Positions 1 to 64,000 of a DNA stretch of 64,000 nucleotides are shown one piece after another. The first letter of the stretch is position 1. Every line of letters starts with the position of its first letter. The notes beneath the pieces are model-generated. The model did no database searches. It was not told where the DNA came from and was given only the letters and a program-made list of their open reading frames with translations. Source of the stretch: Flavobacteria bacterium MS024-2A (lineage in GTDB: Bacteria > Bacteroidota > Bacteroidia > Flavobacteriales > Flavobacteriaceae). Position numbers and translations under genes: made by a program. The DNA lies in assembly GCA_905182305.1 (NCBI GenBank), contig CAJJBB010000003.1:1-64000 (forward strand), given 5' to 3'.

Positions 1-388
1 GAAAGATTCATGAAGCAAAGTTCTCTGATATTTCCCCAATTATTTGGGGAGATGGAACCGCAAGAAGAGAATTTATGTATGCTGAGGACTTCGCGGATTT
101 TATATACTGGTCTCTTTGATAATTACAATCTATTAGAGAGTTATACTAACGTGGGAATTGGTAAAGACTGGTCAATATTAGAATATTACCAAAGAAATTT
201 CAGAAGTTGTTGAATTCAAGGGCTCAGTTGAATTTGATTAATGGACAAAGCACCAACTGGGATGCGCAGCAAGATTATGCTCAATCGAAAAACTATTAAA
301 ACTTGGGTGGAAACCTAAACATTCCCTCGAGCAGGGTTTGAAAAAAACTTATGAATTTTATTTTAGAACATTATGGAATATAACTTAG
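1..388 (+). pseudogene. fcl: GDP-L-fucose/GDP-L-colitose synthase (Fcl/ColC-like), C-terminal part, frameshifted
   Basis: NAD(P)H-dependent epimerase/reductase that acts on GDP-4-keto-6-deoxymannose (or its 3-deoxy form) in the cytoplasm. Read across frame changes, the sequence gives REFMYAEDFADFIYWSL, then NYNLLESYTNVGIGKDWSI, KAPTGMRSKIMLN and a tail close to LGWKPKHSLEQGLKKTYEFY. This is the typical C-terminal third of Fcl, with the stop at 386-388. The N-terminal NAD-binding part lies outside the window. At least four single-base indels break the frame, for example an extra T near 114 and an extra A near 193. Protein similarity on both sides of each indel is intact, so sequence error is more likely than decay. 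The stop overlaps the next gene. Because that gene is ColD-like, this copy could be a colitose synthase rather than a fucose synthase. Confidence 0.75.
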
Positions 389-1584
389 CTACCTCAACTT
401 GGGATCATAAAGGAAATAGGATGCCATACAATGCGGTTATTGAATCGGACGCGTTATTCAGATGGGGCCAAAGGTTGAGAAATTTGAAAAAAGATTTTGC
501 TGACTTTATTTGGATCTAAATACGCTGTACTGTGTAGTCTCCGGAGTCTACTGCTAACTTACTAATGGTAGCTGCTCTTTTTTATTCAAAAAAGACCCTT
601 AAATTTACAAAGAGGCGATGCGATAATAGTTCCAACGGTTTCTTGGTCCACAAACTTATTTTCCCTTACAGCAATATGGTTTGAAGCTTGAAGTTTGTTG
701 ATATTAAGATTACTACCTTTAGGGAACTATGATATTACCTGAGCGAAGTTCATGCTATTACTGAAGATACAAAAGCTACAATGGCAGTTAATTTACTTGG
801 TAATCCTAATGATTTTGATCGAAATACTTACAAATTAATTTTAGCCGGTAGAAACATTGTTCTTATTGAGGATAATTGTGAGTCTATGGGATGCGAAAGT
901 ATCAATGGTAAACTTACAGGAACATTTGGTCTTAATGGGCACTTTTAGCTCATTTTTTTTCCCATCATTAGTCGCCACCATGGAGGGAGGGGTGGTCATT
1001 GTCACTGATGACGAAGAGATTTATCACGTGCTCTTGTGTTTACGCACTCATGGTTGGACACGAAACTTACCTAAACACAACAAGGTGACAGGTGTTAAGC
1101 AAGATGACCCTTTTGAAGAGTCTTTTAAGTTTGTATTGCCCGGCTATAATTTACGACCAGTAGAAATGAGTGGCGCTATTGGGCTTGAGCAGTTGAAAAA
1201 GCTTCCTAGCTTTTCATACAGCAAAGGAGGAAGAAATGCGGAGTTTATTTTCATCCAATTATTTTAGAGGGCATAGTAATAGGTTTATAATTCAACAAGA
1301 AACAGGTGAAAGTTCCTGGTTTGGATTTTCACTAGTTATAGATGATAAGTTCAAAAAGAGCTGAAATAATCCAAGCTTCTTAACACAATCAAAGATTGAT
1401 TGTAGGCCTATAGTTACCGGAGATTTCACCCAAAACCCAGCACTTGAAGTTTTTTGACTACGAAATCATGGGCGAGTTACCTAACTCTAAGAAAATTCAT
1501 ACTGACGGTTTCTTTGTTGGGAATAGTCATTTGGATTTAACGGATGAACTACATTATTTAAGCTCAAAATTACTCAAGCTATAA
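373..1584 (+). pseudogene. ColD/RfbH-like sugar 3-dehydratase of the DegT/DnrJ aminotransferase fold, frameshifted
   Basis: PLP-dependent enzyme of the DegT/DnrJ/EryC1/StrS fold. The composite reading starts MEYNLATSTWDHK and gives KFEKDFADLFGSKYAVLCS, VIEDNCESMG-like IEDNCESMGCE, TMEGGVVIVTDDEEIYHVLL, LRTHGWTRNLPKHNKVTG, FKFVLPGYNLRPVEMSGAIG, SSWFGFSLVI and CRPIVTGDFTQNPA. Near 957-976 one frame reads FFSHH immediately before the TMEGG segment of the other frame. In normal aminotransferases a lysine sits here. A His-His is typical of ColD (GDP-4-keto-6-deoxymannose 3-dehydratase) and RfbH. Together with the Fcl-like gene just upstream this suggests GDP-colitose synthesis (inference). At least eight frameshifts are present. 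An intact 136-residue stretch (857-1267) argues against long-term decay. Confidence 0.7.
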
Positions 1585-1585
1585 A

Positions 1586-2541
1586 ATGATTAGGAAGGCT
1601 ACTTTTTTTGTAGAAAATAAGGTCTATTTAGGTAACGAAATATTTAATTTAAATAATAAAAAGTTAAATAGGGATAATTGTCAATCACAGTGTAATTTAC
1701 TTAAAGAAAAATTTTTAATTGCTTTTTCTATCTCACCAAGATTGTTGTAAACAATTCCAAGGTTATTATATGCCTCAGCATAGTCCGACTATCATAATTT
1801 TGAAAATTCAAATTCCTATCTTATAATATGGGAGTCTGAAGTTATATTGAAAAGTAACTGGGACAAGAAGAATTATGTTTTTTTTAAAAAAATATTTACT
1901 TGGAATGATGAACTTGTAGACAATACATTTTTTTTTAAAATAAATTTTCCTCATAAAGAAACTAAAGAAAAAATACAAGCTGCTATGCGGCATGCAGGCG
2001 GCTATCATTGGAAAGCCTTGAAAATTATATTCTAAAAGAAGGGAAGTTATAAAATGGTTTAAAGAAGTAAAACCAAATTTATTAAATCTATATGGCCCGA
2101 ATTGGAATAGGGTTATATTTAAAAACAAGTATTTAAATTTCATTTTCATCAAAATTAAACTTTAGAAATAAAATTTTACAAAGGTTTGATTGAAAACAAA
2201 ACAAAGTATTTAGGTAAATATAAATTTTCAATATGTTTTGAAAATGCAAAAAATTATCCTGGATATATTACTGAAAAAATATTTGATTGCTTTTGCAGCA
2301 ATGTTTTACCTGTTTATCTAGGCCCTCACAAATACATTAAATTATCTGCCTGAGAATTGTTTTATTGATTATAATAAATTTAATTCAGTTGAATCCCTTT
2401 GTGAATATTTACAGAATATGACAGATGAAACTTATAGTGAGTATCTTGAAAATATTGATCATTTTCTCAATTCGGAATCAATAAAAACAATTTAGTATTG
2501 ACAACTTCATTTCAACGATAATAAAAAATATTGAAATATGA
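1586..2541 (+). pseudogene. GT10 (alpha-1,3/4-fucosyltransferase family) glycosyltransferase, frameshifted
   Basis: Glycosyltransferase that would add a GDP-linked deoxysugar (fucose or colitose type) to a surface glycan. The composite reading contains LIIWESEVILKSNWDKKNYV, FKKIFTWNDELVDN and YKFSICFENAKNYPGYITEK followed by IFDCF. The last segment is the hallmark C-terminal motif of GT10 enzymes. The start is an ATG at 1586-1588, just after the previous stop (1582-1584). The stop at 2539-2541 overlaps the next ATG (ATGA). Several frameshifts lie near 1745, 1800, 2035, 2155, 2330 and 2490. The gene is visibly richer in A+T than the two genes before it. Donor and acceptor cannot be read from sequence. 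Confidence 0.7.
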
Positions 2542-3592
2542 TAAGTACTTTATTTATTGGTTTTCAATATGCTTATGGAAATCCAAAAGAAGCGATCGGT
2601 TTAGATTCTGATATTTTTGTGAATTCCATGTCTAAAATTGATGATGTTGATGCTTATTTTTTTCCAATTGATAATTTAATTGATGTTGAATTTGAAATAA
2701 AAAATCATCTCGTCAAAAATAAATATGACATAATATTCTTTAATTTAATTAAAACTGAATTCCCAAATAGTTTGTTGAGTTTTTTAAAAAGAAAATTATG
2801 TAACAGTAAATTGGTTTGGCGACGACCAATGGAGATTTTACGACTTTTCATTAAAATATGCACCATATTTTACTTTTATAATAACTACGGATAAATTTAA
2901 ATTGAATGAATATAAATTAAAAGGATATGAAAATGTCTTGCTTTCCCAATGGGCTGCCCTTAGTATAATTCCTGTTCCAGAAAAAGTTGATTATTTATAT
3001 GATATTTCTTTTTGTAGGAGCATACAGTATTAATAGGGAATATGTTATTGAATATTTAAAAAGTAATGGTTTTAAAGTTTCTGTTTTTGGTAAAGGATGG
3101 AATAAATCTATTTCTATTAATGAAATGAATGAAGTAATGTTGAAATCTAAGATAAATTTTAAATTTATCGAACAGTACTCCAACTAGTTTTAACTATCTA
3201 GGATTTTTATTTAGAGTTTTAAAGAAATCTTGGATCTATTTCTTAAAAATTTAGATTTAAAAACTTCATTAAAATTTTTCTTAAAATTTTTGAGAGGTAT
3301 TAAAATTTTGACTTATAATAAATCAGACGAACAAATTAAAGCAAGAAAATTTTGAAAATACCATCGAATTATGGCTTTCAAATTACAAAGTATGCTGTTG
3401 GCATTGAAGATTATTATAATATAGGAAAAGGAGATTGTAGTTTTTTAATTCTCTTAAGAACTTAAATTACTGTGTGAATATTATTTAAGTAATGAAATTG
3501 AAAGGCGCAATATTTTGGATGCATCATATAAAAAAACATTCAATCATACTTATACGGAACGATTAAAGCAAATTATAAATGATATTAGTTGA
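2538..3592 (+). pseudogene. CgeB-like glycosyltransferase, frameshifted
   Basis: Probable cytoplasmic glycosyltransferase of the CgeB (Glyco_trans_1_2) type. The N-terminal frame reads MISTLFIGFQYAYGNPKEAI. After a frame change near 2810 it gives WFGDDQWRFYDFSLKYAPYF-like sequence, then DISFVGAYSINREYVIEYLK and FKVSVFGKGWN. The C-terminal part reads IPSNYGFQITKYAVGIEDYY and then YTERLKQIINDIS. The DIVFVGxxxxxR and FGxGW segments followed by a conserved C-terminal half are typical of this family. Four or more indels break the frame. The stop (3590-3592) touches the ATG of the next gene. The base composition is extremely AT-rich. The sugar transferred is unknown. Confidence 0.6.
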
Positions 3593-4560
3593 TGCTATTT
3601 ATATTAATTCTTTTGGAGGTAAGACAATTTTAGAATTATTTCAGATAAAACCATACTTTCCGCTTCAAAAAAAGATTTTAGGATAGAAAAATTAATAAGA
3701 AATACAAAAAATAGAAACTTTGATCAAAAATTAGATAGCTTTAAAAAATTTCTACTTAAAAAAGATGATTGTAAAAAGATTAAGTTATATATTTTCCCCT
3801 TTAGCCTTGTAAGTATAAGTTAAAGACATTTTTTTTTCATTAATAATTAATTGCTAAATCCCTTTCCATCATAAAATTAATTTAAAAAGTAAGCTATTTA
3901 ATCTTCTTAAGTCTTTTTACATAAAGCGTTTTAATCAGAAAAATTATAAATGGATTGTTCAGACTCCACTGATGAAAAAACTGCTTCAAGATGATTTAAA
4001 GATAGATTCTGACAATTGCCATGTCTATCCTTTTTATAAAATAGGATCAAATAAATCTTCTTTAGACAAGATCTCTAATAATTTTGTTTATTTATCTAGT
4101 GGTATTTCTCATAAGAATCATAAAAGATTAATAGAGGCATTTGTTTTTGTAGCAAATAGAGTAAATCTAGAGATTACATTACATCTTACTATAGATAACG
4201 AGGCATTATTTAGTCCTATCCAATAATTTAAAAATTAAATTTCATGGAACATTAAGCATTGAGAGGAGTAAATGAATTATATAATACTTAGTGAGTTTGC
4301 AATTTATCCGTCTTTAGTTGAAAGTTTTGGGTTGCCATTAATAGAAGCTGCTAAATCATGGTTGTAAGGTAATTAGCAAGTGATTTCCTTATGTTCACGA
4401 AATAATTAACCCTCTTTAACTTTTGATCCTTATTCAGTAGAAAGTATCTCTATGCAATTTTAAAAGCATTAATGAGGATTTATCAGAAACAAAGGTATTA
4501 GTTGAAAATAAATTAGATAACTTTATAGAGTTTATAATTAGTCAAGATGTTCAAAAATAA
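3592..4560 (+). pseudogene. GT4-type glycosyltransferase, frameshifted
   Basis: Probable group 1 glycosyltransferase. The composite protein begins near YINSFGGKTILELF and continues through KLIRNTKNRNFDQKLDSF and KWIVQTPLMKKLLQDDLKID. It then shows FVYLSSGISHKNHKRLIEAF and YPSLVESFGLPLIEAA. The ESFGLPLIEAA stretch is the EX7E-type nucleotide-sugar binding motif of GT4 enzymes. The longest unbroken piece is 3972-4226. Frameshifts are frequent, including one directly after the start codon and one near 4360. The reading frame ends at 4558-4560, overlapping the start of the next gene by 14 bases. Substrate unknown. Confidence 0.6.
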
Positions 4561-5528
4561 AATACTTCTTATTACTGGTGGGACAGGTTCTTTTGGGAAT
4601 GCTGTTTTAGATAGATTTTTAGATTCAGATATAAAAGAAATTAGAATTTTTTCTAGGGATGAAAAAAAGCAACACGACATGAGAGTTGCTTACAATAATC
4701 CCAAGATTAAGTTTTACATAGGAGATGTAAGAGATTATAGAGTTCGATCAGAGCTAATGATGTAGATTATGTTTTTCATGCTGCAGCATTGAAACAAGTT
4801 CCTTCTTGTGAATTTTATCCAATTGAGGCAGTTAAAACTAATGTTTTAGGAACAGAGAATGTTTTAAATGCAGCCATTTCTAATGATGTTAAAAAAGTAG
4901 TTTGCCTGAGTACAGATAAAGCAGTCTATCCTATTAATGCAATGGGAGTGTCAAAAGCAATGATGGAAAAAGTTTTTGTTGCAAAGTCTAGAAACTCAAA
5001 AACACCATTATAACTGGGACACGATATGGAAATGTGATGGCCTCAAGAGGTTCAGTAATTCCTCATTTTCACGATCAGATTATTAACGGTAAAAATATTA
5101 CAGTTACTGATCCAAATATGACCAGATTCATGATGACTTTAGATCATGCTGTTGAACTTGTTTTGTTTGCTTTTAATAATGGTCAAAGCGGTGATATTTT
5201 TGTCCAAAAGTCACCAGCAAGTACCATAGGAGATTTAGCTATTGCTATGAAAGAGATTTATAATTCTGATGTAATCATTGAAAATATTGGAATTAGACAT
5301 GCCGAGAAAATGCATGAAACATTACTTAGTGTTGAAGAACGTATGGTTAGTGAAGATTTAGGAGATTATTATAAAGTATCTGCAGATAATAGAGACCTGA
5401 ATTATAATAAATATTTTTCTGAAGGGATTGATTCAAAAGCCGTCTTAGAAGAATACAATTCTTTTAACACCAATAGACTTAGCATTCAAGAATTAAAAGA
5501 TTTATTGGGAACTGTAGGCTATAAATAA
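4547..5528 (+). pseudogene. UDP-GlcNAc 4,6-dehydratase (5-inverting; CapE/WbjB/WbvB family), frameshifted
   Basis: Extended SDR enzyme that converts UDP-GlcNAc to a 4-keto-6-deoxy-L-hexulose, the first step to UDP-L-FucNAc or UDP-L-QuiNAc. It starts MFKNKILLITGGTGSFGNAV with the NAD-binding TGGTGSFG. It continues with VFHAAALKQVPSCEFYPIEA and CLSTDKAVYPINAMGVSKAM. The SDR tyrosine position is taken by methionine (MxxxK), which is normal for the CapE/FlaA1 family. The C-terminal half reads ASRGSVIPHFHDQIINGKN. Two indels (about 4750 and 5010) split the frame into three pieces that line up without loss. The stop overlaps the next ATG by one base. The next two genes complete the pathway. Confidence 0.85.
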
Positions 5529-6405
5529 TGAAAATCTTAATTCTTGGTGGGGATGGAATGATTGGGCATAAAATGCTCAAGTTTTAAGTGTTCAAAATCA
5601 CGAAATTTTTATTTCTGTTAGAGAAAATAAAGATTTGACTTTAAAAAGAATCTCACCAAAGGCAAAAGTATTTTTCAATGATTTTTTAAAGGACAGCATC
5701 CTTGATTTTTTGGATAAAGTTAATCCAGATGTAATTATTAATGCTATTGGAATAACCATTAGAAGAGGGGCTGCTGAAAATATATCTGATACAATTTACT
5801 TTAACTCTTTATTTCCCCATCAGATATCTAGTTGGGCCTTAGCATTCAAAAAAAGATTAATTCATTTTAGTACAGATTGTGTTTTTTCTGGTAGCGAAGG
5901 GAGTTATTTAGAAGACGCAACACCTAATGCTTTGGATTATTATGGCAAAACAAAAGGTTTGGGCGAGATTAATTCTAAAAGTTCACTAACGATTAGATCT
6001 TCAATGATTGGTCCTGAATTATTTAATAAAACGGAACTTTTTGAATGGATAATAAATAATAAAGAGAAAGAAATTAATGGTTTCTCAAGAGTTATGTATT
6101 CAGGGGTGACAACAGTTTATATGGCGAGACTAGTAGCAGATTTAATTGATAATCACAAGAATTTAAGTGGTATTTATAATGTAGCATCCAAACCAATTAG
6201 CAAATTCGAATTGCTACATTTAATAAATGATAACTTTGATCTTGGATTAATTATTAATGATGACAAAACCGTAATATCCAATAAAACATTAAACGCTTCA
6301 AAAATAGAGAAAGAGATAGGCTTACAACCGCCTAGTTGGGATGAATTGATTTTTGAGTTAAAAAAAGACTATATGAACTTCATAGACTTGTATAAAACTA
6401 TATAG
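5528..6405 (+). pseudogene. RmlD-type 4-keto-sugar reductase (WbvR-like), one frameshift
   Basis: SDR of the dTDP-4-dehydrorhamnose reductase superfamily. In this context it probably reduces the 4-keto product of the preceding dehydratase to UDP-L-RhaNAc. The N-terminus MKILILGGDGMIGHKML carries the GGxGxxG dinucleotide site. After one indel near 5580 the rest is open, with INAIGI, HFSTDCVFSGSEGSY and YYGKTKGLGE (the YxxxK pair). At about 292 residues it lacks the C-terminal cupin domain of CapF/WbjC reductases, which favours the WbvR branch and so UDP-L-QuiNAc over L-FucNAc (inference). The start ATG overlaps the upstream stop (TAATG). The stop is three bases before the 2-epimerase gene. Confidence 0.75.
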
Positions 6406-6407
6406 AG

Positions 6408-7553
6408 ATGGCAACAAAAGTAATGACCATAGTAGGCACTAGACCTGAAATCATCAAACTAAGCAGAGTTATTGCAGAGTTAGAAGAAAATGTAGAACAT
6501 ATATTAGTTCATACAGGTCAAAATTATGATTATGAGTTAAATGAAATATTTTTTAATGATCTAAGGGTTAAAAAGCCAGATCACTTTCTTAATTGTGTTG
6601 GAGATACTACTGCAGAAACTATTGCTAATATTATTTCTAAATCAGATAAAATTATTGAACAAGTTCAACCAGATGCTGTTTTACTTTATGGAGACACCAA
6701 TTCTTGTCTCTCAGTAATTTCGGCAAAAAAAAGACAGGTTCCAATATTTCATATGGAAGCTGGGAATAGATGTTTTGACCAGAGAGTTCCTGAAGAGTTA
6801 AACAGGAAAATAGTAGATCATTTAAGTGATATTAACATGCCACTTACAGAGCAAGCTAGAGGTTATTTAATTAGTGAAGGAATAAGACCTGAGACTATTA
6901 TTAAGACAGGATCTTGCATGAAAGAAATTTTAAATTTTTATAAATCTGAAATATCAGAAAGTCAGGTGTTAAAAAATTTAGAATTAAAAAAAGACAATTA
7001 TTTTATTGTTTCCATTCATAGAGAAGAAAACGTAGATTATAAAAGCAATCTTGAAAACTTACTTCACTCATTAAATGCAGTTGCTGAAAAGTATCGGTTA
7101 CCCGTGATTGTGAGTACACACCCAAGAACCAAAAACAGAATTGAACAATTAGATGGAGATATAAAAGTCAATCCTTTGATCAACTTTATGAAACCAATGG
7201 GCTTTTTCGATTATATAAAATTACAGCAAGAGGCTAAGTGTGTTATTAGTGATAGTGGAACTATAACTGAAGAATCTTCAATTTTAGGTTTTCCAGCTAT
7301 TATGATAAGGAAAGCTCATGAAAGACCTGAGGGTATGGATGAAGGGACTTTAATCATGTCTGGATTAGAAAAAGAACGAGTGCTTGAGTCCATTAATGTG
7401 ATGGTAAGTCAGAACAAAAAATTTACTTCTAATATCATAAAAGATTATAATGTTGATAATGTTTCTATTAAAGTTACACGCATTATTCTTAGTTATATTG
7501 ATTATGTAAATAGAACTGTTTGGAAAAAAGATACTGTTACTAAGACTTTTTAG
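6408..7553 (+). CDS. UDP-N-acetylglucosamine 2-epimerase family protein (WbjD/WbvD/CapG type)
   Basis: Non-hydrolysing UDP-sugar C2 epimerase, 381 residues, cytoplasmic. It starts MATKVMTIVGTRPEIIKL with the family motif GTRPEIIK. Further family landmarks are HTGQNYD, LLYGDTNSCL, HMEAGNRCFDQRVPEE, VSIHREENV, STHPR and ISDSGTITEESSILGFP. The residues usual for catalysis (Asp/Glu in HMEAG and PEE, His in SIHREE) are present. Following the 4,6-dehydratase and the RmlD-like reductase, it most likely performs the last step to UDP-N-acetyl-L-quinovosamine (or L-fucosamine). A general WecB role in making UDP-ManNAc is less likely but possible. The frame is intact, unlike its upstream neighbours. Confidence 0.9.
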   Translation: MATKVMTIVGTRPEIIKLSRVIAELEENVEHILVHTGQNYDYELNEIFFNDLRVKKPDHFLNCVGDTTAETIANIISKSDKIIEQVQPDAVLLYGDTNSCLSVISAKKRQVPIFHMEAGNRCFDQRVPEELNRKIVDHLSDINMPLTEQARGYLISEGIRPETIIKTGSCMKEILNFYKSEISESQVLKNLELKKDNYFIVSIHREENVDYKSNLENLLHSLNAVAEKYRLPVIVSTHPRTKNRIEQLDGDIKVNPLINFMKPMGFFDYIKLQQEAKCVISDSGTITEESSILGFPAIMIRKAHERPEGMDEGTLIMSGLEKERVLESINVMVSQNKKFTSNIIKDYNVDNVSIKVTRIILSYIDYVNRTVWKKDTVTKTF

Positions 7554-7557
7554 AGCT

Positions 7558-8761
7558 ATGAATATTCTGGTTGTTTCTCAATATTTTTACCCAGAAAATT
7601 TTAAAATAAACGACCTTATTTTTTCTTTAAAAAAAAGAGGTCATCAAATTACTGTGCTTACTGGCAAGCCAAACTATTCAAAAACTCATTTTTTTGAAGG
7701 CTATGGATGGAAAAGTGATGATTTTGAAACTATAAATGATATCCCTGTCTATAGAGCTAATTTATTTTCAAGGAGAAATGGAGGTGCATTTAGATTATTT
7801 TTAAATTATATTTCATTTGCGTTTTTAGCCCCTTTAAAAGTTAGAAAAATAAAAGGCTCCTTTGATGCCATTTTTGTTTATCAAACATCACCTGTTACCG
7901 TTGGAATCCCGGCAATTTTCGCTAAAAAACTTTTTAAAACTCCTATTTATTTTTGGGTTCAAGATCTCTGGCCTGAAAGTTTAACTGCTGCAGGAGGTGT
8001 AAACAACAAGTTAGTGCTAGGGTTTTTTAATTCACTTACTAAGTGGATTTATAATCAATCAAAAAAAGTTTTAATCCAGTCTGATGGCTTTAGAGAGTAT
8101 ATTTTAAATCAGGGAATTCCAAATGATAAAATCATCTTTTATCCTAATCCCACTGAAGATTTCTATAAGCCATTCCAAGAGGTCAAAGAATATCAAGAGT
8201 TTTTTCAAAATGAATTTTTTAATATAGTTTTTGCTGGAAATATTGGAGAAGCACAAAGTTTCAAAACAATTATAAGAAGCTATTAATAATATTAAAGAGC
8301 TTCCTGTTAAGGTGATTGTTTTAGGAGATGGACGGTATAAAGAAACTGCCTTAAGTCTAATAAAAGAAAAAGGGTTGGAGTCACATTTTAATTTTTTGGG
8401 ATCTTTCCCCCCAACTGAAATGCCTAAATTCTTTTCACATGCAGATGCACTATTGGTTTCACTTAAAAAAGAAAAGATCTTCTCACTTACAATACCGGCT
8501 AAAATTCAATCTTATTTAGCATGTGGAAAACCTATAATTGCTTCTATTGATGGAGAGGGGGCTAAAATAGTTAATGATGCTAAGTGCGGCGTAACTTCTC
8601 CTGCAGAAGATTCGCTTAAATTAAGTGAGGGCATAAAAGAATTAATGGCTTTGGATAAATCTAAGCGCAGTGAAATGGGAAATAATGGAAGGGCCTACTA
8701 CGAAAAAGAGTTTGACAGAAATAATCTTTTAGAAAAGCTGGAAGGCATATTCAAATCTTAA
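7558..8761 (+). pseudogene. wbuB: GT4 glycosyltransferase, WbuB-like (L-FucNAc/L-QuiNAc transferase), one frameshift
   Basis: GT4 family transferase that probably attaches the acetamido-L-sugar made by the three preceding genes. The first part (7558-8286) gives MNILVVSQYFYPENFKINDL, GHQITVLTGKPNY, YQTSPVTVGIPA and YFWVQDLWPESL, all typical of WbuB. The second part (8312-8761) gives VIVLGDGRYKE, FNFLGSFPPTEMPKFFSHAD, SLTIPAKIQSYLACGKPII and a C-terminal helix. One extra A near 8270-8275 separates them: removing it restores TIIEAINNIKELPVKVIVLG. It follows the epimerase by four bases. A sequence error is likely because everything else is intact. Confidence 0.8.
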
Positions 8762-8844
8762 TAAATACCATCTTTTAAAGGTTTGTTAGGAAAATTGTTA
8801 AAAAGTTTAGTGTAATTGATTTTTAGACTGTTACTCCTTTGGCC

Positions 8845-8852
8845 TAAATTTG
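8845..8852 (+). promoter_or_regulatory. Candidate -7 promoter element (TAAATTTG)
   Basis: TAAATTTG matches the Bacteroidota -7 consensus TAnnTTTG and ends four bases before the ATG at 8857. Transcription would begin almost at the start codon, so this gene may be leaderless. No well-placed -33 TTG is seen. Confidence 0.4.
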
Positions 8853-8856
8853 CAGA

Positions 8857-9216
8857 ATGCCATTTAATCCAAAAACAGCAAAAGCAGCAGGTCAAAAAAG
8901 TAGGCGCGGTCCGTCAAAATTACTAGACCCCAATATTAAAGAAAAAATGGAAATTCTTTATGAAGGGGTTCTTGATCATTTAATTATGCATCAAGAAGAT
9001 CTCTCTATGTCTGATAGAGTAAAACTTCTTCAAAGCCTTTCAAATTATATTCTCCCAAAAACTAAACCTGTTAGAGATGAATTTACCATTGCAAACATTA
9101 CAGAAAGAAAGAGTATTCTTTTATGGAAAGAGGACCAGATCCTACAAAGTAGCAGCTACTTTCATAAAAGCATCTGCGTAAGTGTCCTTATTAACCTGCG
9201 AGCCTATATAACTTAA
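8857..9216 (+). CDS. Small terminase-like/DUF5681-like hypothetical protein, 3' end overlapping the recombinase gene
   Basis: 119 residues, function unknown. The first 75 residues look like a real protein: a basic N-terminus (KTAKAAGQKSRRGPSK) followed by a helical stretch with SDRVKLLQSLSNYILPKTKP. This resembles the small phage-terminase-like family with a basic GRP-type head and an RVKLxxxLxxYxLPK helix (similarity judged by eye). From about residue 95 the frame runs through the antisense of the recombinase C-terminus. The last 25 residues therefore look accidental, as if the original 3' end was lost or replaced. It has its own -7 element and sits between the polysaccharide genes and the convergent recombinase. 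A DNA-binding partner of the recombinase is possible but unproven. Confidence 0.5.
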   Translation: MPFNPKTAKAAGQKSRRGPSKLLDPNIKEKMEILYEGVLDHLIMHQEDLSMSDRVKLLQSLSNYILPKTKPVRDEFTIANITERKSILLWKEDQILQSSSYFHKSICVSVLINLRAYIT

Positions 9217-10131
9217 AAAAGTACTTTCCTTTGAATGCCCAGTGATTTGCATAAGTATTGGAGTTTCTATTTTCCCAAAGTAATTAGTAGCAAAAGATCG
9301 TCTTAAATCATGAGAAGAGATAAGACTATATTTTGGGTGAGTGCCCAATCTTTTTCTTCTTGTCTTAGAGCATAATTTATAACCACTTACCATTTCATAA
9401 ATACCCGCTATTTGACAAATTTGCTTTATTTGCCTGTTAAACAATTGAGCTGAAATAGCATATGGAAAACGCTGTTTTAAAATTTGAATGACTTCTTTAT
9501 CTACCACTCCAACAGTCACATATTTATCGGTTTTTTGCTGATTAATATCTATGTAAACGCCGTTTTCTATAAATCTGAGCTGTGATGGTTTAAGTGCCAA
9601 TAGATCAGAAACCCTCTGGCCTACATAAAGCCCAATCAGTATCCATTTTCTTGCATTTTCAAGAGTGGAAGGTAAATCTCTAAGTGCCTTTATTTGTTTT
9701 ATTTCTTCAAATGATATGGTTTGTAATACTCGATCTTTACTTTTTTGAGTAAATGATTCTATGTGTCTGGTATATGGATTTACATTAATACTCATTCTTT
9801 CAGCTTCTTTACAAATCATTTTTAGAAGCTTTAATTGAAGGCCAGCGTTATTAAGTGAATACTCTTTTTCAGTTAAAAGCCACTCTTTAAAAGCATTAAC
9901 TAACATGTGATCTATTGTATCTAACATGATCGATTGACCAAAATCAGATTCAAATTCCTGAATTAAATCATAAAAACGTTTTAGATTCCTGATAGAATTA
10001 TTGGACAGACCAAGTGAGCCACTTCTTTTAAGTCTTCTTAGAGGTGCATGTTTTATATAGTTAGAGATCTGAGTGAGTAATACCCCTTGATCTCTACCAT
10101 TAGCAACTATTTTATCGTTGTAATCACGCAT
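9142..10131 (-). CDS. Tyrosine recombinase/integrase
   Basis: Site-specific recombinase of the tyrosine (phage integrase) family, 329 residues. Residues 1-150 form the SAM-like core-binding domain. The catalytic domain follows with GLYVGQRVSDLLALKPSQL (first Arg), INQQKTDKYVTV (Lys), SSHDLRRSFATNYF (His and second Arg), MQITGHSKESTFLSYI (His and the Tyr nucleophile). All catalytic residues are therefore present. It lacks the extra N-terminal arm-binding domain of many mobile-element integrases. It converges on the small gene at 8857 with a 75-base overlap. The upstream gap is full of palindromes. No other phage or transposon genes are near, so it may act locally on this glycan locus (inference). 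Confidence 0.9.
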   Translation of the reverse strand: MRDYNDKIVANGRDQGVLLTQISNYIKHAPLRRLKRSGSLGLSNNSIRNLKRFYDLIQEFESDFGQSIMLDTIDHMLVNAFKEWLLTEKEYSLNNAGLQLKLLKMICKEAERMSINVNPYTRHIESFTQKSKDRVLQTISFEEIKQIKALRDLPSTLENARKWILIGLYVGQRVSDLLALKPSQLRFIENGVYIDINQQKTDKYVTVGVVDKEVIQILKQRFPYAISAQLFNRQIKQICQIAGIYEMVSGYKLCSKTRRKRLGTHPKYSLISSHDLRRSFATNYFGKIETPILMQITGHSKESTFLSYIGSQVNKDTYADAFMKVAATL

Positions 10132-10395
10132 TTTTTATTGTGTAATTTTCATATGATTTGTGAATATTATAACTAACTTCAAATTTCATTTAACATTTTA
10201 AATAAAATTTTCTAACGTAAATTTGTTTAAAATTTACATTTAAATATACGTTATTTTTTATGTTAAATAACATATAAAGTCAATAAATACAGGGTCTTAC
10301 AAAGAGTAGTTTTGAAATAACTACGGGCTGTAGTCAAAATCAATAATTATCTATTATAAAGAGAAAACCTTATTATCTTTAAAAAAAATTAACAC
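10132..10395. other. Palindrome-rich gap between recombinase and rfbA
   Basis: Very AT-rich non-coding stretch with several short perfect inverted repeats: ATTTAA/TTAAAT at 10188-10203; a nested pair with outer TAACGTA/TACGTTA at 10213-10253 and inner GTAAATTT/AAATTTAC at 10217-10237; ATGTTA/TAACAT at 10260-10273; GTAGTT/AACTAC at 10306-10324; ACTAC/GTAGT at 10320-10334. The last two share one arm and could form alternative hairpins. The stretch lies upstream of both the recombinase (-) and rfbA (+). It may contain both promoters and recombinase binding sites. Confidence 0.5.
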
Positions 10396-11277
10396 ATGAA
10401 AGCCATCCTCCTTGCCGGCGGGACAGGATCCAGACTCTTCCCAGTTACACTAGGAGTTTCTAAGCAGTTATTACCTGTTTATGATAAGCCCATGGTATAT
10501 TATCCCTTATCTGTACTTATGGAAGCAGGGATTCGAGAAGTTTTAGTGATCAGTACTCCAGAAGATTTAGGGCAATATGAGCGCCTTTTGGGTGATGGAA
10601 GTCAGTGGGGAATCAGCCTTCAATATAAAGCACAGCAAAAGCCAAATGGTTTAGCAGAAGCTTTTATTTTAGGAGAAGAATTTATTGGAGAGGAAGCGGT
10701 TTGTTTGATATTAGGAGATAATATTTTTTATGGCGTAGATTTTTCAGAACAGCTTGAAGCGGTTAAACAAAGAACAAGTCTTGGTTCGAAGGCTACCATT
10801 TTTGGATATACTGTTAATGATCCAAAGCGTTATGGTGTTATAGAATATGATAATCAAGGCAAAGCGATTTCTATTGAAGAAAAGCCTGAAAAGCCAAAAA
10901 GCAATGAAGCGGTGGTAGGCTTGTACTTTTATCCTAATTCGGTAATTGAAATAGCAAAACAAATCAAACCTTCCGAGCGGGGTGAATTGGAAATAACTGC
11001 TGTAAATCAAAAATATTTGGAAGACGGAAATCTACAAGTTGAGGTGTTGGGAAGAGGTTTTGCCTGGTTGGATACAGGAACCCATGAATCTTTATTGGAA
11101 GCAGGCCAATTTATTCATACCATTGAAAAAAGGCAAGGGCTTAAAGTAGGGTGTCTAGAAGAAATAGCTTTTGAAAAAGGGTTCATCACAAAAGAGCAAC
11201 TTTTAGAAGGTGCAGAAAAAATGAAACAAACAGAATACGGAAGCTATTTAATTAAAAAATACAGCGATAAATCATAA
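10396..11277 (+). CDS. rfbA: Glucose-1-phosphate thymidylyltransferase
   Basis: First enzyme of dTDP-L-rhamnose synthesis: glucose-1-phosphate + dTTP gives dTDP-glucose. 293 residues, the usual length. The N-terminus [18 protein letters not shown] holds the nucleotidyl-transfer signature GGxGxRLxPVT. Further landmarks are [28 protein letters not shown] (metal-binding Asp), [20 protein letters not shown] and [15 protein letters not shown]. The frame is intact. It opens the cluster rfbA-rfbC-rfbD-rfbB, which joins the polysaccharide locus on the other side of the recombinase module. Start ATG follows the long palindromic gap. Confidence 0.96.
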
Positions 11278-11304
11278 CTTTAAGCTTCAATTAAACGATC
11301 CATT

Positions 11305-11876
11305 ATGAATATTAAAACTACTCCTTTCAAGGAGGTTTTTATTTTAAAGCCTAACGTTCATCTAGATGAACGGGGTTCTTTTATGGAAAGTTTTAATGAG
11401 AGAGAAGTTGAAAAAGCTTTAGGGAGAAAAATATGCTTTTGTCAAGACAATCTAACGCTTTCCAAAAAAGGAGTTTTAAGGGGCTTACATTATCAATTAC
11501 CTCCCTTTAGTCAAACGAAATTAGTTCAGTGTATTCAAGGAAGCGTATTAGATGTGGTTGTGGATATAAGAAAGGATCTCCCACCTTTGGGCACCATTTT
11601 AGTTGTGAATTAAGCGCAGAAAATCAATTACAACTTTTTATTCCCAGGGGGTTTGCTCATGGATTTATTACGTTAAGTGAGACGTCCATTTTTATCTATA
11701 AAGTAGATCAATATTATAATTTTGAGAGTGAAGGAAGTATCACTCCAAATGATCCTGCTTTAGGGATAGATTGGCAAATACCCCAATCAGAATGGATTCA
11801 ATCTGAGAAAGACAAAAAGCATCCTACACTAGCAGAGGCAACCCTTTTTGATTATAATACAGACCTCTATGCCTAG
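11305..11876 (+). pseudogene. rfbC: dTDP-4-dehydrorhamnose 3,5-epimerase, one frameshift
   Basis: Cupin-fold epimerase of dTDP-rhamnose synthesis. The first part reads VHLDERGSFMESFNE, FCQDNLTLSKKGVLRGLHYQ and TKLVQCIQGSVLDVVVDIRK. The second part reads SPTFGHHFSCELSAENQLQL, FIPRGFAHGFITLSE and YYNFESEGSITPNDPALGID. They join if one A is added in the A run near 11571-11574. The catalytic His in GLHYQ and the FIPRGFAHGF segment are present. Full length would be about 190 residues, normal for RfbC. The stop (11874-11876) overlaps the start of rfbD by eight bases. Confidence 0.88.
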
Positions 11877-12737
11877 TTATCTAGTAACAGGCGGCTCAGG
11901 TCAATTGGGACAATGCTTTCAGGCGGTTGCCAAAGAATTTCCTGAGATAAATTTATTTTTTGCTTCCAGAAATGAAGTAGACATTACGCGACCGGAAACC
12001 ATTGCAAATTTTTATAGCAAAAATCCTTTTGTTGGCATTATCAATTGCGCCGCTTACACCAATGTTGATCAGGCGGAAAATGAACAAGAGAGCGCCTTAA
12101 AATCAACACTGAAGGACTTCAAAATCTAATTGACTTTGCCGAGAATAAAAATCTTTCAATTATTCATTTTTCAACAGATTATGTCTTTGATGGACAGTCT
12201 TCTGAACCCTATCAAGAGAGGAGTCAACAAATCCAATAGGGATCTATGGAAAATCAAAATTACAAGGGGAAATACTCCTTTCAAAAAGCAGCTGTAAGAA
12301 TGTAACGATCAGAACATCATGGCTATTTAGCCCTTTTGGAAAAAACTTTGTTAAGACGATTGCTCGAATAGCAAAAGAAAAATCAGCATTAAAGGTAGTT
12401 GATGATCAGTGGGGAAACCCACCTATGGAATTGATTTAGCAAGAACCGTTCTAAAACTTATTTCAAATAACACAATCTATACTTTTCCCATTTTACATTA
12501 TGCCAATCAAGGAGTGTGCAGTTGGAAAGAATTTGCAGAAGCTATTGTCAATGAATTAGAGTGTAAAACCATAATTCAAGGAATTACAACTTCAGCCTAT
12601 CCAACTTAGCAAAACGCCCTAAATACAGTATCTTGGATACTGGACGTATAGAAAAAGAATTACAGATTGAAATTCCAACGTGGCAAGAAAGTTTAAAAAA
12701 ATGCATACAAATTTTAAAAAGTGATGGAAGCCTTTAA
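11869..12737 (+). pseudogene. rfbD: dTDP-4-dehydrorhamnose reductase, several frameshifts
   Basis: Last enzyme of dTDP-L-rhamnose synthesis (SDR fold). The start MPSYLVTGGSGQLGQCFQ has the GGxGQLG NADPH site, then INCAAYTNVDQAENEQESAL. After frame changes come SIIHFSTDYVFDGQSSEPYQ, PIGIYGKSKLQGEILL (YxxxK), VTIRTSWLFSPFGKNFVKTI, YGIDLARTVLKLI and LAKRPKYSILDTGRIEKEL. Indels lie near 12105, 12225, 12260, 12412 and 12603. Each preserves similarity on both sides, so they look like sequence errors clustered in this gene. The stop at 12735-12737 lies inside the start of rfbB. Confidence 0.85.
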
Positions 12738-13710
12738 AACGGTATTAATAACTGGGGGAGCTGGATTTATTGGTTCTCATGTTGTCCGAAAGATGGTCAA
12801 CAAATATCCAAATACGCAGCTAGTGAATTTGGACGCGCTTACTTATGCAGGAAATTTGGATAATTTAGCCGATGTTGCTAATGCATCGAATTATACTTTT
12901 GTTCAAGGGGACATTATAGATGCTAGCTTCGTTAACACTTTATTTGACCAACATCAATTTGATGGGGTAGTGCATTTAGCTGCAGAATCCCATGTTGATA
13001 ATTCAATAAAAAACCCTTTAGGATTTGCTCAAACCAATGTGATGGGAACCTTGAATTTATTGGAAGCAGCAAGAAACCAATGGAAAGATGATATGGCAAA
13101 CAAACGCTTTTATCATATTTCAACTGATGAGGTTTTCGGAAGTTTAGGGAAAGAAGGTGCTTTTACAGAAGAAACGGCTTACGATCCCAGATCTCCTTAT
13201 TCGGCCTCTAAAGCGGCATCGGATCATTTTATACGGGCTTATTTTCATACCTATGATTTACCCGTGGTGCTTTCTAATTGTTCTAATAACTATGGTCCTG
13301 CGCAATACCCAGAAAAACTTATTCCTTTATTTATCAAAAATATTGTAGAAAACAAACCTTTACCTGTTTACGGAAAAGGAGAAAATATTCGCGATTGGTT
13401 GTATGTAGAAGATCATGCAGAAGCTATTGATCTAGTTTTACACCAAGGAAAAATAGGAGAAACCTACGCAATTGGAGGTAATAATGAAATACGAAATATT
13501 GATATGGTACACACTTTGATTGAGGTAACCGATCGATTATTAGGTCGCCCAAAGGGTACTTCTTTAGATCTGATATCTTATGTTGTTGATCGTTTGGGTC
13601 ATGATTTCCGGTATGCTATTGATGCTTCTAAAATCAAAAATGAATTGGGTTGGAAACCAATGACACATTTCGAAGAAGCGATTGAAAAAACAGTTAAGTC
13701 ATTTTTGTAA
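12724..13710 (+). CDS. rfbB: dTDP-glucose 4,6-dehydratase
   Basis: Second step of dTDP-rhamnose synthesis. Extended SDR, about 328 residues. Landmarks: VLITGGAGFIGSHVVRKM (NAD site), HLAAESHVDNSI, YHISTDEVFGSLG (catalytic Thr-Asp-Glu) and YSASKAASDHFIRA (YxxxK). It also has SNCSNNYGPAQYPEKLIPLF and NIRDWLYVEDHAEAI. A GTG at 12721 directly precedes the ATG at 12724; ATG is chosen. The frame is intact, in contrast to rfbD, whose end it overlaps. It is the last gene of the rfb cluster. Confidence 0.96.
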   Translation: MEAFKTVLITGGAGFIGSHVVRKMVNKYPNTQLVNLDALTYAGNLDNLADVANASNYTFVQGDIIDASFVNTLFDQHQFDGVVHLAAESHVDNSIKNPLGFAQTNVMGTLNLLEAARNQWKDDMANKRFYHISTDEVFGSLGKEGAFTEETAYDPRSPYSASKAASDHFIRAYFHTYDLPVVLSNCSNNYGPAQYPEKLIPLFIKNIVENKPLPVYGKGENIRDWLYVEDHAEAIDLVLHQGKIGETYAIGGNNEIRNIDMVHTLIEVTDRLLGRPKGTSLDLISYVVDRLGHDFRYAIDASKIKNELGWKPMTHFEEAIEKTVKSFL

Positions 13711-13747
13711 ATAATAGATATCTTCAAATGCAATTAAAATTAAAAGT

Positions 13748-14122
13748 ATGAAAACAAACGCTTTACATTTCGGATTATTGCTTTTACGCATTGGCTTCAG
13801 TGCTGCAATGTTGACTCATGGCTATGGAAAATTTATGAAAGTTTTAGCAGGAGATTTTAGCTTTGGCGATCCCATTGGAATCGGCCCAACAGCCTCATTA
13901 ATTTTATGTGCTATTGCTGAATTTATCGCTCCAATTTTTCTTATTGTAGGATGGAAAACCCGTTGGTTTTCTTTAATAGCTGTAATAAACATGTTAGTAG
14001 CATTTATAATTGCTCATGATGGGGATCCCTTTTCAAAAAAAGAAAAATCATTTTTATTTTTAATTGCTTTTGTGGTCCTCTACTTTACAGGTCCAGGCAA
14101 GTATTCCATAGACAGACAATAA
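13748..14122 (+). CDS. DoxX family membrane protein
   Basis: 124-residue integral membrane protein with four predicted hydrophobic segments (about residues 8-28, 48-66, 74-92, 98-114). The N-terminus LLLLRIGFSAAMLTHGYGKF matches the DoxX start, with the conserved LRIxxGxxxxxHGxxKF pattern. GPTASLILCAIAEFIAPIFL and KTRW also fit the family. DoxX proteins are thought to work in redox or quinone-related processes, but the role here cannot be read. It lies 37 bases after rfbB on the same strand and may be co-transcribed with it. Confidence 0.85.
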   Translation: MKTNALHFGLLLLRIGFSAAMLTHGYGKFMKVLAGDFSFGDPIGIGPTASLILCAIAEFIAPIFLIVGWKTRWFSLIAVINMLVAFIIAHDGDPFSKKEKSFLFLIAFVVLYFTGPGKYSIDRQ

Positions 14123-14136
14123 GCTGGGTTCAGTGC

Positions 14137-14167
14137 TTGTTTTATGATTAAAATAATTATATATTTG
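14137..14167 (+). promoter_or_regulatory. Promoter of rplU-rpmA (TTG-N20-TATATTTG)
   Basis: TTG at 14137-14139 and TATATTTG at 14160-14167, spaced by 20 bases. This fits the Bacteroidota housekeeping promoter (-33 TTG, -7 TAnnTTTG). The ATG of rplU is 23 bases downstream. Confidence 0.7.
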
Positions 14168-14190
14168 CCGTCCATAAAAAGAAACTAATA

Positions 14191-14733
14191 ATGTACGCAA
14201 TTGTAGAAATAGCAGGGCAGCAATTTAAAGTTGCAAAAGACCAAAAGCTTTTCGTACATCGCTTAACAGATAAACAAGGAACGAAAGTTTCGTTTGATAA
14301 AGTATACCTGTTAGATGATGGAAAAAAAGTTACTCTTGGCGCCCCGGCTATCACTGGAGCTTCTGTAGAAGCAAAAGTGGTGAGTCACCTTAAAGGTGAC
14401 AAAGTGATCGTTTTTAAGAAAAAACGACGAAAAGGATATCGTGTTAAAAATGGACACCGTCAAGCATTAACAGAATTGTTAATTGAAAACATCAAAGCTT
14501 CTGGTGCTAAAGCTAAAAAAGAAGCGGTAGCAAAGCCAGTTGTAGTTAAAGAAAAGCCAGCTGTAAAAAAGGCAGCACCTAAAGCAGCTGTTAAAAAAGA
14601 AGCGCCTAAGGCTGAAGTTGTAAACTTTTCCAAAATGACGGTAGCTGAATTAAAAGCAGCAGCAAAAAAGAAAGGTGTAGAAGGAATTTCAGCAATGAAA
14701 AAAGCAGATTTAATTGCTGCATTATCTAAATAA
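14191..14733 (+). CDS. rplU: 50S ribosomal protein L21 with long basic C-terminal extension
   Basis: Large-subunit protein that binds 23S rRNA. Residues 1-102 are the L21 domain: MYAIVEIAGQQFKVAKDQKL, FDKVYLLDDGKKVTLGAP, KVIVFKKKRRKGYRVKNGHR and TELLIENI. Usual length is about 100-105 residues, but this copy has 180. Residues 105-150 are a Lys/Ala/Pro-rich linker. Residues 150-180 (FSKMTVAELKAAAKKKGVEG...) resemble a SAP/Rho-N-like helix-extension-helix motif. Such tails are common on L21 of Bacteroidota. It is followed by rpmA 21 bases downstream. Confidence 0.96.
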   Translation: MYAIVEIAGQQFKVAKDQKLFVHRLTDKQGTKVSFDKVYLLDDGKKVTLGAPAITGASVEAKVVSHLKGDKVIVFKKKRRKGYRVKNGHRQALTELLIENIKASGAKAKKEAVAKPVVVKEKPAVKKAAPKAAVKKEAPKAEVVNFSKMTVAELKAAAKKKGVEGISAMKKADLIAALSK

Positions 14734-14754
14734 TAAACCTAAAACCATTGTATC

Positions 14755-15015
14755 ATGGCACATAAAAAAGGAGTAGGTAGTTCGAAAAATGGAAGAGAAT
14801 CAGAATCAAAACGCTTAGGCGTTAAGATCTTTGGTGGGCAAGCAGCTCGTGCTGGAAACATCATCATTCGTCAAAGAGGAACCGCTCATCACCCTGGCGA
14901 AAATGTTTATCTAGGTAAAGATCACACCCTTCACGCAAGAGTGGACGGTCTTGTTAAGTTTACCAAAAAGAGAGATAATAGATCTTTCGTTTCTGTTGTT
15001 CCTTTCGAGGCTTAG
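14755..15015 (+). CDS. rpmA: 50S ribosomal protein L27
   Basis: 86-residue large-subunit protein whose N-terminus reaches the peptidyl-transferase centre. It begins [20 protein letters not shown] and continues [38 protein letters not shown]. These are the invariant L27 features. There is no cleavable N-terminal extension as found in Firmicutes. It forms the standard rplU-rpmA pair and ends in front of a strong hairpin terminator. Confidence 0.97.
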
Positions 15016-15037
15016 AAATAATAAATTACTTTTTATC

Positions 15038-15072
15038 AAAACCTGTGATGTTTATACATTACAGGTTTTTTT
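15038..15072 (+). terminator. Intrinsic terminator after rpmA
   Basis: Inverted repeat AAAACCTGTGATGT (15038-15051) / ACATTACAGGTTTT (15056-15069) with one G-T pair and a four-base loop, ending in a T run. Confidence 0.85.
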
Positions 15073-15161
15073 ATACTTTAAATCCTTACAATAAATATAT
15101 TGTTAATTGCTTTATCAGGCCAAATGAATCAGCTTCATAAGTATTTGTAACATTAGTACAT

Positions 15162-15190
15162 AAAAAAAGCCGGTGCAGAACCGACTTTTA
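15162..15190 (-). terminator. Intrinsic terminator after ahcY
   Basis: AGCCGGT (15168-15174) pairs with ACCGACT (15180-15186) with one wobble pair. The seven A on the left (15162-15168) give a T run in the minus-strand transcript, 22 bases after the ahcY stop. Confidence 0.75.
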
Positions 15191-15211
15191 ATTTTTAAGT
15201 AACTAACCTAG

Positions 15212-16531
15212 TTAGTAACGATAATAATCTGGCTTATAAGGACCTTTTACGGTTACTCCAATATAATCTGCTTGATCTTTTGAGAGAGACTCTAATTCCA
15301 CGCCCAAATGGTCTAGATGCAGGGCAGCTACTTTCTCATCTAAATGCTTTGGAAGCATATAGACTTTATTATCATATTTATCTGAATTTAACCACAATTC
15401 AATCTGAGCTAATGTTTGGTTAGTAAATGAATTACTCATCACAAAACTGGGATGACCGGTTGCACACCCAAGATTTACTAAGCGTCCTTCTGCCAGAACA
15501 ATAATTTGTTTTCCCTCCTCTAGAGTGTATAAATCTACTTGAGGTTTGATCTCAGATTTAGAATCTCCATAGTTGTCATTTAACCAGGCCATATCAATTT
15601 CATTATCAAAGTGCCCTATATTACAAACAATAGCTTTGTCTTTTAGTGCAAGGAAAGATTCCTTTTTTAAAATATCTTTATTTCCCGTGGCCGTACAAAC
15701 AATGTCTGCATTTCCAATAACATTAGAAAGTTTTTTAACCTCAAAGCCGTCCATTGCCGCTTGAAGCGCACAAATTGGATCAATTTCAGTTACTGTAACA
15801 ATAGCTCCTGCTCCCTTAAAAGATGCAGCAGTTCCTTTACCAACATCACCATAGCCGCAAACCACTACACGTTTTCCGGCAAGCATAACGTCTGTTGCTC
15901 TTCTAACAGCATCAACAGCACTCTCTTTACAACCGTATTTATTATCAAATTTTGACTTTGTTACCGAGTCATTTACATTGATTGCTGGCATGGGAAGCGT
16001 TCCATTTTTAACACGTTCATACAAACGGTGAACTCCAGTGGTGGTTTCTTCCGAAAGCCCTTTGATTTCTTCAACCATTTCAGGATATTGATCTAAAACC
16101 ATATTAGTTAAATCTCCACCATCATCTAATATCATATTAAGAGGCTTTTTATCTTCACCAAAGTGTAAGGTTTGCTCAATACACCATTCAAATTCTTCTT
16201 CATTCATTCCCTTCCAAGCATAAACAGGAATCCCTGCCGCTGCAATTGCCGCTGCTGCATGGTCCTGAGTAGAAAAAATATTACAAGAACTCCAAGTAAC
16301 TTCGGCACCTAAAGCCACTAGAGTTTCAATAAGGACAGCTGTTTGAATAGTCATGTGCAGACAACCTGCAATTCGCGCACCTTTTAATGGTTGTGATGGT
16401 CCATACTCTTGACGTAATGCCATTAATCCTGGCATCTCTTTTTCTGCTAACAAAATTTCTTTTCTACCCCATTCTGCAAGGGAAATGTCTTTTACTTTAT
16501 AAGATAAGGGTTGAGTTGATTTTGTTTCCAT
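15212..16531 (-). CDS. ahcY: Adenosylhomocysteinase
   Basis: NAD-dependent hydrolase that splits S-adenosylhomocysteine into adenosine and homocysteine, keeping methylation reactions going. 439 residues from the ATG at 16531 ([20 protein letters not shown]). A longer in-frame start at 16567 was rejected because it would lie upstream of the predicted transcript start. Landmarks: [65 protein letters not shown] (Rossmann NAD site), [11 protein letters not shown] and the canonical C-terminus KPDYYRY. Divergent from the phosphopantetheinyl transferase gene. Confidence 0.97.
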
Positions 16532-16536
16532 AACTG

Positions 16537-16544
16537 TATATTTG
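16537..16544 (+). promoter_or_regulatory. -7 promoter element (TATATTTG) of the phosphopantetheinyl transferase operon
   Basis: TATATTTG, a perfect TAnnTTTG match, 43 bases before the chosen ATG at 16587. Confidence 0.55.
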
Positions 16545-16556
16545 TATTTTAGACAG

Positions 16557-16586
16557 CAAAAATACAACCTTTCTAAGTATTATCAA
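16557..16586 (-). promoter_or_regulatory. Promoter of ahcY (TTG-N19-TATTTTTG on the minus strand)
   Basis: On the minus strand TATTTTTG (plus-strand CAAAAATA 16557-16564) with TTG (plus CAA 16584-16586) 19 bases upstream. The ahcY ATG is 25 bases downstream. The element lies back to back with the divergent + strand promoter. Confidence 0.6.
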
Positions 16587-17225
16587 ATGCCATTAAGCTA
16601 CAGTGAGATAATTTCAAACGACATTCAAATTTGTATTTGGCAAATTACTGAAGAGGAGATTTTTTTGAGTTCGGGCTTGTCCTTATCAAAAGAAGCATTA
16701 GAGCGCCTTTCATCAAGAAAAAGCGAAGTACATAGAAAAGGATATTTAGCCATACGTCAGCTGCTTAAGAGATGTGGTATAGCTCCTGAAACACACCAAT
16801 ATGATAAGCAGGGAGTCCCGTATTTAACTGATGGGAGATACCTTTCAATTACCCATACTAAAAACATGGCAGCAATAGCAATTTCTATTTTTCCAGTTGG
16901 GATAGATTTAGAGTATTATCAAGAAAAAATTAAAAAAATTGCTGCCCGATTTTTACATATAGAAGAATCAAAAGATCACTCTAAAACGGATAACATTGAA
17001 TTTCTCAGTCAAATCTGGACAGCTAAAGAAGCAATTTATAAAGCTTTCAGAACTCCAGGGATTCATTTTAATACGCAGCTTTTAGTTGAACCTTTCCAAC
17101 CGAAAGCAGCCAGCGGAGTAGGGCACGTTTTACATCAGGATAAAGATTGGCTGTATTCACTAAACTTCAGATATTTTAAAGATTATTGCTTGACACTAGC
17201 TTCTCCAAAAACATCAGAAGTATGA
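16587..17225 (+). CDS. 4'-phosphopantetheinyl transferase superfamily protein
   Basis: Transfers the phosphopantetheine arm of CoA to acyl or peptidyl carrier proteins. 212 residues from the ATG at 16587 (MPLSYSEIISNDIQICIWQI); an upstream in-frame TTG at 16542 lies inside the promoter and was rejected. The two family signatures are present: FPVGIDLEYYQEKI (GIDxE) and IWTAKEAIYKAF (W-x-x-KEAxxKA). The Asp/Glu and Glu/Lys residues bind Mg and CoA. Its stop TGA overlaps the ATG of pnuC, so the two genes are translationally coupled. The target carrier protein cannot be told from here. Confidence 0.9.
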   Translation: MPLSYSEIISNDIQICIWQITEEEIFLSSGLSLSKEALERLSSRKSEVHRKGYLAIRQLLKRCGIAPETHQYDKQGVPYLTDGRYLSITHTKNMAAIAISIFPVGIDLEYYQEKIKKIAARFLHIEESKDHSKTDNIEFLSQIWTAKEAIYKAFRTPGIHFNTQLLVEPFQPKAASGVGHVLHQDKDWLYSLNFRYFKDYCLTLASPKTSEV

Positions 17226-17854
17226 ACCGGATTTTTGAATTTTTAATCGAACCCTACACCTCATATCCTTTAATCAATATTTTGTTAGAAGCAGGTGCAG
17301 TAATTTTAGGAATTTTGAGTGTTTGGTGTGCCAAACAAAATAAGATAGCGGTATATCCAACGGGAATGATTTCTACTGGAATTTATGTGTATTTATTATT
17401 TCAAGCTGGATTAGTTGGCGACCTTATGATTAATGCATATTATTTCATAATGAGTATCTATGGTTGGTATTTTTGGACACTTAAAAAAGAAACAACCCTT
17501 GTAAATTCAATATCAAGAATGAACACTTATGAAAAGCGATGGTGGTTTATTTTTTTTATGGGGATCATTTTTTTTGTTTCAGGTATTTATATCCTTTTTG
17601 ATAAATGGAAAGATTGGTCAGCTCCAATTGACACCTTTACTACCGCAATATTTTTTATAGCAATGTGGCTAATGGCCAGAAAGAAAATTGAACACTGGTT
17701 TTTTTGGATTACTGGGAACCTTATTTCAATTCCACTTTATATGGCCAAGGGACTCGGCCTTACCAGTCTCCAGTACCTTATCTTTACAGTTATTGCTATC
17801 TTTGGATACATCCAATGGAAAAAAATATTGAACAACAAAAAAGCAACTGCCTAA
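17222..17854 (+). CDS. pnuC: PnuC/PnuT family vitamin-precursor transporter
   Basis: Inner-membrane facilitator of nicotinamide riboside (PnuC) or thiamine (PnuT). 210 residues with about seven hydrophobic segments. Family features: GILSVWCAKQNKIAVYPTGM, YVYLLFQAGLVGDLMINAYY and YGWYFWTLKK, and later FWITGNLISIPLYMAKGLG. Start ATG at 17222 overlaps the upstream stop. It overlaps the NadR-like gene by 40 bases, which supports a transport-plus-kinase unit. The TPP riboswitch 2 kb downstream has its own promoter and would not control this gene, so nicotinamide riboside is the better guess, but thiamine is not excluded. Confidence 0.85.
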   Translation: MNRIFEFLIEPYTSYPLINILLEAGAVILGILSVWCAKQNKIAVYPTGMISTGIYVYLLFQAGLVGDLMINAYYFIMSIYGWYFWTLKKETTLVNSISRMNTYEKRWWFIFFMGIIFFVSGIYILFDKWKDWSAPIDTFTTAIFFIAMWLMARKKIEHWFFWITGNLISIPLYMAKGLGLTSLQYLIFTVIAIFGYIQWKKILNNKKATA

Positions 17855-18387
17855 GGGTCGTTTTATTTGGTCCTGAGTCAACTGGTAAAACAACTATGGC
17901 AAAAGCCCTTGCAGAATTTTATGAGACCACTTGGGTTCCTGAGTTTGCAAGAGATTACCTTCAAAAAAAATGGGACAAAGACAAGTCAATTTGCACCCTA
18001 AAAGATTTACTAGTGATTGCAGAAGGACAAATGATTTCAGAAAACAAGGCACTTGATAAGGCTAATAAGATTCTTTTTTGCGATACTAATGTTCTAGTCA
18101 CCCAGGCATGGTCTGAAACACATTTTGATGGATATTGTGATATTCAATTAAAACAACTTTCCGATACCTTTGAATACGATCATTATTTTTTGACAGGAAT
18201 CGACGTACCCTGGAAAAACGATGACCTTCGTGATAGACCAGAAGAAAGAGACCTTATGTTTCGTCATTTTGAACATCTTTTGAAACAAAAAAAAGTGTCT
18301 TATTCCTACTTAATTGGATCCCATGAAACTAGATTAAAATCCGCTATTAAGGATATAAATTCTTTAATAAACCAAAGAATAGCATGA
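17815..18387 (+). CDS. NadR-like ribosylnicotinamide kinase (AAA ATPase)
   Basis: P-loop kinase of 190 residues, similar to the C-terminal kinase domain of NadR, without the adenylyltransferase or DNA-binding domains. The Walker A motif is VVLFGPESTGKTTMAKALA. It continues with WVPEFARDYL, LVIAEGQMISENKAL, ILFCDTNVLVTQAWSE, FLTGIDVPWKNDDLRDRPEE (lid). ATG 17815 starts inside pnuC. It probably phosphorylates and traps the nucleoside imported by PnuC. Its stop overlaps the next gene (ATGA). Confidence 0.85.
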   Translation: MEKNIEQQKSNCLRVVLFGPESTGKTTMAKALAEFYETTWVPEFARDYLQKKWDKDKSICTLKDLLVIAEGQMISENKALDKANKILFCDTNVLVTQAWSETHFDGYCDIQLKQLSDTFEYDHYFLTGIDVPWKNDDLRDRPEERDLMFRHFEHLLKQKKVSYSYLIGSHETRLKSAIKDINSLINQRIA

Positions 18388-19895
18388 TGTTCAAGAAAGA
18401 CTATAAAAATTTAATTTCTGAGGGTCGTTCTCCTGAGTTGGTTCAGCGCCAGTTAGAATATCTAAAAAATGGAGCGCCTCCATTTTTCGATATCTCACCT
18501 GTAAGACTTTCAGATGGAATTCAAAAACTTTCAAAAAAAGAACAAGTCGAAACTCAAAGATTATTTAAACAAGAAGAAGATACCTGTAAATGGATAAAAT
18601 TTGTTCCAGCCTCAGGAGTTGGGAGTAGAATGTTTTTGCCTTTTTTTGAATATTGGGAAGCTAAAGAAAGTCCTGATTTTTCTCTGGATACTTATCTTAA
18701 CTCAGAAGCTGGAGCAGCACTAAAAATTCTATACATTAACTTAAAAAGACTTCCTTTTTACGGGAAAGTATCGGCGAGAGTTTCTTCAAATACTTCAGTT
18801 AATTTTAGTAATAAACCAGATTTTTTTGAGGCATTTACAAAAGTTCTTTTATTTGACAAAACACTTCAATATTTTTCTCTTCCAAAAGCACTTATCCCCT
18901 TTTTTATAGATGAGCAAGGGGAAGAACTTACTCCTTTTGAAGCTCAGCTTTTGGAGGCCATCGAGATGGTAAATAAAAATAATTTAATTACCCTTCATTT
19001 CACTATAACAAAGGAACATCGCCCATTATTTGAAAGGGTTGAGAAACATTTTAGGCAGCAAATACCTGCAAGAGTAAATTCCTTATTAGCAATTGATTAC
19101 TCATATCAAAATAGATTATTAGACACTCCTTTTGTAGATGAAAATAATGTTTTTATTAGAGATAATAATGGAAATATTGATTTTAGAAAAGGAGGGCATG
19201 GCGCACTTTTAGAAAACATGAACCTTCTTGATTCTGATTATGTTTTGATTAAAAATATTGATAATATTAAATGGGGACCTAAAAATTCATCAAGTATCTC
19301 TTGGCAACAAATATTGGCAGGTAAATTACTCACCATTCAAAAAGATATTTTTAGGCACCTTGAGCACCTAACTTTAGAAAAAGATAACACCCCACTAGAA
19401 CCCATTCAAACTTTTATTAAAACTCATTTTGATCCACATTATAAATTGAATATTCAAAATAAACGTTCTTATCAAAGTCTTATTGACTATCTCAACAGAC
19501 CTATTCGTGTTTGTGGGATGATTCTCAATAAAGGCGCTAAAGGAGGGGGTCCTTTTTGGAAAAAACAAGCTAGGGGGAGAACTTTACAAATTATTGAGGG
19601 AGTTGAATTAAACAAATCCAATCAACAATCTACTAGTGAACAGATTACCTACTTTAATCCAGTTATGATGGTTTGTGGAATCAAAAACTTTAAGGGTACT
19701 AAATTCTCCCTTCTCGACTATAGAGATGAGCAGCGTTTTATGGTAAGCCACAAAACAATAGGTAATGTAAAAATAAAAGTATTAGAATGGCCTGGACTAT
19801 GGAACGGCGGGATGGCAGAATGGAACACTCTTTTTATTGAACTTCCAGAAGCTACATTTAATCCTGTAAAAATAGTTTCAGATTTATTTTTATAA
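18384..19895 (+). CDS. DUF4301 family protein
   Basis: 503 residues, probably cytoplasmic, function unknown. The DUF4301 family is recognised by the N-terminal sequence DISPVRLSDGIQKLS and KFVPASGVGSRMFLPFFEYW. The latter resembles the GxGxRM nucleotide-binding loop of sugar nucleotidyltransferases. Other conserved pieces are FRKGGHGALLENMNLLDSDY, IKNIDNI and RPIRVCGMILNKGAKGGGPF. The GHGAL/LLDSDYVLIKNID arrangement also fits an NTP-transferase fold. It overlaps the NadR-like gene by four bases and ends 14 bases before the riboswitch promoter. A nucleotidyltransferase role is an inference. Confidence 0.85.
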   Translation: MMFKKDYKNLISEGRSPELVQRQLEYLKNGAPPFFDISPVRLSDGIQKLSKKEQVETQRLFKQEEDTCKWIKFVPASGVGSRMFLPFFEYWEAKESPDFSLDTYLNSEAGAALKILYINLKRLPFYGKVSARVSSNTSVNFSNKPDFFEAFTKVLLFDKTLQYFSLPKALIPFFIDEQGEELTPFEAQLLEAIEMVNKNNLITLHFTITKEHRPLFERVEKHFRQQIPARVNSLLAIDYSYQNRLLDTPFVDENNVFIRDNNGNIDFRKGGHGALLENMNLLDSDYVLIKNIDNIKWGPKNSSSISWQQILAGKLLTIQKDIFRHLEHLTLEKDNTPLEPIQTFIKTHFDPHYKLNIQNKRSYQSLIDYLNRPIRVCGMILNKGAKGGGPFWKKQARGRTLQIIEGVELNKSNQQSTSEQITYFNPVMMVCGIKNFKGTKFSLLDYRDEQRFMVSHKTIGNVKIKVLEWPGLWNGGMAEWNTLFIELPEATFNPVKIVSDLFL

Positions 19896-19909
19896 ATCAG
19901 TTTTTGGAA

Positions 19910-19917
19910 TATCTTTG
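19910..19917 (+). promoter_or_regulatory. -7 promoter element (TATCTTTG) for the TPP riboswitch transcript
   Basis: TATCTTTG matches TAnnTTTG. Transcription would start about 19922, a few bases before the aptamer. This means the riboswitch controls only the downstream TonB receptor. Confidence 0.55.
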
Positions 19918-19925
19918 CTTTAAAT

Positions 19926-19997
19926 CTCAAAGGGGTGCCGTAAGGCTGAGATCATACCCAACGAACCTGGGCAGGTAATGCTGCCAAGGGAAAACAA
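19926..19997 (+). promoter_or_regulatory. TPP (THI-box) riboswitch
   Basis: Contains the conserved THI-box core: AGGGGTGCC (19931-19939), GGCTGAGATCATACCC (19944-19959), GAACCTGGGCAGGTAATG (19963-19980) and CTGCCAAGGGAA (19981-19992). Binding of thiamine pyrophosphate normally represses downstream expression. It lies 60-130 bases upstream of the TonB-dependent receptor. The stretch ACCCCTTT at 20029-20036 is exactly complementary to AAAGGGGT at 19929-19936, which suggests the switching partner. Confidence 0.95.
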
Positions 19998-20058
19998 ACT
20001 ACCGTAATTTTTTTTAACAAGAATAATTACCCCTTTTATTTGAATAAAATATATTCGA

Positions 20059-22286
20059 ATGAAAATAGTACTCTTTTACTTTTTAATATTTTTAAGCGCT
20101 TTTGGGCTTCATGCACAAACACAAAATAAGATTGACGCTAAGGATTCTCTTCCTACTATAACTTTGAAAGAAGTCCAATTGATAGGAATAAAGGCAACAA
20201 ATGACACCCCTATTACCTTTACAAATGTCTCAAAAGAGGAGATATCCTTAAGAAATTTAGGACAAGACATTCCTATTTTATTAAACTATTTACCTGGTGT
20301 AGTCACAACTAGTGATGCAGGAGCTGGAATAGGATATACTGGTATAAGGGTTCGGGGGAGCGATGCAACACGAGTAAATGTAACCCTTAATGGAATTCCA
20401 TATAATGACGCAGAGTCACAAGGCACTTTTTGGGTAAATCTACCTGATTTCGCCTCTTCTGTATCACAAATTCAATTACAAAGAGGAGTCGGAACTTCCA
20501 CCAATGGATCTTCGGCATTTGGAGCAAGTTTAAACGTAGAAACATTAGATCTAGATTTAGACGCATTTTCCTCTATCGCAACTAGCTTAGGTAGCTTTAA
20601 AACATTAAAAAATACATTTCAGTTTTCAACGGGTATGCTCAATGATAATTTTTCATTTTCTGGACGTTTATCTCAAATTAATTCGAATGGTTATATCGAT
20701 AGAGCAGCATCAGATTTAGATTCCTATTTCTTTCAAACAGCTTTTCAAGATGACAATACATTAATAAAGGCTCTCATCTTTGGAGGACACGAGATTACTT
20801 ATCAATCTTGGTATGGAATTGATAAAGAGGTCTTGGCAAACAATAGAACCTACAATCCCGCAGGTGAAATGTATGACGAAACCGGTAATCTATCAGGCTT
20901 TTATTCAAACCAGGTAGATGATTACACTCAAAATCATTACCAGTTTCATTGGAATGAAAAAATTAATTCAGAGTGGAATTTTTCATTGGGCTTGAATTAT
21001 ACTCATGGGAGTGGTTTTTATGAAGAGTTCAATGATATAAATTGGGAGGAGATACCTCTTACTCTTATTTACAACTTGAGCCCTATACTCTTGGAAACAT
21101 AATCATAGATGAAACTGAAAATATTAGTCAAAAATGGCTAGACAATGATTACTATGTGATGACCCTTGGTCTTAACCATCAAACTGCTGTATCAACTTTT
21201 AATTTTGGAGGTTTATACAGTCGTTATGTTGGTGATCACTTTGGGACGTTATTATGGGGTCAAAATATTAGTAATGCTCTTCCAAAACATCGTTTTTATG
21301 AAAATCAAGGAATAAAAACGGAAGGAAGTTTTTTTGCAAAAGCAACGCAAAAAATAAGTGATAAAATCATAGGTTTTATAGACTTACAAGTGCGTGGAGT
21401 TAATTATTCAATAGAGGGAATCATAGCAGGACCATCTAAACTTAGTGTGGACGATCAATTAATATTTTTCAATCCAAAAGCCGGACTTACCTTTAAGCCA
21501 TCAGAAGATCAAAGCATTTATTTTTCTTATGCAAAAGCACAAAGAGAACCTAACCGGACAGATTATGAAAATGGAGCACCTAAACCTGAAAAATTAAATG
21601 ATTTTGAATTGGGGTGGCGAATTAAAAAAGAAAAAATACAAGTCCAAGCCAATCTATATTGGATGGAATATCAGGACCAGTTAGTGTTGACAGGTGCTAT
21701 TGATGAGGTAGGGGCACCGATTCGTCAAAATGTAGGAGAAAGCCGACGATTAGGGGCTGAAGTTGATGCTTCAATTCAACTAGCAGATCAATGGTTATGG
21801 AAACCAAACCTTGCGTTTAGTAGTAATAAAAATTTAGATTTTTATTTTAAAAGAGATGGAATACTTCAAAATTTAGGCGAAACTCAATTAGCATTTTCCC
21901 CCAATGTTGTGTTAGGTAATGCGCTCATTTTCGCACCCTCTACTCGCTTTCAAATAGGGTTATTATCAAAATATGTTGGAAAGCAGTACATGGGAAACAT
22001 AGATGCTGAAAACTCCACTTTGGCAGCCTATTTTGTCTCTGATTTAAACGCTGTTTTCACCTGGCAACCCAAAAGGTGGGTCAAAGAAATTCAGTGGTCA
22101 ACGATCATAAATAATATTTTTAACCTAAAATATGAATCAAACGGTTATTTTTTCACTTACGATGATACCTGGTCTTTACCAGGACAGGTTACCACTATTG
22201 AAGGAGCTGGATATTATCCTCAAGCAGGCATTCATTTTCTAACGGGATTAAAACTGATACCTTTTAGAACTTATAAGCTAGGGTGA
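20059..22286 (+). pseudogene. TonB-dependent receptor, probable thiamine uptake, one frameshift
   Basis: Outer-membrane beta-barrel receptor under a TPP riboswitch, so probably imports thiamine or a derivative. Signal peptide MKIVLFYFLIFLSAFGLHAQ. The plug domain includes LGQDIPILLNYLPGVVTTSD, YTGIRVRGSDATRVNVTLNG and QRGVGTSTNGSSAFGASLNV. The barrel includes SIYFSYAKAQREPNRTDYEN, LNDFELGWR, NVGESRRLGAEVD and a C-terminal GIHFLTGLKLIPF. The first part ends at 21102 in a wrong frame and the second begins near 21042. One indel near 21040, within AAATT, joins them into a protein of about 742 residues. The 3' end overlaps the convergent gene by 23 bases. Confidence 0.85.
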
Positions 22287-23049
22287 GGCGTGCTACAAAA
22301 CGGCCATAGATACTCTCTGGGCTTGTATTAATAATTTGCTGACCTAGAAAGATCAATTTGAGTTGAGTATTATAATCGATGCCAAACTCCATTCCGTATC
22401 CATAGGCAATTGCAGGAAGTTCTCCATTAAAAAAAGATTGCCGGCTTGAGTCAGAGGAATGATGTACAATAAGATTGGGAAATCCCCAAAAGTAAAGGCT
22501 AGTGTTTTGTAGTGGATCTTCAGCTAAAAGGCGTTGATGTATAATCCCTAAACGACCATAGTTATCAAAAAAACGAGTATTTTCAAAGTTTGGAAGTGGT
22601 TGACCCTCTACCCATTTTTTACCTAGAGATAGTCCTATTTTAGAAATATTAGTATCATTTCTATCAATAGAAATACTGGAGAAAAAGTTTCCGTTTATAG
22701 TTCCCCCCATTGGGTTCATTACGAAATCAAAAGTATTTAAACCATCAATTTTATTGCCTCGCCATAATGTTTGGGTCCCATAAACTGAAAAAGAAAAATG
22801 ACTCCCTTTTTTACTATCAAATCTTAATTTTAATGCTTCAACACTCAGATCTATATGTTGTAAGTTACTAACCCCAACAATTCCATATCGAATAACGTGA
22901 ACTCTAAAACTACTTTCCTCTTTTTTTTCTAAACTATAATCTATTTCTAAAAGTTGAGCAGAAGTAATCCAGGTAAGAAGTGAGAAACCAAAAAGCCAAA
23001 AAGATATTTTTTTAAAGATGACGAATATCTTATAAGATATGAAATTCAT
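22264..23049 (-). CDS. Hypothetical secreted or outer-membrane protein
   Basis: 261 residues, family not recognised. Residues 1-32 contain a hydrophobic signal-like segment (FWLFGFSLLTWITSAQ) ending in an AQ cleavage site. The rest alternates polar and hydrophobic residues in a beta-strand-rich manner and ends RFVARLTLAYKF with a terminal Phe, as many outer-membrane barrels do. It lies seven bases downstream of the Rieske-like lipoprotein and is probably in the same transcript. It converges on the TonB receptor with a 23-base overlap. A small barrel or autotransporter-like surface protein is a guess. Confidence 0.55.
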   Translation of the reverse strand: MNFISYKIFVIFKKISFWLFGFSLLTWITSAQLLEIDYSLEKKEESSFRVHVIRYGIVGVSNLQHIDLSVEALKLRFDSKKGSHFSFSVYGTQTLWRGNKIDGLNTFDFVMNPMGGTINGNFFSSISIDRNDTNISKIGLSLGKKWVEGQPLPNFENTRFFDNYGRLGIIHQRLLAEDPLQNTSLYFWGFPNLIVHHSSDSSRQSFFNGELPAIAYGYGMEFGIDYNTQLKLIFLGQQIINTSPESIYGRFVARLTLAYKF

Positions 23050-23055
23050 TTTCTG

Positions 23056-23484
23056 TTAATTAGTAACCCTTAAAATACCATTATAATTTTGAACTTGATA
23101 AAATAAAAGTCCCTGGGGCGGATTTAAATCTTCAGAAGGGTTTAAAAGTTGTCCCGTAGCCAAACTATACTGAAATTCCTCACAGCTACAGTTTGCCAAA
23201 ACACCCTCAATGGATAGCTTCGAACAGCTTTCTGGAATATGATTTGGACAAGTTGCTTCCCATGCTAAAAAAGATGATCCATTTAAATTAAATATTAACA
23301 CCCCATTAATGCCTATGTCCTCAATTAAAAGGCTTCCTCCAACAAAAGTTAACTTATTATATAGTGGAAGACTTAGGTTAAGTTCTCTTTGAAAACGAAT
23401 GTCTACTAAGTAAGGATTTCGTTGAATTTGAGATTTAGTACAACCCAGACAAAAAAGGACACATACAATAACTCCTATTCTCAT
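23056..23484 (-). CDS. Rieske-like lipoprotein lacking the usual histidine ligands
   Basis: 142 residues. The lipoprotein signal MRIGVIVCVLFCLGCTKSQ has a lipobox with Cys at 15. The middle reads SSFLAWEATCPNHIPESC and then GVLANCSCEEFQYSLATGQL, followed by a C-terminal IQNYNGILRVTN-like beta strand. The order and spacing recall the two boxes of a Rieske [2Fe-2S] fold (C-x-H ... C-x-x-H). Here box one is C-P-N-H and box two is C-S-C without His. Four cysteines remain in this area. Related Bacteroidota lipoproteins are often labelled Rieske proteins. Divergent from greA. Confidence 0.6.
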   Translation of the reverse strand: MRIGVIVCVLFCLGCTKSQIQRNPYLVDIRFQRELNLSLPLYNKLTFVGGSLLIEDIGINGVLIFNLNGSSFLAWEATCPNHIPESCSKLSIEGVLANCSCEEFQYSLATGQLLNPSEDLNPPQGLLFYQVQNYNGILRVTN

Positions 23485-23493
23485 AGTTCCAAA

Positions 23494-23529
23494 TTGTTGT
23501 TAATCAAGTGTCTCAATTGTGTATATTTG
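23494..23529 (+). promoter_or_regulatory. Promoter of greA (TTG-N22-TATATTTG)
   Basis: TATATTTG at 23522-23529 with TTG at 23497-23499 (and 23494-23496) upstream. It lies inside a longer in-frame ORF start at 23508, so greA must start further downstream, at 23583. Confidence 0.65.
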
Positions 23530-23582
23530 TTATAAATCCACCCTTGGGAGGATTTTTTGTTTATATAGAAAACGTAGAAAAC

Positions 23583-24059
23583 ATGAGTAAAGTATCTTAT
23601 TACACAGAAGAAGGCTTAAAAAAACTACGCGCAGAATTAAATCAACTTAAAGATATTGAGCGTCCAAAAGCTTCACACGCTATTGCAGAGGCAAGAGATA
23701 AAGGTGATTTGAGTGAAAATGCGGAGTATGATGCAGCCAAAGAAGCTCAAGGAATGTTAGAAATGCATATTGCTAAAATGGAAAATATTTTATCAAATGC
23801 GCGCATCATAAATGAATCGGAATTAGACACTTCAAAAGTATTAATACATTCAATCGTTGAGTTAAAAAATAGATCAAATGGAGCTTTAATGACTTATACT
23901 TTAGTGGCGCAAAGTGAAGCTGATTTAAAAACAGGAAAAATTTCTGTTAATTCTCCAATTGGTATGGGTCTACTAGGAAAAAAAGTAGGAGAGTTTGCTG
24001 AAATTATAATTCCTAACGGGAGTATTTCGCTAGAAATTATTTCAATTTCACGTTCCTAA
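23583..24059 (+). CDS. greA: Transcription elongation factor GreA
   Basis: Rescues backtracked RNA polymerase by stimulating transcript cleavage. 158 residues from ATG 23583 ([19 protein letters not shown]). The N-terminal coiled coil carries the tip motif [20 protein letters not shown] with the two acidic residues (Asp-Leu-Ser-Glu). The C-terminal FKBP-like domain includes [14 protein letters not shown]. An upstream in-frame start at 23508 was rejected because the promoter lies after it. The stop overlaps the HIT gene start (TAATG). Confidence 0.97.
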
Positions 24060-24461
24060 TGGAAACCCTTTTCTCTAAAATTATAGCAGGTGAAATACCA
24101 AGCTATAAAGTTGCTGAAGACTCTAATTGTTTTGCTTTTTTAGATATTAATCCAAATACTAAAGGCCATGTTTTGTGTGTTCCAAAAGTAGCGAGGAGAT
24201 AAATTTTTTGATCTTGATGAGGCGACATTTAATCAATTAATGACTTTTTCGAGAAAAGTAGCTTTAGCAATTCGTATTGCGATACCGTGTGAGCGTATTG
24301 GGATGTCAGTTATTGGCCTTGAAGTTCCTCATGCTCACGTCCATTTAATTCCTCTTCATACTATGGAGGATATTAGTTTTCAGAATAAAGCTAAAATTTC
24401 CCAGCAAGAAATGGAAACTACAGCAAAAGCAATTGCTGTTTTTTTTGAGGATCAAGTTTAA
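24059..24461 (+). pseudogene. HIT family nucleotide hydrolase, one frameshift
   Basis: Histidine-triad protein of about 133 residues that hydrolyses nucleoside phosphoramidates or dinucleotides. The first part [40 protein letters not shown] stops at 24199. The second part resumes FFDLDEATFNQLMTFSR and carries the triad HAHVHLIPL (H-x-H-x-H). The indel lies near 24190-24200 (GCGAGGAGATAAA). Everything else is conserved, so a sequence error is likely. It is coupled to greA and its stop overlaps the convergent histidine kinase gene by four bases. Confidence 0.85.
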
Positions 24462-25630
24462 GTAAGTTTTTTTTTATTTAATAAAATCTGGAATTGAGTC
24501 CCTTTACCAAGAGTAGTTTTTAGCACACCAAGTTTACCTTGGTGAAAATCCACAACAATTCTTTTCGCTAAAGATAATCCAAGCCCCCATCCTCTAGATT
24601 TAGTGGTAAAACCAGGAGAAAAAATTTTAGAAGCAATTTCTTTTTTCATACCTAAACCAGTATCTGAAATTAATATTTCAACATGATTTTTTAATTCATT
24701 TACTCTAAGTTTCAGAGTGCCTTTACCCTTCATGGCGTCAATTCCATTTTTTATAAGATTTTCTAGTGTCCAACTAATCAATTGTGTATTAAATGGAATA
24801 ATAATTACTTTTTCAGGAAGTTGAAGCTCAAAAATAACATGTTCTGAACTTCTTTTCTGAAGGTAACTAACGGTTTGTGTAATGGTTGAAATAATATCCC
24901 ATGAGCTTAGTTCGGGAGTAGAACCCACTTTTGAAAAGCGGTCGGTTATCACTTTTAAGCGGTCAATATCTTTTTCTATTTCTAGTAATGGGATTGATTT
25001 TTTTTCTTTCTCTTTCAGTAAAGTAATCCACCCCATCATTGACGTTAAGGGGGTTCCGATTTGATGTGCTGTTTCTTTTGCCATACCAGCCCAAAGTTTA
25101 TTTTGTTCTGCTATTTTAATAGTTTTGAAGACAAAATATAATACGGTTCCAAAAAGAAAAATGATCAGTAGTAATGCAAGGGGATAATACTGTAGTTTTT
25201 TTAATACCTCTGAATCACCATAATACAATTTTTGATCAACAACCATTAGCCCGGTATGGTCTTTATATTGTATAATAATGGGGTCATTTTCTTTTTTTAA
25301 TTGTGATAAAACTTTATAAAGCTCGGTAGAGTCCTGCTTCTCTTCTATCCAAGGTATGTTTCTTATTTCAATAATATATCCGTCCTTATCTACTTGAATC
25401 ATTGGGTTTATCCCTGAGCGCTGAAGCACTTCAAAAGTTAAGTTACTAAAATTTTGATTTTGAATGTATTCTTCTTGCGCCATTGCCCAAAGTTCCATTT
25501 TGGTTCTTTGTTCAACACTTAAATTTTGAAATAATATATAAGTATTCCATAAAATAAGGACCACAATGATAAAGGCAAAAAAGAACCAGCTATTTTTAAG
25601 CTGATTTTTTAAGATGTGAAGCAGCTTCAT
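24458..25630 (-). CDS. Sensor histidine kinase
   Basis: 390 residues from ATG 25630 (MKLLHILKNQLKNSWFFFAF). Two membrane segments (about 14-34 and 165-187) enclose a periplasmic sensor domain of about 130 residues. The cytoplasmic part has the H-box AKETAHQIGTPLTSMMGW (His for autophosphorylation), the N-box LENLIKNGIDAMKG, the G1 box ISDTGLGM and the G2 box GWGLGLSLAKRI. No HAMP domain or response regulator gene is adjacent, so it is an orphan here. A longer start at 25657 is possible. The signal is unknown. Confidence 0.92.
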   Translation of the reverse strand: MKLLHILKNQLKNSWFFFAFIIVVLILWNTYILFQNLSVEQRTKMELWAMAQEEYIQNQNFSNLTFEVLQRSGINPMIQVDKDGYIIEIRNIPWIEEKQDSTELYKVLSQLKKENDPIIIQYKDHTGLMVVDQKLYYGDSEVLKKLQYYPLALLLIIFLFGTVLYFVFKTIKIAEQNKLWAGMAKETAHQIGTPLTSMMGWITLLKEKEKKSIPLLEIEKDIDRLKVITDRFSKVGSTPELSSWDIISTITQTVSYLQKRSSEHVIFELQLPEKVIIIPFNTQLISWTLENLIKNGIDAMKGKGTLKLRVNELKNHVEILISDTGLGMKKEIASKIFSPGFTTKSRGWGLGLSLAKRIVVDFHQGKLGVLKTTLGKGTQFQILLNKKKLT

Positions 25631-25707
25631 ACTTAAGGTTTCCTTACGAATATACATGAATTTGATAAATTGCTTGTATATGCAATACAGTCCGTAAAAA
25701 CTTTTGT

Positions 25708-25715
25708 TATTTTTG
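25708..25715 (+). promoter_or_regulatory. -7 promoter element (TATTTTTG) of the DUF3127 gene
   Basis: TATTTTTG fits TAnnTTTG and ends 19 bases before the ATG at 25735. No well-placed TTG is seen. Confidence 0.45.
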
Positions 25716-25734
25716 TTTTAATACAAAACAAACT

Positions 25735-26109
25735 ATGGAAGTAAACGGAAAAATTAAATGGATTGACGAAACAAAAACCTACGGGTCAAACGGTTTTCGT
25801 AAAAGAGAAGTTGTTGTTACAACAGAAGAACAGTATCCGCAGCATATTTTAATTGAATTTATTCAAGACAAATGTGATTTACTTAACACCCATCAAGTAG
25901 GTCAATCTGTAAAAATCGGTATTAATATAAAAGGCAGAGAGTGGGTTAACCCTCAAGGGGAAACAAAATATTTTAATTCTGTGCAAGGATGGCGAATTGA
26001 TGCTTCAGAAGGAGCAGTTCCAACTGAGATGCCCCCAATTCCTCCTGCAACTGCATTTGAACCTGCAGAAGGTGATCCAAATCAGGTTGAGGACGATTTA
26101 CCGTTTTAA
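25735..26109 (+). CDS. DUF3127 (SSB-like OB-fold) protein with SSB-type acidic tip
   Basis: 124 residues, cytoplasmic. The N-terminal domain (MEVNGKIKWIDETKTYGSNG, FRKREVVVTTEEQYPQHILI, GREWVNPQGETKYFNSVQGW) is DUF3127, a small OB-fold-like domain related to single-strand binding proteins. The C-terminus is a Pro/Ala/Glu-rich flexible tail ending EDDLPF. Bacterial SSB proteins end in DDxPF, the docking tip for DNA repair and replication proteins. This tip suggests a role in DNA transactions (inference). It overlaps the convergent tag gene, a DNA repair enzyme, by 12 bases. Confidence 0.85.
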   Translation: MEVNGKIKWIDETKTYGSNGFRKREVVVTTEEQYPQHILIEFIQDKCDLLNTHQVGQSVKIGINIKGREWVNPQGETKYFNSVQGWRIDASEGAVPTEMPPIPPATAFEPAEGDPNQVEDDLPF

Positions 26110-26676
26110 CAACACCTCTTTATACCGAAAACAATCTACTAAGTGATCATTTACCATTCCTGTAGCTTGCATAAATGCATAAATAATAGTCGGACCTACA
26201 AACTTAAATCCTTTTTGTTTTAGGTCCTTACTTAACGTAACTGCTAATGGGCTAGAAGAAGGTATATCGGCTGAATTCTTAAATAAATTAATTATGGGAG
26301 TACCATCTACAAATTCCCATAAATAGTTTGAAAAACTCCCCTGTTTTAATTGAATTTCAATAAAGGCATTGGCGTTTTGAATAGTGGCACTTATTTTTAA
26401 CCGGTTTCTAATGATGCCACTATTATTCATTAATTCTTTTTCTTTTTGACCATTATAATGTAATATTTTATGGTAGTCAAATTGATCAAAAGCTTTTTTG
26501 AATTCAGGTCTTTTTCGTAAAACAGTAATCCAGCTTAAGCCTGCCTGAAATGTTTCCAAGATCAGAAATTCGAAAAGAGTTTGTTCTTCAAATACCGGTA
26601 CTCCCCACTCTGTGTCATGGTATTTTTCATAGAGATCGTTACCCTTACACCAACCGCATTTACGTTGTGTCTGCAT
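26098..26676 (-). CDS. tag: DNA-3-methyladenine glycosylase I
   Basis: Base-excision repair enzyme that removes 3-methyladenine. 192 residues from ATG 26676 (MQTQRKCGWCKGNDLYEKYH). Family landmarks: CxWC zinc ligands near the start, YHDTEWGVPVFEEQTLFEFL, ETFQAGLSWITVLRKR and KFVGPTIIYAFMQATGMVND followed by HLVDCFRY (His and Cys zinc ligands at the end). A further in-frame start at 26700 is less likely, because it lies in the terminator hairpin. Confidence 0.95.
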   Translation of the reverse strand: MQTQRKCGWCKGNDLYEKYHDTEWGVPVFEEQTLFEFLILETFQAGLSWITVLRKRPEFKKAFDQFDYHKILHYNGQKEKELMNNSGIIRNRLKISATIQNANAFIEIQLKQGSFSNYLWEFVDGTPIINLFKNSADIPSSSPLAVTLSKDLKQKGFKFVGPTIIYAFMQATGMVNDHLVDCFRYKEVLLKR

Positions 26677-26690
26677 AATGTTAAGGTATA

Positions 26691-26721
26691 AAAAAAGCAC
26701 CCAACATTGGGTGCTTTTTTT
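26691..26721 (-). terminator. Intrinsic terminator after tsf
   Basis: Perfect inverted repeat AAAAAAGCACCCAA / TTGGGTGCTTTTTT around a two-base loop. The minus-strand transcript of tsf ends in a T run 20 bases after its stop. Confidence 0.85.
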
Positions 26722-26739
26722 AAGATTAGCTTTTAGGAA

Positions 26740-27558
26740 TTATCCTAATGCTACGCGTTCAAAAGCAGTAACCTCAGTGTCACCAACAGATTTTACATAA
26801 CCAGCAACAGAGATTTTACTGTCTTTGATATAATCTTGGTTTACTAAAGTATTATCCTTAAAGAAACGTTTCATTTTTCCTTTGGCAATATTATCTAACA
26901 TAGCTTCTGGTTTTCCTTCTTGGCGTAATTGATCTTTTGCAATTTCAATTTCTTTCTCAATAATTGAGGCATCAACACCGTTTTCATTTAAAGCAATAGG
27001 ATTCATTGCAGCAGCTTGCATAGCAACATTTTTGGATACTTCAGCAGCATTATCAATTACTGTAGATAGACCAACAAGGGTTGCTATTTTGTTTCCAGCG
27101 TGAATGTAAGAACCAACGTAAGGCGCACGTAGTGTTTTAAATCCACCAATTTCAATTTTTTCACCAATGACACCTGTTTGTTCTGTTAATTTCTCAGCAA
27201 CTTTCATTCCTTGGAATTCAGCAATAAGAAAGTCTTCTAATGAATCACATTCTAAGGCTAAATCAGCAAGTGCATTTGCTAAAGTTAAATAAGTATCATT
27301 TTTGGCAACAAAGTCGGTTTCACAGTTAATTGAAAGAACAACACCTTTAGTGTTATCACGATTAACTTTAGCTAAAGCAGCTCCTTCAGAGGAATCTCTG
27401 TCAGCACGATTAGCAGCGACCTTTTGTCCTTTTTTACGTAATACCTCAACAGCTTTGTCAAAATCTCCTTCAGCTTCAACAAGTGCTTTTTTACAGTCCA
27501 TCATTCCCGCTCCAGTAGATTGACGGAGTTTGTTTACTTCAGATGCAGTAATTTTCAC
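26740..27558 (-). CDS. tsf: Translation elongation factor Ts
   Basis: Nucleotide exchange factor for EF-Tu. 272 residues. N-terminal UBA-like domain MKITASEVNKLRQSTGAGMM followed by DCKKALVEAEGDFDKAVEVL. The core contains LSINCETDFVAKND (the TDFV motif that contacts EF-Tu). Residues 120-272 form the dimerisation and coiled-coil region with AMQAAAMNPIAL and LRQEGKPEAMLDNIAKGKM. It lies 12 bases downstream of rpsB, the usual rpsB-tsf pair. Confidence 0.97.
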   Translation of the reverse strand: MKITASEVNKLRQSTGAGMMDCKKALVEAEGDFDKAVEVLRKKGQKVAANRADRDSSEGAALAKVNRDNTKGVVLSINCETDFVAKNDTYLTLANALADLALECDSLEDFLIAEFQGMKVAEKLTEQTGVIGEKIEIGGFKTLRAPYVGSYIHAGNKIATLVGLSTVIDNAAEVSKNVAMQAAAMNPIALNENGVDASIIEKEIEIAKDQLRQEGKPEAMLDNIAKGKMKRFFKDNTLVNQDYIKDSKISVAGYVKSVGDTEVTAFERVALG

Positions 27559-27570
27559 AGTTCTATTAAT

Positions 27571-28419
27571 TTATGAGTTGGTTTTTTCTTCTTTTTTTTC
27601 TTCAGAAGACTTTTCTGAAGCCTTTACAGCCGGTGCTTTTTCAACAGACGGTGCTACCTCAACAGCAACTTCTGCAGCTTCTGTTTTTTTAGCAGCAGCT
27701 TCCATGTTTTTAGCATCTTCTTCTTTTTCGTTTTTACGTTCTTGTAAGCCCTCAGCGAGTGCTCCAGTAACAAGGCCTAAAATTTTATCAATCGATTTTG
27801 ATGCGTCATCATTTGATGGAATTACAAAATCTACATCACGAGGATCTGAGTTTGTATCAACCATAGCAAAAATGGGAATATTTAATTTTTGAGCTTCCTT
27901 AACTGCAATGTGCTCACGAGTAGTGTCTACGATGAATAGAGCTCCAGGAAGACGAGTCATATCTGTAATTGATCCTAAGTTTTTTTCTAATTTAGCCCTA
28001 AGACGACTTACCTGTAAACGTTCTTTTTTAGAAAGTGTTTCAAAGGTTCCATCTTTCTTCATTCGATCGATAGACGCCATTTTTTTAACGGCCTTACGAA
28101 TCGTTACAAAGTTTGTAAGCATCCCTCCAGGCCAACGCTCAGTAATGTAAGGCATGTTTACCGTTTTAGCTTTTTCAGCTACGATATCTTTTGCTTGTTT
28201 TTTTGTAGCTACAAAGAGTATTTTACGTCCTGATGCAGCAATTTTTTTTAAAGCTTCGTTAGTTTCTTCAATCTTTGCAGCAGTTTTATAAAGATTGATG
28301 ATGTGAATTCCATTACGTTCCATATAAATATAGGGAGCCATATTTGGATTCCATTTTCGTGTTAAGTGTCCGAAATGTACACCTGCCTTTAACAGGTCAT
28401 TTACTTCTATTTTTGCCAT
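27571..28419 (-). CDS. rpsB: 30S ribosomal protein S2 with charged C-terminal tail
   Basis: Small-subunit protein, 282 residues. It begins MAKIEVNDLLKAGVHFGHLT and continues RKWNPNMAPYIYMERNGIHI, ITERWPGGMLTNFVTIRK and LPGALFIVDTTREHIAVKEA. Residues from about 228 onward are rich in Lys, Glu and Ala (a tail of about 50 residues), as in many Bacteroidota. It is preceded by a leader of about 90 bases holding several hairpins, a possible place for autogenous control by S2. Confidence 0.97.
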   Translation of the reverse strand: MAKIEVNDLLKAGVHFGHLTRKWNPNMAPYIYMERNGIHIINLYKTAAKIEETNEALKKIAASGRKILFVATKKQAKDIVAEKAKTVNMPYITERWPGGMLTNFVTIRKAVKKMASIDRMKKDGTFETLSKKERLQVSRLRAKLEKNLGSITDMTRLPGALFIVDTTREHIAVKEAQKLNIPIFAMVDTNSDPRDVDFVIPSNDDASKSIDKILGLVTGALAEGLQERKNEKEEDAKNMEAAAKKTEAAEVAVEVAPSVEKAPAVKASEKSSEEKKEEKTNS

Positions 28420-28560
28420 TTTGTTTTAGTTTACGTTCCTTTTGAATAGCAACAAGCATTAAAGCTTGTTTAGATGCTAAACTAACATCCGCATTAGCGG
28501 TTTAAGCAACTGGTTATTTAATAAATATATGAACTTTGTTTTGCCAAAGACAAAACGGGT
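28420..28560 (-). promoter_or_regulatory. Hairpin-rich leader of rpsB-tsf
   Basis: The 146-base gap between rpsI and rpsB holds AACAAGC/GCTTGTT (28451-28470), GTTTAG/CTAAAC (28468-28482), CCGC/GCGG (28489-28500) and GTTTTG/CAAAAC (28538-28556). The first two share bases and cannot form together. A near-consensus -7 element (minus-strand TATATTTA) lies near 28523-28530, which would give a leader of about 100 bases. The hairpin next to rpsI lacks a T run, so it is a weak terminator. Confidence 0.5.
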
Positions 28561-28565
28561 ACCAA

Positions 28566-28952
28566 TTAACGTTTTGAGAATTGGAATTTTTTTCTTGCTT
28601 TTTTCTGACCGAATTTTTTACGCTCTACCATCCTAGGATCACGAGTCAATAAACCTTCTGGCTTTAATTCTGTACGATGTTCTTCGTTAATTTGGCAAAG
28701 CGCTCTAGAAATGGCAAGACGAACGGCTTCTGCTTGTCCGTTTGAACCACCACCTTTAACAGTAACTTTTAAATCGTAGTTTCCTTCTGTGTTAGTTAAC
28801 ATAAAAGGTTGTTGTATTTTGTACTGTAACGTAGGGGTTGGAAAGTACGTTGCGTAATCTTTTTGATTTACCGTGATTTTACCTTTTCCTTTACTCACGA
28901 ATATTCGAGCAACAGAGGTTTTACGACGGCCAATAGTATGAATAGTATCCAT
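28566..28952 (-). CDS. rpsI: 30S ribosomal protein S9
   Basis: 128-residue small-subunit protein. It begins MDTIHTIGRRKTSVARIFVS and includes GSNGQAEAVRLAISRAL, LTRDPRMVERKKFGQKKARK and the C-terminal KFQFSKR whose end reaches the P-site tRNA. The start overlaps the rplM stop by one base (TAATG), the universal rplM-rpsI pair. Confidence 0.97.
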   Translation of the reverse strand: MDTIHTIGRRKTSVARIFVSKGKGKITVNQKDYATYFPTPTLQYKIQQPFMLTNTEGNYDLKVTVKGGGSNGQAEAVRLAISRALCQINEEHRTELKPEGLLTRDPRMVERKKFGQKKARKKFQFSKR

Positions 28953-29407
28953 TATAAAAATTCGTTTATATTAATGGTTTTTGGATTTTGTGCATCTTGT
29001 TCATGCTCTGAATTCCCGAATACACGTAAATTTCTAAATAATTCAGCACCTAATTTATTTTTGGGTAGCATTCCGCGTACAGCATTTTCAACAAGACGTG
29101 TATCTCTTTTGTTATGTAACTGTGTGGCATTTAACCTGCGCTGTCCTCCTGGATAACCCGTGTGACGAATATATTCTTTTTGCTCCCATTTGTTACCACT
29201 CAAGGTAACATGTGCTGCATTTACAACAATAACGTTGTCTCCACAGTCTACGTGAGGAGTGAAGTTGGTTTTGTATTTACCACGTAAAAAGTTCGCAATA
29301 ATTGCAGAAACTCTTCCAAGTGGAAGGTCTTTTACGTCTACTAAGACCCACTCTTTGTTGATCGTATTTGGGTTGGCAGAAATTGTTTTGTAACTTAGTG
29401 TATTCAC
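28952..29407 (-). CDS. rplM: 50S ribosomal protein L13 (GTG start)
   Basis: 151-residue large-subunit protein. The start is taken as GTG at 29407, giving VNTLSYKTISANPNTINKEW (initiating residue Met). An ATG 45 bases further upstream (29452) overlaps the -7 promoter element and cannot be transcribed. Landmarks: VDVKDLPLGRVSAIIANFLR, KTNFTPHVDCGDNVIVVNA and YIRHTGYPGGQRRLNATQLH. Length matches other Bacteroidota L13. Confidence 0.95.
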   Translation of the reverse strand: MNTLSYKTISANPNTINKEWVLVDVKDLPLGRVSAIIANFLRGKYKTNFTPHVDCGDNVIVVNAAHVTLSGNKWEQKEYIRHTGYPGGQRRLNATQLHNKRDTRLVENAVRGMLPKNKLGAELFRNLRVFGNSEHEQDAQNPKTININEFL

Positions 29408-29449
29408 AATAAATATTTTAAATCCATTAAAAATTGTTTCAACGGGCTG

Positions 29450-29457
29450 CAAATGTA
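29450..29457 (-). promoter_or_regulatory. -7 promoter element (TACATTTG) of rplM-rpsI
   Basis: Minus-strand TACATTTG, a TAnnTTTG match, 42 bases before the GTG start. It decides against the longer rplM start. Confidence 0.55.
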
Positions 29458-29526
29458 CGATTATATATTGCTTTGTAAAATTTTTTATTCTAATTTTTTA
29501 TAGACGGAAAAAGAAGTCCTTTTTTA

Positions 29527-32349
29527 TTAGTGTGCCTCTAACCAATTGTTTCCGATTCCGATATCTACAACTAAGGGGACATCGATGTCAAAGGCATTTT
29601 CCATTTCATTTTTAACCATAGTTTTTAAATCATCAACCTCTTCTTTTGGCACATCAAAAACAAGTTCATCATGAACCTGAAGTAACATTTTTGATTTCCA
29701 TGATTCTGATTTTAAACGTTTTTGAATGGCAATCATGGCCAGCTTTATAATGTCTGCGGCACTTCCCTGAATAGGAGCATTTACAGCATTTCGTTCAGCA
29801 GCCCCTCTAACAATAGCATTTTGTGAATTAATATCTTTTAAATAGCGCCTTCTTCCCAATACAGTTGCTACATATCCATGGTCTCTAGCAAAATCTACTT
29901 GATCTTTTATGTAGGCACGTAATTTAGGGTAGGTAGCATAATAGGTTTCAATAAGCTCTTTAGCTTCTGCACGACTTAAGTCAGTTTGCTGACTAAGACC
30001 AAAAGCAGAAACACCATAAACAATTCCAAAGTTTACCGTTTTAGCATTACTGCGTTGTGCTCTGGTAACTTTTTCTAATGGAACTTCAAATACTTTTGCA
30101 GCTGTAGCTCTATGAATGTCTTCATTGTTTTGAAAGGCAGACAACATTCCCTCATCTTTACTGAGTGCAGCAATAATTCGTAATTCGATTTGTGAGTAGT
30201 CGGCTGCTAGTAATACATGATTTTCATCTCTTGGAATAAAAGCTTTTCTTACTTGTTGACCTCGCTCTGTTCTGATGGGAATGTTTTGAAGATTAGGTTT
30301 ATTACTACTTAAGCGTCCTGTTGCTGCAACGGCTTGATTATAGATGGTATGAACACGTCCTGTTTTTGGGTTAATTTCATTTGGAAGCGCATCAACATAG
30401 GTGTTCTGTAATTTTTGGAGAGAACGCCAATCTAAAATTTTTGAAATGATAGAGTGTTCTTTAGCTAAATAAGACAGAACATCTTCTGCAGTAGAATACT
30501 GCCCTGTTTTTGTTTTTTTGGGCTTATCAACCAATTTTAATTTATCAAAAAGAATTAATCCTAATTGTTTAGGAGAGGCAAGATTAAAAGTTTCCCCGGC
30601 TGTTTCAAAAATTTCTTTTTCTAAAACTGAAATATCTTGTGAAAGTTTTTTAGATAAAACATTCAAAAAAGGAACGTCTAAATTAATTCCTTCACATTCC
30701 ATATCAGTTAATACAGAGAGAAGGGGAAGCTCCACTTTTTCATAAAGTCCTAGGGTCTTTGCAATACTCATTTCATTGTGAAAATATTCTTTTAGTTGAA
30801 GTGTAATGTCAGTATCTTCAACTGCGTATTCGGTTTGTTGCTCTAAGGAAACATCTCGCATATTACCTTGATTCTTTCCCTTTTTACCAATTAATTCAGT
30901 AATGGACTGAGGAGAATAATTCAAATAGGTTTCTGCCAATATATCCATGTTATGTCTCATATCAGGATTAATTAAATAATGCGCAATCATGGTATCAAAA
31001 AGAGGGGCATTTACTTCAATTCCATATGATCGAAGTACTTTTAAGTCATATTTAAGATTATGACCTATTTTCTGAATTTTGGTATTTTCAAAAAATGTTT
31101 TTAAAGGGCCAAGAAGTTTTTGAGCTTCTTCTTTTTCTTCAGGAAGGGCTAGATAATATCCCTTTCCTTTAGACCAAGAAAAGGCAATTCCCACTAATTC
31201 TGCTTGTAAGGAATCTAGTGAGGTGGTTTCTGTATCAAAACAAACACTTTTTTGTTGCATTAACTCGTTCACCAATTGAGTTACTGCATAAGGTGAATTC
31301 ACATATTGGTACCAATGTTTATTGGAGATCAAATCCTGTTTTTTATCAATACTATTTTCAGTTACTTTCCCACCCCCAGGGGTAGAAAAAAGATCAAATT
31401 GTTGACCTTGCTGGCTAGACTTGTTTATGTTTTCTTTTGCTTCGGATTGAATGGTTGTATTTTGTGGAGCAAATATTTTCTTAAAATTTTCGGCCATTCT
31501 TCGGAATTCTAATTCTTCAAAAAGGATTCCTACAGCATTTTCATCCGGAGTAGTTAATTCATATAACGCTGACTCAAAAGTGACAGGGACATCTAAAAGA
31601 ATGGTAGCTAGTACCTTGGAAAGGATACCTAACTCTTTATTTGCTTCAATTTTTTCCTTAAGTTTCCCCTTGATTTGATGAGTGTTTTCTAAAAGATTTT
31701 CCATGCTACCGTATTCTTTTAGAAATTTTTTAGCCGTTTTATCTCCTACACCTGGGAGCCCCGGGATATTATCTACAGCATCTCCCATCATCCCTAAATA
31801 GTCAATAACTTGTTCTGGTCGATCAATTTCAAATTTTTCTTGGACTTCTGGTATTCCCCATATTTCAATTCCATTTCCCATTCTAGATGGGCGGTACATA
31901 AAAATATTTTCAGAAACTAATTGTGCAAAATCTTTATCAGGGGTCACCATAAAAACTTTATAACCTTCTTTTTCAGCTTGCTTTGCAAGAGTTCCTATAA
32001 TATCATCTGCTTCAAAGCCTGCCTTTTCAATCACAGGAATGTGCATGGCCTCTAGAATCTTTTGAATATAAGGGACTGCAATTTTGATGGCTTCTGGAGT
32101 TTCATCCCGATTGGCCTTATAGTCTGTAAAAAGGTTTGTTCTACTTTCAGATCCCCCTTTATCAAAACAAACGGCAAGATGGTCAGGTCGTTCTCTTTTG
32201 ATTACATCTAACAAGGAATTTGTAAATCCCATAATAGCAGAGGTATCCATTCCTTTTGAATTTATTCTAGGGTTTTTAATAAATGCATAATAACCTCTAA
32301 AAATAAGGGCAAATGCATCTAATAAAAAAAGTCGTTTTTGGTTACTCAT
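29527..32349 (-). CDS. polA: DNA polymerase I
   Basis: 940 residues with three domains. Residues 1-300 are the 5'-3' exonuclease (LFLLDAFALIFRGYYAF, FEADDIIGTLAKQAE, DAVDNIPGLPGVGDKTAKKF). Residues about 340-530 are a 3'-5' exonuclease with intact motifs: DTETTSLDS, NLKYDLKVL and YAVEDTD. Residues about 560-940 are the polymerase: DYSQIELRIIAALS (motif A), RSNAKTVNFGIVYG (motif B), LQVHDELVFDVP (motif C). It therefore appears proofreading-competent. It lies 34 bases after dxs on the same strand. Confidence 0.98.
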   Translation of the reverse strand: MSNQKRLFLLDAFALIFRGYYAFIKNPRINSKGMDTSAIMGFTNSLLDVIKRERPDHLAVCFDKGGSESRTNLFTDYKANRDETPEAIKIAVPYIQKILEAMHIPVIEKAGFEADDIIGTLAKQAEKEGYKVFMVTPDKDFAQLVSENIFMYRPSRMGNGIEIWGIPEVQEKFEIDRPEQVIDYLGMMGDAVDNIPGLPGVGDKTAKKFLKEYGSMENLLENTHQIKGKLKEKIEANKELGILSKVLATILLDVPVTFESALYELTTPDENAVGILFEELEFRRMAENFKKIFAPQNTTIQSEAKENINKSSQQGQQFDLFSTPGGGKVTENSIDKKQDLISNKHWYQYVNSPYAVTQLVNELMQQKSVCFDTETTSLDSLQAELVGIAFSWSKGKGYYLALPEEKEEAQKLLGPLKTFFENTKIQKIGHNLKYDLKVLRSYGIEVNAPLFDTMIAHYLINPDMRHNMDILAETYLNYSPQSITELIGKKGKNQGNMRDVSLEQQTEYAVEDTDITLQLKEYFHNEMSIAKTLGLYEKVELPLLSVLTDMECEGINLDVPFLNVLSKKLSQDISVLEKEIFETAGETFNLASPKQLGLILFDKLKLVDKPKKTKTGQYSTAEDVLSYLAKEHSIISKILDWRSLQKLQNTYVDALPNEINPKTGRVHTIYNQAVAATGRLSSNKPNLQNIPIRTERGQQVRKAFIPRDENHVLLAADYSQIELRIIAALSKDEGMLSAFQNNEDIHRATAAKVFEVPLEKVTRAQRSNAKTVNFGIVYGVSAFGLSQQTDLSRAEAKELIETYYATYPKLRAYIKDQVDFARDHGYVATVLGRRRYLKDINSQNAIVRGAAERNAVNAPIQGSAADIIKLAMIAIQKRLKSESWKSKMLLQVHDELVFDVPKEEVDDLKTMVKNEMENAFDIDVPLVVDIGIGNNWLEAH

Positions 32350-32383
32350 AGGCTAAATATATAAAACCCTAGGGCAAGGATAA

Positions 32384-34162
32384 TCATCCTTCTGTTTTAT
32401 TTAATAATAGACTTATTTTTTCAACAATAGATGATATATCCCAGCCTAATTCTTTGTGTAGTGATTCTGTTTTTCCATGGTCAATAAAAGTATCTGGTAT
32501 ACCCTCCAATTGAATAGAAAGAGTGTAGTTTTCTTGAGCAGCAAATTCAAGTATTGCACTTCCAACACCTCCAGCCTTTACTCCGTCTTCAAAAATAATA
32601 AGAGCTTTATATGTTTTACATATAACATGTAACATTTGAGTATCTAGAGGTTTTACAAAACGCAAATCGTAATGAGAAAAAGCATCTGAATTGGTACTAT
32701 TTTTAATTGCATCTTCAATAATTGTTGCTAATGTTCCTAATGAAAGAATAGCAATGGTAGTTCCTTTTTTTAATAAGCGTCCTTTTCCCCACGGGATTGT
32801 TTTGAAGTCATAAACCTCCTTTGTTTTTGAGGTATAGCCTCTTGGATAACGAATGGCCAATGGATGCTTTATTCCTTGTTGAGCGGTAAACATTAGATTT
32901 TGTAATTCTTCTGCATCTGAAGGGCTTACAATATCCATGTTTGGAATACACCTCAAAAAAGAAAGATCAAATACACCATGGTGGGTGGACCCATCGTGAC
33001 CTACTAACCCCGCTCGATCAACACAAAAAACAACACTTAAATTTTGTAGTGCTACATCATGAATTACTTGATCATAAGCCCGTTGTAAAAAAGTTGAATA
33101 AATGACACAAAAAGGCAGCATGCCCTGGGTAGCCATTCCAGCAGCAAGGGTAACGGCGTGTTGCTCAGCAATTCCAACATCAATACAACGCTCTGGCATC
33201 TCTTTCATCATTTTAACAAGTCCACTTCCGGTAGGCATAGCGGGTGTAATGGCAATAATGTTTTTGTTTTTTTTGGCTAATTTGAGTAGTGTATTTCCAA
33301 AGACTTCTTGAAATTTAATTTTTTGATGACTTTGAAGAGCATTAAGTTTTCCGGTCATTGGGTCAAATTTTCCGGGCGCATGATATTTTGTTTGCTCGTC
33401 TTCTGCAGGAAGAAGACCTTTCCCTTTTTTTGTTATGAGATGTAAAATACGAGGACCAGAAACTTTTTTCTGATGCTCAAAGGTTTTGATAAGCGAATGA
33501 ATGTTATGTCCGTCGATGGGTCCTGAATAATCAAGATTAAGGGCTTTAAAAAAGTTTGGTACTGTTGATGTTTCTTTTTTTACAGTTTCAAAATAGTTTT
33601 TTAATGCGCCAACACTTGGGTCTATACCCATTGTATTATCGTTTAGTATTACCAACACATTCGCCTGAGTAGTTCCTAAATGATTCAATGCTTCAAAGGC
33701 CATCCCATTTGCAATAGACGCATCACCGATTATGGCAATATGCTGCTTGTTATCTCCTTTTAATTTTGAACTTAATGCCATTCCTAAAGCTGCAGAAATT
33801 GAAGTTCCAGCATGCCCTGTGCCAAATGAATCAAAGAGACTTTCTTCTCTATTTGGAAAGCCACTGATGCCTCCTTTTTGACGTAATTCTTTAAAAGCGG
33901 ATTTTCGTCCAGTTAACATTTTATGCCCATAAGCTTGATGGCCTACATCCCAAATTAAAATATCATTAGGAGTGTTAAAGCAATAGTGTAACGCAACTGT
34001 AAGTTCTACGGTTCCTAGACTAGATCCAAGATGGCCCTCTCCTTCTGATAAAGCATGGATTATTTCTTTTCTTAACCAACCTGCAAAGTCAGGTAATTCA
34101 ACTTGAGAAAGTTTTCGCAATTCTTCAGGATAGGAAACAGATGAAAATCGGTTTTCTAACAT
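32384..34162 (-). CDS. dxs: 1-deoxy-D-xylulose-5-phosphate synthase
   Basis: Thiamine-dependent first enzyme of the MEP isoprenoid pathway: pyruvate + glyceraldehyde-3-phosphate gives DXP. 592 residues. Landmarks: GEGHLGSSLGTVELTVALHY, DVGHQAYGHKMLTGR, the TPP site GDASIANGMAFEALNH to ILNDNTMGI, and VGIAEQHAVTLAAGMA with the catalytic Glu. The C-terminal transketolase part has AIRYPRG. It feeds the prenyl synthase and carotenoid genes found 10 kb away. Only 33 bases separate it from the divergent tadA. Confidence 0.97.
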   Translation of the reverse strand: MLENRFSSVSYPEELRKLSQVELPDFAGWLRKEIIHALSEGEGHLGSSLGTVELTVALHYCFNTPNDILIWDVGHQAYGHKMLTGRKSAFKELRQKGGISGFPNREESLFDSFGTGHAGTSISAALGMALSSKLKGDNKQHIAIIGDASIANGMAFEALNHLGTTQANVLVILNDNTMGIDPSVGALKNYFETVKKETSTVPNFFKALNLDYSGPIDGHNIHSLIKTFEHQKKVSGPRILHLITKKGKGLLPAEDEQTKYHAPGKFDPMTGKLNALQSHQKIKFQEVFGNTLLKLAKKNKNIIAITPAMPTGSGLVKMMKEMPERCIDVGIAEQHAVTLAAGMATQGMLPFCVIYSTFLQRAYDQVIHDVALQNLSVVFCVDRAGLVGHDGSTHHGVFDLSFLRCIPNMDIVSPSDAEELQNLMFTAQQGIKHPLAIRYPRGYTSKTKEVYDFKTIPWGKGRLLKKGTTIAILSLGTLATIIEDAIKNSTNSDAFSHYDLRFVKPLDTQMLHVICKTYKALIIFEDGVKAGGVGSAILEFAAQENYTLSIQLEGIPDTFIDHGKTESLHKELGWDISSIVEKISLLLNKTEG

Positions 34163-34195
34163 GGTGTAAAGGTAACAGAAATATAGGGGCTATAA

Positions 34196-34660
34196 ATGCC
34201 TTTGGAATTTGTATTTTTGAACATCGAACTAGACGATAATTATTTCATGAGACTAGCCCTAGCCGAGGCAAGAAAAGCGGCTCTTGCAGATGAAGTTCCT
34301 GTGGGGGCAATAGTTGTTGTTGATCAACGCATTATTGCACGTGCACACAATTTAACAGAACAATTAAATGATGTAACAGCACATGCAGAAATGCAAGCCA
34401 TTACTTCAGCAGCAAATTATCTCAATGGAAAATATTTAGTGGGCTGTTCGCTTTATGTCACCTTAGAACCATGTGTTATGTGCGCAGGAGCATTAACTTG
34501 GAGTCAATTAGAGCGAGTGGTATATGGTGCTTCGGACTCTAAGAGAGGCTTCCATCAAGCTGCACTTTCACTTCATCCTAAGACAACTGTTTTAGGAGGG
34601 ATAATGGCTGAGGAGGCCAAATTGTTATTAGATAATTTTTTTAGAGAAAAAAGAAAATAA
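34196..34660 (+). CDS. tadA: tRNA adenosine(34) deaminase / nucleoside deaminase
   Basis: Zinc-dependent deaminase that makes inosine at the tRNA wobble position. 154 residues. Zinc and catalytic motifs: VTAHAEMQAITSAANYL (HAE) and YVTLEPCVMCAGALTWSQLE (PCxxC). DEVPVGAIVVV and NFFREKRK at the end are typical. The first 17 residues are less conserved, and a later start at MRLALAEARKAA (34247) is possible. A cytosine or guanine deaminase of the same fold cannot be fully excluded. Confidence 0.92.
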   Translation: MPLEFVFLNIELDDNYFMRLALAEARKAALADEVPVGAIVVVDQRIIARAHNLTEQLNDVTAHAEMQAITSAANYLNGKYLVGCSLYVTLEPCVMCAGALTWSQLERVVYGASDSKRGFHQAALSLHPKTTVLGGIMAEEAKLLLDNFFREKRK

Positions 34661-34687
34661 AAAAAGCACCTCATTGCTGAAGTGCTT
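34654..34687 (-). terminator. Intrinsic terminator after the cold-shock gene
   Basis: AAGCACCTCA (34664-34673) and TGAAGTGCTT (34678-34687) form a hairpin with one wobble pair on the minus transcript, followed by a T run (plus-strand A run 34654-34665). Confidence 0.7.
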
Positions 34688-34710
34688 ATGCTTTAGTATT
34701 AATATATAAA

Positions 34711-34902
34711 TTATAATACAGTAATACTGGAAGCTTGCTTCCCTTTTTTACCATCTTCTTCTACATACTCTACTTTTGCCCCTTCTCTTAGGGTCTCACC
34801 GTTAAGTGCTGAAATGTGAACGAAAACGTCTTCTCCAGAGTCATCGTTTGTTATGAAACCAAATCCTTTAGCTTCATTGAAAAATTTTACCGTACCAGTC
34901 AT
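34711..34902 (-). CDS. cspA: Cold-shock domain protein
   Basis: 63-residue RNA chaperone from ATG 34902 (MTGTVKFFNEAKGFGFITND). RNP1 is KGFGFI and RNP2 is VFVHIS. A longer in-frame start at 34971 was rejected because the promoter element TAACTTTG lies downstream of it. It ends QASSITVL. It stands alone with its own promoter and terminator. Confidence 0.95.
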   Translation of the reverse strand: MTGTVKFFNEAKGFGFITNDDSGEDVFVHISALNGETLREGAKVEYVEEDGKKGKQASSITVL

Positions 34903-34928
34903 TGTATATTTTGTATTAATTATTTTGG

Positions 34929-34936
34929 CAAAGTTA
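34929..34936 (-). promoter_or_regulatory. -7 promoter element (TAACTTTG) of the cold-shock gene
   Basis: Minus-strand TAACTTTG, 26 bases before the ATG at 34902. It places the start at 34902 and leaves only a short leader of about 20 bases. Confidence 0.5.
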
Positions 34937-35083
34937 CGCTTAAAATCTGTGAATAAAACTTTTTTTAACACTTTTTATCTATCAAAGTGTTTGATTATCA
35001 ATCTTTTTAGAAAATTATTGACAAAAAAAAATAAGCAATAATGGAAATTTAAAAGCGTTTATTAAAGATAAATTTAATTGTAT

Positions 35084-35341
35084 TTATTTTCTAAATTTAG
35101 ATGTAGCTTTTTGTTTTTCTCGCATTTTTTTAAGATTTTCTTCACTCATTGTATAATCTTGAAGGCGTTTTCCCTTCCAATGATGGTATAAAAATAGGGG
35201 GAGGTAAATAAAGGCTCCACCCAAAACGGTAAACCCAATAATACGTTCTCCGGTTGAAAAGTCAATTTGAGCTTTATAATAAATTCCAAAGGCAAGAGCT
35301 ACCAAAAGAATAAAAAACAAAACACGTAAGACTATTTTCAT
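35084..35341 (-). CDS. Small two-helix membrane protein
   Basis: 85 residues, family without a known function. Two membrane segments (about 3-20 [19 protein letters not shown] and 35-52 [19 protein letters not shown]). They are followed by a basic cytoplasmic tail, [11 protein letters not shown] ... [12 protein letters not shown]. Its ATG overlaps the aspS stop (ATGA), so it is translated together with aspS. Similar small proteins accompany aspS in flavobacteria, judged from memory. Confidence 0.8.
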
Positions 35342-37098
35342 TCCTTCTCAGTTGCTATTGATTGAAGTGCTAATTCTTTGAGTTGACTTGCATCCAATTC
35401 AGCTGGAGCATCAATCATGATATCGCGACCACTATTATTTTTAGGAAAGGCAATAAAGTCTCTAATGGTTTCTTCGCCACCTAATATTGCAACCAATCGA
35501 TCTAATCCAAATGCTATTCCTCCATGTGGGGGAGCACCAAACTGAAAGGCATCCATCAAAAAGCCAAACTGAGCTTGGGCTTCTTCTTTAGAAAAGCCCA
35601 ATAAATCAAACATCTGTGATTGTAGTAATTGATCATGAATTCTAATGGATCCTCCACCAATTTCATTTCCATTTAATACCAAATCATAGGCATTGGCTTT
35701 CACTGATCCCGGATCAGTTTTTAATAAGTTCAGTTGCTCTGGTTTAGGCGCTGTAAAAGGATGATGCATCGCATGATAGCGATTACCTTCTTCATCCCAT
35801 TCTAACAATGGAAAATCTATCACCCATAGTGGAGAAAATTCTTCAGGATTCCTTAGTCCTAGTCTTTCTGCTAATTCCATTCTTAAGGCGCTTAATTGAG
35901 TTCGGGTTGTTTGTGTTTCACCAGAAAGGACTAAAATTAAATCTCCGGGCATAGCACTACAGCAGGAAGCCCATGCACTTAAATCTTTTTCAGTAAAGAA
36001 TTTATCTACAGAAGATTTATAACTCCCATCGACATTACACTTTACCCAAACCAAACCTTTTGCACCAATTTGAGGTCGTTTTACCCAATCAATTAATGCA
36101 TCTATTTCTTTTCTACTCATTTTAGCAGCCTCAGGCACTGCAATTCCTACCACGAGCTCCTGACTATCAAAAACTCCAAATCCTTTGCCTTGTGCTACAT
36201 TATTTAATTCATTAAAAGTCATTCCAAAACGAATATCTGGCTTGTCGTTTCCATAGGTTTTCATTGCCTGATCATAGGATATTCTTGGAAAGGGTTTGGG
36301 TTTAATTCCTTTAATACTATTTAAAAGATGTTGGGTTAAGCCTTCAAATTGATTTAAAATATCTTCCTGTTCTACAAAAGTCATTTCACAGTCAATTTGA
36401 GTGAATTCTGGTTGACGGTCTGCTCTTAAATCTTCATCGCGAAAACACCTAACAATTTGAAAGTATTTATCCATTCCACCGACCATTAATAATTGTTTAA
36501 AGGTTTGTGGAGACTGGGGTAAAGCATAAAACTGGCCTTCATTCATACGGGAAGGGACAACAAAATCACGTGCTCCTTCCGGAGTAGATTTTATTAAATA
36601 AGGTGTTTCGACATCAATAAAACCATCTTGAGTCAAATAATTTCTTACTGCCATAGAAACTCTAGAACGAAAGATCAATTTTTCCTTAACAGTATTCCTT
36701 CGAATGTCTAAATAACGATACTGCATACGCAATTCCTCTCCTCCATCTGTATCATCTTCAATGGTAAAAGGAGGAGTTTTTGCTTGGTTGAGAACCGTTA
36801 ATTCTTCAACTAAAACTTCAATATCACCTGTGGCCAGATTTGGGTTTTTAGATTCCCGTTCAATTACGGTTCCTTTAACTTTAATAACAAATTCTCTTCC
36901 TAGACTTTGTGCTTTTTCAAAAACAGCTTTTGGAGTTCGTTTTTCATCGAAGATCAATTGAGTTATCCCATAACGATCTCTTAAATCAGTCCAAATGATA
37001 AAACCTTTATTTCTATTTTTTTGTACCCACCCCGAAAGGGTTACTGTACTTTTTAGATGTTCTATGGAGAGTTCTCCACAATGGTGTGTTCTGTACAT
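35338..37098 (-). CDS. aspS: Aspartate--tRNA ligase
   Basis: Class II aminoacyl-tRNA synthetase, 586 residues from ATG 37098 ([20 protein letters not shown]). N-terminal OB-fold anticodon domain ([20 protein letters not shown]), class II motif 2 ([20 protein letters not shown]), a bacterial insertion domain, and motif 3 ([16 protein letters not shown]). The upstream in-frame start at 37119 overlaps the promoter element and was rejected. Whether it is discriminating or also charges tRNA-Asn cannot be read here. Confidence 0.97.
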
Positions 37099-37116
37099 GA
37101 TTTTCTTAATGTATGA

Positions 37117-37124
37117 CAAAAATA
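37117..37124 (-). promoter_or_regulatory. -7 promoter element (TATTTTTG) of aspS
   Basis: Minus-strand TATTTTTG, 18 bases before the aspS ATG. It overlaps the T run of the terminator of the upstream efflux operon. Confidence 0.5.
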
Positions 37125-37154
37125 AAAAATCCTAAGGCGTGAACCCTAGGATTT
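37121..37154 (-). terminator. Intrinsic terminator of the efflux operon
   Basis: AAATCCTAAGG (37127-37137) pairs with CCTAGGATTT (37145-37154) around a loop. The minus transcript ends in a T-rich run, nine bases after the RND gene stop. Confidence 0.75.
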
Positions 37155-37162
37155 CAATTTCT

Positions 37163-40100
37163 TTATAAAATCCTTTTGAACCAAAGTTTAATAGAGTACA
37201 CTATAGAAAATGTAGAAGGTACGATTACAAGGGTTAAAAAGGTCGCAAAAGTAAGTCCAAAAATTACCGTCCATGCTAGTGGCCCCCAAAAGATAACATT
37301 GTCTCCACCAATATAAATTTTTGGATCCCATTCAGAAAAAAGAGAGAAAAAGTCAATATTAAGTCCAATAGCCAAAGGAATAAGACCTAGTACGGTTGTG
37401 ATGGCAGTTAATATTACAGGGCGTAATCTTGCGGTTCCACCTTCAACAATAGCTTCAGTTGCTAAATTTTTAGCTAACATTTCGCCTTCAGCAAGTTTTT
37501 CTGAACTACTTTTTCGATCAATTAGAAGTTGAGTATAGTCCAAAAGAACAACACCATTATTTACAACAATTCCTGCCAAAGCAATTATACCCATCATGGT
37601 CATTAAAATAACAAAAGGCATTTGGAAAGCAATTAAGCCTAAAAAGACGCCTGTAAAACTTAAGAAAATAGAAAGTAATATGATAAGGGGTTTGGAAATA
37701 GAATTGAATTGAAAAACAAGTAGTAATAAAATTAATCCTAAGGCTGTTGCTAATGCATTAGACAAAAAAGTCATATTTTTTTCTTGTTCTTCAATTTCTC
37801 CAGAAAATTTAAAGCTGTCGCCGTCAGAAAGGGCATAATTTGTGAGGGCACCTTTCACCTGATCAACAACAGCATTTGCATTATATCCAGCAAGTACAGA
37901 GGAATAAAGGGTTACAACACGTGTTAGACTTCGGTGTTTAATCGCATTAAAACTATTTTTCTTTTCTTTTCTTATTAGGGCAGAAACTGGGATCTCTCTA
38001 ATTTTACCTGTAGCCTGATCTCTAAAAATAATGTTTTGATTGAACAATGCATTTTCATCATACCGGTTAGCGTTATTAAACCTTACATTAATATCATAAT
38101 CATCTCCATTGTTTTTATAAACGCCTGCTTTTGAACCAAACAATGAGGTACGAAGTAGTTGTCCAACTTGCGAAGCAGAAACGCCCAATTCTCCCGCTTT
38201 TTTTCGATCAATGTTTAATTCTAATCCTGGTTTGTTTTTATTTACGTTTATTTTAAGCTCTTCAACACCATCAACATTGATTCTATTTAGGTGTTCTTTC
38301 ATTTTTTCTGCCGTTTGAATAAGTCCTAAATAATTCTTACCAGTAATTTCAATAGTAATAGGATATCCTGCTGGCGGACCATTTGCATCTTTCTCAACAG
38401 AAATAGAAACTCCAGGGAATTTCCCAAGCAATTGTCTTTGAATATCTTTTCTTAAAGATTCACTTGAGGTCCCCTCTCTAAACTTAAACTCTTGCATTGT
38501 AAGTGAAATTTTCCCCTTATGCGGAAGTTCATTGGTATTTCCATTGTCTATTTGTGGATTTCCAGCTCCTTCTCCAACCTGAGCAACGAGAGATTCTACT
38601 AAAAGATTAAATCCATTTTTATTGTATTGAGAACGCTCTATAACAGAGAAGATCTCTTGTTCTATTTTCTGAGTAGTTTCATTAGTTTTGGCAATTGCTG
38701 TTCCTTCGGGATATTCAATAAAGACAAATATTTGTTTTGGTTGATTGTCTGGGAAAAATTCCACTTTAGGAGGGAAAATCCCCATTAATGCAAAAGAGGC
38801 AAACAGTAATAAAAACGTACCACCTAAGAAAAAATAAGGTTTAAAACCACTTAACGCATAGGTAAGAAAAATTCTGTACCCGTTTTCTAAACGTACTAAA
38901 AACGTATTTTGAAATATAGTAGCCCATTTTTTGATAAAAAATTTATAAAGCCAAAACAATAAAGGAATTAATATCATTAAGTTTCCAAAAACCCGAACCG
39001 AGGGTGATCCAAACAGGAGAATGATTCCAAGGCCCCCCATAAAAAAGGTAAGACGCCATAAACTTTTAAAACTTATTTCACGCTCATTTATTTCCATAAA
39101 TTGAGAAACTAGCATAGAGTTAAAGAAAATAGCAACAATTAACGAAGATCCCAACACTACCGATAAGGTAATGGGGAAGTAGATCATAAATTCTCCCATT
39201 AAACCTGGCCAAGCTCCAAGAGGAAGGAATGCCGCAATGGTAGTGGCAGTAGACACAATAATTGGAAATGCAATTTCACCAATTCCAGCTTTAGCAGCCG
39301 CAATACGAGACATTCCTTCTTTTTCCATAAGACGGTACACGTTTTCGACGACAACAATTCCATTGTCTACCAGCATTCCAAGGCCCATTACTAGTCCAAA
39401 AAGCACCATCGTATTTAGTGTATACCCTAAGGCAGACATAATCATAAAGGACATAAACATCGACATTGGAATGGCAAAACCAACAAATAATGCATTTCGA
39501 AAGCCTAAAAAGAACATAAGAACTAAGACTACTAAAATAACGCCAAAAATGATGCTGTTTACCAGTTCACTTACTTGGTTGAGGGTCATATTAGATTGAT
39601 CATTTGAAATCTTAATTTCAAGATCAGAAGGCAGACCTATTTTTTCTGGAATTGCTACCAATTCTTTTATTTGTTGTGATGCAATTACAAGGTTTTTACC
39701 CCCCCTTTTCACAACATCTAGAAGGATTGCTTTTTTTCCAAAAGAACGTGCAAATGAAGTTTTTTCTTTTTCCTTAAGGGAAATTTCTGCAAGATCGCCA
39801 AGGTAAACGGGACCATTATCTGTTTTAACCACAAAACTTTTTAGCGCTTCTGGGTCTTGAATTTCTCCGGTAAGGCGAATGGTTCTTCTCTGTCCACCGC
39901 TTACTATATTTCCGCTAGAGATAGTTGTATTCTCTCTCGAGATAGTACCTAATATATCATTAAAAGAAACCTTTGCAGCTGTCATCTTATAAATGTCCAC
40001 AGCTACTTCAACTTCAAACACTTGAATTCCTCTAATTTTCACTTCTTTGATTTGTGGCAATTGCTCAATTCTACCTTCTAGTCTTTCTGCATAAACCTTT

Positions 40101-40609
40101 AACTGCTCTATAGGGTAATCACCATTTAGACTAATATTTAAAATAGGTTGCAATTCAGAAAAGTCTAACTCAAAAATATTAGGTTCTATCTTAGCATTGT
40201 TAAAGACAGGCCAGTCTGCTCCGGAAGTAATTCCATCTACTAAATCTTTTACCTTTAGTTTGGCATCCTCAATTGAAATATTTTCATCAAATTCAATATC
40301 AATTATAGAAAAATCTTCGGAGGATGTAGATCTAATCTCAACTAAGTTAGGAACCCCTTTTAAGGCTTCCTCCAGCGGATCTGTAACTGTTCTTTCAATA
40401 TCTTCAGCTGTATTCCCTGGATAAATGGTGCTAACAAATATTTTAGTATCGTTGATTTCCGGGAATGATTCTCTGGGCATATTGAAATAAGAACTTATTC
40501 CTAAAATGAAAAAGATAGCCATAATCACATAGATTATAGTCCGGTGATCAATTGCCCAGGATGAAAAAAGAAATTCTTTTGTATTTGGTGTTTTCATTGA
40601 CTTTGCCAT
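37163..40609 (-). CDS. RND efflux transporter, inner-membrane permease
   Basis: Proton-driven efflux pump of the AcrB/CusA superfamily. 1148 residues, with about twelve membrane helices and two large periplasmic loops. Landmarks: WAIDHRTIIYVIMAIFF (TM1), VSTIYPGNTAEDIERTVTDP (porter domain), GLVMGLGMLVDNGIVVVENV (TM4, with the proton-relay Asp), and near the end GIIALAGIVVNNGVVLLDYT followed by RLRPVILTAITTVLGLIPLA. It is the last gene of tetR-tolC-hlyD-RND. The start overlaps the adaptor gene by one base. Metal or drug substrate cannot be told. The 1148-residue length exceeds typical AcrB (about 1050), mostly through extra sequence between the two halves. Confidence 0.95.
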   Translation of the reverse strand: MAKSMKTPNTKEFLFSSWAIDHRTIIYVIMAIFFILGISSYFNMPRESFPEINDTKIFVSTIYPGNTAEDIERTVTDPLEEALKGVPNLVEIRSTSSEDFSIIDIEFDENISIEDAKLKVKDLVDGITSGADWPVFNNAKIEPNIFELDFSELQPILNISLNGDYPIEQLKVYAERLEGRIEQLPQIKEVKIRGIQVFEVEVAVDIYKMTAAKVSFNDILGTISRENTTISSGNIVSGGQRRTIRLTGEIQDPEALKSFVVKTDNGPVYLGDLAEISLKEKEKTSFARSFGKKAILLDVVKRGGKNLVIASQQIKELVAIPEKIGLPSDLEIKISNDQSNMTLNQVSELVNSIIFGVILVVLVLMFFLGFRNALFVGFAIPMSMFMSFMIMSALGYTLNTMVLFGLVMGLGMLVDNGIVVVENVYRLMEKEGMSRIAAAKAGIGEIAFPIIVSTATTIAAFLPLGAWPGLMGEFMIYFPITLSVVLGSSLIVAIFFNSMLVSQFMEINEREISFKSLWRLTFFMGGLGIILLFGSPSVRVFGNLMILIPLLFWLYKFFIKKWATIFQNTFLVRLENGYRIFLTYALSGFKPYFFLGGTFLLLFASFALMGIFPPKVEFFPDNQPKQIFVFIEYPEGTAIAKTNETTQKIEQEIFSVIERSQYNKNGFNLLVESLVAQVGEGAGNPQIDNGNTNELPHKGKISLTMQEFKFREGTSSESLRKDIQRQLLGKFPGVSISVEKDANGPPAGYPITIEITGKNYLGLIQTAEKMKEHLNRINVDGVEELKINVNKNKPGLELNIDRKKAGELGVSASQVGQLLRTSLFGSKAGVYKNNGDDYDINVRFNNANRYDENALFNQNIIFRDQATGKIREIPVSALIRKEKKNSFNAIKHRSLTRVVTLYSSVLAGYNANAVVDQVKGALTNYALSDGDSFKFSGEIEEQEKNMTFLSNALATALGLILLLLVFQFNSISKPLIILLSIFLSFTGVFLGLIAFQMPFVILMTMMGIIALAGIVVNNGVVLLDYTQLLIDRKSSSEKLAEGEMLAKNLATEAIVEGGTARLRPVILTAITTVLGLIPLAIGLNIDFFSLFSEWDPKIYIGGDNVIFWGPLAWTVIFGLTFATFLTLVIVPSTFSIVYSIKLWFKRIL

Positions 40610-41781
40610 TATTGTTCAATTCTTTTTACTTTTTGCCCGGTAACTAAAAGACTAACTCCTTCATCTACAATTAAATCTTCTGTATTAAGTCCTTTAGTTA
40701 TTTCGACTAATTCATTTTTAGACATACCTAGAGTCACAAATCGTTGTTCCGTTATATATTCATTGTCTTGTTCTTGTCCTGTTAGGATAAATACAAAAGA
40801 ATCTCCCTTGGCATTTTCTCTAATCACTCTAAATGGAATCATTAAAGCTTCGGGATTTGAATAATCAACAATACTTATACGTGCATTTAAATTAGGCTTA
40901 ATCATTCCAGTTGGGTTTTTAATAGGGGCCTCTACTCTAAAAGTTCTGTTGTTTGGTTGGATAAAATTTCCGGTTTGACGCACAAGAGTATTTTGTGTTT
41001 CATTAAGCACAGGAATTGATACTTTAGCAAAACTCCCTTTTGTAATATTTGCTAAATAGTTTTCAGGAACATCAGATTCAACATACATATTATCAAGATT
41101 TACGATTCGCATTATAGGAGTCATTCCTGGGGTAAGTGCGGATCCCTTTCGGGCAATTATTTCATCAATAACTCCGCTAAAGGGAGCGTATATTCTAGTT
41201 TTAGAAAGTTGGTTGCGCATTTGAGCAACCTGTTTTTGTTGAGACTTAAATCGTGTTTTTGCCTCCAAATACATCATCTCTGAGCCAATTTTTTGATCCC
41301 ATAGGCGCTGGGTCCGCTCAAAAGTGGTTTTAACTAATTGTAGTTGAAGTTTCATTTGATCTAACTGATCTTGAAGCCCAGCATCGTCAATTACCGCCAA
41401 CAAGGTTCCTTTTTTAACTTCTTGACCTTCTTTTACTAAAATTTGATTTAACCGTCCTCCAAATTCAGGAAATAATTGAAGGTTTTGACGTGTTTTGATA
41501 TTGGCTTGAATTTCAATGGTATGATTGAAAATTTGAGATTTTATTTCAAGGGCAGTAACTAAGACTCTTTTTTGGCCGCCTGACATTTTTTCAAGCTTTT
41601 GATTTAAGGAGTCTAAAGCAAGTGTTAATTCTTTTATTTGTAGAGTATAGTTTGCTTTTTGGATTTGAAGTTCGTCTAAAGTACCCTTATTGACGGTAAT
41701 TGATGATACTGCTTTTTCTGTTTCCTGGCCACAGGCCATTAAAAGAAGTGAAAAGCTTAGAGATATAATGGTCTTTTTCAT
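40609..41781 (-). CDS. RND efflux periplasmic adaptor (HlyD family), lipoprotein
   Basis: 390 residues. Lipoprotein signal MKKTIISLSFSLLLMACGQE with Cys at 17. It bridges the RND pump and the TolC channel. A short coiled coil (about 30-65) precedes the lipoyl half-motif GGRLNQILVKEGQEVKKGTL. A helical hairpin follows, then the second lipoyl half IYAPFSGVIDEIIARKGSAL. The barrel domain has MRIVNLDNMYVESDVPENYL. It lies five bases after tolC and overlaps the RND gene by one base. Confidence 0.95.
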   Translation of the reverse strand: MKKTIISLSFSLLLMACGQETEKAVSSITVNKGTLDELQIQKANYTLQIKELTLALDSLNQKLEKMSGGQKRVLVTALEIKSQIFNHTIEIQANIKTRQNLQLFPEFGGRLNQILVKEGQEVKKGTLLAVIDDAGLQDQLDQMKLQLQLVKTTFERTQRLWDQKIGSEMMYLEAKTRFKSQQKQVAQMRNQLSKTRIYAPFSGVIDEIIARKGSALTPGMTPIMRIVNLDNMYVESDVPENYLANITKGSFAKVSIPVLNETQNTLVRQTGNFIQPNNRTFRVEAPIKNPTGMIKPNLNARISIVDYSNPEALMIPFRVIRENAKGDSFVFILTGQEQDNEYITEQRFVTLGMSKNELVEITKGLNTEDLIVDEGVSLLVTGQKVKRIEQ

Positions 41782-41786
41782 AATTT

Positions 41787-43130
41787 TTATTGTTGAGATG
41801 TGTTAAGAAGAGTCTCAAGGCCTATTTTTTTCTGCACAACACTTTGAATAGCTTTTATATAATTGTTTTGAGCACTATAAAGTTGAAGCTGAGCTTGGCG
41901 TAATTCAAAAGAACCAACCATGCCTTCAAAATATTTGATTTGGTTTTTGTCTTTAATTCGATTAGCTAACGCTAAATTTTCTTTAGCGGTAAAATAATTT
42001 TCTATTGCTAGCTTATATTTGTTTGAAGCAGCTTGAGTTTCAATAAAAATGCGCTCCTTAGTTTCTTTTAATAAAGATCTTGCCTGAGATACTGAAATTT
42101 TAGCCTTTTGAGAACTAGCGCGTCGCTTTAATGAGCTAAAAATAGGGACTTGTAATTGAACTCCAAATAGAGAGGCTCCAAACCATTTTTGATCAACATT
42201 TGTAAAAGTGAATGATTCACTATTTCCAGTATAATTTCCATTTAAAAAAGCTGATATCCTAGGAAGGCTTTTTGAACGTTCGTACCGATATAATAAGCTC
42301 TCTGAAAGTAAATTATTTTCAGCTATTTTAATATCAATATTATTTTCTGTTTTAAAATTTTCATCACTTATTTGGAATAAGTCTGGTGTTGTTAACACCT
42401 CAAGGCTGTCAGATAAAAATAAAGGTGAAGCAGTAGGGAAACCCAAAAGAAGTTTCAACATGTTAAGTGTAGTTCGCTCCATATTCTGAGCATAACGCAA
42501 TTGACTTTCAACACTAGAAAGCGTAAGACGAAGTTGCTCAACACTTTGTTCTTCATCAAAACCATTTTTAAAAAGCTGAATTAATTCGGTCAGGTTACTA
42601 TTTAAATTATCTCTATTTTTTTCTAAAAAGCCAACATTTGCTCTTACTAACAAAACAGAAAAATAACTGTTGACTATGTTTTTCCGAATTTCAAGGACTG
42701 TTTTCTCTAAAATGTTTTTTGAAGCATCAAGATAAACTTTAGTTGCTTCTATTCCAACAACATAGGAACCATCAAAAATTAATTGATTTAATGTTATCCC
42801 AGCTGACATAGTTTGAGGAGTTCCAAATTGAACTTCCGCAAATTCCCCATCATTACCACCAAAAAATTGAGCGGGTATTAGAGAAGTAGGTAACTCAATA
42901 AAGTTTTGGTAATCAGCTCTAGCGCTTAATTGAGGTAATCCTGTTGCTATGGTTTTCCATTTTTCTTTGTATGCCTTTTGGACCTCTAAGTTTGCATTAA
43001 TTATGTTTCGGTTGTTTTCCAACCCAAATTCAATGGCCTCCTCTAAGGTAACTGCTTCAGGAAAATCTTGAGCTTGCATGACACTTAGGCCAAAAAACAG
43101 GACTTGAAGAATGGTTATTTTTTTGATCAT
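41787..43130 (-). CDS. TolC family outer-membrane efflux protein
   Basis: 447 residues. Signal peptide MIKKITILQVLFFGLSVMQAQ. Two repeated outer-membrane efflux domains: the first has LEEAIEFGLENNRNIINANL and an internal QLIFDGSYVVG. The second has FGVQLQVPIFSSLKRRASSQ and AKISVSQARSLLKETK. Long alternating helices and the PIF segments are typical of TolC. The ATG overlaps the tetR stop (ATGA). Confidence 0.95.
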   Translation of the reverse strand: MIKKITILQVLFFGLSVMQAQDFPEAVTLEEAIEFGLENNRNIINANLEVQKAYKEKWKTIATGLPQLSARADYQNFIELPTSLIPAQFFGGNDGEFAEVQFGTPQTMSAGITLNQLIFDGSYVVGIEATKVYLDASKNILEKTVLEIRKNIVNSYFSVLLVRANVGFLEKNRDNLNSNLTELIQLFKNGFDEEQSVEQLRLTLSSVESQLRYAQNMERTTLNMLKLLLGFPTASPLFLSDSLEVLTTPDLFQISDENFKTENNIDIKIAENNLLSESLLYRYERSKSLPRISAFLNGNYTGNSESFTFTNVDQKWFGASLFGVQLQVPIFSSLKRRASSQKAKISVSQARSLLKETKERIFIETQAASNKYKLAIENYFTAKENLALANRIKDKNQIKYFEGMVGSFELRQAQLQLYSAQNNYIKAIQSVVQKKIGLETLLNTSQQ

Positions 43131-43733
43131 AAATTCATTTCTTTTTTATAAAATTCTAACTTTCTAATCCCCTCAATAGTGCATAATGCACGAAGGTGGT
43201 ATTCTGAAAAATTTAGAAGTAAATCTTCAATTTTATAGGTTTCGATTGGGAATAGCTCGATGTCTGTAATACCACGAATTCCATTAAAGAAAATCCTAAT
43301 TACAAAATCTACATTTATATCCTTTCTAAATAGTCCAGTTTGAATCCCTTCGTAAATACTATTTGAAAACAGCCCACTTAGTGCATTAAATTCTTTTTCT
43401 TTTAATTTTGAGTATAGTGAAGGGTAATATTTTTGTAGTTGGTATTGAGGAGATTTTTTTTCACTTGACAAATGATTTAAGTGCCTCTTTTTTTATTTGA
43501 TATAGCTCTATGATAGGGTCTTTAGATTGTTTTGATATAGTATTGATTCTTTTTATTATTCCATCCAAATGATTCAAAGCACTTTGCTCAACTAATTGAT
43601 CTTTTGTGGGAAAGTGAACGTAAATTGTTTTTTTTGAGACCCCCATGTGTTTGGCAATGTCATCCATGGTTACACTTTTAAACCCATATTGTAAAAAAAG
43701 CTGAATCGATTGATCCACAATCTTTTTTTTCAT
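43127..43733 (-). pseudogene. TetR family repressor of the efflux operon, one frameshift
   Basis: Transcriptional repressor of about 200 residues. Residues 1-50 form the helix-turn-helix: MKKKIVDQSIQLFLQYGFKS, VTMDDIAKHMGVSKKTIYVH, FPTKDQLVEQ. The N-terminal piece ends in ALKSFVK at a stop near 43461. The C-terminal piece resumes as EKKSPQYQLQKYYPSLYSKL in another frame. Removing one T near 43464-43468 joins them. If the indel is real, the repressor would lose its ligand-binding half and the pump would be derepressed. A sequence error is equally possible. An inverted repeat in the promoter is the likely operator. Confidence 0.85.
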
Positions 43734-43747
43734 TGCCTAATTTTTGG

Positions 43748-43787
43748 CAAATATATGAAAGGAAACTTTATAAACAAAAAAAGTTTC
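43748..43787 (-). promoter_or_regulatory. Promoter and TetR-type operator of the efflux operon
   Basis: On the minus strand TATATTTG (plus CAAATATA 43748-43755) with TTG 19 bases upstream (plus CAA 43775-43777). Between and around them lies the inverted repeat GAAACTTT (43762-43769) / AAAGTTTC (43780-43787), ten bases apart. It overlaps the -33 region, a classic place for a repressor site. Confidence 0.7.
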
Positions 43788-43842
43788 TTCCGTTTTTATA
43801 GCTTTAATATTCCGTTAAAATCATATTTTTAAAAAAAAAATA

Positions 43843-44814
43843 ATGGAATCACTTTCCAAATATCAAATATTGTTTAATGATTATCTTGAAACCAATAAGC
43901 AAAAGCCTTCACCTCATGGGCTTTATGCTCCCATAGAATATATATTAAGTTTGGGCGGAAAGCGATTACGTCCTTTATTAGCTCTTATGGCTACTGAAGC
44001 TTTTGGAAATAAGCCAGAAGAGGCATTACCCGCTGCTCTTTCTGTGGAGGTCTTTCACAACTTCACGTTAATACATGATGATATTATGGATCAAGCCCCC
44101 ATTAGAAGAGGCGCTCCTAGTGTACATAATAAATGGAATGAAAATACCGGAATTCTTTCAGGTGATGCAATGTTAATTCAAGCCTATCAGTGTTTAGAGC
44201 CATATCAAAATGATCTTTTTGTTAAACTGATCAAACATACTAGTAAAACGGCTTTAGAAGTTTGTGAAGGACAACAGTATGATATGGATTTTGAAACTCA
44301 AAAAGACGTTTCAATTTCTGCTTATCTAGAAATGATTCGACTTAAAACAGCTGTTTTAGTTGGTCATTCGTTAAAAATAGGTGCATGGATTGGGAATGCT
44401 TCCGATCAAGAGGCACAATTACTATATGATTTTGGTGTTTTATTAGGAATGGCATTTCAAATCCAAGATGATTATTTAGACGCTTTTGGTGATCCAAAAG
44501 ATTTTGGAAAACAAGTTGGAGGTGATATTCTTGAAAATAAAAAGACAATACTTTATCATGAAGTGATGAAAAGTGGAAATATTAAAGAAAAAAAAGAGCT
44601 TATTCAATGGTATGATACTACTGTAAAAAACAATCAAAAAGTAATAGCCGTAAAAGAGATATTTAAAAGTAGTGGCGCATCAATAGCCAGCCAAAAATTT
44701 GTTGCTTCTTATACGGAAGATGCATTTAAAAAACTCGAAAGCTTAATTATTTCTGAGCAAGGAAAAAAGCTGTTAATTGAGTTTGGTCAAAATTTGATGA
44801 ATCGAAAATTCTAA
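43843..44814 (+). CDS. Polyprenyl (geranylgeranyl/farnesyl) diphosphate synthase
   Basis: Trans-prenyl chain elongation enzyme, 323 residues. First aspartate-rich motif LIHDDIMDQAPIRRGAPSVH, second IQDDYLDAFGDPKDFGKQVG. Also GGKRLRPLLALMATEAFG and GDAMLIQAYQCL. In this context (lycopene cyclase directly downstream, on the other strand) it may supply geranylgeranyl diphosphate for carotenoids, but farnesyl diphosphate for quinones and cell wall is also possible. It converges on crtY with a four-base overlap. Confidence 0.92.
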   Translation: MESLSKYQILFNDYLETNKQKPSPHGLYAPIEYILSLGGKRLRPLLALMATEAFGNKPEEALPAALSVEVFHNFTLIHDDIMDQAPIRRGAPSVHNKWNENTGILSGDAMLIQAYQCLEPYQNDLFVKLIKHTSKTALEVCEGQQYDMDFETQKDVSISAYLEMIRLKTAVLVGHSLKIGAWIGNASDQEAQLLYDFGVLLGMAFQIQDDYLDAFGDPKDFGKQVGGDILENKKTILYHEVMKSGNIKEKKELIQWYDTTVKNNQKVIAVKEIFKSSGASIASQKFVASYTEDAFKKLESLIISEQGKKLLIEFGQNLMNRKF

Positions 44815-45965
44815 AATAACCTTCTAATAAGAGCCATTAAAAACCAGCTAATTTGACGTAAAGAAAAAGAAGATGCAATTCTGAGCTCTTCAACAAAGCT
44901 TGTTTTTTCATCTAAAAAACGAAAAATTGTTAAAGGAGTATTTTTTTCAAACATACGTTCAAATAGTTTACTACCCTGGCTATTATATTTGAAAAGCACA
45001 TCTAAAAAAAGAAGGTCATAAAATGAAAACCTATTTTTAATATTAAAACGATTCAATGGTTTTCCTGTTTTTAAAAAAGAAACAACTTTTGAGACATTAC
45101 GAGTCGTATTCATAAAGGTAAACCCGGTACTGGCTTTAGTCCAACCTCCTGCAGTTCCAATATTTAGTAAAGAGGATGTATTAAATTGATCAAAAGGAAA
45201 GCTGCTCATAGGAATATTTCCTTGTTCTTTTTCTTTAATTTCATACTCTATGATTCCCTGATTTTTTAAATAGGATTGAATACCTTCTTCATATTCCTTT
45301 TTTTCTAAAAGATTTGCTGAAAAAAGTGTGTATTCTACAAGTGCATTTTTTGAGTCAAGAGGTAAAACATACAAAAATCGCGTTTCTTTTTTTTGCTCAA
45401 TATTAAAATCCATAAATAAGATTTTATTGGGATCAAATTGTTCCGACTTTGTTTTAATAAACCACCCAATAAAATGCTGTTTTAATACAGGATATTTTTT
45501 TTGATTGTAAAGAGCAGTTGGATCAAATACACTGTTAAAAACATTTTTTGAACTAAAAAAACCTTTATTAGTTGATACTTTAGAGGTAATACCCTCATTG
45601 GTTATCGATGTTATTTTCGCAGATAAATACTGAATATTTTTTTGCCTTTCAATTTTTTCATGACAGGTTTTATAAAAGCCTTTTGAACGCAGCATCTTAT
45701 ATTGATATGGAGCTAATTCAAAGTCTAATGAAACTGAAGATGATAAGAAATTGGCAGTATCCCATTTTTTTTCTAATAGTCCCTCAAAAGCCCCTTCTTT
45801 TTTTTCCCAAAAGGACCATGTTCTGTCATTTGTATTTTTTGATTCCTTTTCAATTAAAAGAATGTCTTTTTTTGAAAAAAAAGGATCCTCACTCAAGGCA
45901 TAAAGAAGTAAAAGTCCAGAACCGCCTCCTCCACATATAATGTAATCAAAAACTGGATTTTCCAT
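44811..45965 (-). CDS. crtY: Lycopene beta-cyclase (CrtY type)
   Basis: FAD-dependent enzyme that cyclises the ends of lycopene to beta-carotene, at the membrane. 384 residues. N-terminal dinucleotide site FDYIICGGGGSGLLLLYAL followed by IEKESKNTNDRTWSFWEK. Further: FIGWFIKT, ILFMDFNI (the FMDF-like catalytic stretch), FLYVLPLDSKNALVEYTLFS, IPMSSFPF and NIGTAGGWTKASTGFTF. It is separated from other crt genes, which are not in the window. The upstream gap contains the half-site shared with the ZIP promoter. Confidence 0.93.
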   Translation of the reverse strand: MENPVFDYIICGGGGSGLLLLYALSEDPFFSKKDILLIEKESKNTNDRTWSFWEKKEGAFEGLLEKKWDTANFLSSSVSLDFELAPYQYKMLRSKGFYKTCHEKIERQKNIQYLSAKITSITNEGITSKVSTNKGFFSSKNVFNSVFDPTALYNQKKYPVLKQHFIGWFIKTKSEQFDPNKILFMDFNIEQKKETRFLYVLPLDSKNALVEYTLFSANLLEKKEYEEGIQSYLKNQGIIEYEIKEKEQGNIPMSSFPFDQFNTSSLLNIGTAGGWTKASTGFTFMNTTRNVSKVVSFLKTGKPLNRFNIKNRFSFYDLLFLDVLFKYNSQGSKLFERMFEKNTPLTIFRFLDEKTSFVEELRIASSFSLRQISWFLMALIRRLF

Positions 45966-45973
45966 AGACTTTA

Positions 45974-46044
45974 GTAAAAGTAATTAAAACAGTCTAAATT
46001 TTATTGAATTCCAAAGGAACTCTTTACTTTTACATAAAAGTAAA
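45974..46044. promoter_or_regulatory. Palindromic operator or promoter region between crtY and the ZIP gene
   Basis: A 22-base palindrome at 46023-46044: arm TTTACTTTTA, centre CA, then the reverse complement of the arm. The half-site GTAAAAGTAA recurs at 45974-45983, just upstream of crtY, exactly complementary to TTACTTTTAC (46024-46033). Each copy holds TACTTTTA, a near -7 element, ahead of the gene it faces. TTG at 46004-46006 lies 18 bases before the copy facing the ZIP gene. Confidence 0.5.
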
Positions 46045-46048
46045 TAAA

Positions 46049-46864
46049 TTGGAAAAAATACTTGCATTTTTTGAAGGAATAGACCCTGTATTAGCTGCGT
46101 TCTACGCAACCTTGTTTACTTGGGGACTTACTGCTCTTGGTGCTTCTTTAGTATTTTTTGTTAAAAGTATGAATCGTGCTCTTTTAGATGGTCTTTTAGG
46201 ATTTACTGGGGGAGTAATGGTGGCAGCTAGTTTTTGGAGTTTACTTGCTCCAGGAATTGAAATGAGCCCGGGGGAAGGTTTCGTGAAAGTAATTCCAGCA
46301 GCTGTTGGATTTGGACTGGGAGCATTATTTATTTTTGGTTTAGATAAAGTCTTACCCCATATTCATATAAATTTTAAAGAAAGTGAAGGGATCAAGACAC
46401 CATGGCATAAAACAACTTTACTAGTTTTAGCAATTACCCTTCATAATATTCCAGAGGGTCTTGCAGTAGGTGTTCTTTTTGGAGGTGTTGCTGCTGGAAT
46501 TCCTGAGGCCTCTATTGCCGGGGCAGTTGCTTTAGCAATAGGAATTGGAATTCAAAATTTTCCTGAAGGTTTGGCAGTCTCTATGCCTCTAAGAAGACAA
46601 GGAGTGAGTCGTTTTAAAAGTTTTTGGTATGGTCAACTCTCAGCAGTAGTTGAGCCAATAGCTGCTGTAATAGGTGCAGTTGCTGTTTCTTTTTTCACAC
46701 CTATCCTTCCTTATGCACTAGCATTTGCAGCTGGAGCTATGATTTTTGTTGTGGTTGAAGAGGTTATTCCAGAAACCCAACAAGACAAACATACAGACAT
46801 TGCCACTCTAGGATTTATTGGAGGCTTTATTGTAATGATGACCCTAGATGTTGCCCTAGGTTAA
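46049..46864 (+). CDS. ZIP family metal transporter (probable TTG start)
   Basis: Inner-membrane importer of zinc or related divalent metals. 271 residues from TTG 46049 (LEKILAFFEGIDPVLAAFYA). The alternative, a TTG at 46004, lies upstream of the palindrome and probable transcript start. About eight membrane helices. Metal-binding motifs: LAITLHNIPEGLAVGVLFGG (TM4, HNxPEG) and GIGIQNFPEGLAVSMPLRRQ (TM5, QNxPEG). HIHI in the TM3-4 loop may bind metal. Substitution of HN by QN in TM5 is common in this GufA-like branch. Confidence 0.92.
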   Translation: MEKILAFFEGIDPVLAAFYATLFTWGLTALGASLVFFVKSMNRALLDGLLGFTGGVMVAASFWSLLAPGIEMSPGEGFVKVIPAAVGFGLGALFIFGLDKVLPHIHINFKESEGIKTPWHKTTLLVLAITLHNIPEGLAVGVLFGGVAAGIPEASIAGAVALAIGIGIQNFPEGLAVSMPLRRQGVSRFKSFWYGQLSAVVEPIAAVIGAVAVSFFTPILPYALAFAAGAMIFVVVEEVIPETQQDKHTDIATLGFIGGFIVMMTLDVALG

Positions 46865-46866
46865 TA

Positions 46867-47916
46867 TTACGCTTCATCGAATGATTGCCAGCCTTGAGCA
46901 GTAAGCTCTATTTGTTGTCCAAGACCATTTATAAGTTGGCATCCTCCGCCCAAGTCACAAGCATGACCGATAATCGAAAGTAATGGATGATTTTTAATTT
47001 TATCAAACTCTTTTTGTGCAACTGTAAATAAAAGTTCATAATCTTCACCACCATTCAAAACAGCAGTAGTGGTGTTTAACTTAAACTCTTCACAAATTTT
47101 TATCACTTCGTGATCAATAGGTAGTTTTTCTTCAAAAAGATGAAACCCTACCTGTGATGCCTTTGACAGATGTAAAATTTCAGATGAGAGACCATCACTT
47201 ATGTCAATCATTGAGGAAGGAGTGACGTCTAATTCTTTTAATAATTCAATCACATCTTTACGTGCTTCTGGTTTTAGTTGGCGTTCAATACTGTAGGCAT
47301 AGTTACTTAGGTCAGGTTGGTTATTTGGATTTACTTTAAAAACGGCTTTTTCACGTTCTAGAATTTGTAATCCTGAGTAAGCTCCTCCTAAATCACCACT
47401 TACAACAAGTAAATCATTTTCTTTAGCTCCAGAGCGGCGAGAAATTTTTTCTTCCTTAACATTACCAATTGCAGTTACCGAAAGAGTGAGCCCCGAAGTA
47501 CTACTGGAAGTATCTCCTCCAACAAGATCTACTTTATGATTTTTACATCCTAATAAAATGCCTGCATATAATTCATCTAGTGCCTCAAGGGTAAATCGAT
47601 TGGAAACCGCAAGAGAAATTGTAATTTGAGTAGGCTGGGCATTCATTGCGTAGATGTCAGATAGATTTACCATAACTGCTTTATAACCCAAATGTTTTAG
47701 AGGCATATAGCTTAAATCAAAATGCACCCCTTCAATTAGAAGGTCAGTACTTACGACTGTCTTCCCCTGAGACAAATCTAAGATAGCAGCATCATCTCCA
47801 ATTCCTAAAACACTAGATTTTTGGGTTAAATTAAAAGCTTTTGTTAAGTGATCTATTAAAGCAAACTCTCCTAAAGAGGAGATTGAAGTTTTGGAAGGAT
47901 TTTTATTTTCTAACAT
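46867..47916 (-). CDS. thiL: Thiamine-monophosphate kinase
   Basis: ATP-dependent kinase that makes thiamine pyrophosphate from TMP. 349 residues from ATG 47916 (MLENKNPSKTSISSLGEFAL). Landmarks: VLGIGDDAAILD, KTVVSTDLLIEGVHFDL, YKAVMVNLSDIYAMNAQPTQ, DLVGGDTSSS and DISDGLSSEILHLS. It fits the salvage of thiamine imported by the riboswitch-controlled receptor, though not adjacent to it. A TACTTTTG element (plus 47921-47928) lies right before the ATG, so the mRNA may be leaderless. Confidence 0.96.
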   Translation of the reverse strand: MLENKNPSKTSISSLGEFALIDHLTKAFNLTQKSSVLGIGDDAAILDLSQGKTVVSTDLLIEGVHFDLSYMPLKHLGYKAVMVNLSDIYAMNAQPTQITISLAVSNRFTLEALDELYAGILLGCKNHKVDLVGGDTSSSTSGLTLSVTAIGNVKEEKISRRSGAKENDLLVVSGDLGGAYSGLQILEREKAVFKVNPNNQPDLSNYAYSIERQLKPEARKDVIELLKELDVTPSSMIDISDGLSSEILHLSKASQVGFHLFEEKLPIDHEVIKICEEFKLNTTTAVLNGGEDYELLFTVAQKEFDKIKNHPLLSIIGHACDLGGGCQLINGLGQQIELTAQGWQSFDEA

Positions 47917-47920
47917 ATGG

Positions 47921-47928
47921 CAAAAGTA
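47921..47928 (-). promoter_or_regulatory. Candidate -7 element (TACTTTTG) of thiL
   Basis: Minus-strand TACTTTTG matches TAnnTTTG and ends four bases before the thiL ATG. This would make a leaderless transcript. Confidence 0.4.
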
Positions 47929-47977
47929 CATATCCTAACCAAAAGGTTAAACTTTATTTTCTCTTATGTTTTTTACT

Positions 47978-47985
47978 TAGTTTTG
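47978..47985 (+). promoter_or_regulatory. -7 element (TAGTTTTG) of the choice-of-anchor B lipoprotein gene
   Basis: TAGTTTTG fits TAnnTTTG and ends nine bases before the ATG at 47995. It supports that start over the longer in-frame ATG at 47917. Confidence 0.45.
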
Positions 47986-47994
47986 AAAAAAAAC

Positions 47995-49251
47995 ATGAAA
48001 CGATTCGTCTTATTTATCATAATACTCTTTTTTGTTTCTTGTAGTAAAACAGAAATAATAGAACCAATTTCTTCAGAAATTCCCGCTTCACAATTGCTTC
48101 CCGGCAATTCTTTGGGAAATAGTATCGGAAAAATTCCTTGTGAAAATGGGATGGCAGGAGTATACCCTTGTTTGGGATATGATCTTTTGTCTCGCATTTC
48201 CCTTGAAGAGTTAGGAAGTTCTTCAGGGAATGATAATTGGGGCTGGACAGATCCTGAAACAGGAAAGGAGTATGTAATTAGTGGTTTAGACGATGGAACT
48301 GCTTTTATAGATATTAGCAATCCTGAAGAACCCTTTTTTCTAGGAAAACTTTTAACCGCAACTGAAAATAGTAGTTGGAGGGATATTAAAGTATATAAAA
48401 ATCACGCTTTTATAGTAAGCGAAGCTACTGATCATGGAATGCAAATTTTTGATTTAACTCAATTGAGGGATGTATCTTCTGTTCAAAACTTTACTGCAGA
48501 TGCTCGTCTAACTTATTTTGGAAGTGCACATAATATTGCCATAAACGAAATTAGTGGTTTTGCTTATGTTATTGGGTCAAATCGTTTTCAAGGAGGGCCT
48601 ATTTTTATTGACATTAATGATCCAAAGAATCCTAATGTTATAGGGGGCTATGCAGGAGCTTCGTACACTCATGATGCTCAAATAGTAAATTATCAAGGAC
48701 CAGATGTTACTTTTCAAGGAAAGGAATTGTTTTTTGGAAGTAATAGTGATGGAGGGGATAATAATCAAGTAGTAATTGTAGATGTGACAGATAAGACAAC
48801 CCCTCAATTCATAAACAGCATTACATATGAAAATGGGGGCTATACGCACCAGGGATATTTATCTGAAGACCACCAATATTTTTTTTTAGGGGATGAATTA
48901 GATGAGCTTCGTTTTGGGGCACCAACTTTAACACGAATTTTCGATATTTCTGATCTCATGAATCCTGAGTTGCATGTAAATTATTTTACAGGAGTTTATG
49001 CCATAGATCATAATGGATATGTTAAAGAAAATAACTTTTTTCTTGCAAGTTATACAGCTGGTTTACGTGTTTCAGATATTAGTGAAATTGACACTAAAAA
49101 AGTTTCAGAAGCTGGATTTTTTGATACCTATCCTGCAAATAATAATCCTTCTTTTGAGGGAGTTTGGAGTGTTTACCCTTTTTTTGAAAGTGGAGTAATT
49201 GCTTTAAATGATATTAATTCCGGTGTATTTTTAGTAAAAGCTTCTGAATAA
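47995..49251 (+). CDS. Choice-of-anchor B family lipoprotein
   Basis: 418 residues. Lipoprotein signal MKRFVLFIIILFFVSCSKTE with Cys at 16. The rest is a LVIVD-type beta-propeller: GTAFIDISNPEEPFFLGKL, HGMQIFDLTQLRDVSSVQNF, GGPIFIDINDPKNPNVIGGY, TYTHDAQIVNYQGPD, NQVVIVDVTDKTTPQFI, and GYTHQGYLSEDHQYFFLGDE. These match the choice-of-anchor B domain, found in surface or secreted proteins. Its function is not known. The stop codon TAA shares a base with the next ATG (TAATG). Confidence 0.85.
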   Translation: MKRFVLFIIILFFVSCSKTEIIEPISSEIPASQLLPGNSLGNSIGKIPCENGMAGVYPCLGYDLLSRISLEELGSSSGNDNWGWTDPETGKEYVISGLDDGTAFIDISNPEEPFFLGKLLTATENSSWRDIKVYKNHAFIVSEATDHGMQIFDLTQLRDVSSVQNFTADARLTYFGSAHNIAINEISGFAYVIGSNRFQGGPIFIDINDPKNPNVIGGYAGASYTHDAQIVNYQGPDVTFQGKELFFGSNSDGGDNNQVVIVDVTDKTTPQFINSITYENGGYTHQGYLSEDHQYFFLGDELDELRFGAPTLTRIFDISDLMNPELHVNYFTGVYAIDHNGYVKENNFFLASYTAGLRVSDISEIDTKKVSEAGFFDTYPANNNPSFEGVWSVYPFFESGVIALNDINSGVFLVKASE

Positions 49252-50589
49252 TGATAAAGCATCCTTCTCTTTTATTACTAATCATCATAATTGGCTGTAC
49301 ACCCACTTCTGAAAGTGACTGGCCCAATTTACCTGATATAAAAGGAGAGTGGAAATCTGTAAAGACCTATGGGGGAAGTTTAGAAGATGTTGCTCACGGA
49401 GTTATAACTACCTCTGATGGCGGGTTTGCGGTAGTTGGAAACACCAAAAGTACTGATGGTATTTTTAGCGCCAAAACAAGGATCGGGAGTGATTTATTTG
49501 TCATGAAATTTAGTGCTGATGTCGAAATTCAGTGGATGCAGACCTATGGGGGAAGTGATGATGATAGAGGATATGATATTGTTGAGCTAGGAAATGGGTA
49601 TGCAATTATTGGGTATAGTAAAAGCTTTGATGGCGACGCATCATTAAATAAGGGCCAACACGATAACTGGCTTTTAAGAATAGATACTGGAGGGAATCTT
49701 TTGTGGGAAAAAAGCTTTGGTTTTTTAGGACACGACCATGCCTATAATATTATTAGCACTCAAGATGGGGGTCTTTTTTTTAATGGCTTTTTGGATATTA
49801 CAGCTTCTGATGGTGATGGAATGGACGGAAAAAAATCAAATAAGGGACAAAAACACGGAGCAGGAGAATTTTGGTGTCATAAACTTGATGGTAATGGTAT
49901 TTTGCAGTGGCGAAGGTATTTTGGTGGCACAAGTAATGACCGCTCTTATGATGCTATTGAAACACTTGAAGGAGATTTTGTGCTTGTAGGGTCTTCAGAA
50001 AGTCAAGATGTGGATGTATCTAATCCAAGAGGAAGCTACGATGCTTGGATCGTAAAAATAAATAGTCATGGAGACTTGTTATGGGAGCGTTCCATTGGAG
50101 GTTCAGCATATGATATTGCCAACGCAGTTATTGAAAACAGAAAAGGTGATTATGTTGTCTTAGGACAATCTTTTAGTCAGGACGGAGACATTGACAAACC
50201 ACTTGGATCTTCAGATGTGTTTTTGTCTACTCTTTCCCCGTCAGGGGAGTTAAAAAGTAATAAAAATATTGGTGATCAGGGATTTGATACAGGAAATGCA
50301 ATACTTGAGCGTCCAGACGGAACCTTAATTCTAGTTGGCCACAAGGCCCCTAGATGCTCTTGCTGTAGGAGAAAATTTGCTTTCTAACAATGTATTTATA
50401 GCACACACTTTACCCAATGGGAGTGTTATTAATCAATATAAGCTAATTGGAAACGATCTAGATTTAGGCTATGATATTGCCCAATTAGAAGAAGGTAAAA
50501 CCATTGTTGTGGGAAGCACAAAAAGCACTTTAGGGGATTATCCCCCCACAAAGGGAGGAACAGACTTTTTCATTGCTATTTGGCATTAA
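49251..50589 (+). pseudogene. Repeat-containing lipoprotein (beta-propeller-like), one frameshift
   Basis: About 445 residues. Lipobox IIIIGCTP near residue 16. At least six repeats of about 50-55 residues, each of the form YGGSxxDxGYDIxxxxDGGFxVVGxSxSxDGD followed by a D-W-x-x-K-x-D-x-x-G-x-x-x-W strand. Examples: TYGGSLEDVAHGVITTSDGG, TYGGSDDDRGYDIVELGNGY, YFGGTSNDRSYDAIETLEGD. This suggests a beta-propeller on the cell surface. One indel near 50338-50350 shifts the frame. The last repeat continues at LDALAVGENLLSNNVF and ends FFIAIWH. It is coupled to the preceding lipoprotein gene. Confidence 0.75.
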
Positions 50590-50688
50590 ATCACTTGATT
50601 ATGGTATAGGTTAAATCAATAGCAACAATCTAAAAATCAACAGAAATAGGTTATCTTTACGCATTATTTAGATTAATTCTTTATTAGA

Positions 50689-51018
50689 ATGATTAAGGTT
50701 TCAGAAACAGCTAAAGTAAAAGTCTCTTCGCTAATGCGGGAAGAGGGCTTTGATCCCATACAAGATTATGTTCGCGTGGGGGTTAAAAGTGGCGGATGTT
50801 CAGGACTCTCATATGACTTAAACTTTGATAAAACTTTGGACACGGAAGATAAATTGTTTGAAGACAACCAAGTAAAAATTTTAGTAGATAAAAAAAGTCT
50901 TTTATATCTCATTGGAACTACTTTAGAGTACTCTGGAGGGTTAAATGGGAAAGGTTTTGTGTTTAACAATCCTAATGCACAGCGCACTTGTGGTTGTGGG
51001 GAGAGTTTTTCACTTTAA
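50689..51018 (+). CDS. sufA: Iron-sulfur assembly scaffold or carrier of the HesB/IscA/SufA family
   Basis: 109 residues, A-type carrier that passes Fe-S clusters to apoproteins. It has the three family cysteines: [15 protein letters not shown] and [13 protein letters not shown] at the end. Also NPNAQRTC and [20 protein letters not shown]-like sequence. It opens the SUF operon, with sufB starting 11 bases after its stop. No strong TAnnTTTG promoter is seen upstream, only TATCTTTA near 50652. Confidence 0.92.
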
Positions 51019-51028
51019 AAAAAAGAAA

Positions 51029-52474
51029 ATGGCATATACTGAAGAAGAATTAAAGAAAGAATTAGAAACCAAAGAATATGAATATGGTTTTTATACAGAT
51101 ATAGAATCTGATACGTTTCCTGTTGGATTGAGCGAGGAGATTGTTCGTAAAATTTCCGAGAAGAAAGAGGAGCCAGAGTGGATGACCCAGTGGCGTTTAA
51201 ATGCTTACAGATCATGGTTAGAAATGACCGAGCCTGACTGGGCAAATGTCACTTATAAAAAACCAGACTTACAATCAATTTCATATTATTCAGCTCCCAA
51301 AAAACAGGCTAAATATGAAAGCTTGGATCAGGTTGACCCTGAGCTATTAGAAACGTTCAATAAACTAGGGATCTCTATTGACGAACAAAAAAAACTCTCT
51401 GGAGTTGCCGTAGATATTGTGATAGATTCTGTTTCTGTTGCCACTACGTTTAAGAAAACCTTAGCTGAAAAAGGAATAATTTTTTGTTCAATTTCAGAAG
51501 CAATTAAGGAACATCCTGAATTAGTAAAAAAATACATTGGAAGTGTTATTCCGCCAAAAGACAACTTTTATGCAGGCCTTAATAGTGCTGTTTTTACAGA
51601 CGGCTCTTTCTGTTATATTCCTAAAGGGGTTCGTTGTCCAATGGAATTATCAACTTATTTTAGAATTAACCAAGCAGGAACAGGTCAGTTTGAACGAACA
51701 TTAGTAATAGCAGATCAAGGCAGTTACGTGAGTTATTTAGAAGGATGTACTGCCCCTTCACGAGACGAAAATCAACTTCATGCTGCAGTAGTAGAACTTA
51801 TTGCATTAGATGATGCTGAAATAAAATATTCAACGGTTCAAAACTGGTATCCGGGAGACAAGAATGGAAAAGGAGGCGTATTTAACTTTGTTACCAAACG
51901 AGGGATTTGCCATAACCGCTCTAAAATATCATGGACTCAAGTTGAAACAGGCTCTGCAGTAACTTGGAAGTATCCTTCCTGTATTTTAAAAGGAAATCAT
52001 TCAATAGGTGAATTTTACTCGATTGCAGTAACCAATAATTATCAACAAGCAGATACTGGTACAAAAATGGTACACTTGGGGAAAAACACTCGTAGTACTA
52101 TTATTTCCAAAGGAATTTCTGCAGGAAAATCCCAAAATAGCTATCGGGGATTAGTTCAAGTAGGAGCTCGTGCTCAAAATGCGCGGAATTTTTCACAATG
52201 TGATTCTCTTTTAATGGGAAATGAATGTGGTGCACATACCTTTCCTTACATCGAAGCTAAAAGCAATTCAGCACAAATTGAACACGAAGCCACTACAAGC
52301 AAGATAGGAGAAGATCAAATTTTTTATTGCAATCAAAGAGGAATTGATACTGAAAAAGCCATTGCACTTATTGTTAATGGTTTTAGTAAAGAGGTGTTAA
52401 ATAAACTTCCAATGGAGTTCGCCGTAGAAGCACAAAAATTATTAGAAATCTCCCTCGAAGGATCAGTGGGATAA
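51029..52474 (+). CDS. sufB: Fe-S cluster assembly protein SufB
   Basis: Scaffold of the SufBCD complex, 481 residues from ATG 51029 ([20 protein letters not shown]). Landmarks: [95 protein letters not shown]. The conserved Cys of CNQRG is present. A longer in-frame start inside sufA was rejected. It precedes sufC by 10 bases. Confidence 0.97.
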
Positions 52475-52484
52475 AAAATCAAGT

Positions 52485-53231
52485 ATGTTAACGATTGAAA
52501 ATTTACACGCCCAAATAGAGGGAAAAGATATTTTAAAAGGAGTTGACTTAGACGTCAAAGCAGGAGAAGTACATGCTATTATGGGTCCTAATGGTTCGGG
52601 AAAAAGCACCCTTTCTTCAGTAATTGCAGGAAATGAAAGTTATCAAATGACAGCAGGTAAAATGCTATTAAGAGGAAACGATCTTTCAGAATTGGATGCA
52701 GAAGAGCGTGCTCACGCAGGTGTTTTTCTTTCATTCCAATATCCAATTGAAATTCCTGGAGTGAGTGTAACAAACTTTATAAAAACGGCAATAAACGCAA
52801 ACAGAAAAGCCAAAGGCCTTAAAGATATGCCTGCAAGTGAGTTGTTAAAAAAAATTAGAGAAAAAGCCCAGATGCTAGATATAGATTCTAAATTTCTCTC
52901 TCGTTCATTAAACGAAGGATTTTCTGGAGGAGAAAAAAAGAGAAACGAAATTTTTCAAATGGCTATGTTAGAGCCTTCTTTGGCAATTTTAGATGAAACA
53001 GATTCTGGCCTGGATATTGATGCCTTAAAAATTGTTGCCAATGGAGTAAACAAACTTAAAAGTAAAGATAATGCTGTAATTATAATTACCCATTACCAGC
53101 GTCTTTTAGACCATATAGTTCCTGATTTTGTTCATGTTCTTTTTGATGGGAAAATTGTGAAATCAGGCACAAAAGAGTTAGCTCACGAATTGGAAGCCAA
53201 AGGATATGATTGGATTAAAGAATTAGCGTAA
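52485..53231 (+). CDS. sufC: Fe-S cluster assembly ATPase SufC
   Basis: ABC-type ATPase of the SufBCD complex, 248 residues, cytoplasmic and without membrane domains. Walker A IMGPNGSGKSTLSSVIAG, signature FSGGEKKRNEIFQMAML, Walker B EPSLAILDETDSGLDIDAL, and the H-loop IIITHYQRLL. These are the characteristic SufC forms. It lies one base before sufD. Confidence 0.97.
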   Translation: MLTIENLHAQIEGKDILKGVDLDVKAGEVHAIMGPNGSGKSTLSSVIAGNESYQMTAGKMLLRGNDLSELDAEERAHAGVFLSFQYPIEIPGVSVTNFIKTAINANRKAKGLKDMPASELLKKIREKAQMLDIDSKFLSRSLNEGFSGGEKKRNEIFQMAMLEPSLAILDETDSGLDIDALKIVANGVNKLKSKDNAVIIITHYQRLLDHIVPDFVHVLFDGKIVKSGTKELAHELEAKGYDWIKELA

Positions 53232-53232
53232 T

Positions 53233-54549
53233 ATGGAATTTAAAGAAAAATTAATTTCTTCTCACCTAGCCTTTGAAGATGTTGCTGATTTACCAGAAAA
53301 CCTTCATCAATCAAGAATTTCTGCGCTCAAAGTTTTTGAGAAAAAAGGTTTTCCTACAAAAAAAGATGAAGCGTGGAAATACACTTCTTTATTAAATTTA
53401 GTTAATCAAGACTATTCCCTTTTCCCTAGAGACGTTACAAACATTGAACTCAAAGAGGTAAAAAAATATTTTCTTTATGACACAGACACTTATAAGGTTA
53501 TTTTTATAGATGGAGTATACAGTCCATTTTTATCAAATACAACTCATGATGGTATAGATGTTTGTTTATTATCTGCAGCTCTTACTAAGCCCAAGTATAA
53601 AAAATTAATAGAAACTTATTTTAATAAGATTGCACCACAAGAAGACAGTCTGATTGCTTTAAATACTTCTTATGCGAAAGAAGGTGCTTTTATCTATATT
53701 CCTAGAAGTATTGATACTGAAAAGCCTATTGAAATTATCCATTTTTCTTCTGGAAAAGAAAAAGCTATTTGGCTGCAACCTCGAAATTTAATTGTGGTTG
53801 ATCAGAACGCACAAGTTCAGATTATTGAACGCCACCAAAGTTTAAAAGATCATCCAGTGGTAACTAATAGTGTTACTGAAATTTATGTGCACCAAGATGC
53901 ATTTATGGATTATTATAAATTACAGAATGACCTTGAAACAGCATCATTAATTGATAATACCTTTATCGTTCAAGAAAAGAACAGTCATGCTAGTGTCCAT
54001 ACTTTTTCTTTGGGAGGGAAGCTAATTCGTAACAATTTAAATTTCTTTCATAAAGGAGAACACATTCTTTCTACCTTGAAAGGAGTTACTATTTTAAAAG
54101 GAAAACAACATGTAGACCACTGTACGTTGGTTCACCATGCACAGCCAAATTGTGAAAGCCATCAAGACTATAAAGGGATTTTTTCAGAGCGCTCAGAAGG
54201 AGTTTTTAATGGCCAGATATTAGTAGATAAAATTGCTCAAAAGACAAATGCTTTTCAACAGAACAACAATATTCTTTTAGATGATAAAGCCTCAGTAAAT
54301 ACAAAACCACAGCTTGAAATATATGCTGATGATGTAAAATGTTCTCACGGATGTACCATTGGTCAATTAGATGAGGAAGCATTATTTTATTTACGTTCTA
54401 GGGGAATTCCTAAGAAAGAAGCGAAAGCTTTGATGACCTATGCCTTTGCAAATAATGTTTTGGAAAGTGTAAAGTTACCCTCGCTGAAAAAGCGCATTAA
54501 TAAACAAATTGCTAATAAGCTAGGCGTTAGTCTGGGCTTTGAATTATAG
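53233..54549 (+). CDS. sufD: Fe-S cluster assembly protein SufD
   Basis: Partner of SufB, 438 residues. N-terminal SufD part with KKDEAWKYTSLLNLVNQDYS, C-terminal beta-helix with IERHQSLKDHPVVTNSVTEI, GEHILSTLKGVTILKGKQHV, KTNAFQQNNNILLDDKASVN, VKCSHGCTIGQLDEEALFYL. The conserved His (SHGCTIG) at the SufB-SufD interface is present. It abuts sufS directly. Confidence 0.96.
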   Translation: MEFKEKLISSHLAFEDVADLPENLHQSRISALKVFEKKGFPTKKDEAWKYTSLLNLVNQDYSLFPRDVTNIELKEVKKYFLYDTDTYKVIFIDGVYSPFLSNTTHDGIDVCLLSAALTKPKYKKLIETYFNKIAPQEDSLIALNTSYAKEGAFIYIPRSIDTEKPIEIIHFSSGKEKAIWLQPRNLIVVDQNAQVQIIERHQSLKDHPVVTNSVTEIYVHQDAFMDYYKLQNDLETASLIDNTFIVQEKNSHASVHTFSLGGKLIRNNLNFFHKGEHILSTLKGVTILKGKQHVDHCTLVHHAQPNCESHQDYKGIFSERSEGVFNGQILVDKIAQKTNAFQQNNNILLDDKASVNTKPQLEIYADDVKCSHGCTIGQLDEEALFYLRSRGIPKKEAKALMTYAFANNVLESVKLPSLKKRINKQIANKLGVSLGFEL

Positions 54550-55764
54550 ATGTTTGATGTAAAACAAGTTCGTAAAGATTTCCCTATTTTATCCCGTTCG
54601 GTAAATGGGCAACCTCTTGTATATCTTGATAATGCGGCCACTTCTCAAACTCCAAAACAGGTGGTAGAGGTAATATCAGATTATTATTATCGTTATAATG
54701 CCAATATCCACCGAGGAGTTCATAAACTTAGTCAAGAGGCAACAGATGCTTATGAAAAAGCACGCACTACCATTCAAACACATTTTAATGCTGCCCATCC
54801 ACATGAAATTATTTTTACTTCTGGAACAACGGAAAGTATTAATGTTATTGCAGCGGGTTATGCTTCAATTCTTAGTAAAGAGGATGAATTATTAATTTCA
54901 GCACTAGAGCACCACTCAAATATAGTACCCTGGCAAATGTTGTGTGAAAAAACAGGTGCAACTTTAAAGGTTATACCTATGACAAAATTAGGGACCCTTG
55001 ACATGGAAGCATTTGAGAATTTATTAAATCCCAATACTAAATTGGTATTTGTAAACCACGTTTCAAATGCATTAGGAACCATTAATCCAATCAAAGAAAT
55101 TATAGACAAGTCTCATCAAAAGGGAGCAAAAGTATTAATTGATGGAGCACAAGCCTCCCCTCACATAAAAACAGATGTTCAGGCATTAAATATAGATTAT
55201 TATGTTACATCTGCACATAAATTATGCGGTCCAACCGGTGTGGGAATGTTGTATGGAAAAGAAACCTTGTTAAAGGAACTTCCACCTTATCAAGGCGGAG
55301 GTGAGATGATCGCAAGTGTTACTTTTGAAAAAACTACTTATGCTGATTTACCACATAAATTTGAAGCAGGAACCCCAAACATATCTGGGGGTATTGCTTT
55401 TGGCGCTGCTTTAGATTACATGAATAAAATAGATTTTGAAGCTATTGCTTCATATGAGAGAGAATTATTGATCTATGCAACGGATGCTTTAAAAAAAATA
55501 GATGGGTTAAAAATTTATGGTGAGGCTTCAGAAAAAACGGCAGTAATCTCATTTAATGTTGGGACGATTCATCCCTATGATATTGGAAGTATTTTAGATC
55601 AAATGGGGATCGCCGTTAGAACAGGACATCACTGTGCACAGCCTATTATGGATTTTTATAACATTCCGGGAACTGTAAGAGCTTCTTTTTCTTTTTATAA
55701 TACGTTTGAAGAAATTGATGTTTTGGATAAAGGAATTAGGAAGGCAATTCTAATGTTGCAATAA
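54550..55764 (+). CDS. sufS: Cysteine desulfurase SufS
   Basis: PLP enzyme that takes sulfur from cysteine and hands it to SufE. 404 residues. Landmarks: YLDNAATSQTPKQVVEVISD, NIHRGVHKLSQEATDAYEKA, SALEHHSNIVPWQML, VLIDGAQASPHIKTDV, TSAHKLCGPTGVGMLYGKE (the PLP Lys) and RTGHHCAQPIMDFYNIPGTV (catalytic Cys). It is a group II enzyme, as expected with SufE. Confidence 0.97.
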   Translation: MFDVKQVRKDFPILSRSVNGQPLVYLDNAATSQTPKQVVEVISDYYYRYNANIHRGVHKLSQEATDAYEKARTTIQTHFNAAHPHEIIFTSGTTESINVIAAGYASILSKEDELLISALEHHSNIVPWQMLCEKTGATLKVIPMTKLGTLDMEAFENLLNPNTKLVFVNHVSNALGTINPIKEIIDKSHQKGAKVLIDGAQASPHIKTDVQALNIDYYVTSAHKLCGPTGVGMLYGKETLLKELPPYQGGGEMIASVTFEKTTYADLPHKFEAGTPNISGGIAFGAALDYMNKIDFEAIASYERELLIYATDALKKIDGLKIYGEASEKTAVISFNVGTIHPYDIGSILDQMGIAVRTGHHCAQPIMDFYNIPGTVRASFSFYNTFEEIDVLDKGIRKAILMLQ

Positions 55765-55780
55765 TTTTATAATTTTAAGT

Positions 55781-56206
55781 GTGAAAACAATAGAGACCAT
55801 TCAAGAAGAAATTGTAGAAGAATTTTCATTATTTGAAGATTGGATGCAACGTTACGAATACATGATAGACCTTGGAAAATCCCTTCCCTTGATTAATGAA
55901 CAATACAAAACAGACACCTATGTAATTAAAGGATGTCAAAGTAAAGTATGGGTCCATGCAGAGTTAAAAGAAGATCAACTTAACTTTACAGCAGATAGTG
56001 AAGCTATTATTACAAAAGGAATTATTGCTATTTTAATCCGAGTGTTTTCAAATCAACATCCAAAAGATATTTTAACAGCAAACACTGATTTTATTGATAG
56101 AATCGGATTAAAAGAACATTTATCACCAACGCGCGCTAACGGTTTAGTCTCAATGATCAAACAAATTAAAATGTATGCGGTAGCTTTTCAAACTCAACTG
56201 AATTAA
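55781..56206 (+). CDS. sufE: Sulfur acceptor protein SufE (GTG start)
   Basis: 141 residues. Accepts persulfide sulfur from SufS. Starts with GTG at 55781 (KTIETIQEEIVEEFSLFEDW after Met). Key segment YVIKGCQSKVWVHAELKED with the acceptor Cys. Also LIRVFSNQHPKDILTANTDF and LSPTRANGLVSMIKQIKMYA, family signatures. Order SufS-SufE is typical. Confidence 0.95.
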   Translation: MKTIETIQEEIVEEFSLFEDWMQRYEYMIDLGKSLPLINEQYKTDTYVIKGCQSKVWVHAELKEDQLNFTADSEAIITKGIIAILIRVFSNQHPKDILTANTDFIDRIGLKEHLSPTRANGLVSMIKQIKMYAVAFQTQLN

Positions 56207-56211
56207 ATCTT

Positions 56212-56535
56212 ATGTCAGAAAAAATCGATACTAATGCACTCGGCGAAAAAGTCGTTAATGTCTTAAAAACAATTTTTGATCCTGAAATACCAGTAGATAT
56301 TTATGAATTAGGATTGATTTATGATGTATTTGTCAATGAAGATTTAGATGTCAAAATACTGATGACACTTACAACACCAAACTGTCCAGTTGCAGAATCA
56401 CTTCCCATGGAAGTTGAAGAAAAGGTAAAGTCATTAGACGAGGTAAAGACTGCGGAGGTAGAAATCACTTTTGACCCTCCTTGGACACAAGATTTGATGA
56501 GTGAAGAAGCTAAGTTAGAGTTGGGAATGTTATAA
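56212..56535 (+). CDS. SufT-like DUF59 (MIP18) Fe-S assembly factor
   Basis: 107 residues. DUF59/MIP18 protein involved in maturation or delivery of Fe-S clusters. Landmarks: IFDPEIPVDIYELGLIYDVF, LMTLTTPNCPVAESLPMEVE (conserved Cys) and ITFDPPWTQDLMSEEAKLEL. It lies five bases after sufE and two before the DUF2480 gene, as the standard end of the SUF operon in Bacteroidota. Confidence 0.93.
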   Translation: MSEKIDTNALGEKVVNVLKTIFDPEIPVDIYELGLIYDVFVNEDLDVKILMTLTTPNCPVAESLPMEVEEKVKSLDEVKTAEVEITFDPPWTQDLMSEEAKLELGML

Positions 56536-56537
56536 TT

Positions 56538-57047
56538 ATGTCTGAAACAATTCCTAATAAAGTTGCGAATAGTGTTTTGGTCAATTTTGACCTAGAGGCA
56601 TACATTCCTAATGGATCTCGAACCTTTATTGATATATCCCAATGGCTTGAGCAGGGATTTTTATTACGAGAAAAGCCCTTTAGAGAAGCTTTAATGACTC
56701 ACGACTGGAAACAGTATTCAACGCACTATATTGCACTAGGCTGCAGTACAGGGGCTATTCTTCCGGCTTGGGCATCGCTTTTGGTTACTTCTTATTTGCA
56801 ACCAGTTGCTAAAACTATAGTTTTAGGTTCTTTAGCGGAGTTAGAACGACAAATTTTTCGAGAGATGATTACAGAACTTGATTTGACTCCTTTTAAAGGG
56901 AAACCTATTATGATTAAAGGTTGTTCGGATGCAACCATTCCACAAGATGCATATGTTCTTCTAGTACAACGCTTACAAAGTGTTGCTAAAAGTTTATTTT
57001 ATGGGGAAGCTTGTTCTTCCGTACCTTTATGGAAGGCAAAAAAATAA
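56538..57047 (+). CDS. DUF2480 family protein
   Basis: 169 residues, probably cytoplasmic, function unknown. It matches DUF2480: VLVNFDLEAYIPNGSRTFID, ISQWLEQGFLLREKPFREAL, ALGCSTGAILPAWASLLVTS and KPIMIKGCSDATIPQDAYVL. Two conserved Cys lie in ALGCS and IKGCSD. It regularly follows the suf genes in Bacteroidota, so a link to Fe-S assembly is plausible but unproven. The next gene starts one base later with GTG. Confidence 0.88.
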   Translation: MSETIPNKVANSVLVNFDLEAYIPNGSRTFIDISQWLEQGFLLREKPFREALMTHDWKQYSTHYIALGCSTGAILPAWASLLVTSYLQPVAKTIVLGSLAELERQIFREMITELDLTPFKGKPIMIKGCSDATIPQDAYVLLVQRLQSVAKSLFYGEACSSVPLWKAKK

Positions 57048-57048
57048 G

Positions 57049-58344
57049 GTGAACACACCCGCACAAAAAGTATTAATAGTAAGTTACTACTGGCCACCAG
57101 CAGGGGGTTCTGGGGTTCAGCGCTGGATGTACTTTGCAAAGTATTTAAAAGAACTAGGCTGGGAACCTATCGTTATTACTGTTGAGGAGCAGCAAGCTTC
57201 CTATGCTGTTTGGGATGAAAGCTTGACGGAAGAAGTATCCCATATACGAGTAATTAGAACTTTTACTAGTGAACCCTTAAAATGGTACTCTTTCTTGATA
57301 ACGGGAAGTTTACAAAAAGGAATTCCTCAAGGGGAGGTGAAACGAAAAAGCCTTTTTCAAAAACTTGCTGCCTATATTAGAGGAAATTATTTTTTGCCTG
57401 ATGCCAGAAAAGGTTGGGTACCCTTTGCGGTAAAAGCTGTTCAAAAAGTATTGAAAAAAGAATCCATTTCCCATTTGATAACAACAGGGCCACCTCATTC
57501 TACCCATCTAGTAGGGCTTCAATTGAAAGCTGAGTTTAACATAAACTGGTGGGTAGATTTTCGAGACCCGTGGGCGGAATTATTTTATAACACCGATTTG
57601 TATCGAACTCCCAAAACCATTCAAAAAGATTTAGCTTTAGAACAATCGGTACTCAAAACGGCCAATGGCGTTTTGACCACGGTGGGAGGAAAACTTCACA
57701 ACCAACTTAAAGCCAAAGCACCAAAACAACGTTTTGTTTCAATACCAAATGGTTACGATGCTGAATTAATGAAAAAGATTCATGTTAGAAAACCTAAGAA
57801 TATTTTTCACGTTGTTTATACGGGCTTATTAACACAAAATCAATCCTATGACTCGGTATTAGAACCCTTGAATAATATAGCAAACGATATCCCTGTACGT
57901 TTGTCTTTAGCAGGAACTATTAGCGAAGAAATAATTGACCATATACTTTCAAAATATAATAAAATTGAACTGGTTTTCTGTGGATATGTATCTCATAAAG
58001 AATCTATAAAGCTTATGAAAACTGCACATCTTTTATTAAATTTTATTTTCATAGGAGCACAATCACAAATGATTTCAGGAAAAATATTAGAATATATGGC
58101 AACATCGATTCCTATTCTCTCAATTGGGAGTCCAAATTCCGATGCAGGAAAATTCATTAAAAAGGGGAGTGCCTCTAGAATGATTGAAGCAACTAATTCA
58201 AGTGAAATTTTAGCTTTTTTAAAGGAAATTATAAATACTAAAGAAACAAAACAAAATCAATTTTTAGACCTTGATAATTGGAGCAGAAAAGCCCTAACAA
58301 AGCGTTTGATAAATGAAGTATTAAAAGCTGAACTAACAGGTTAA
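57049..58344 (+). CDS. Glycosyltransferase, GT4-like (GTG start)
   Basis: 431 residues from GTG 57049 (NTPAQKVLIVSYYWPPAGGS after Met); an ATG further upstream lies inside the DUF2480 gene. N-terminal Rossmann part YYWPPAGGSGVQRWMYFAKY and LGWEPIVIT, then TTGPPHSTHLVGLQLK and WWVDFRDPWAEL. The C-terminal part has FVSIPNGYDAELM, VVYTGLLTQNQSYDSVLEPL, and MISGKILEYMATSIPILSIG. Homologs are widespread in flavobacterial genomes outside glycan clusters. The substrate is unknown. It is at the end of the SUF transcript, one base after DUF2480, without evident relation to it. Confidence 0.88.
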   Translation: MNTPAQKVLIVSYYWPPAGGSGVQRWMYFAKYLKELGWEPIVITVEEQQASYAVWDESLTEEVSHIRVIRTFTSEPLKWYSFLITGSLQKGIPQGEVKRKSLFQKLAAYIRGNYFLPDARKGWVPFAVKAVQKVLKKESISHLITTGPPHSTHLVGLQLKAEFNINWWVDFRDPWAELFYNTDLYRTPKTIQKDLALEQSVLKTANGVLTTVGGKLHNQLKAKAPKQRFVSIPNGYDAELMKKIHVRKPKNIFHVVYTGLLTQNQSYDSVLEPLNNIANDIPVRLSLAGTISEEIIDHILSKYNKIELVFCGYVSHKESIKLMKTAHLLLNFIFIGAQSQMISGKILEYMATSIPILSIGSPNSDAGKFIKKGSASRMIEATNSSEILAFLKEIINTKETKQNQFLDLDNWSRKALTKRLINEVLKAELTG

Positions 58345-58354
58345 AATTTTTAGT

Positions 58355-58957
58355 TTACAATTGCTTATTAATGTTTTTTTTGTAAAAATTCTTGCTATTC
58401 AAGTATGCCCAACTGGCAATTGGCATCAAAGACTTTACGGACTTACCTTCGCTTAAAATTTTTCTTATATTTTCTGAAGCAAAACCTAATTTAGGAGCAT
58501 TTACAACTTGTATTTTTTCATGTTTAAGAATTATTTCTGGAATTACAACTTTATGTTTTCTGGGATAGACGCATAATTGAACAAGATTTAAAATATCTTG
58601 ATGCCGCTTCCATTTGTCAAAATGAATTAAATTATCTTCTCCCATCAGTAAGGAAAATTGTAAAGTTGGATGCAGGTTAACTAAATACTCTAAAGTGTCA
58701 ATAGTATAACTGGGCTTTGGAAGAGAAAATTCAATATCACTTACTTTTAAGTTTATTTGATCTTCTACCGCAAGACGAACCATCTCAAGTCTATGACTGT
58801 CTTTGAGAAGTGTATCATTAGCTTTAAAAGGATTTTGAGGGGTTACTACAAACCAAACTTCGTCAAGATCCGTATTGTTAGAAAAATAATTTCCTAGGGT
58901 AAGATGTCCTTTATGAATGGGATTAAATGTACCAAAATACAAACCTATTTTTTTCAC
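58355..58957 (-). CDS. nadD: Nicotinate-nucleotide adenylyltransferase
   Basis: NAD synthesis enzyme, 200 residues. It begins MKKIGLYFGTFNPIHKGHLT with the nucleotidyltransferase motif GTFNPIHKGH. Further: VWFVVTPQNPFKANDTLLKD, LLMGEDNLIHFDKWKRHQDI, and near the end GFASENIRKILSEGKSVKSL. It is third in yicC-gmk-nadD, the usual Bacteroidota order. Confidence 0.95.
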   Translation of the reverse strand: MKKIGLYFGTFNPIHKGHLTLGNYFSNNTDLDEVWFVVTPQNPFKANDTLLKDSHRLEMVRLAVEDQINLKVSDIEFSLPKPSYTIDTLEYLVNLHPTLQFSLLMGEDNLIHFDKWKRHQDILNLVQLCVYPRKHKVVIPEIILKHEKIQVVNAPKLGFASENIRKILSEGKSVKSLMPIASWAYLNSKNFYKKNINKQL

Positions 58958-58977
58958 AAGGCAAAGATAGTAATCCC

Positions 58978-59547
58978 CTAGGAATTAAGGAAGTCTGAAA
59001 CCACTTGAACAATTTCTTTTTTTGCAGTTTCTAAATCATCATTTATTAAACAATAATCAAACCGTTCTGAAAAGGTTAATTCACCTTTTGCTTTTCCAAT
59101 ACGTTCGTTAATCTTTTCTTCACTATCAGTAGCACGATGGCGTAATCTATTTTCTAGTTCTTCTATTGAGGGTGGTTGAACAAAAATAGATAAGGTTTGT
59201 TTGGGATATTTTTTTTTAATTGTAAGCCCTCCTTTCACATCAATATCAAACAAAACCTGCTTTCCTTCTTTCCAAAGGCGCTTTAATTCTGAAGTGAGTG
59301 TTCCATAAAAGGTGTTTTCATATACTTCTTCATATTCAACAAAAGCATTTTCACGAATTTTTTCTTTAAAACCCTCTGGGCTTAAAAAGTGATATTCTAC
59401 ACCGTCTTTTTCCTTACCACGAGGTGCTCTAGATGTTGCTGATATGGAAAACCCCAGAGGAAGGCTTTGTTCTAAAAGGTGATTCACCAATGTAGTTTTA
59501 CCGCTTCCAGAGGGAGCTGAAAAGACAATAAGTTTCTCAGAATTCAA
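58978..59547 (-). CDS. gmk: Guanylate kinase
   Basis: 189 residues, converts GMP to GDP. P-loop LIVFSAPSGSGKTTLVNHLL. The GMP-binding region is SISATSRAPRGKEKDGVEYH, and GGLTIKKKYPKQTLSIFVQP follows. The lid has RHRATDSEEKINERIGKA. It lies one base after yicC and 20 before nadD, likely one transcript. Confidence 0.97.
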   Translation of the reverse strand: MNSEKLIVFSAPSGSGKTTLVNHLLEQSLPLGFSISATSRAPRGKEKDGVEYHFLSPEGFKEKIRENAFVEYEEVYENTFYGTLTSELKRLWKEGKQVLFDIDVKGGLTIKKKYPKQTLSIFVQPPSIEELENRLRHRATDSEEKINERIGKAKGELTFSERFDYCLINDDLETAKKEIVQVVSDFLNS

Positions 59548-59548
59548 A

Positions 59549-60406
59549 TTAGAGTACGTTTAAAAGTTGTTCTTTTATTTTTTCAAGCTCATCTTTCATT
59601 TGAACCACTATTTTTTGAAGTTCAGAATGATTAGCTTTCGAACCTATAGTATTTATTTCACGACCAATTTCTTGTGCTACAAACCCTAACTTTTTTCCAT
59701 TTGGAAAGTCATTTTCAAGGACTTTTTTAAAATAATCTAAATGAGTTTGAAGCCTCACTTTTTCTTCAGTAATATCGAATTTCTCAAGATAAAAAATCAG
59801 CTCTTGTTCAAAACGATTCGAATCTATTTCAATTTTTAATTCCTCTAAGGATGTACGAAGTTTTACTTCAATTTTTTTACTCCGCTCAGGATCAATCTTA
59901 ATTGCATCTTCTAAGTAGGTTTCAATTAAATCAAGGCGGAGTAAAAAGTCTTTTTCAAGTACTTTTCCTTCGTCTAATCGGTAGGTTTCAATATTCTTAA
60001 TGGCATCATCTAACAAATTAAAAATAGCTTTTTTTTCATCTTCTTGTAGGGTATTGCGTTCAGATGAAAGTGTGTCTGGTAGTCGCATTGCAATGGCTAA
60101 GTGATCTATTTCATTGTTTTTTTCAATCTGTTTTAGTTGAGCCATATATTCTTTTACCACAGATGCATTAATTGCTGTAGGCGCATTTTTGCCATTAAAC
60201 TCAATAAATATATTTAGATCAATTTTACCACGGTGAAGCTTTTGTGCAATGCGTTTTCGAATTTCTGTATCAATTTCTCTCAAATAAGATGGTGTACGTA
60301 AATTAACATCAGCACTTTTACTGTTTAATGATCGAATTTCAATGCTAAGACTTTTGTCTTCCCATTGGGCTTCTGTCTTCCCAAAACCCGTCATGGACAT
60401 TATCAT
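59549..60406 (-). CDS. yicC: YicC family endoribonuclease-like protein
   Basis: 285 residues. The start MIMSMTGFGKTEAQWEDKSL matches the family start MIxSMTGFGK. Other landmarks: LSIEIRSLNSKSADVNLR, IRKRIAQKLHRGKIDLNIFI, ERSKKIEVKLRTSLEELK and the C-terminal GKKLGFVAQEIGREINTIGS. YicC proteins are linked to RNA turnover. It precedes gmk as in many bacteria. Confidence 0.94.
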   Translation of the reverse strand: MIMSMTGFGKTEAQWEDKSLSIEIRSLNSKSADVNLRTPSYLREIDTEIRKRIAQKLHRGKIDLNIFIEFNGKNAPTAINASVVKEYMAQLKQIEKNNEIDHLAIAMRLPDTLSSERNTLQEDEKKAIFNLLDDAIKNIETYRLDEGKVLEKDFLLRLDLIETYLEDAIKIDPERSKKIEVKLRTSLEELKIEIDSNRFEQELIFYLEKFDITEEKVRLQTHLDYFKKVLENDFPNGKKLGFVAQEIGREINTIGSKANHSELQKIVVQMKDELEKIKEQLLNVL

Positions 60407-60409
60407 ATC

Positions 60410-61138
60410 TTAAAGTTTGCGGATTTTAATGTTTCTAAAAGAGACTTTATCCCCATGGTCTTGAAGGCCTATTTTTCCAGCTTTCATTTTTCCAAACCGT
60501 TTAAAATTACAATCATCATTAAATTTTGAGTTACTAACCATTGAATCCCATTCAGTTCCACTAAGAGGAAATTCAACAATTTTAGTACCGTTTAATTTAA
60601 CACTTCCTTCATTTTTATTGTGGTCTATGGTTAAAATTATATGATTCCATTCTCCCGCAGGTTTACATACATCTTTAGTAGGCTGAACCATATCATATAA
60701 AGCTCCAGCTTGGTGGTAATTAGGATTTGCCTTAGCATCTGGATGCCTTTCATTGTCCAATACCTGAATTTCAGGTCCTGTTGAATAGGGTTTATTATGG
60801 CTTTCACCCTCTTGAACTGCCCAGAAAATTCCACTATTTCCTCCTTCAGCTATATTCCATTCAATGGACAACTGGAAGCTTTTGTAGATCTTATCTGACA
60901 CAATATCATGGATATAATCTCCTTTTGGACGTAATGCAGGATCAAAAGTAAGGACCCCGTCTTTAGCAGTCCAAATAGGCGCAATACCTTTTCTGTTGAA
61001 ACGATGCCAACCATTTAAAGTTTCTCCATCAAAAATAGATTCCCATTTATCGGTGTTTGACTCAGTTTCTTTTTCTTTTACAGGTGAACTACTTGATAGA
61101 ATTCCAATAGTTACTAGGGCAATAAATATTTTTTTCAT
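60410..61138 (-). CDS. DUF1080 (3-keto-disaccharide hydrolase/lyase family) secreted protein
   Basis: 242 residues. N-terminal hydrophobic signal (MKKIFIALVTIGILSSSSPV) without a clear lipobox Cys. The rest is the PF06439 concanavalin-like domain: WESIFDGETLNGWHRFNRKG, SFQLSIEWNIAEGGNSGIFW, TGPEIQVLDNERHPDAKANP, AGEWNHIILTIDHNKNEGSV, IGLQDHGDKVSFRNIKIR. Family members cleave 3-keto-glycosides. It is in a cluster with an isomerase-fold protein, a Gfo/Idh oxidoreductase and an MFS transporter, which fits a 3-keto-glycoside pathway. The export signal suggests work in the periplasm. Confidence 0.88.
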   Translation of the reverse strand: MKKIFIALVTIGILSSSSPVKEKETESNTDKWESIFDGETLNGWHRFNRKGIAPIWTAKDGVLTFDPALRPKGDYIHDIVSDKIYKSFQLSIEWNIAEGGNSGIFWAVQEGESHNKPYSTGPEIQVLDNERHPDAKANPNYHQAGALYDMVQPTKDVCKPAGEWNHIILTIDHNKNEGSVKLNGTKIVEFPLSGTEWDSMVSNSKFNDDCNFKRFGKMKAGKIGLQDHGDKVSFRNIKIRKL

Positions 61139-61147
61139 AGGATATTT

Positions 61148-62200
61148 TTATAAGTTTAAAATATTTTTTAAATACTGTTCATCAATACTCCCTCCAGCAA
61201 AATCATCAAATGTCTTTTGGGTAGCTTCAATAATGTGTTTTTGAATAAATGGGGCACCTTCTCGGGCTCCTTGCTCTGGACTTTTTATACAGCACTCCCA
61301 TTCCATCACAGCCCAAACATCACAGCCATATTCTGTAAGTTTTGTAAAGATAGATTTGAAGTCTATTTGACCGTCTCCCGGGGAGCGATAACGACCAGCT
61401 CGGTCAATCCAATCTCCATAGCCTCCAAATGATCCTTTTTTTCCATTAGGATTGAATTCAGAATCCTTTACGTGAAATGATTTGATGAATTCATGATAAT
61501 GGTCTATGTATTCAATATAATCTAATTGTTGCAATACAAAATGGCTAGGATCATATAAAATATTTACGCGTTTATGGTTTCCGGTAGCTTTTAAAAACCG
61601 TTCAAACGTGACCCCATCGTGGAGATCTTCGCCTGGGTGAATTTCGTAACACACATCAACACCGTTATCATCAAAAACATCAAGGATAGGTTTCCATCTT
61701 TTAGCTAATTCTGCAAAGCCCAACTCAACTAATCCTTTTGGACGTTGTGGCCAGGGGTGAAGAGTGTGCCATAGCAAAGCACCAGAAAAGGTAGCATGAG
61801 TTTTTAACCCTAATCGTTTACTTGCGATTGCAGCTTTTTTCATAGTTTCTACCGCCCATTCTGTTCTTGCTTTAGGATTATTTTTTACCGCATCTGGAGC
61901 AAAGTTATCGAACATCAAATCGTAGGCAGAATGAACTGCAACGAGTTGGCCTTGAAGATGGGTAGATAGTTCAGTAATTTCTAAACCATAAGAATTTATT
62001 TTACCTTTTAATTCATCACAATAGGTTTGGCTTTCGGCAGCTTTATCTAGGTCGATTAAAAAATGTTCCCATGTTGGAATTTGGATTCCTTTATAGCCTA
62101 AATCTGCCGCCCACTTACACATACCGTCAAGACTGTTAAACGGAGCTTGTTTATCCACAAATTGTGCAAGAAAAATTCCTGGTCCTTTTACTGTTTTCAT
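61148..62200 (-). CDS. Sugar phosphate isomerase/epimerase family protein
   Basis: 350 residues from ATG 62200 (MKTVKGPGIFLAQFVDKQAP), chosen because this ATG overlaps the preceding stop (ATGA). TIM-barrel of the AP_endonuc_2 type. Landmarks: WAADLGYKGIQIPTWEHFLI, ITELSTHLQGQLVAVHSAYD, HATFSGALLWHTLHPWPQRP, VCYEIHPGEDLHDGVTFERF, NILYDPSHFVLQQLDYIEYI, KSFHVKDSEFNPNGKKGSFG, RYRSPGDGQIDFKSIF and VMEWECC. The metal-ligand Glu, Asp, His and Glu are visible. It may isomerise or hydrate a keto-sugar product of the pathway. Confidence 0.9.
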   Translation of the reverse strand: MKTVKGPGIFLAQFVDKQAPFNSLDGMCKWAADLGYKGIQIPTWEHFLIDLDKAAESQTYCDELKGKINSYGLEITELSTHLQGQLVAVHSAYDLMFDNFAPDAVKNNPKARTEWAVETMKKAAIASKRLGLKTHATFSGALLWHTLHPWPQRPKGLVELGFAELAKRWKPILDVFDDNGVDVCYEIHPGEDLHDGVTFERFLKATGNHKRVNILYDPSHFVLQQLDYIEYIDHYHEFIKSFHVKDSEFNPNGKKGSFGGYGDWIDRAGRYRSPGDGQIDFKSIFTKLTEYGCDVWAVMEWECCIKSPEQGAREGAPFIQKHIIEATQKTFDDFAGGSIDEQYLKNILNL

Positions 62201-63336
62201 TCGTTCTCCATGCTTTGCCATACGTTTCCTTTTTTATTTGATTCAACAACTTTTTCTATAAATAGCATTCCACGAACTCCTTCATGCATGGTAGGAAACT
62301 CTCCTTTAAACGAAGTTTCTCCCCTCAAAGCTTTAGCAACGCCTTTGTAGATATTCCCCATTGCATCAAAAATACCTTCAGGGTGACCTCCGGGAAGTTT
62401 TGTGCCATCTGCAGCAATATCAGAAACATAAGCGTTCCCGGGTTTTATTACACGTCTGGGCTCATCATCTTTTAAATGATATAAGAAATTAGGATTTTCT
62501 TGTTCCCATTTATAAGCACCTTTTTTACCATAAATAGCTACACTAAGGTTGTTTTCTTCTCCAGTAGCAATTTGACTGGCACGAAGCACCCCTTTGAATG
62601 TGTCAGAAAAACGCACCAAAATTGTTCCGTCTAAATCCAATGTATTATCATCATAAAGGTTATTCAAGTCAGCGAGTACTGATTTAACTTCTTGTCCAGT
62701 AAGGTATTCTACCATTTGAAAAGCATGGGTTCCAATATCCCCTATACACGAACTTATACCTGCTTTTTTAGGATCCAATCTCCAAACAGTTTTACGTATT
62801 TCGGGATCATGTATTACGGGGTTAATCCATCCTTGGTAATATTGAATGTCCACTTTTTGAATTTCCCCTAATTCGCCTTCTGCAATCATATGTTTCATGT
62901 GACGAACCATAGGGTAACCCGTATAAGTGTATGTGACCGCAAAAATTGTATTGTGTTGTTTTTGTAGACTTTGAAGTTCTTTTGCCTCATCATAAGAAGT
63001 AGTCATGGGCTTTTCACAGATAACATTAAATCCATTTTCTAACAGCTTTTTAGCCATAGGGAAATGTAAAAAGTTAGGTGTTAAAATAGAGATAACTTCA
63101 ATACGCTCTTCTTTAGTTTTTTGAATTTCTTCTGCCACAAGGGTATCAAAATCATTATAAACCCTATCTCTGTTTACCCCAATTTGCTCGGCAAACTTTA
63201 TGTTTTCATTGTAATTCGGGTTAAATACACCCCCAACAATTTCATAACGATCATACATTTGAGATGCTACTCGGTGAAGCACTCCAATAAGTGAATCTCC
63301 ACCCCCGCCAAGAATCCCTAATTTTATTTTACTCAT
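62197..63336 (-). CDS. Gfo/Idh/MocA family oxidoreductase
   Basis: 379 residues. N-terminal NAD(P)-binding Rossmann fold KIKLGILGGGGDSLIGVLHR, then EVISILTPNFLHFPMAKKLL, ENGFNVICEKPMTTSYDEAK with the conserved EKP. The C-terminal domain carries SSCIGDIGTHAFQMVEYLTG with the catalytic Asp-x-x-x-His. It probably oxidises or reduces a sugar at C3, preparing or finishing 3-keto-sugar breakdown. It is coupled by ATGA overlaps to both neighbours. Confidence 0.92.
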   Translation of the reverse strand: MSKIKLGILGGGGDSLIGVLHRVASQMYDRYEIVGGVFNPNYNENIKFAEQIGVNRDRVYNDFDTLVAEEIQKTKEERIEVISILTPNFLHFPMAKKLLENGFNVICEKPMTTSYDEAKELQSLQKQHNTIFAVTYTYTGYPMVRHMKHMIAEGELGEIQKVDIQYYQGWINPVIHDPEIRKTVWRLDPKKAGISSCIGDIGTHAFQMVEYLTGQEVKSVLADLNNLYDDNTLDLDGTILVRFSDTFKGVLRASQIATGEENNLSVAIYGKKGAYKWEQENPNFLYHLKDDEPRRVIKPGNAYVSDIAADGTKLPGGHPEGIFDAMGNIYKGVAKALRGETSFKGEFPTMHEGVRGMLFIEKVVESNKKGNVWQSMENE

Positions 63337-64000
63337 AATGATTTAATTTTAATAGTTTCATTTTTAAAAAACAGAAGAAACAAAACCAATACAATAAAAG
63401 AAAAAATAGCGGGTTGAAGCCATATTTCTTTCCATAAATGTCCTCCTTCTGTTACGTATTGATCAGTAAGCCATCCAGCAAAACGAAACCCTATAAGCAT
63501 TCCTAATCCATAGGTAGCTAAAGTTATAAGTCCTTGCGCAGAGCTTTTAAATTTTTCTCCTGCCTTGAAATCAGTATAAATTTGTCCTGACACAAAAAAG
63601 AAATCATAGCAAACCCCGTGTAATATAATCCCAAATAATAACATCCATGTTTTTTCTCCTGTATCTCCAAAAGCAAATAATAAATAGCGTAATCCCCAGG
63701 CTAAAATCCCAACAATAAGTGCGTTTTTCACTCCATAGCGTTTTAAAAAAAGGGGAAGTAATAAAAGAAAAACAACTTCAGAAATTTGTCCCAAAATCAT
63801 TTTAGAGGCAGCAGCTTTCATGCCTAATTCATTTAGAAATTGGTTGGCGTGTTGGTAATAAAAGGCAAGTGGAATACAAATTAAAATAGATCCAATAAAG
63901 AAAAATAGAAAGCCTCTATCTTTTAACATCGCAAGAGCATCAAGACCTAATATTTCTCTGAGGGTAATCTTTTTTTCTCGATCTGCTTTAGGAGGTGTGT
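63333..64000 (-). CDS. MFS transporter, nucleoside:H+ symporter-like, 5' part outside the window
   Basis: C-terminal 222 or so residues of a membrane transporter; the frame stays open to the window edge and starts beyond it. The visible N-terminal part reads DREKKITLREILGLDALAM and is a cytoplasmic loop. Six membrane segments follow: FLFFFIGSILICIPLAFYYQ, VVFLLLLPLFLKRYGV, LIVGILAWGLRYLLFAFGDT, MLLFGIILHGVCYDFFFVSG, ITLATYGLGMLIGFRFAGWL and FSFIVLVLFLLFFKN. The sequence resembles NupG-like symporters. In this cluster it may move a sugar or glycoside rather than a nucleoside. An ATG at 63929 is internal. Confidence 0.88.
   Translation of the reverse strand, partial: TPPKADREKKITLREILGLDALAMLKDRGFLFFFIGSILICIPLAFYYQHANQFLNELGMKAAASKMILGQISEVVFLLLLPLFLKRYGVKNALIVGILAWGLRYLLFAFGDTGEKTWMLLFGIILHGVCYDFFFVSGQIYTDFKAGEKFKSSAQGLITLATYGLGMLIGFRFAGWLTDQYVTEGGHLWKEIWLQPAIFSFIVLVLFLLFFKNETIKIKSL

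Follow-up and report, generated by a model that had tools for sequence, protein, structure and literature searches.

In the accessible part of the work on replacement islands of aquatic bacteria, exchange of glycan genes is ascribed to homologous recombination; swapping of whole glycan clusters may alter phage sensitivity, and its mechanism is called unclear (PMC4033161). Accessible portions of other papers describe an Elizabethkingia capsule locus with a conserved Wza/Wzc part and a variable remainder (PMC5458099), islands that Salinibacter acquired by transfer, with tRNAs, repeats or XerD-type recombinases at their flanks (PMC6060240), and further marine islands in which site-specific recombinases are present (PMC3478194). 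A search of titles and abstract openings, mostly outside subscription journals, returned no published account of the gene pair described here, a tyrosine recombinase and a small partner gene at glycan loci. At seven loci of marine Flavobacteriales, this module marks the border between the constant and the variable parts of the surface-polysaccharide genes.

A convergent gene pair between glycan genes and rfbACDB

The window analyzed is a 64,000-nucleotide stretch (G000:C3:1-64000) of the 1.86-Mb, 11-contig genome of Flavobacteria bacterium MS024-2A. According to its ORFs and Pfam matches, a small gene on the plus strand and a tyrosine recombinase gene on the minus strand converge at 8857-10395, flanked by glycan genes and rfbACDB. 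This placement, proposed in the first-pass annotation, is borne out by the Pfam matches of the neighbors (Epimerase_2, Glyco_trans_4_4, NTP_transferase and GDP_Man_Dehyd), and the ORF list places the two genes where stated, at 8857-9216 (+) and 9142-10131 (-). The glycan block ends beside the small gene with a glycosyltransferase gene (7558..8761, +) that is split over two frames (Glyco_trans_4_4, 1.2e-11 for the first part), and the constant side begins with rfbA (10396..11277, +; NTP_transferase, 8.4e-75). The names rplU, rpmA, ahcY, glmS, hemH, capD, sfp, rfbC, rfbD, wzc, doxX, DUF4270 and glgA were assigned by eye, without a Pfam call. Inspection of the window by eye revealed no further mobile genes, as had been claimed; no tRNA was found in the window, and Rfam gave no match in 8700-10500 at E<=0.5.

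The small gene (8857..9152, +; natural stop 9150-9152) encodes a protein of 98 aa in relatives, and its stop and that of the recombinase overlap by 11 bp in all four relatives measured (MS024-3C, LSUCC0859, G226 and G021). The conserved C terminus of the relatives (..FMERGPDPTK*) is encoded in the window, but in another frame; therefore, the window copy is frame-shifted at ~9110-9122, and its long antisense tail, previously read as an original end that had been replaced, is the product of that shift. An assembly error is likely, although not proven, because frame splits also affect other conserved window genes (rfbC, rfbD, the glycosyltransferase and a capD-like gene); conserved genes broken across frames at 4547-5528, 7558-8761 and 11305-11876 suggest assembly indels. 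The label "terminase-like" was not supported: neither Pfam, PHROGs, NCBIfam nor PADLOC assigned the small protein to a significant family. No relative of the small gene appeared among viral contigs, and a sequence search of solved structures (query A1) gave nothing at E<=0.001. The predicted structure of the small protein is all-helical and of low confidence (mean pLDDT 64.3). The only other relatives found were orphan proteins of 66-110 aa with 24-29% identity. This distantly similar, helical family, which starts with ..GxPNKxT.., has no library name and occurs singly and scattered in genus genomes (L033, L034, L035, L044-L046, L048 and L049).

The recombinase (9142..10131, -; 329 aa) is a complete ORF with matches to Phage_integrase (5.7e-10) and Phage_int_SAM_5 (2e-8), both beyond the Pfam cut-offs. 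R173, K200, H274 and R277 are invariant across 14 homologs, H299 is nearly invariant and Y308 is present; we take these residues to be the tyrosine-recombinase catalytic set (R, K, H-x-x-R, H, Y). The protein thus has the catalytic domain of the Phage_integrase tyrosine recombinases, and the earlier description of a full catalytic recombinase stands, with strand exchange at a specific site as a prediction from sequence. Pfam gave no arm-binding domain match in the window protein, and the match in a relative (G035) was weak and below the cut-off. The structure model is confident (mean pLDDT 85.1), and its closest PDB folds are XerH and XerA (5jjv, 5hxy) and lambda integrase at 15-18% identity. 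Close relatives with names are those of Flavobacteria bacterium MS024-3C (L053), Flavobacteriaceae bacterium LSUCC0859 (L054) and MAG CPBay_Spr15L08_38 (L055). The recombinase is under purifying selection (dN/dS 0.07-0.10 in four pairs); damaged copies, with stops or frame breaks, are found in G021, G058 and G236.

Distribution and boundaries of the module

Recombinase matches at E<=0.001, mostly distant family members, occurred in 20 of 60 relatives and 10 of 38 genus genomes. Among 395 order genomes, nine had a recombinase profile match at E<=1e-70 and four had the small gene at E<=1e-8. Thirteen genomes carry the recombinase, or the right end of the module alone, beside surface-glycan loci, which were sorted by eye into five kinds of neighbor: rfbA (G000, G033, G020 and G035), an epimerase plus sugar transferase (MS024-3C and LSUCC0859), wza (G226, G236, G256 and G071, the last two with the right end only), TerB-DnaJ (G058 and G231) and DUF4886 (G021). 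Seven loci can be viewed on both sides (G000, MS024-3C, LSUCC0859, G021, G058, G226 and G236); at each of them, the recombinase, the small gene and then the glycan genes follow in identical order and orientation, and inspection by eye showed neither phage nor conjugation genes. The remaining six loci are cut off by a contig end within the module or its right end; their glycan side was deduced from the constant flank and, for G231, solely from having that flank in common with G058. The thirteen exclude distant recombinases elsewhere and three genomes with related sequences. G301 has a recombinase fragment adjoining wza, in reverse orientation relative to the others (L138, G301:C198, 2512-2730), and the related recombinases L080 (G300:C7) and L081 (G415:C12) lie by cysN-type genes, separated from glycan genes by a transposase and others.

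The rfbA gene was detected in 14 of 38 genus genomes (E<=1e-100). Four have a recombinase directly upstream; contrary to what the first-pass annotation named as a refutation, the pair is neither absent from all relatives nor surrounded by visible prophage. Two further rfbA genes lie at a contig end (G011 and G022), and eight, including that of G015, have a glycan-type nearest upstream ORF. Of 11 wza loci in 52 family genomes, three have the module or right end, one has the G301 fragment and seven have neither. The module is dispensable because the site is empty at eight rfbA loci and seven wza loci. Each genome with the small gene has one copy, save for a truncated extra in MS024-3C, and in the searched genomes no significant copy lay outside glycan loci.

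ORFs of at least 100 aa within the fetched stretches were compared for two species pairs. On the small-gene side, no ORFs were common to G226 and G236 (12 versus 10) or to MS024-3C and LSUCC0859 (8 versus 9), whereas on the recombinase side eight of nine G226 ORFs matched G236 at 81-99%. The differing content between conserved neighbors that defines a replacement flexible genomic island was found for G226 versus G236, with the conserved side shown at one flank. An rfbA-like gene lies within the LSUCC0859 glycan block, near the module (L054, 10064-10936).

The module is conserved as a pair, and species have it in common as a block that ends at the palindrome on the constant side. The window and G033 recombinases are 95% identical in amino acids with a dS of 0.29, compared with saturation at rfbA and doxX and values of 2.2 (rfbB), 0.80 (rplU), 1.6 (rpmA), 1.7 (ahcY) and 3.1 (sfp) in flanking genes. 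For G226 versus G236, dS was 0.016 in the small gene and 0.11 in the recombinase, against 0.15 (wzc start), 0.39 (wza), 0.46 (glgA-like), 0.48 (glmS) and 0.76 (DUF4270); the contrast is graded on the wzc side because the value at the wzc start is near that of the recombinase. MS024-3C and LSUCC0859 showed no excess similarity (recombinase 1.49, hemH 1.03). Sliding identity between the window and G033 fell from ~0.9-1.0 to ~0.7 beyond the palindrome and dipped to 0.77 within the recombinase; between G226 and G236, it fell from 1.0 to ~0.4 before the small gene and from ~0.97 to 0.88 beyond the palindrome.

The right end (10234..10334) is non-coding sequence 5' of the recombinase, conserved in a 12-locus alignment. 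Its ATACGTTA box (10246-10253) is present in 12 of the 13 genomes, being absent from G058, and is invariant in all 12 aligned rows. The palindrome ACTACGGRCTGTAGT is found at the right end in nine of 13 genomes; it is absent from G020, G035 and G058, and G021 has a different palindromic stretch. In the window, it reads ACTACGGGCTGTAGT (10320..10334) and forms the outer limit of the shared block; G000 and G033 each have one copy of this exact sequence, and the other 36 genus genomes have none. The R form of the palindrome was found in 6 of 395 order genomes, always at a module right end, and a reversed-palindrome control in 5 of 395 (read from the table by eye), so its frequency alone is no evidence, and it is the location of all six that counts. 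Two families have the recombinase, and a third (G071) has the right end. G231 and G226 have the module in common up to the palindrome, followed by unrelated neighbors, and the sequences immediately beyond the palindromes have no obvious common target. No second palindrome half-site was found in LSUCC0859 (75 kb), MS024-3C (68 kb), the window, G226, G236, G021 or G058, in stretches that may stop short of the distal limit of the glycan block at some loci. The ATACGTTA box alone has one extra occurrence in each of LSUCC0859 and MS024-3C, and a left-end 13-mer has one in MS024-3C.

The left end (8783..8839), conserved non-coding sequence 5' of the small gene, aligns with two copies in MS024-3C and with LSUCC0859 and G015, and it scores 55.3 bits with a model whose five training sites score at least 43.1 bits. 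Candidate copies elsewhere, matched in 40 of 40 genomes at E<=0.5, were dismissed as noise, with none above 20.4 bits among the matches listed. The G015 copy is orphaned (52 columns, 83%), with an acyltransferase gene on one side and rfbA on the other; a putative small-gene relic after it was rejected as not significant, with 4 of 60 shuffles scoring equally high. In MS024-3C, the left end and 5' part of the small gene are present twice (282 bp, 93%), flanking an acyltransferase module of ~2.7 kb, and the truncated copy adjoins the same glycosyltransferase gene that flanks the intact small gene in the window. Such a duplication would be expected from a circle integrating within the small gene, of which it gives a hint, and other recombination could also produce it; it is the single case among 11 genomes examined.

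Proposed glycan exchange and alternative explanations

We tentatively favor the explanation that the module is a resident recombinase unit through which glycan blocks are inserted or exchanged. The unit would comprise the left end, the small gene, the convergent tyrosine recombinase and the right end with its ATACGTTA box and palindrome. The recombinase would work on the module's own ends, glycan gene blocks would be inserted or exchanged on the small-gene side, and the small protein may be an accessory DNA-binding or directionality factor. We counted in support the constant order at seven of seven loci, the variable glycan side, purifying selection, low module dS, the MS024-3C duplication, neighbors that differ right beyond the palindrome, and sister recombinases by variable-looking surface lipoprotein genes. 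Counted against it were the lack of a second half-site at the seven loci, the single duplication, the empty sites, the damaged copies, the lack of excess similarity between MS024-3C and LSUCC0859, and a glycan side that lies past the contig end in six of 13 genomes.

The sister recombinases were placed by a 42-row tree, in which nine glycan-edge proteins and five surface-lipoprotein-side proteins split at a 100/98 branch, with G300 and G415 in the glycan group. In LSUCC0859, ~31 kb separates the glycan-type copy from three copies of the lipoprotein type. Given these positions, both sister groups lie beside surface determinants. At L115 (LSUCC0859, G433:C8:160000-179999), three sister recombinases alternate at 2986-14281 with large repetitive surface lipoprotein-like genes, only one of which has a lipoprotein signal. 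The arrangement resembles a shufflon or a set of silent cassettes; apart from the gene repeats, no strong inverted repeats were found there. Sister-group recombinases also adjoin similar repetitive surface-protein genes at L057 (G011:C9) and L058 (G018:C48).

We consider it less probable that the recombinase and an accessory protein form a minimal selfish element of ~1.55 kb, which mobilizes itself and either favors glycan loci or persists in them. Block-wise sharing with both edges in G226 and G236, the mixture of occupied and empty sites and the orphan left end by rfbA in G015 are consistent with such an element, but its orientation toward the glycan side is constant wherever visible, no obvious common target exists beyond the palindrome, and the small-gene copies are single (the truncated one in MS024-3C excepted), with no significant copy elsewhere than at glycan loci among the genomes searched. 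Less probable still is a passive role, in which the remnant of an old integrase marks the border and hitchhikes as mere crossover sequence in homologous swaps of glycan clusters: purifying selection on the recombinase and conservation of the non-coding ends across families argue against it, whereas the damaged copies, the peak of G226-G236 similarity in the small gene and the homologous recombination invoked for replacement islands, in the accessible part of that account (PMC4033161), would agree with it.

The lack of inverted repeats, of a second half-site and of phage genes makes an inversion switch, a paired-att island and a prophage remnant unlikely. In accessible sections of the Bacteroides literature, tyrosine recombinases beside surface genes drive inversions (PMC11852207, PMC4747536), but we regard inversion control of the glycan genes as very improbable here, since the inverted repeats in window 1-16000 are only short, AT-rich pairs, none convincing and none flanking an invertible segment of the shufflon or promoter type, and G000 and G033 each have only one palindrome. 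Thus, of the proposed "domesticated switch or exchange point", the switch was not supported, but the pair is conserved in other genomes too, and glycan loci change at its position. A paired-att integrase island was rejected because no second att core was found in the stretches scanned at the seven loci. No array of integron cassettes was noticed. Descent from an ordinary prophage or conjugative element is hardly credible: the recombinase does match the generic integrase phrog_1 (1e-26), but the best phage and plasmid matches are ~30% identical, no phage or conjugative companions were visible by eye at the seven two-sided loci, and the viral contigs yielded no relative of the small gene.

More speculative than the resident unit itself is a portable glycan-exchange device, in which the recombinase, together with its small partner, would recognize the module's own ends and place incoming surface-glycan blocks at one fixed junction. 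If this were true, replacement islands would gain an enzymatic route besides chance homologous exchange. A conserved recombinase, a fixed partner and a palindrome at the border make the swap mechanism directly testable, and the module is candidate machinery that may help several ocean bacteria to change their sugar coats.

Comparison with known systems

The XerH and XerA single-recombinase systems supply the closest PDB folds, and XerH sites are palindromic in one entry; the module recombinase differs from them in its low identity (15-18%) and in being confined to glycan-locus borders rather than present once per chromosome. With Bacteroidota integrases of genomic islands, ICEs and phages, it has the catalytic and SAM-like domains in common, but the window protein is without an arm-binding match, other element genes or a second att-like site. 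In the accessible portion of the description of Bacteroides surface-variation recombinases and shufflons (Tsr0667; PMC11852207), a tyrosine recombinase likewise sits by variable surface determinants; unlike those systems, the module has no inverted repeats, its small partner gene is fixed, and its palindrome is present once per genome. The replacement flexible genomic islands for O-chain and capsule resemble our loci in that a whole glycan block varies between conserved neighbors. Their boundaries, in the accessible part of that account, are without clear hallmarks of illegitimate recombination (PMC4033161), whereas here a recombinase module lies at the border.
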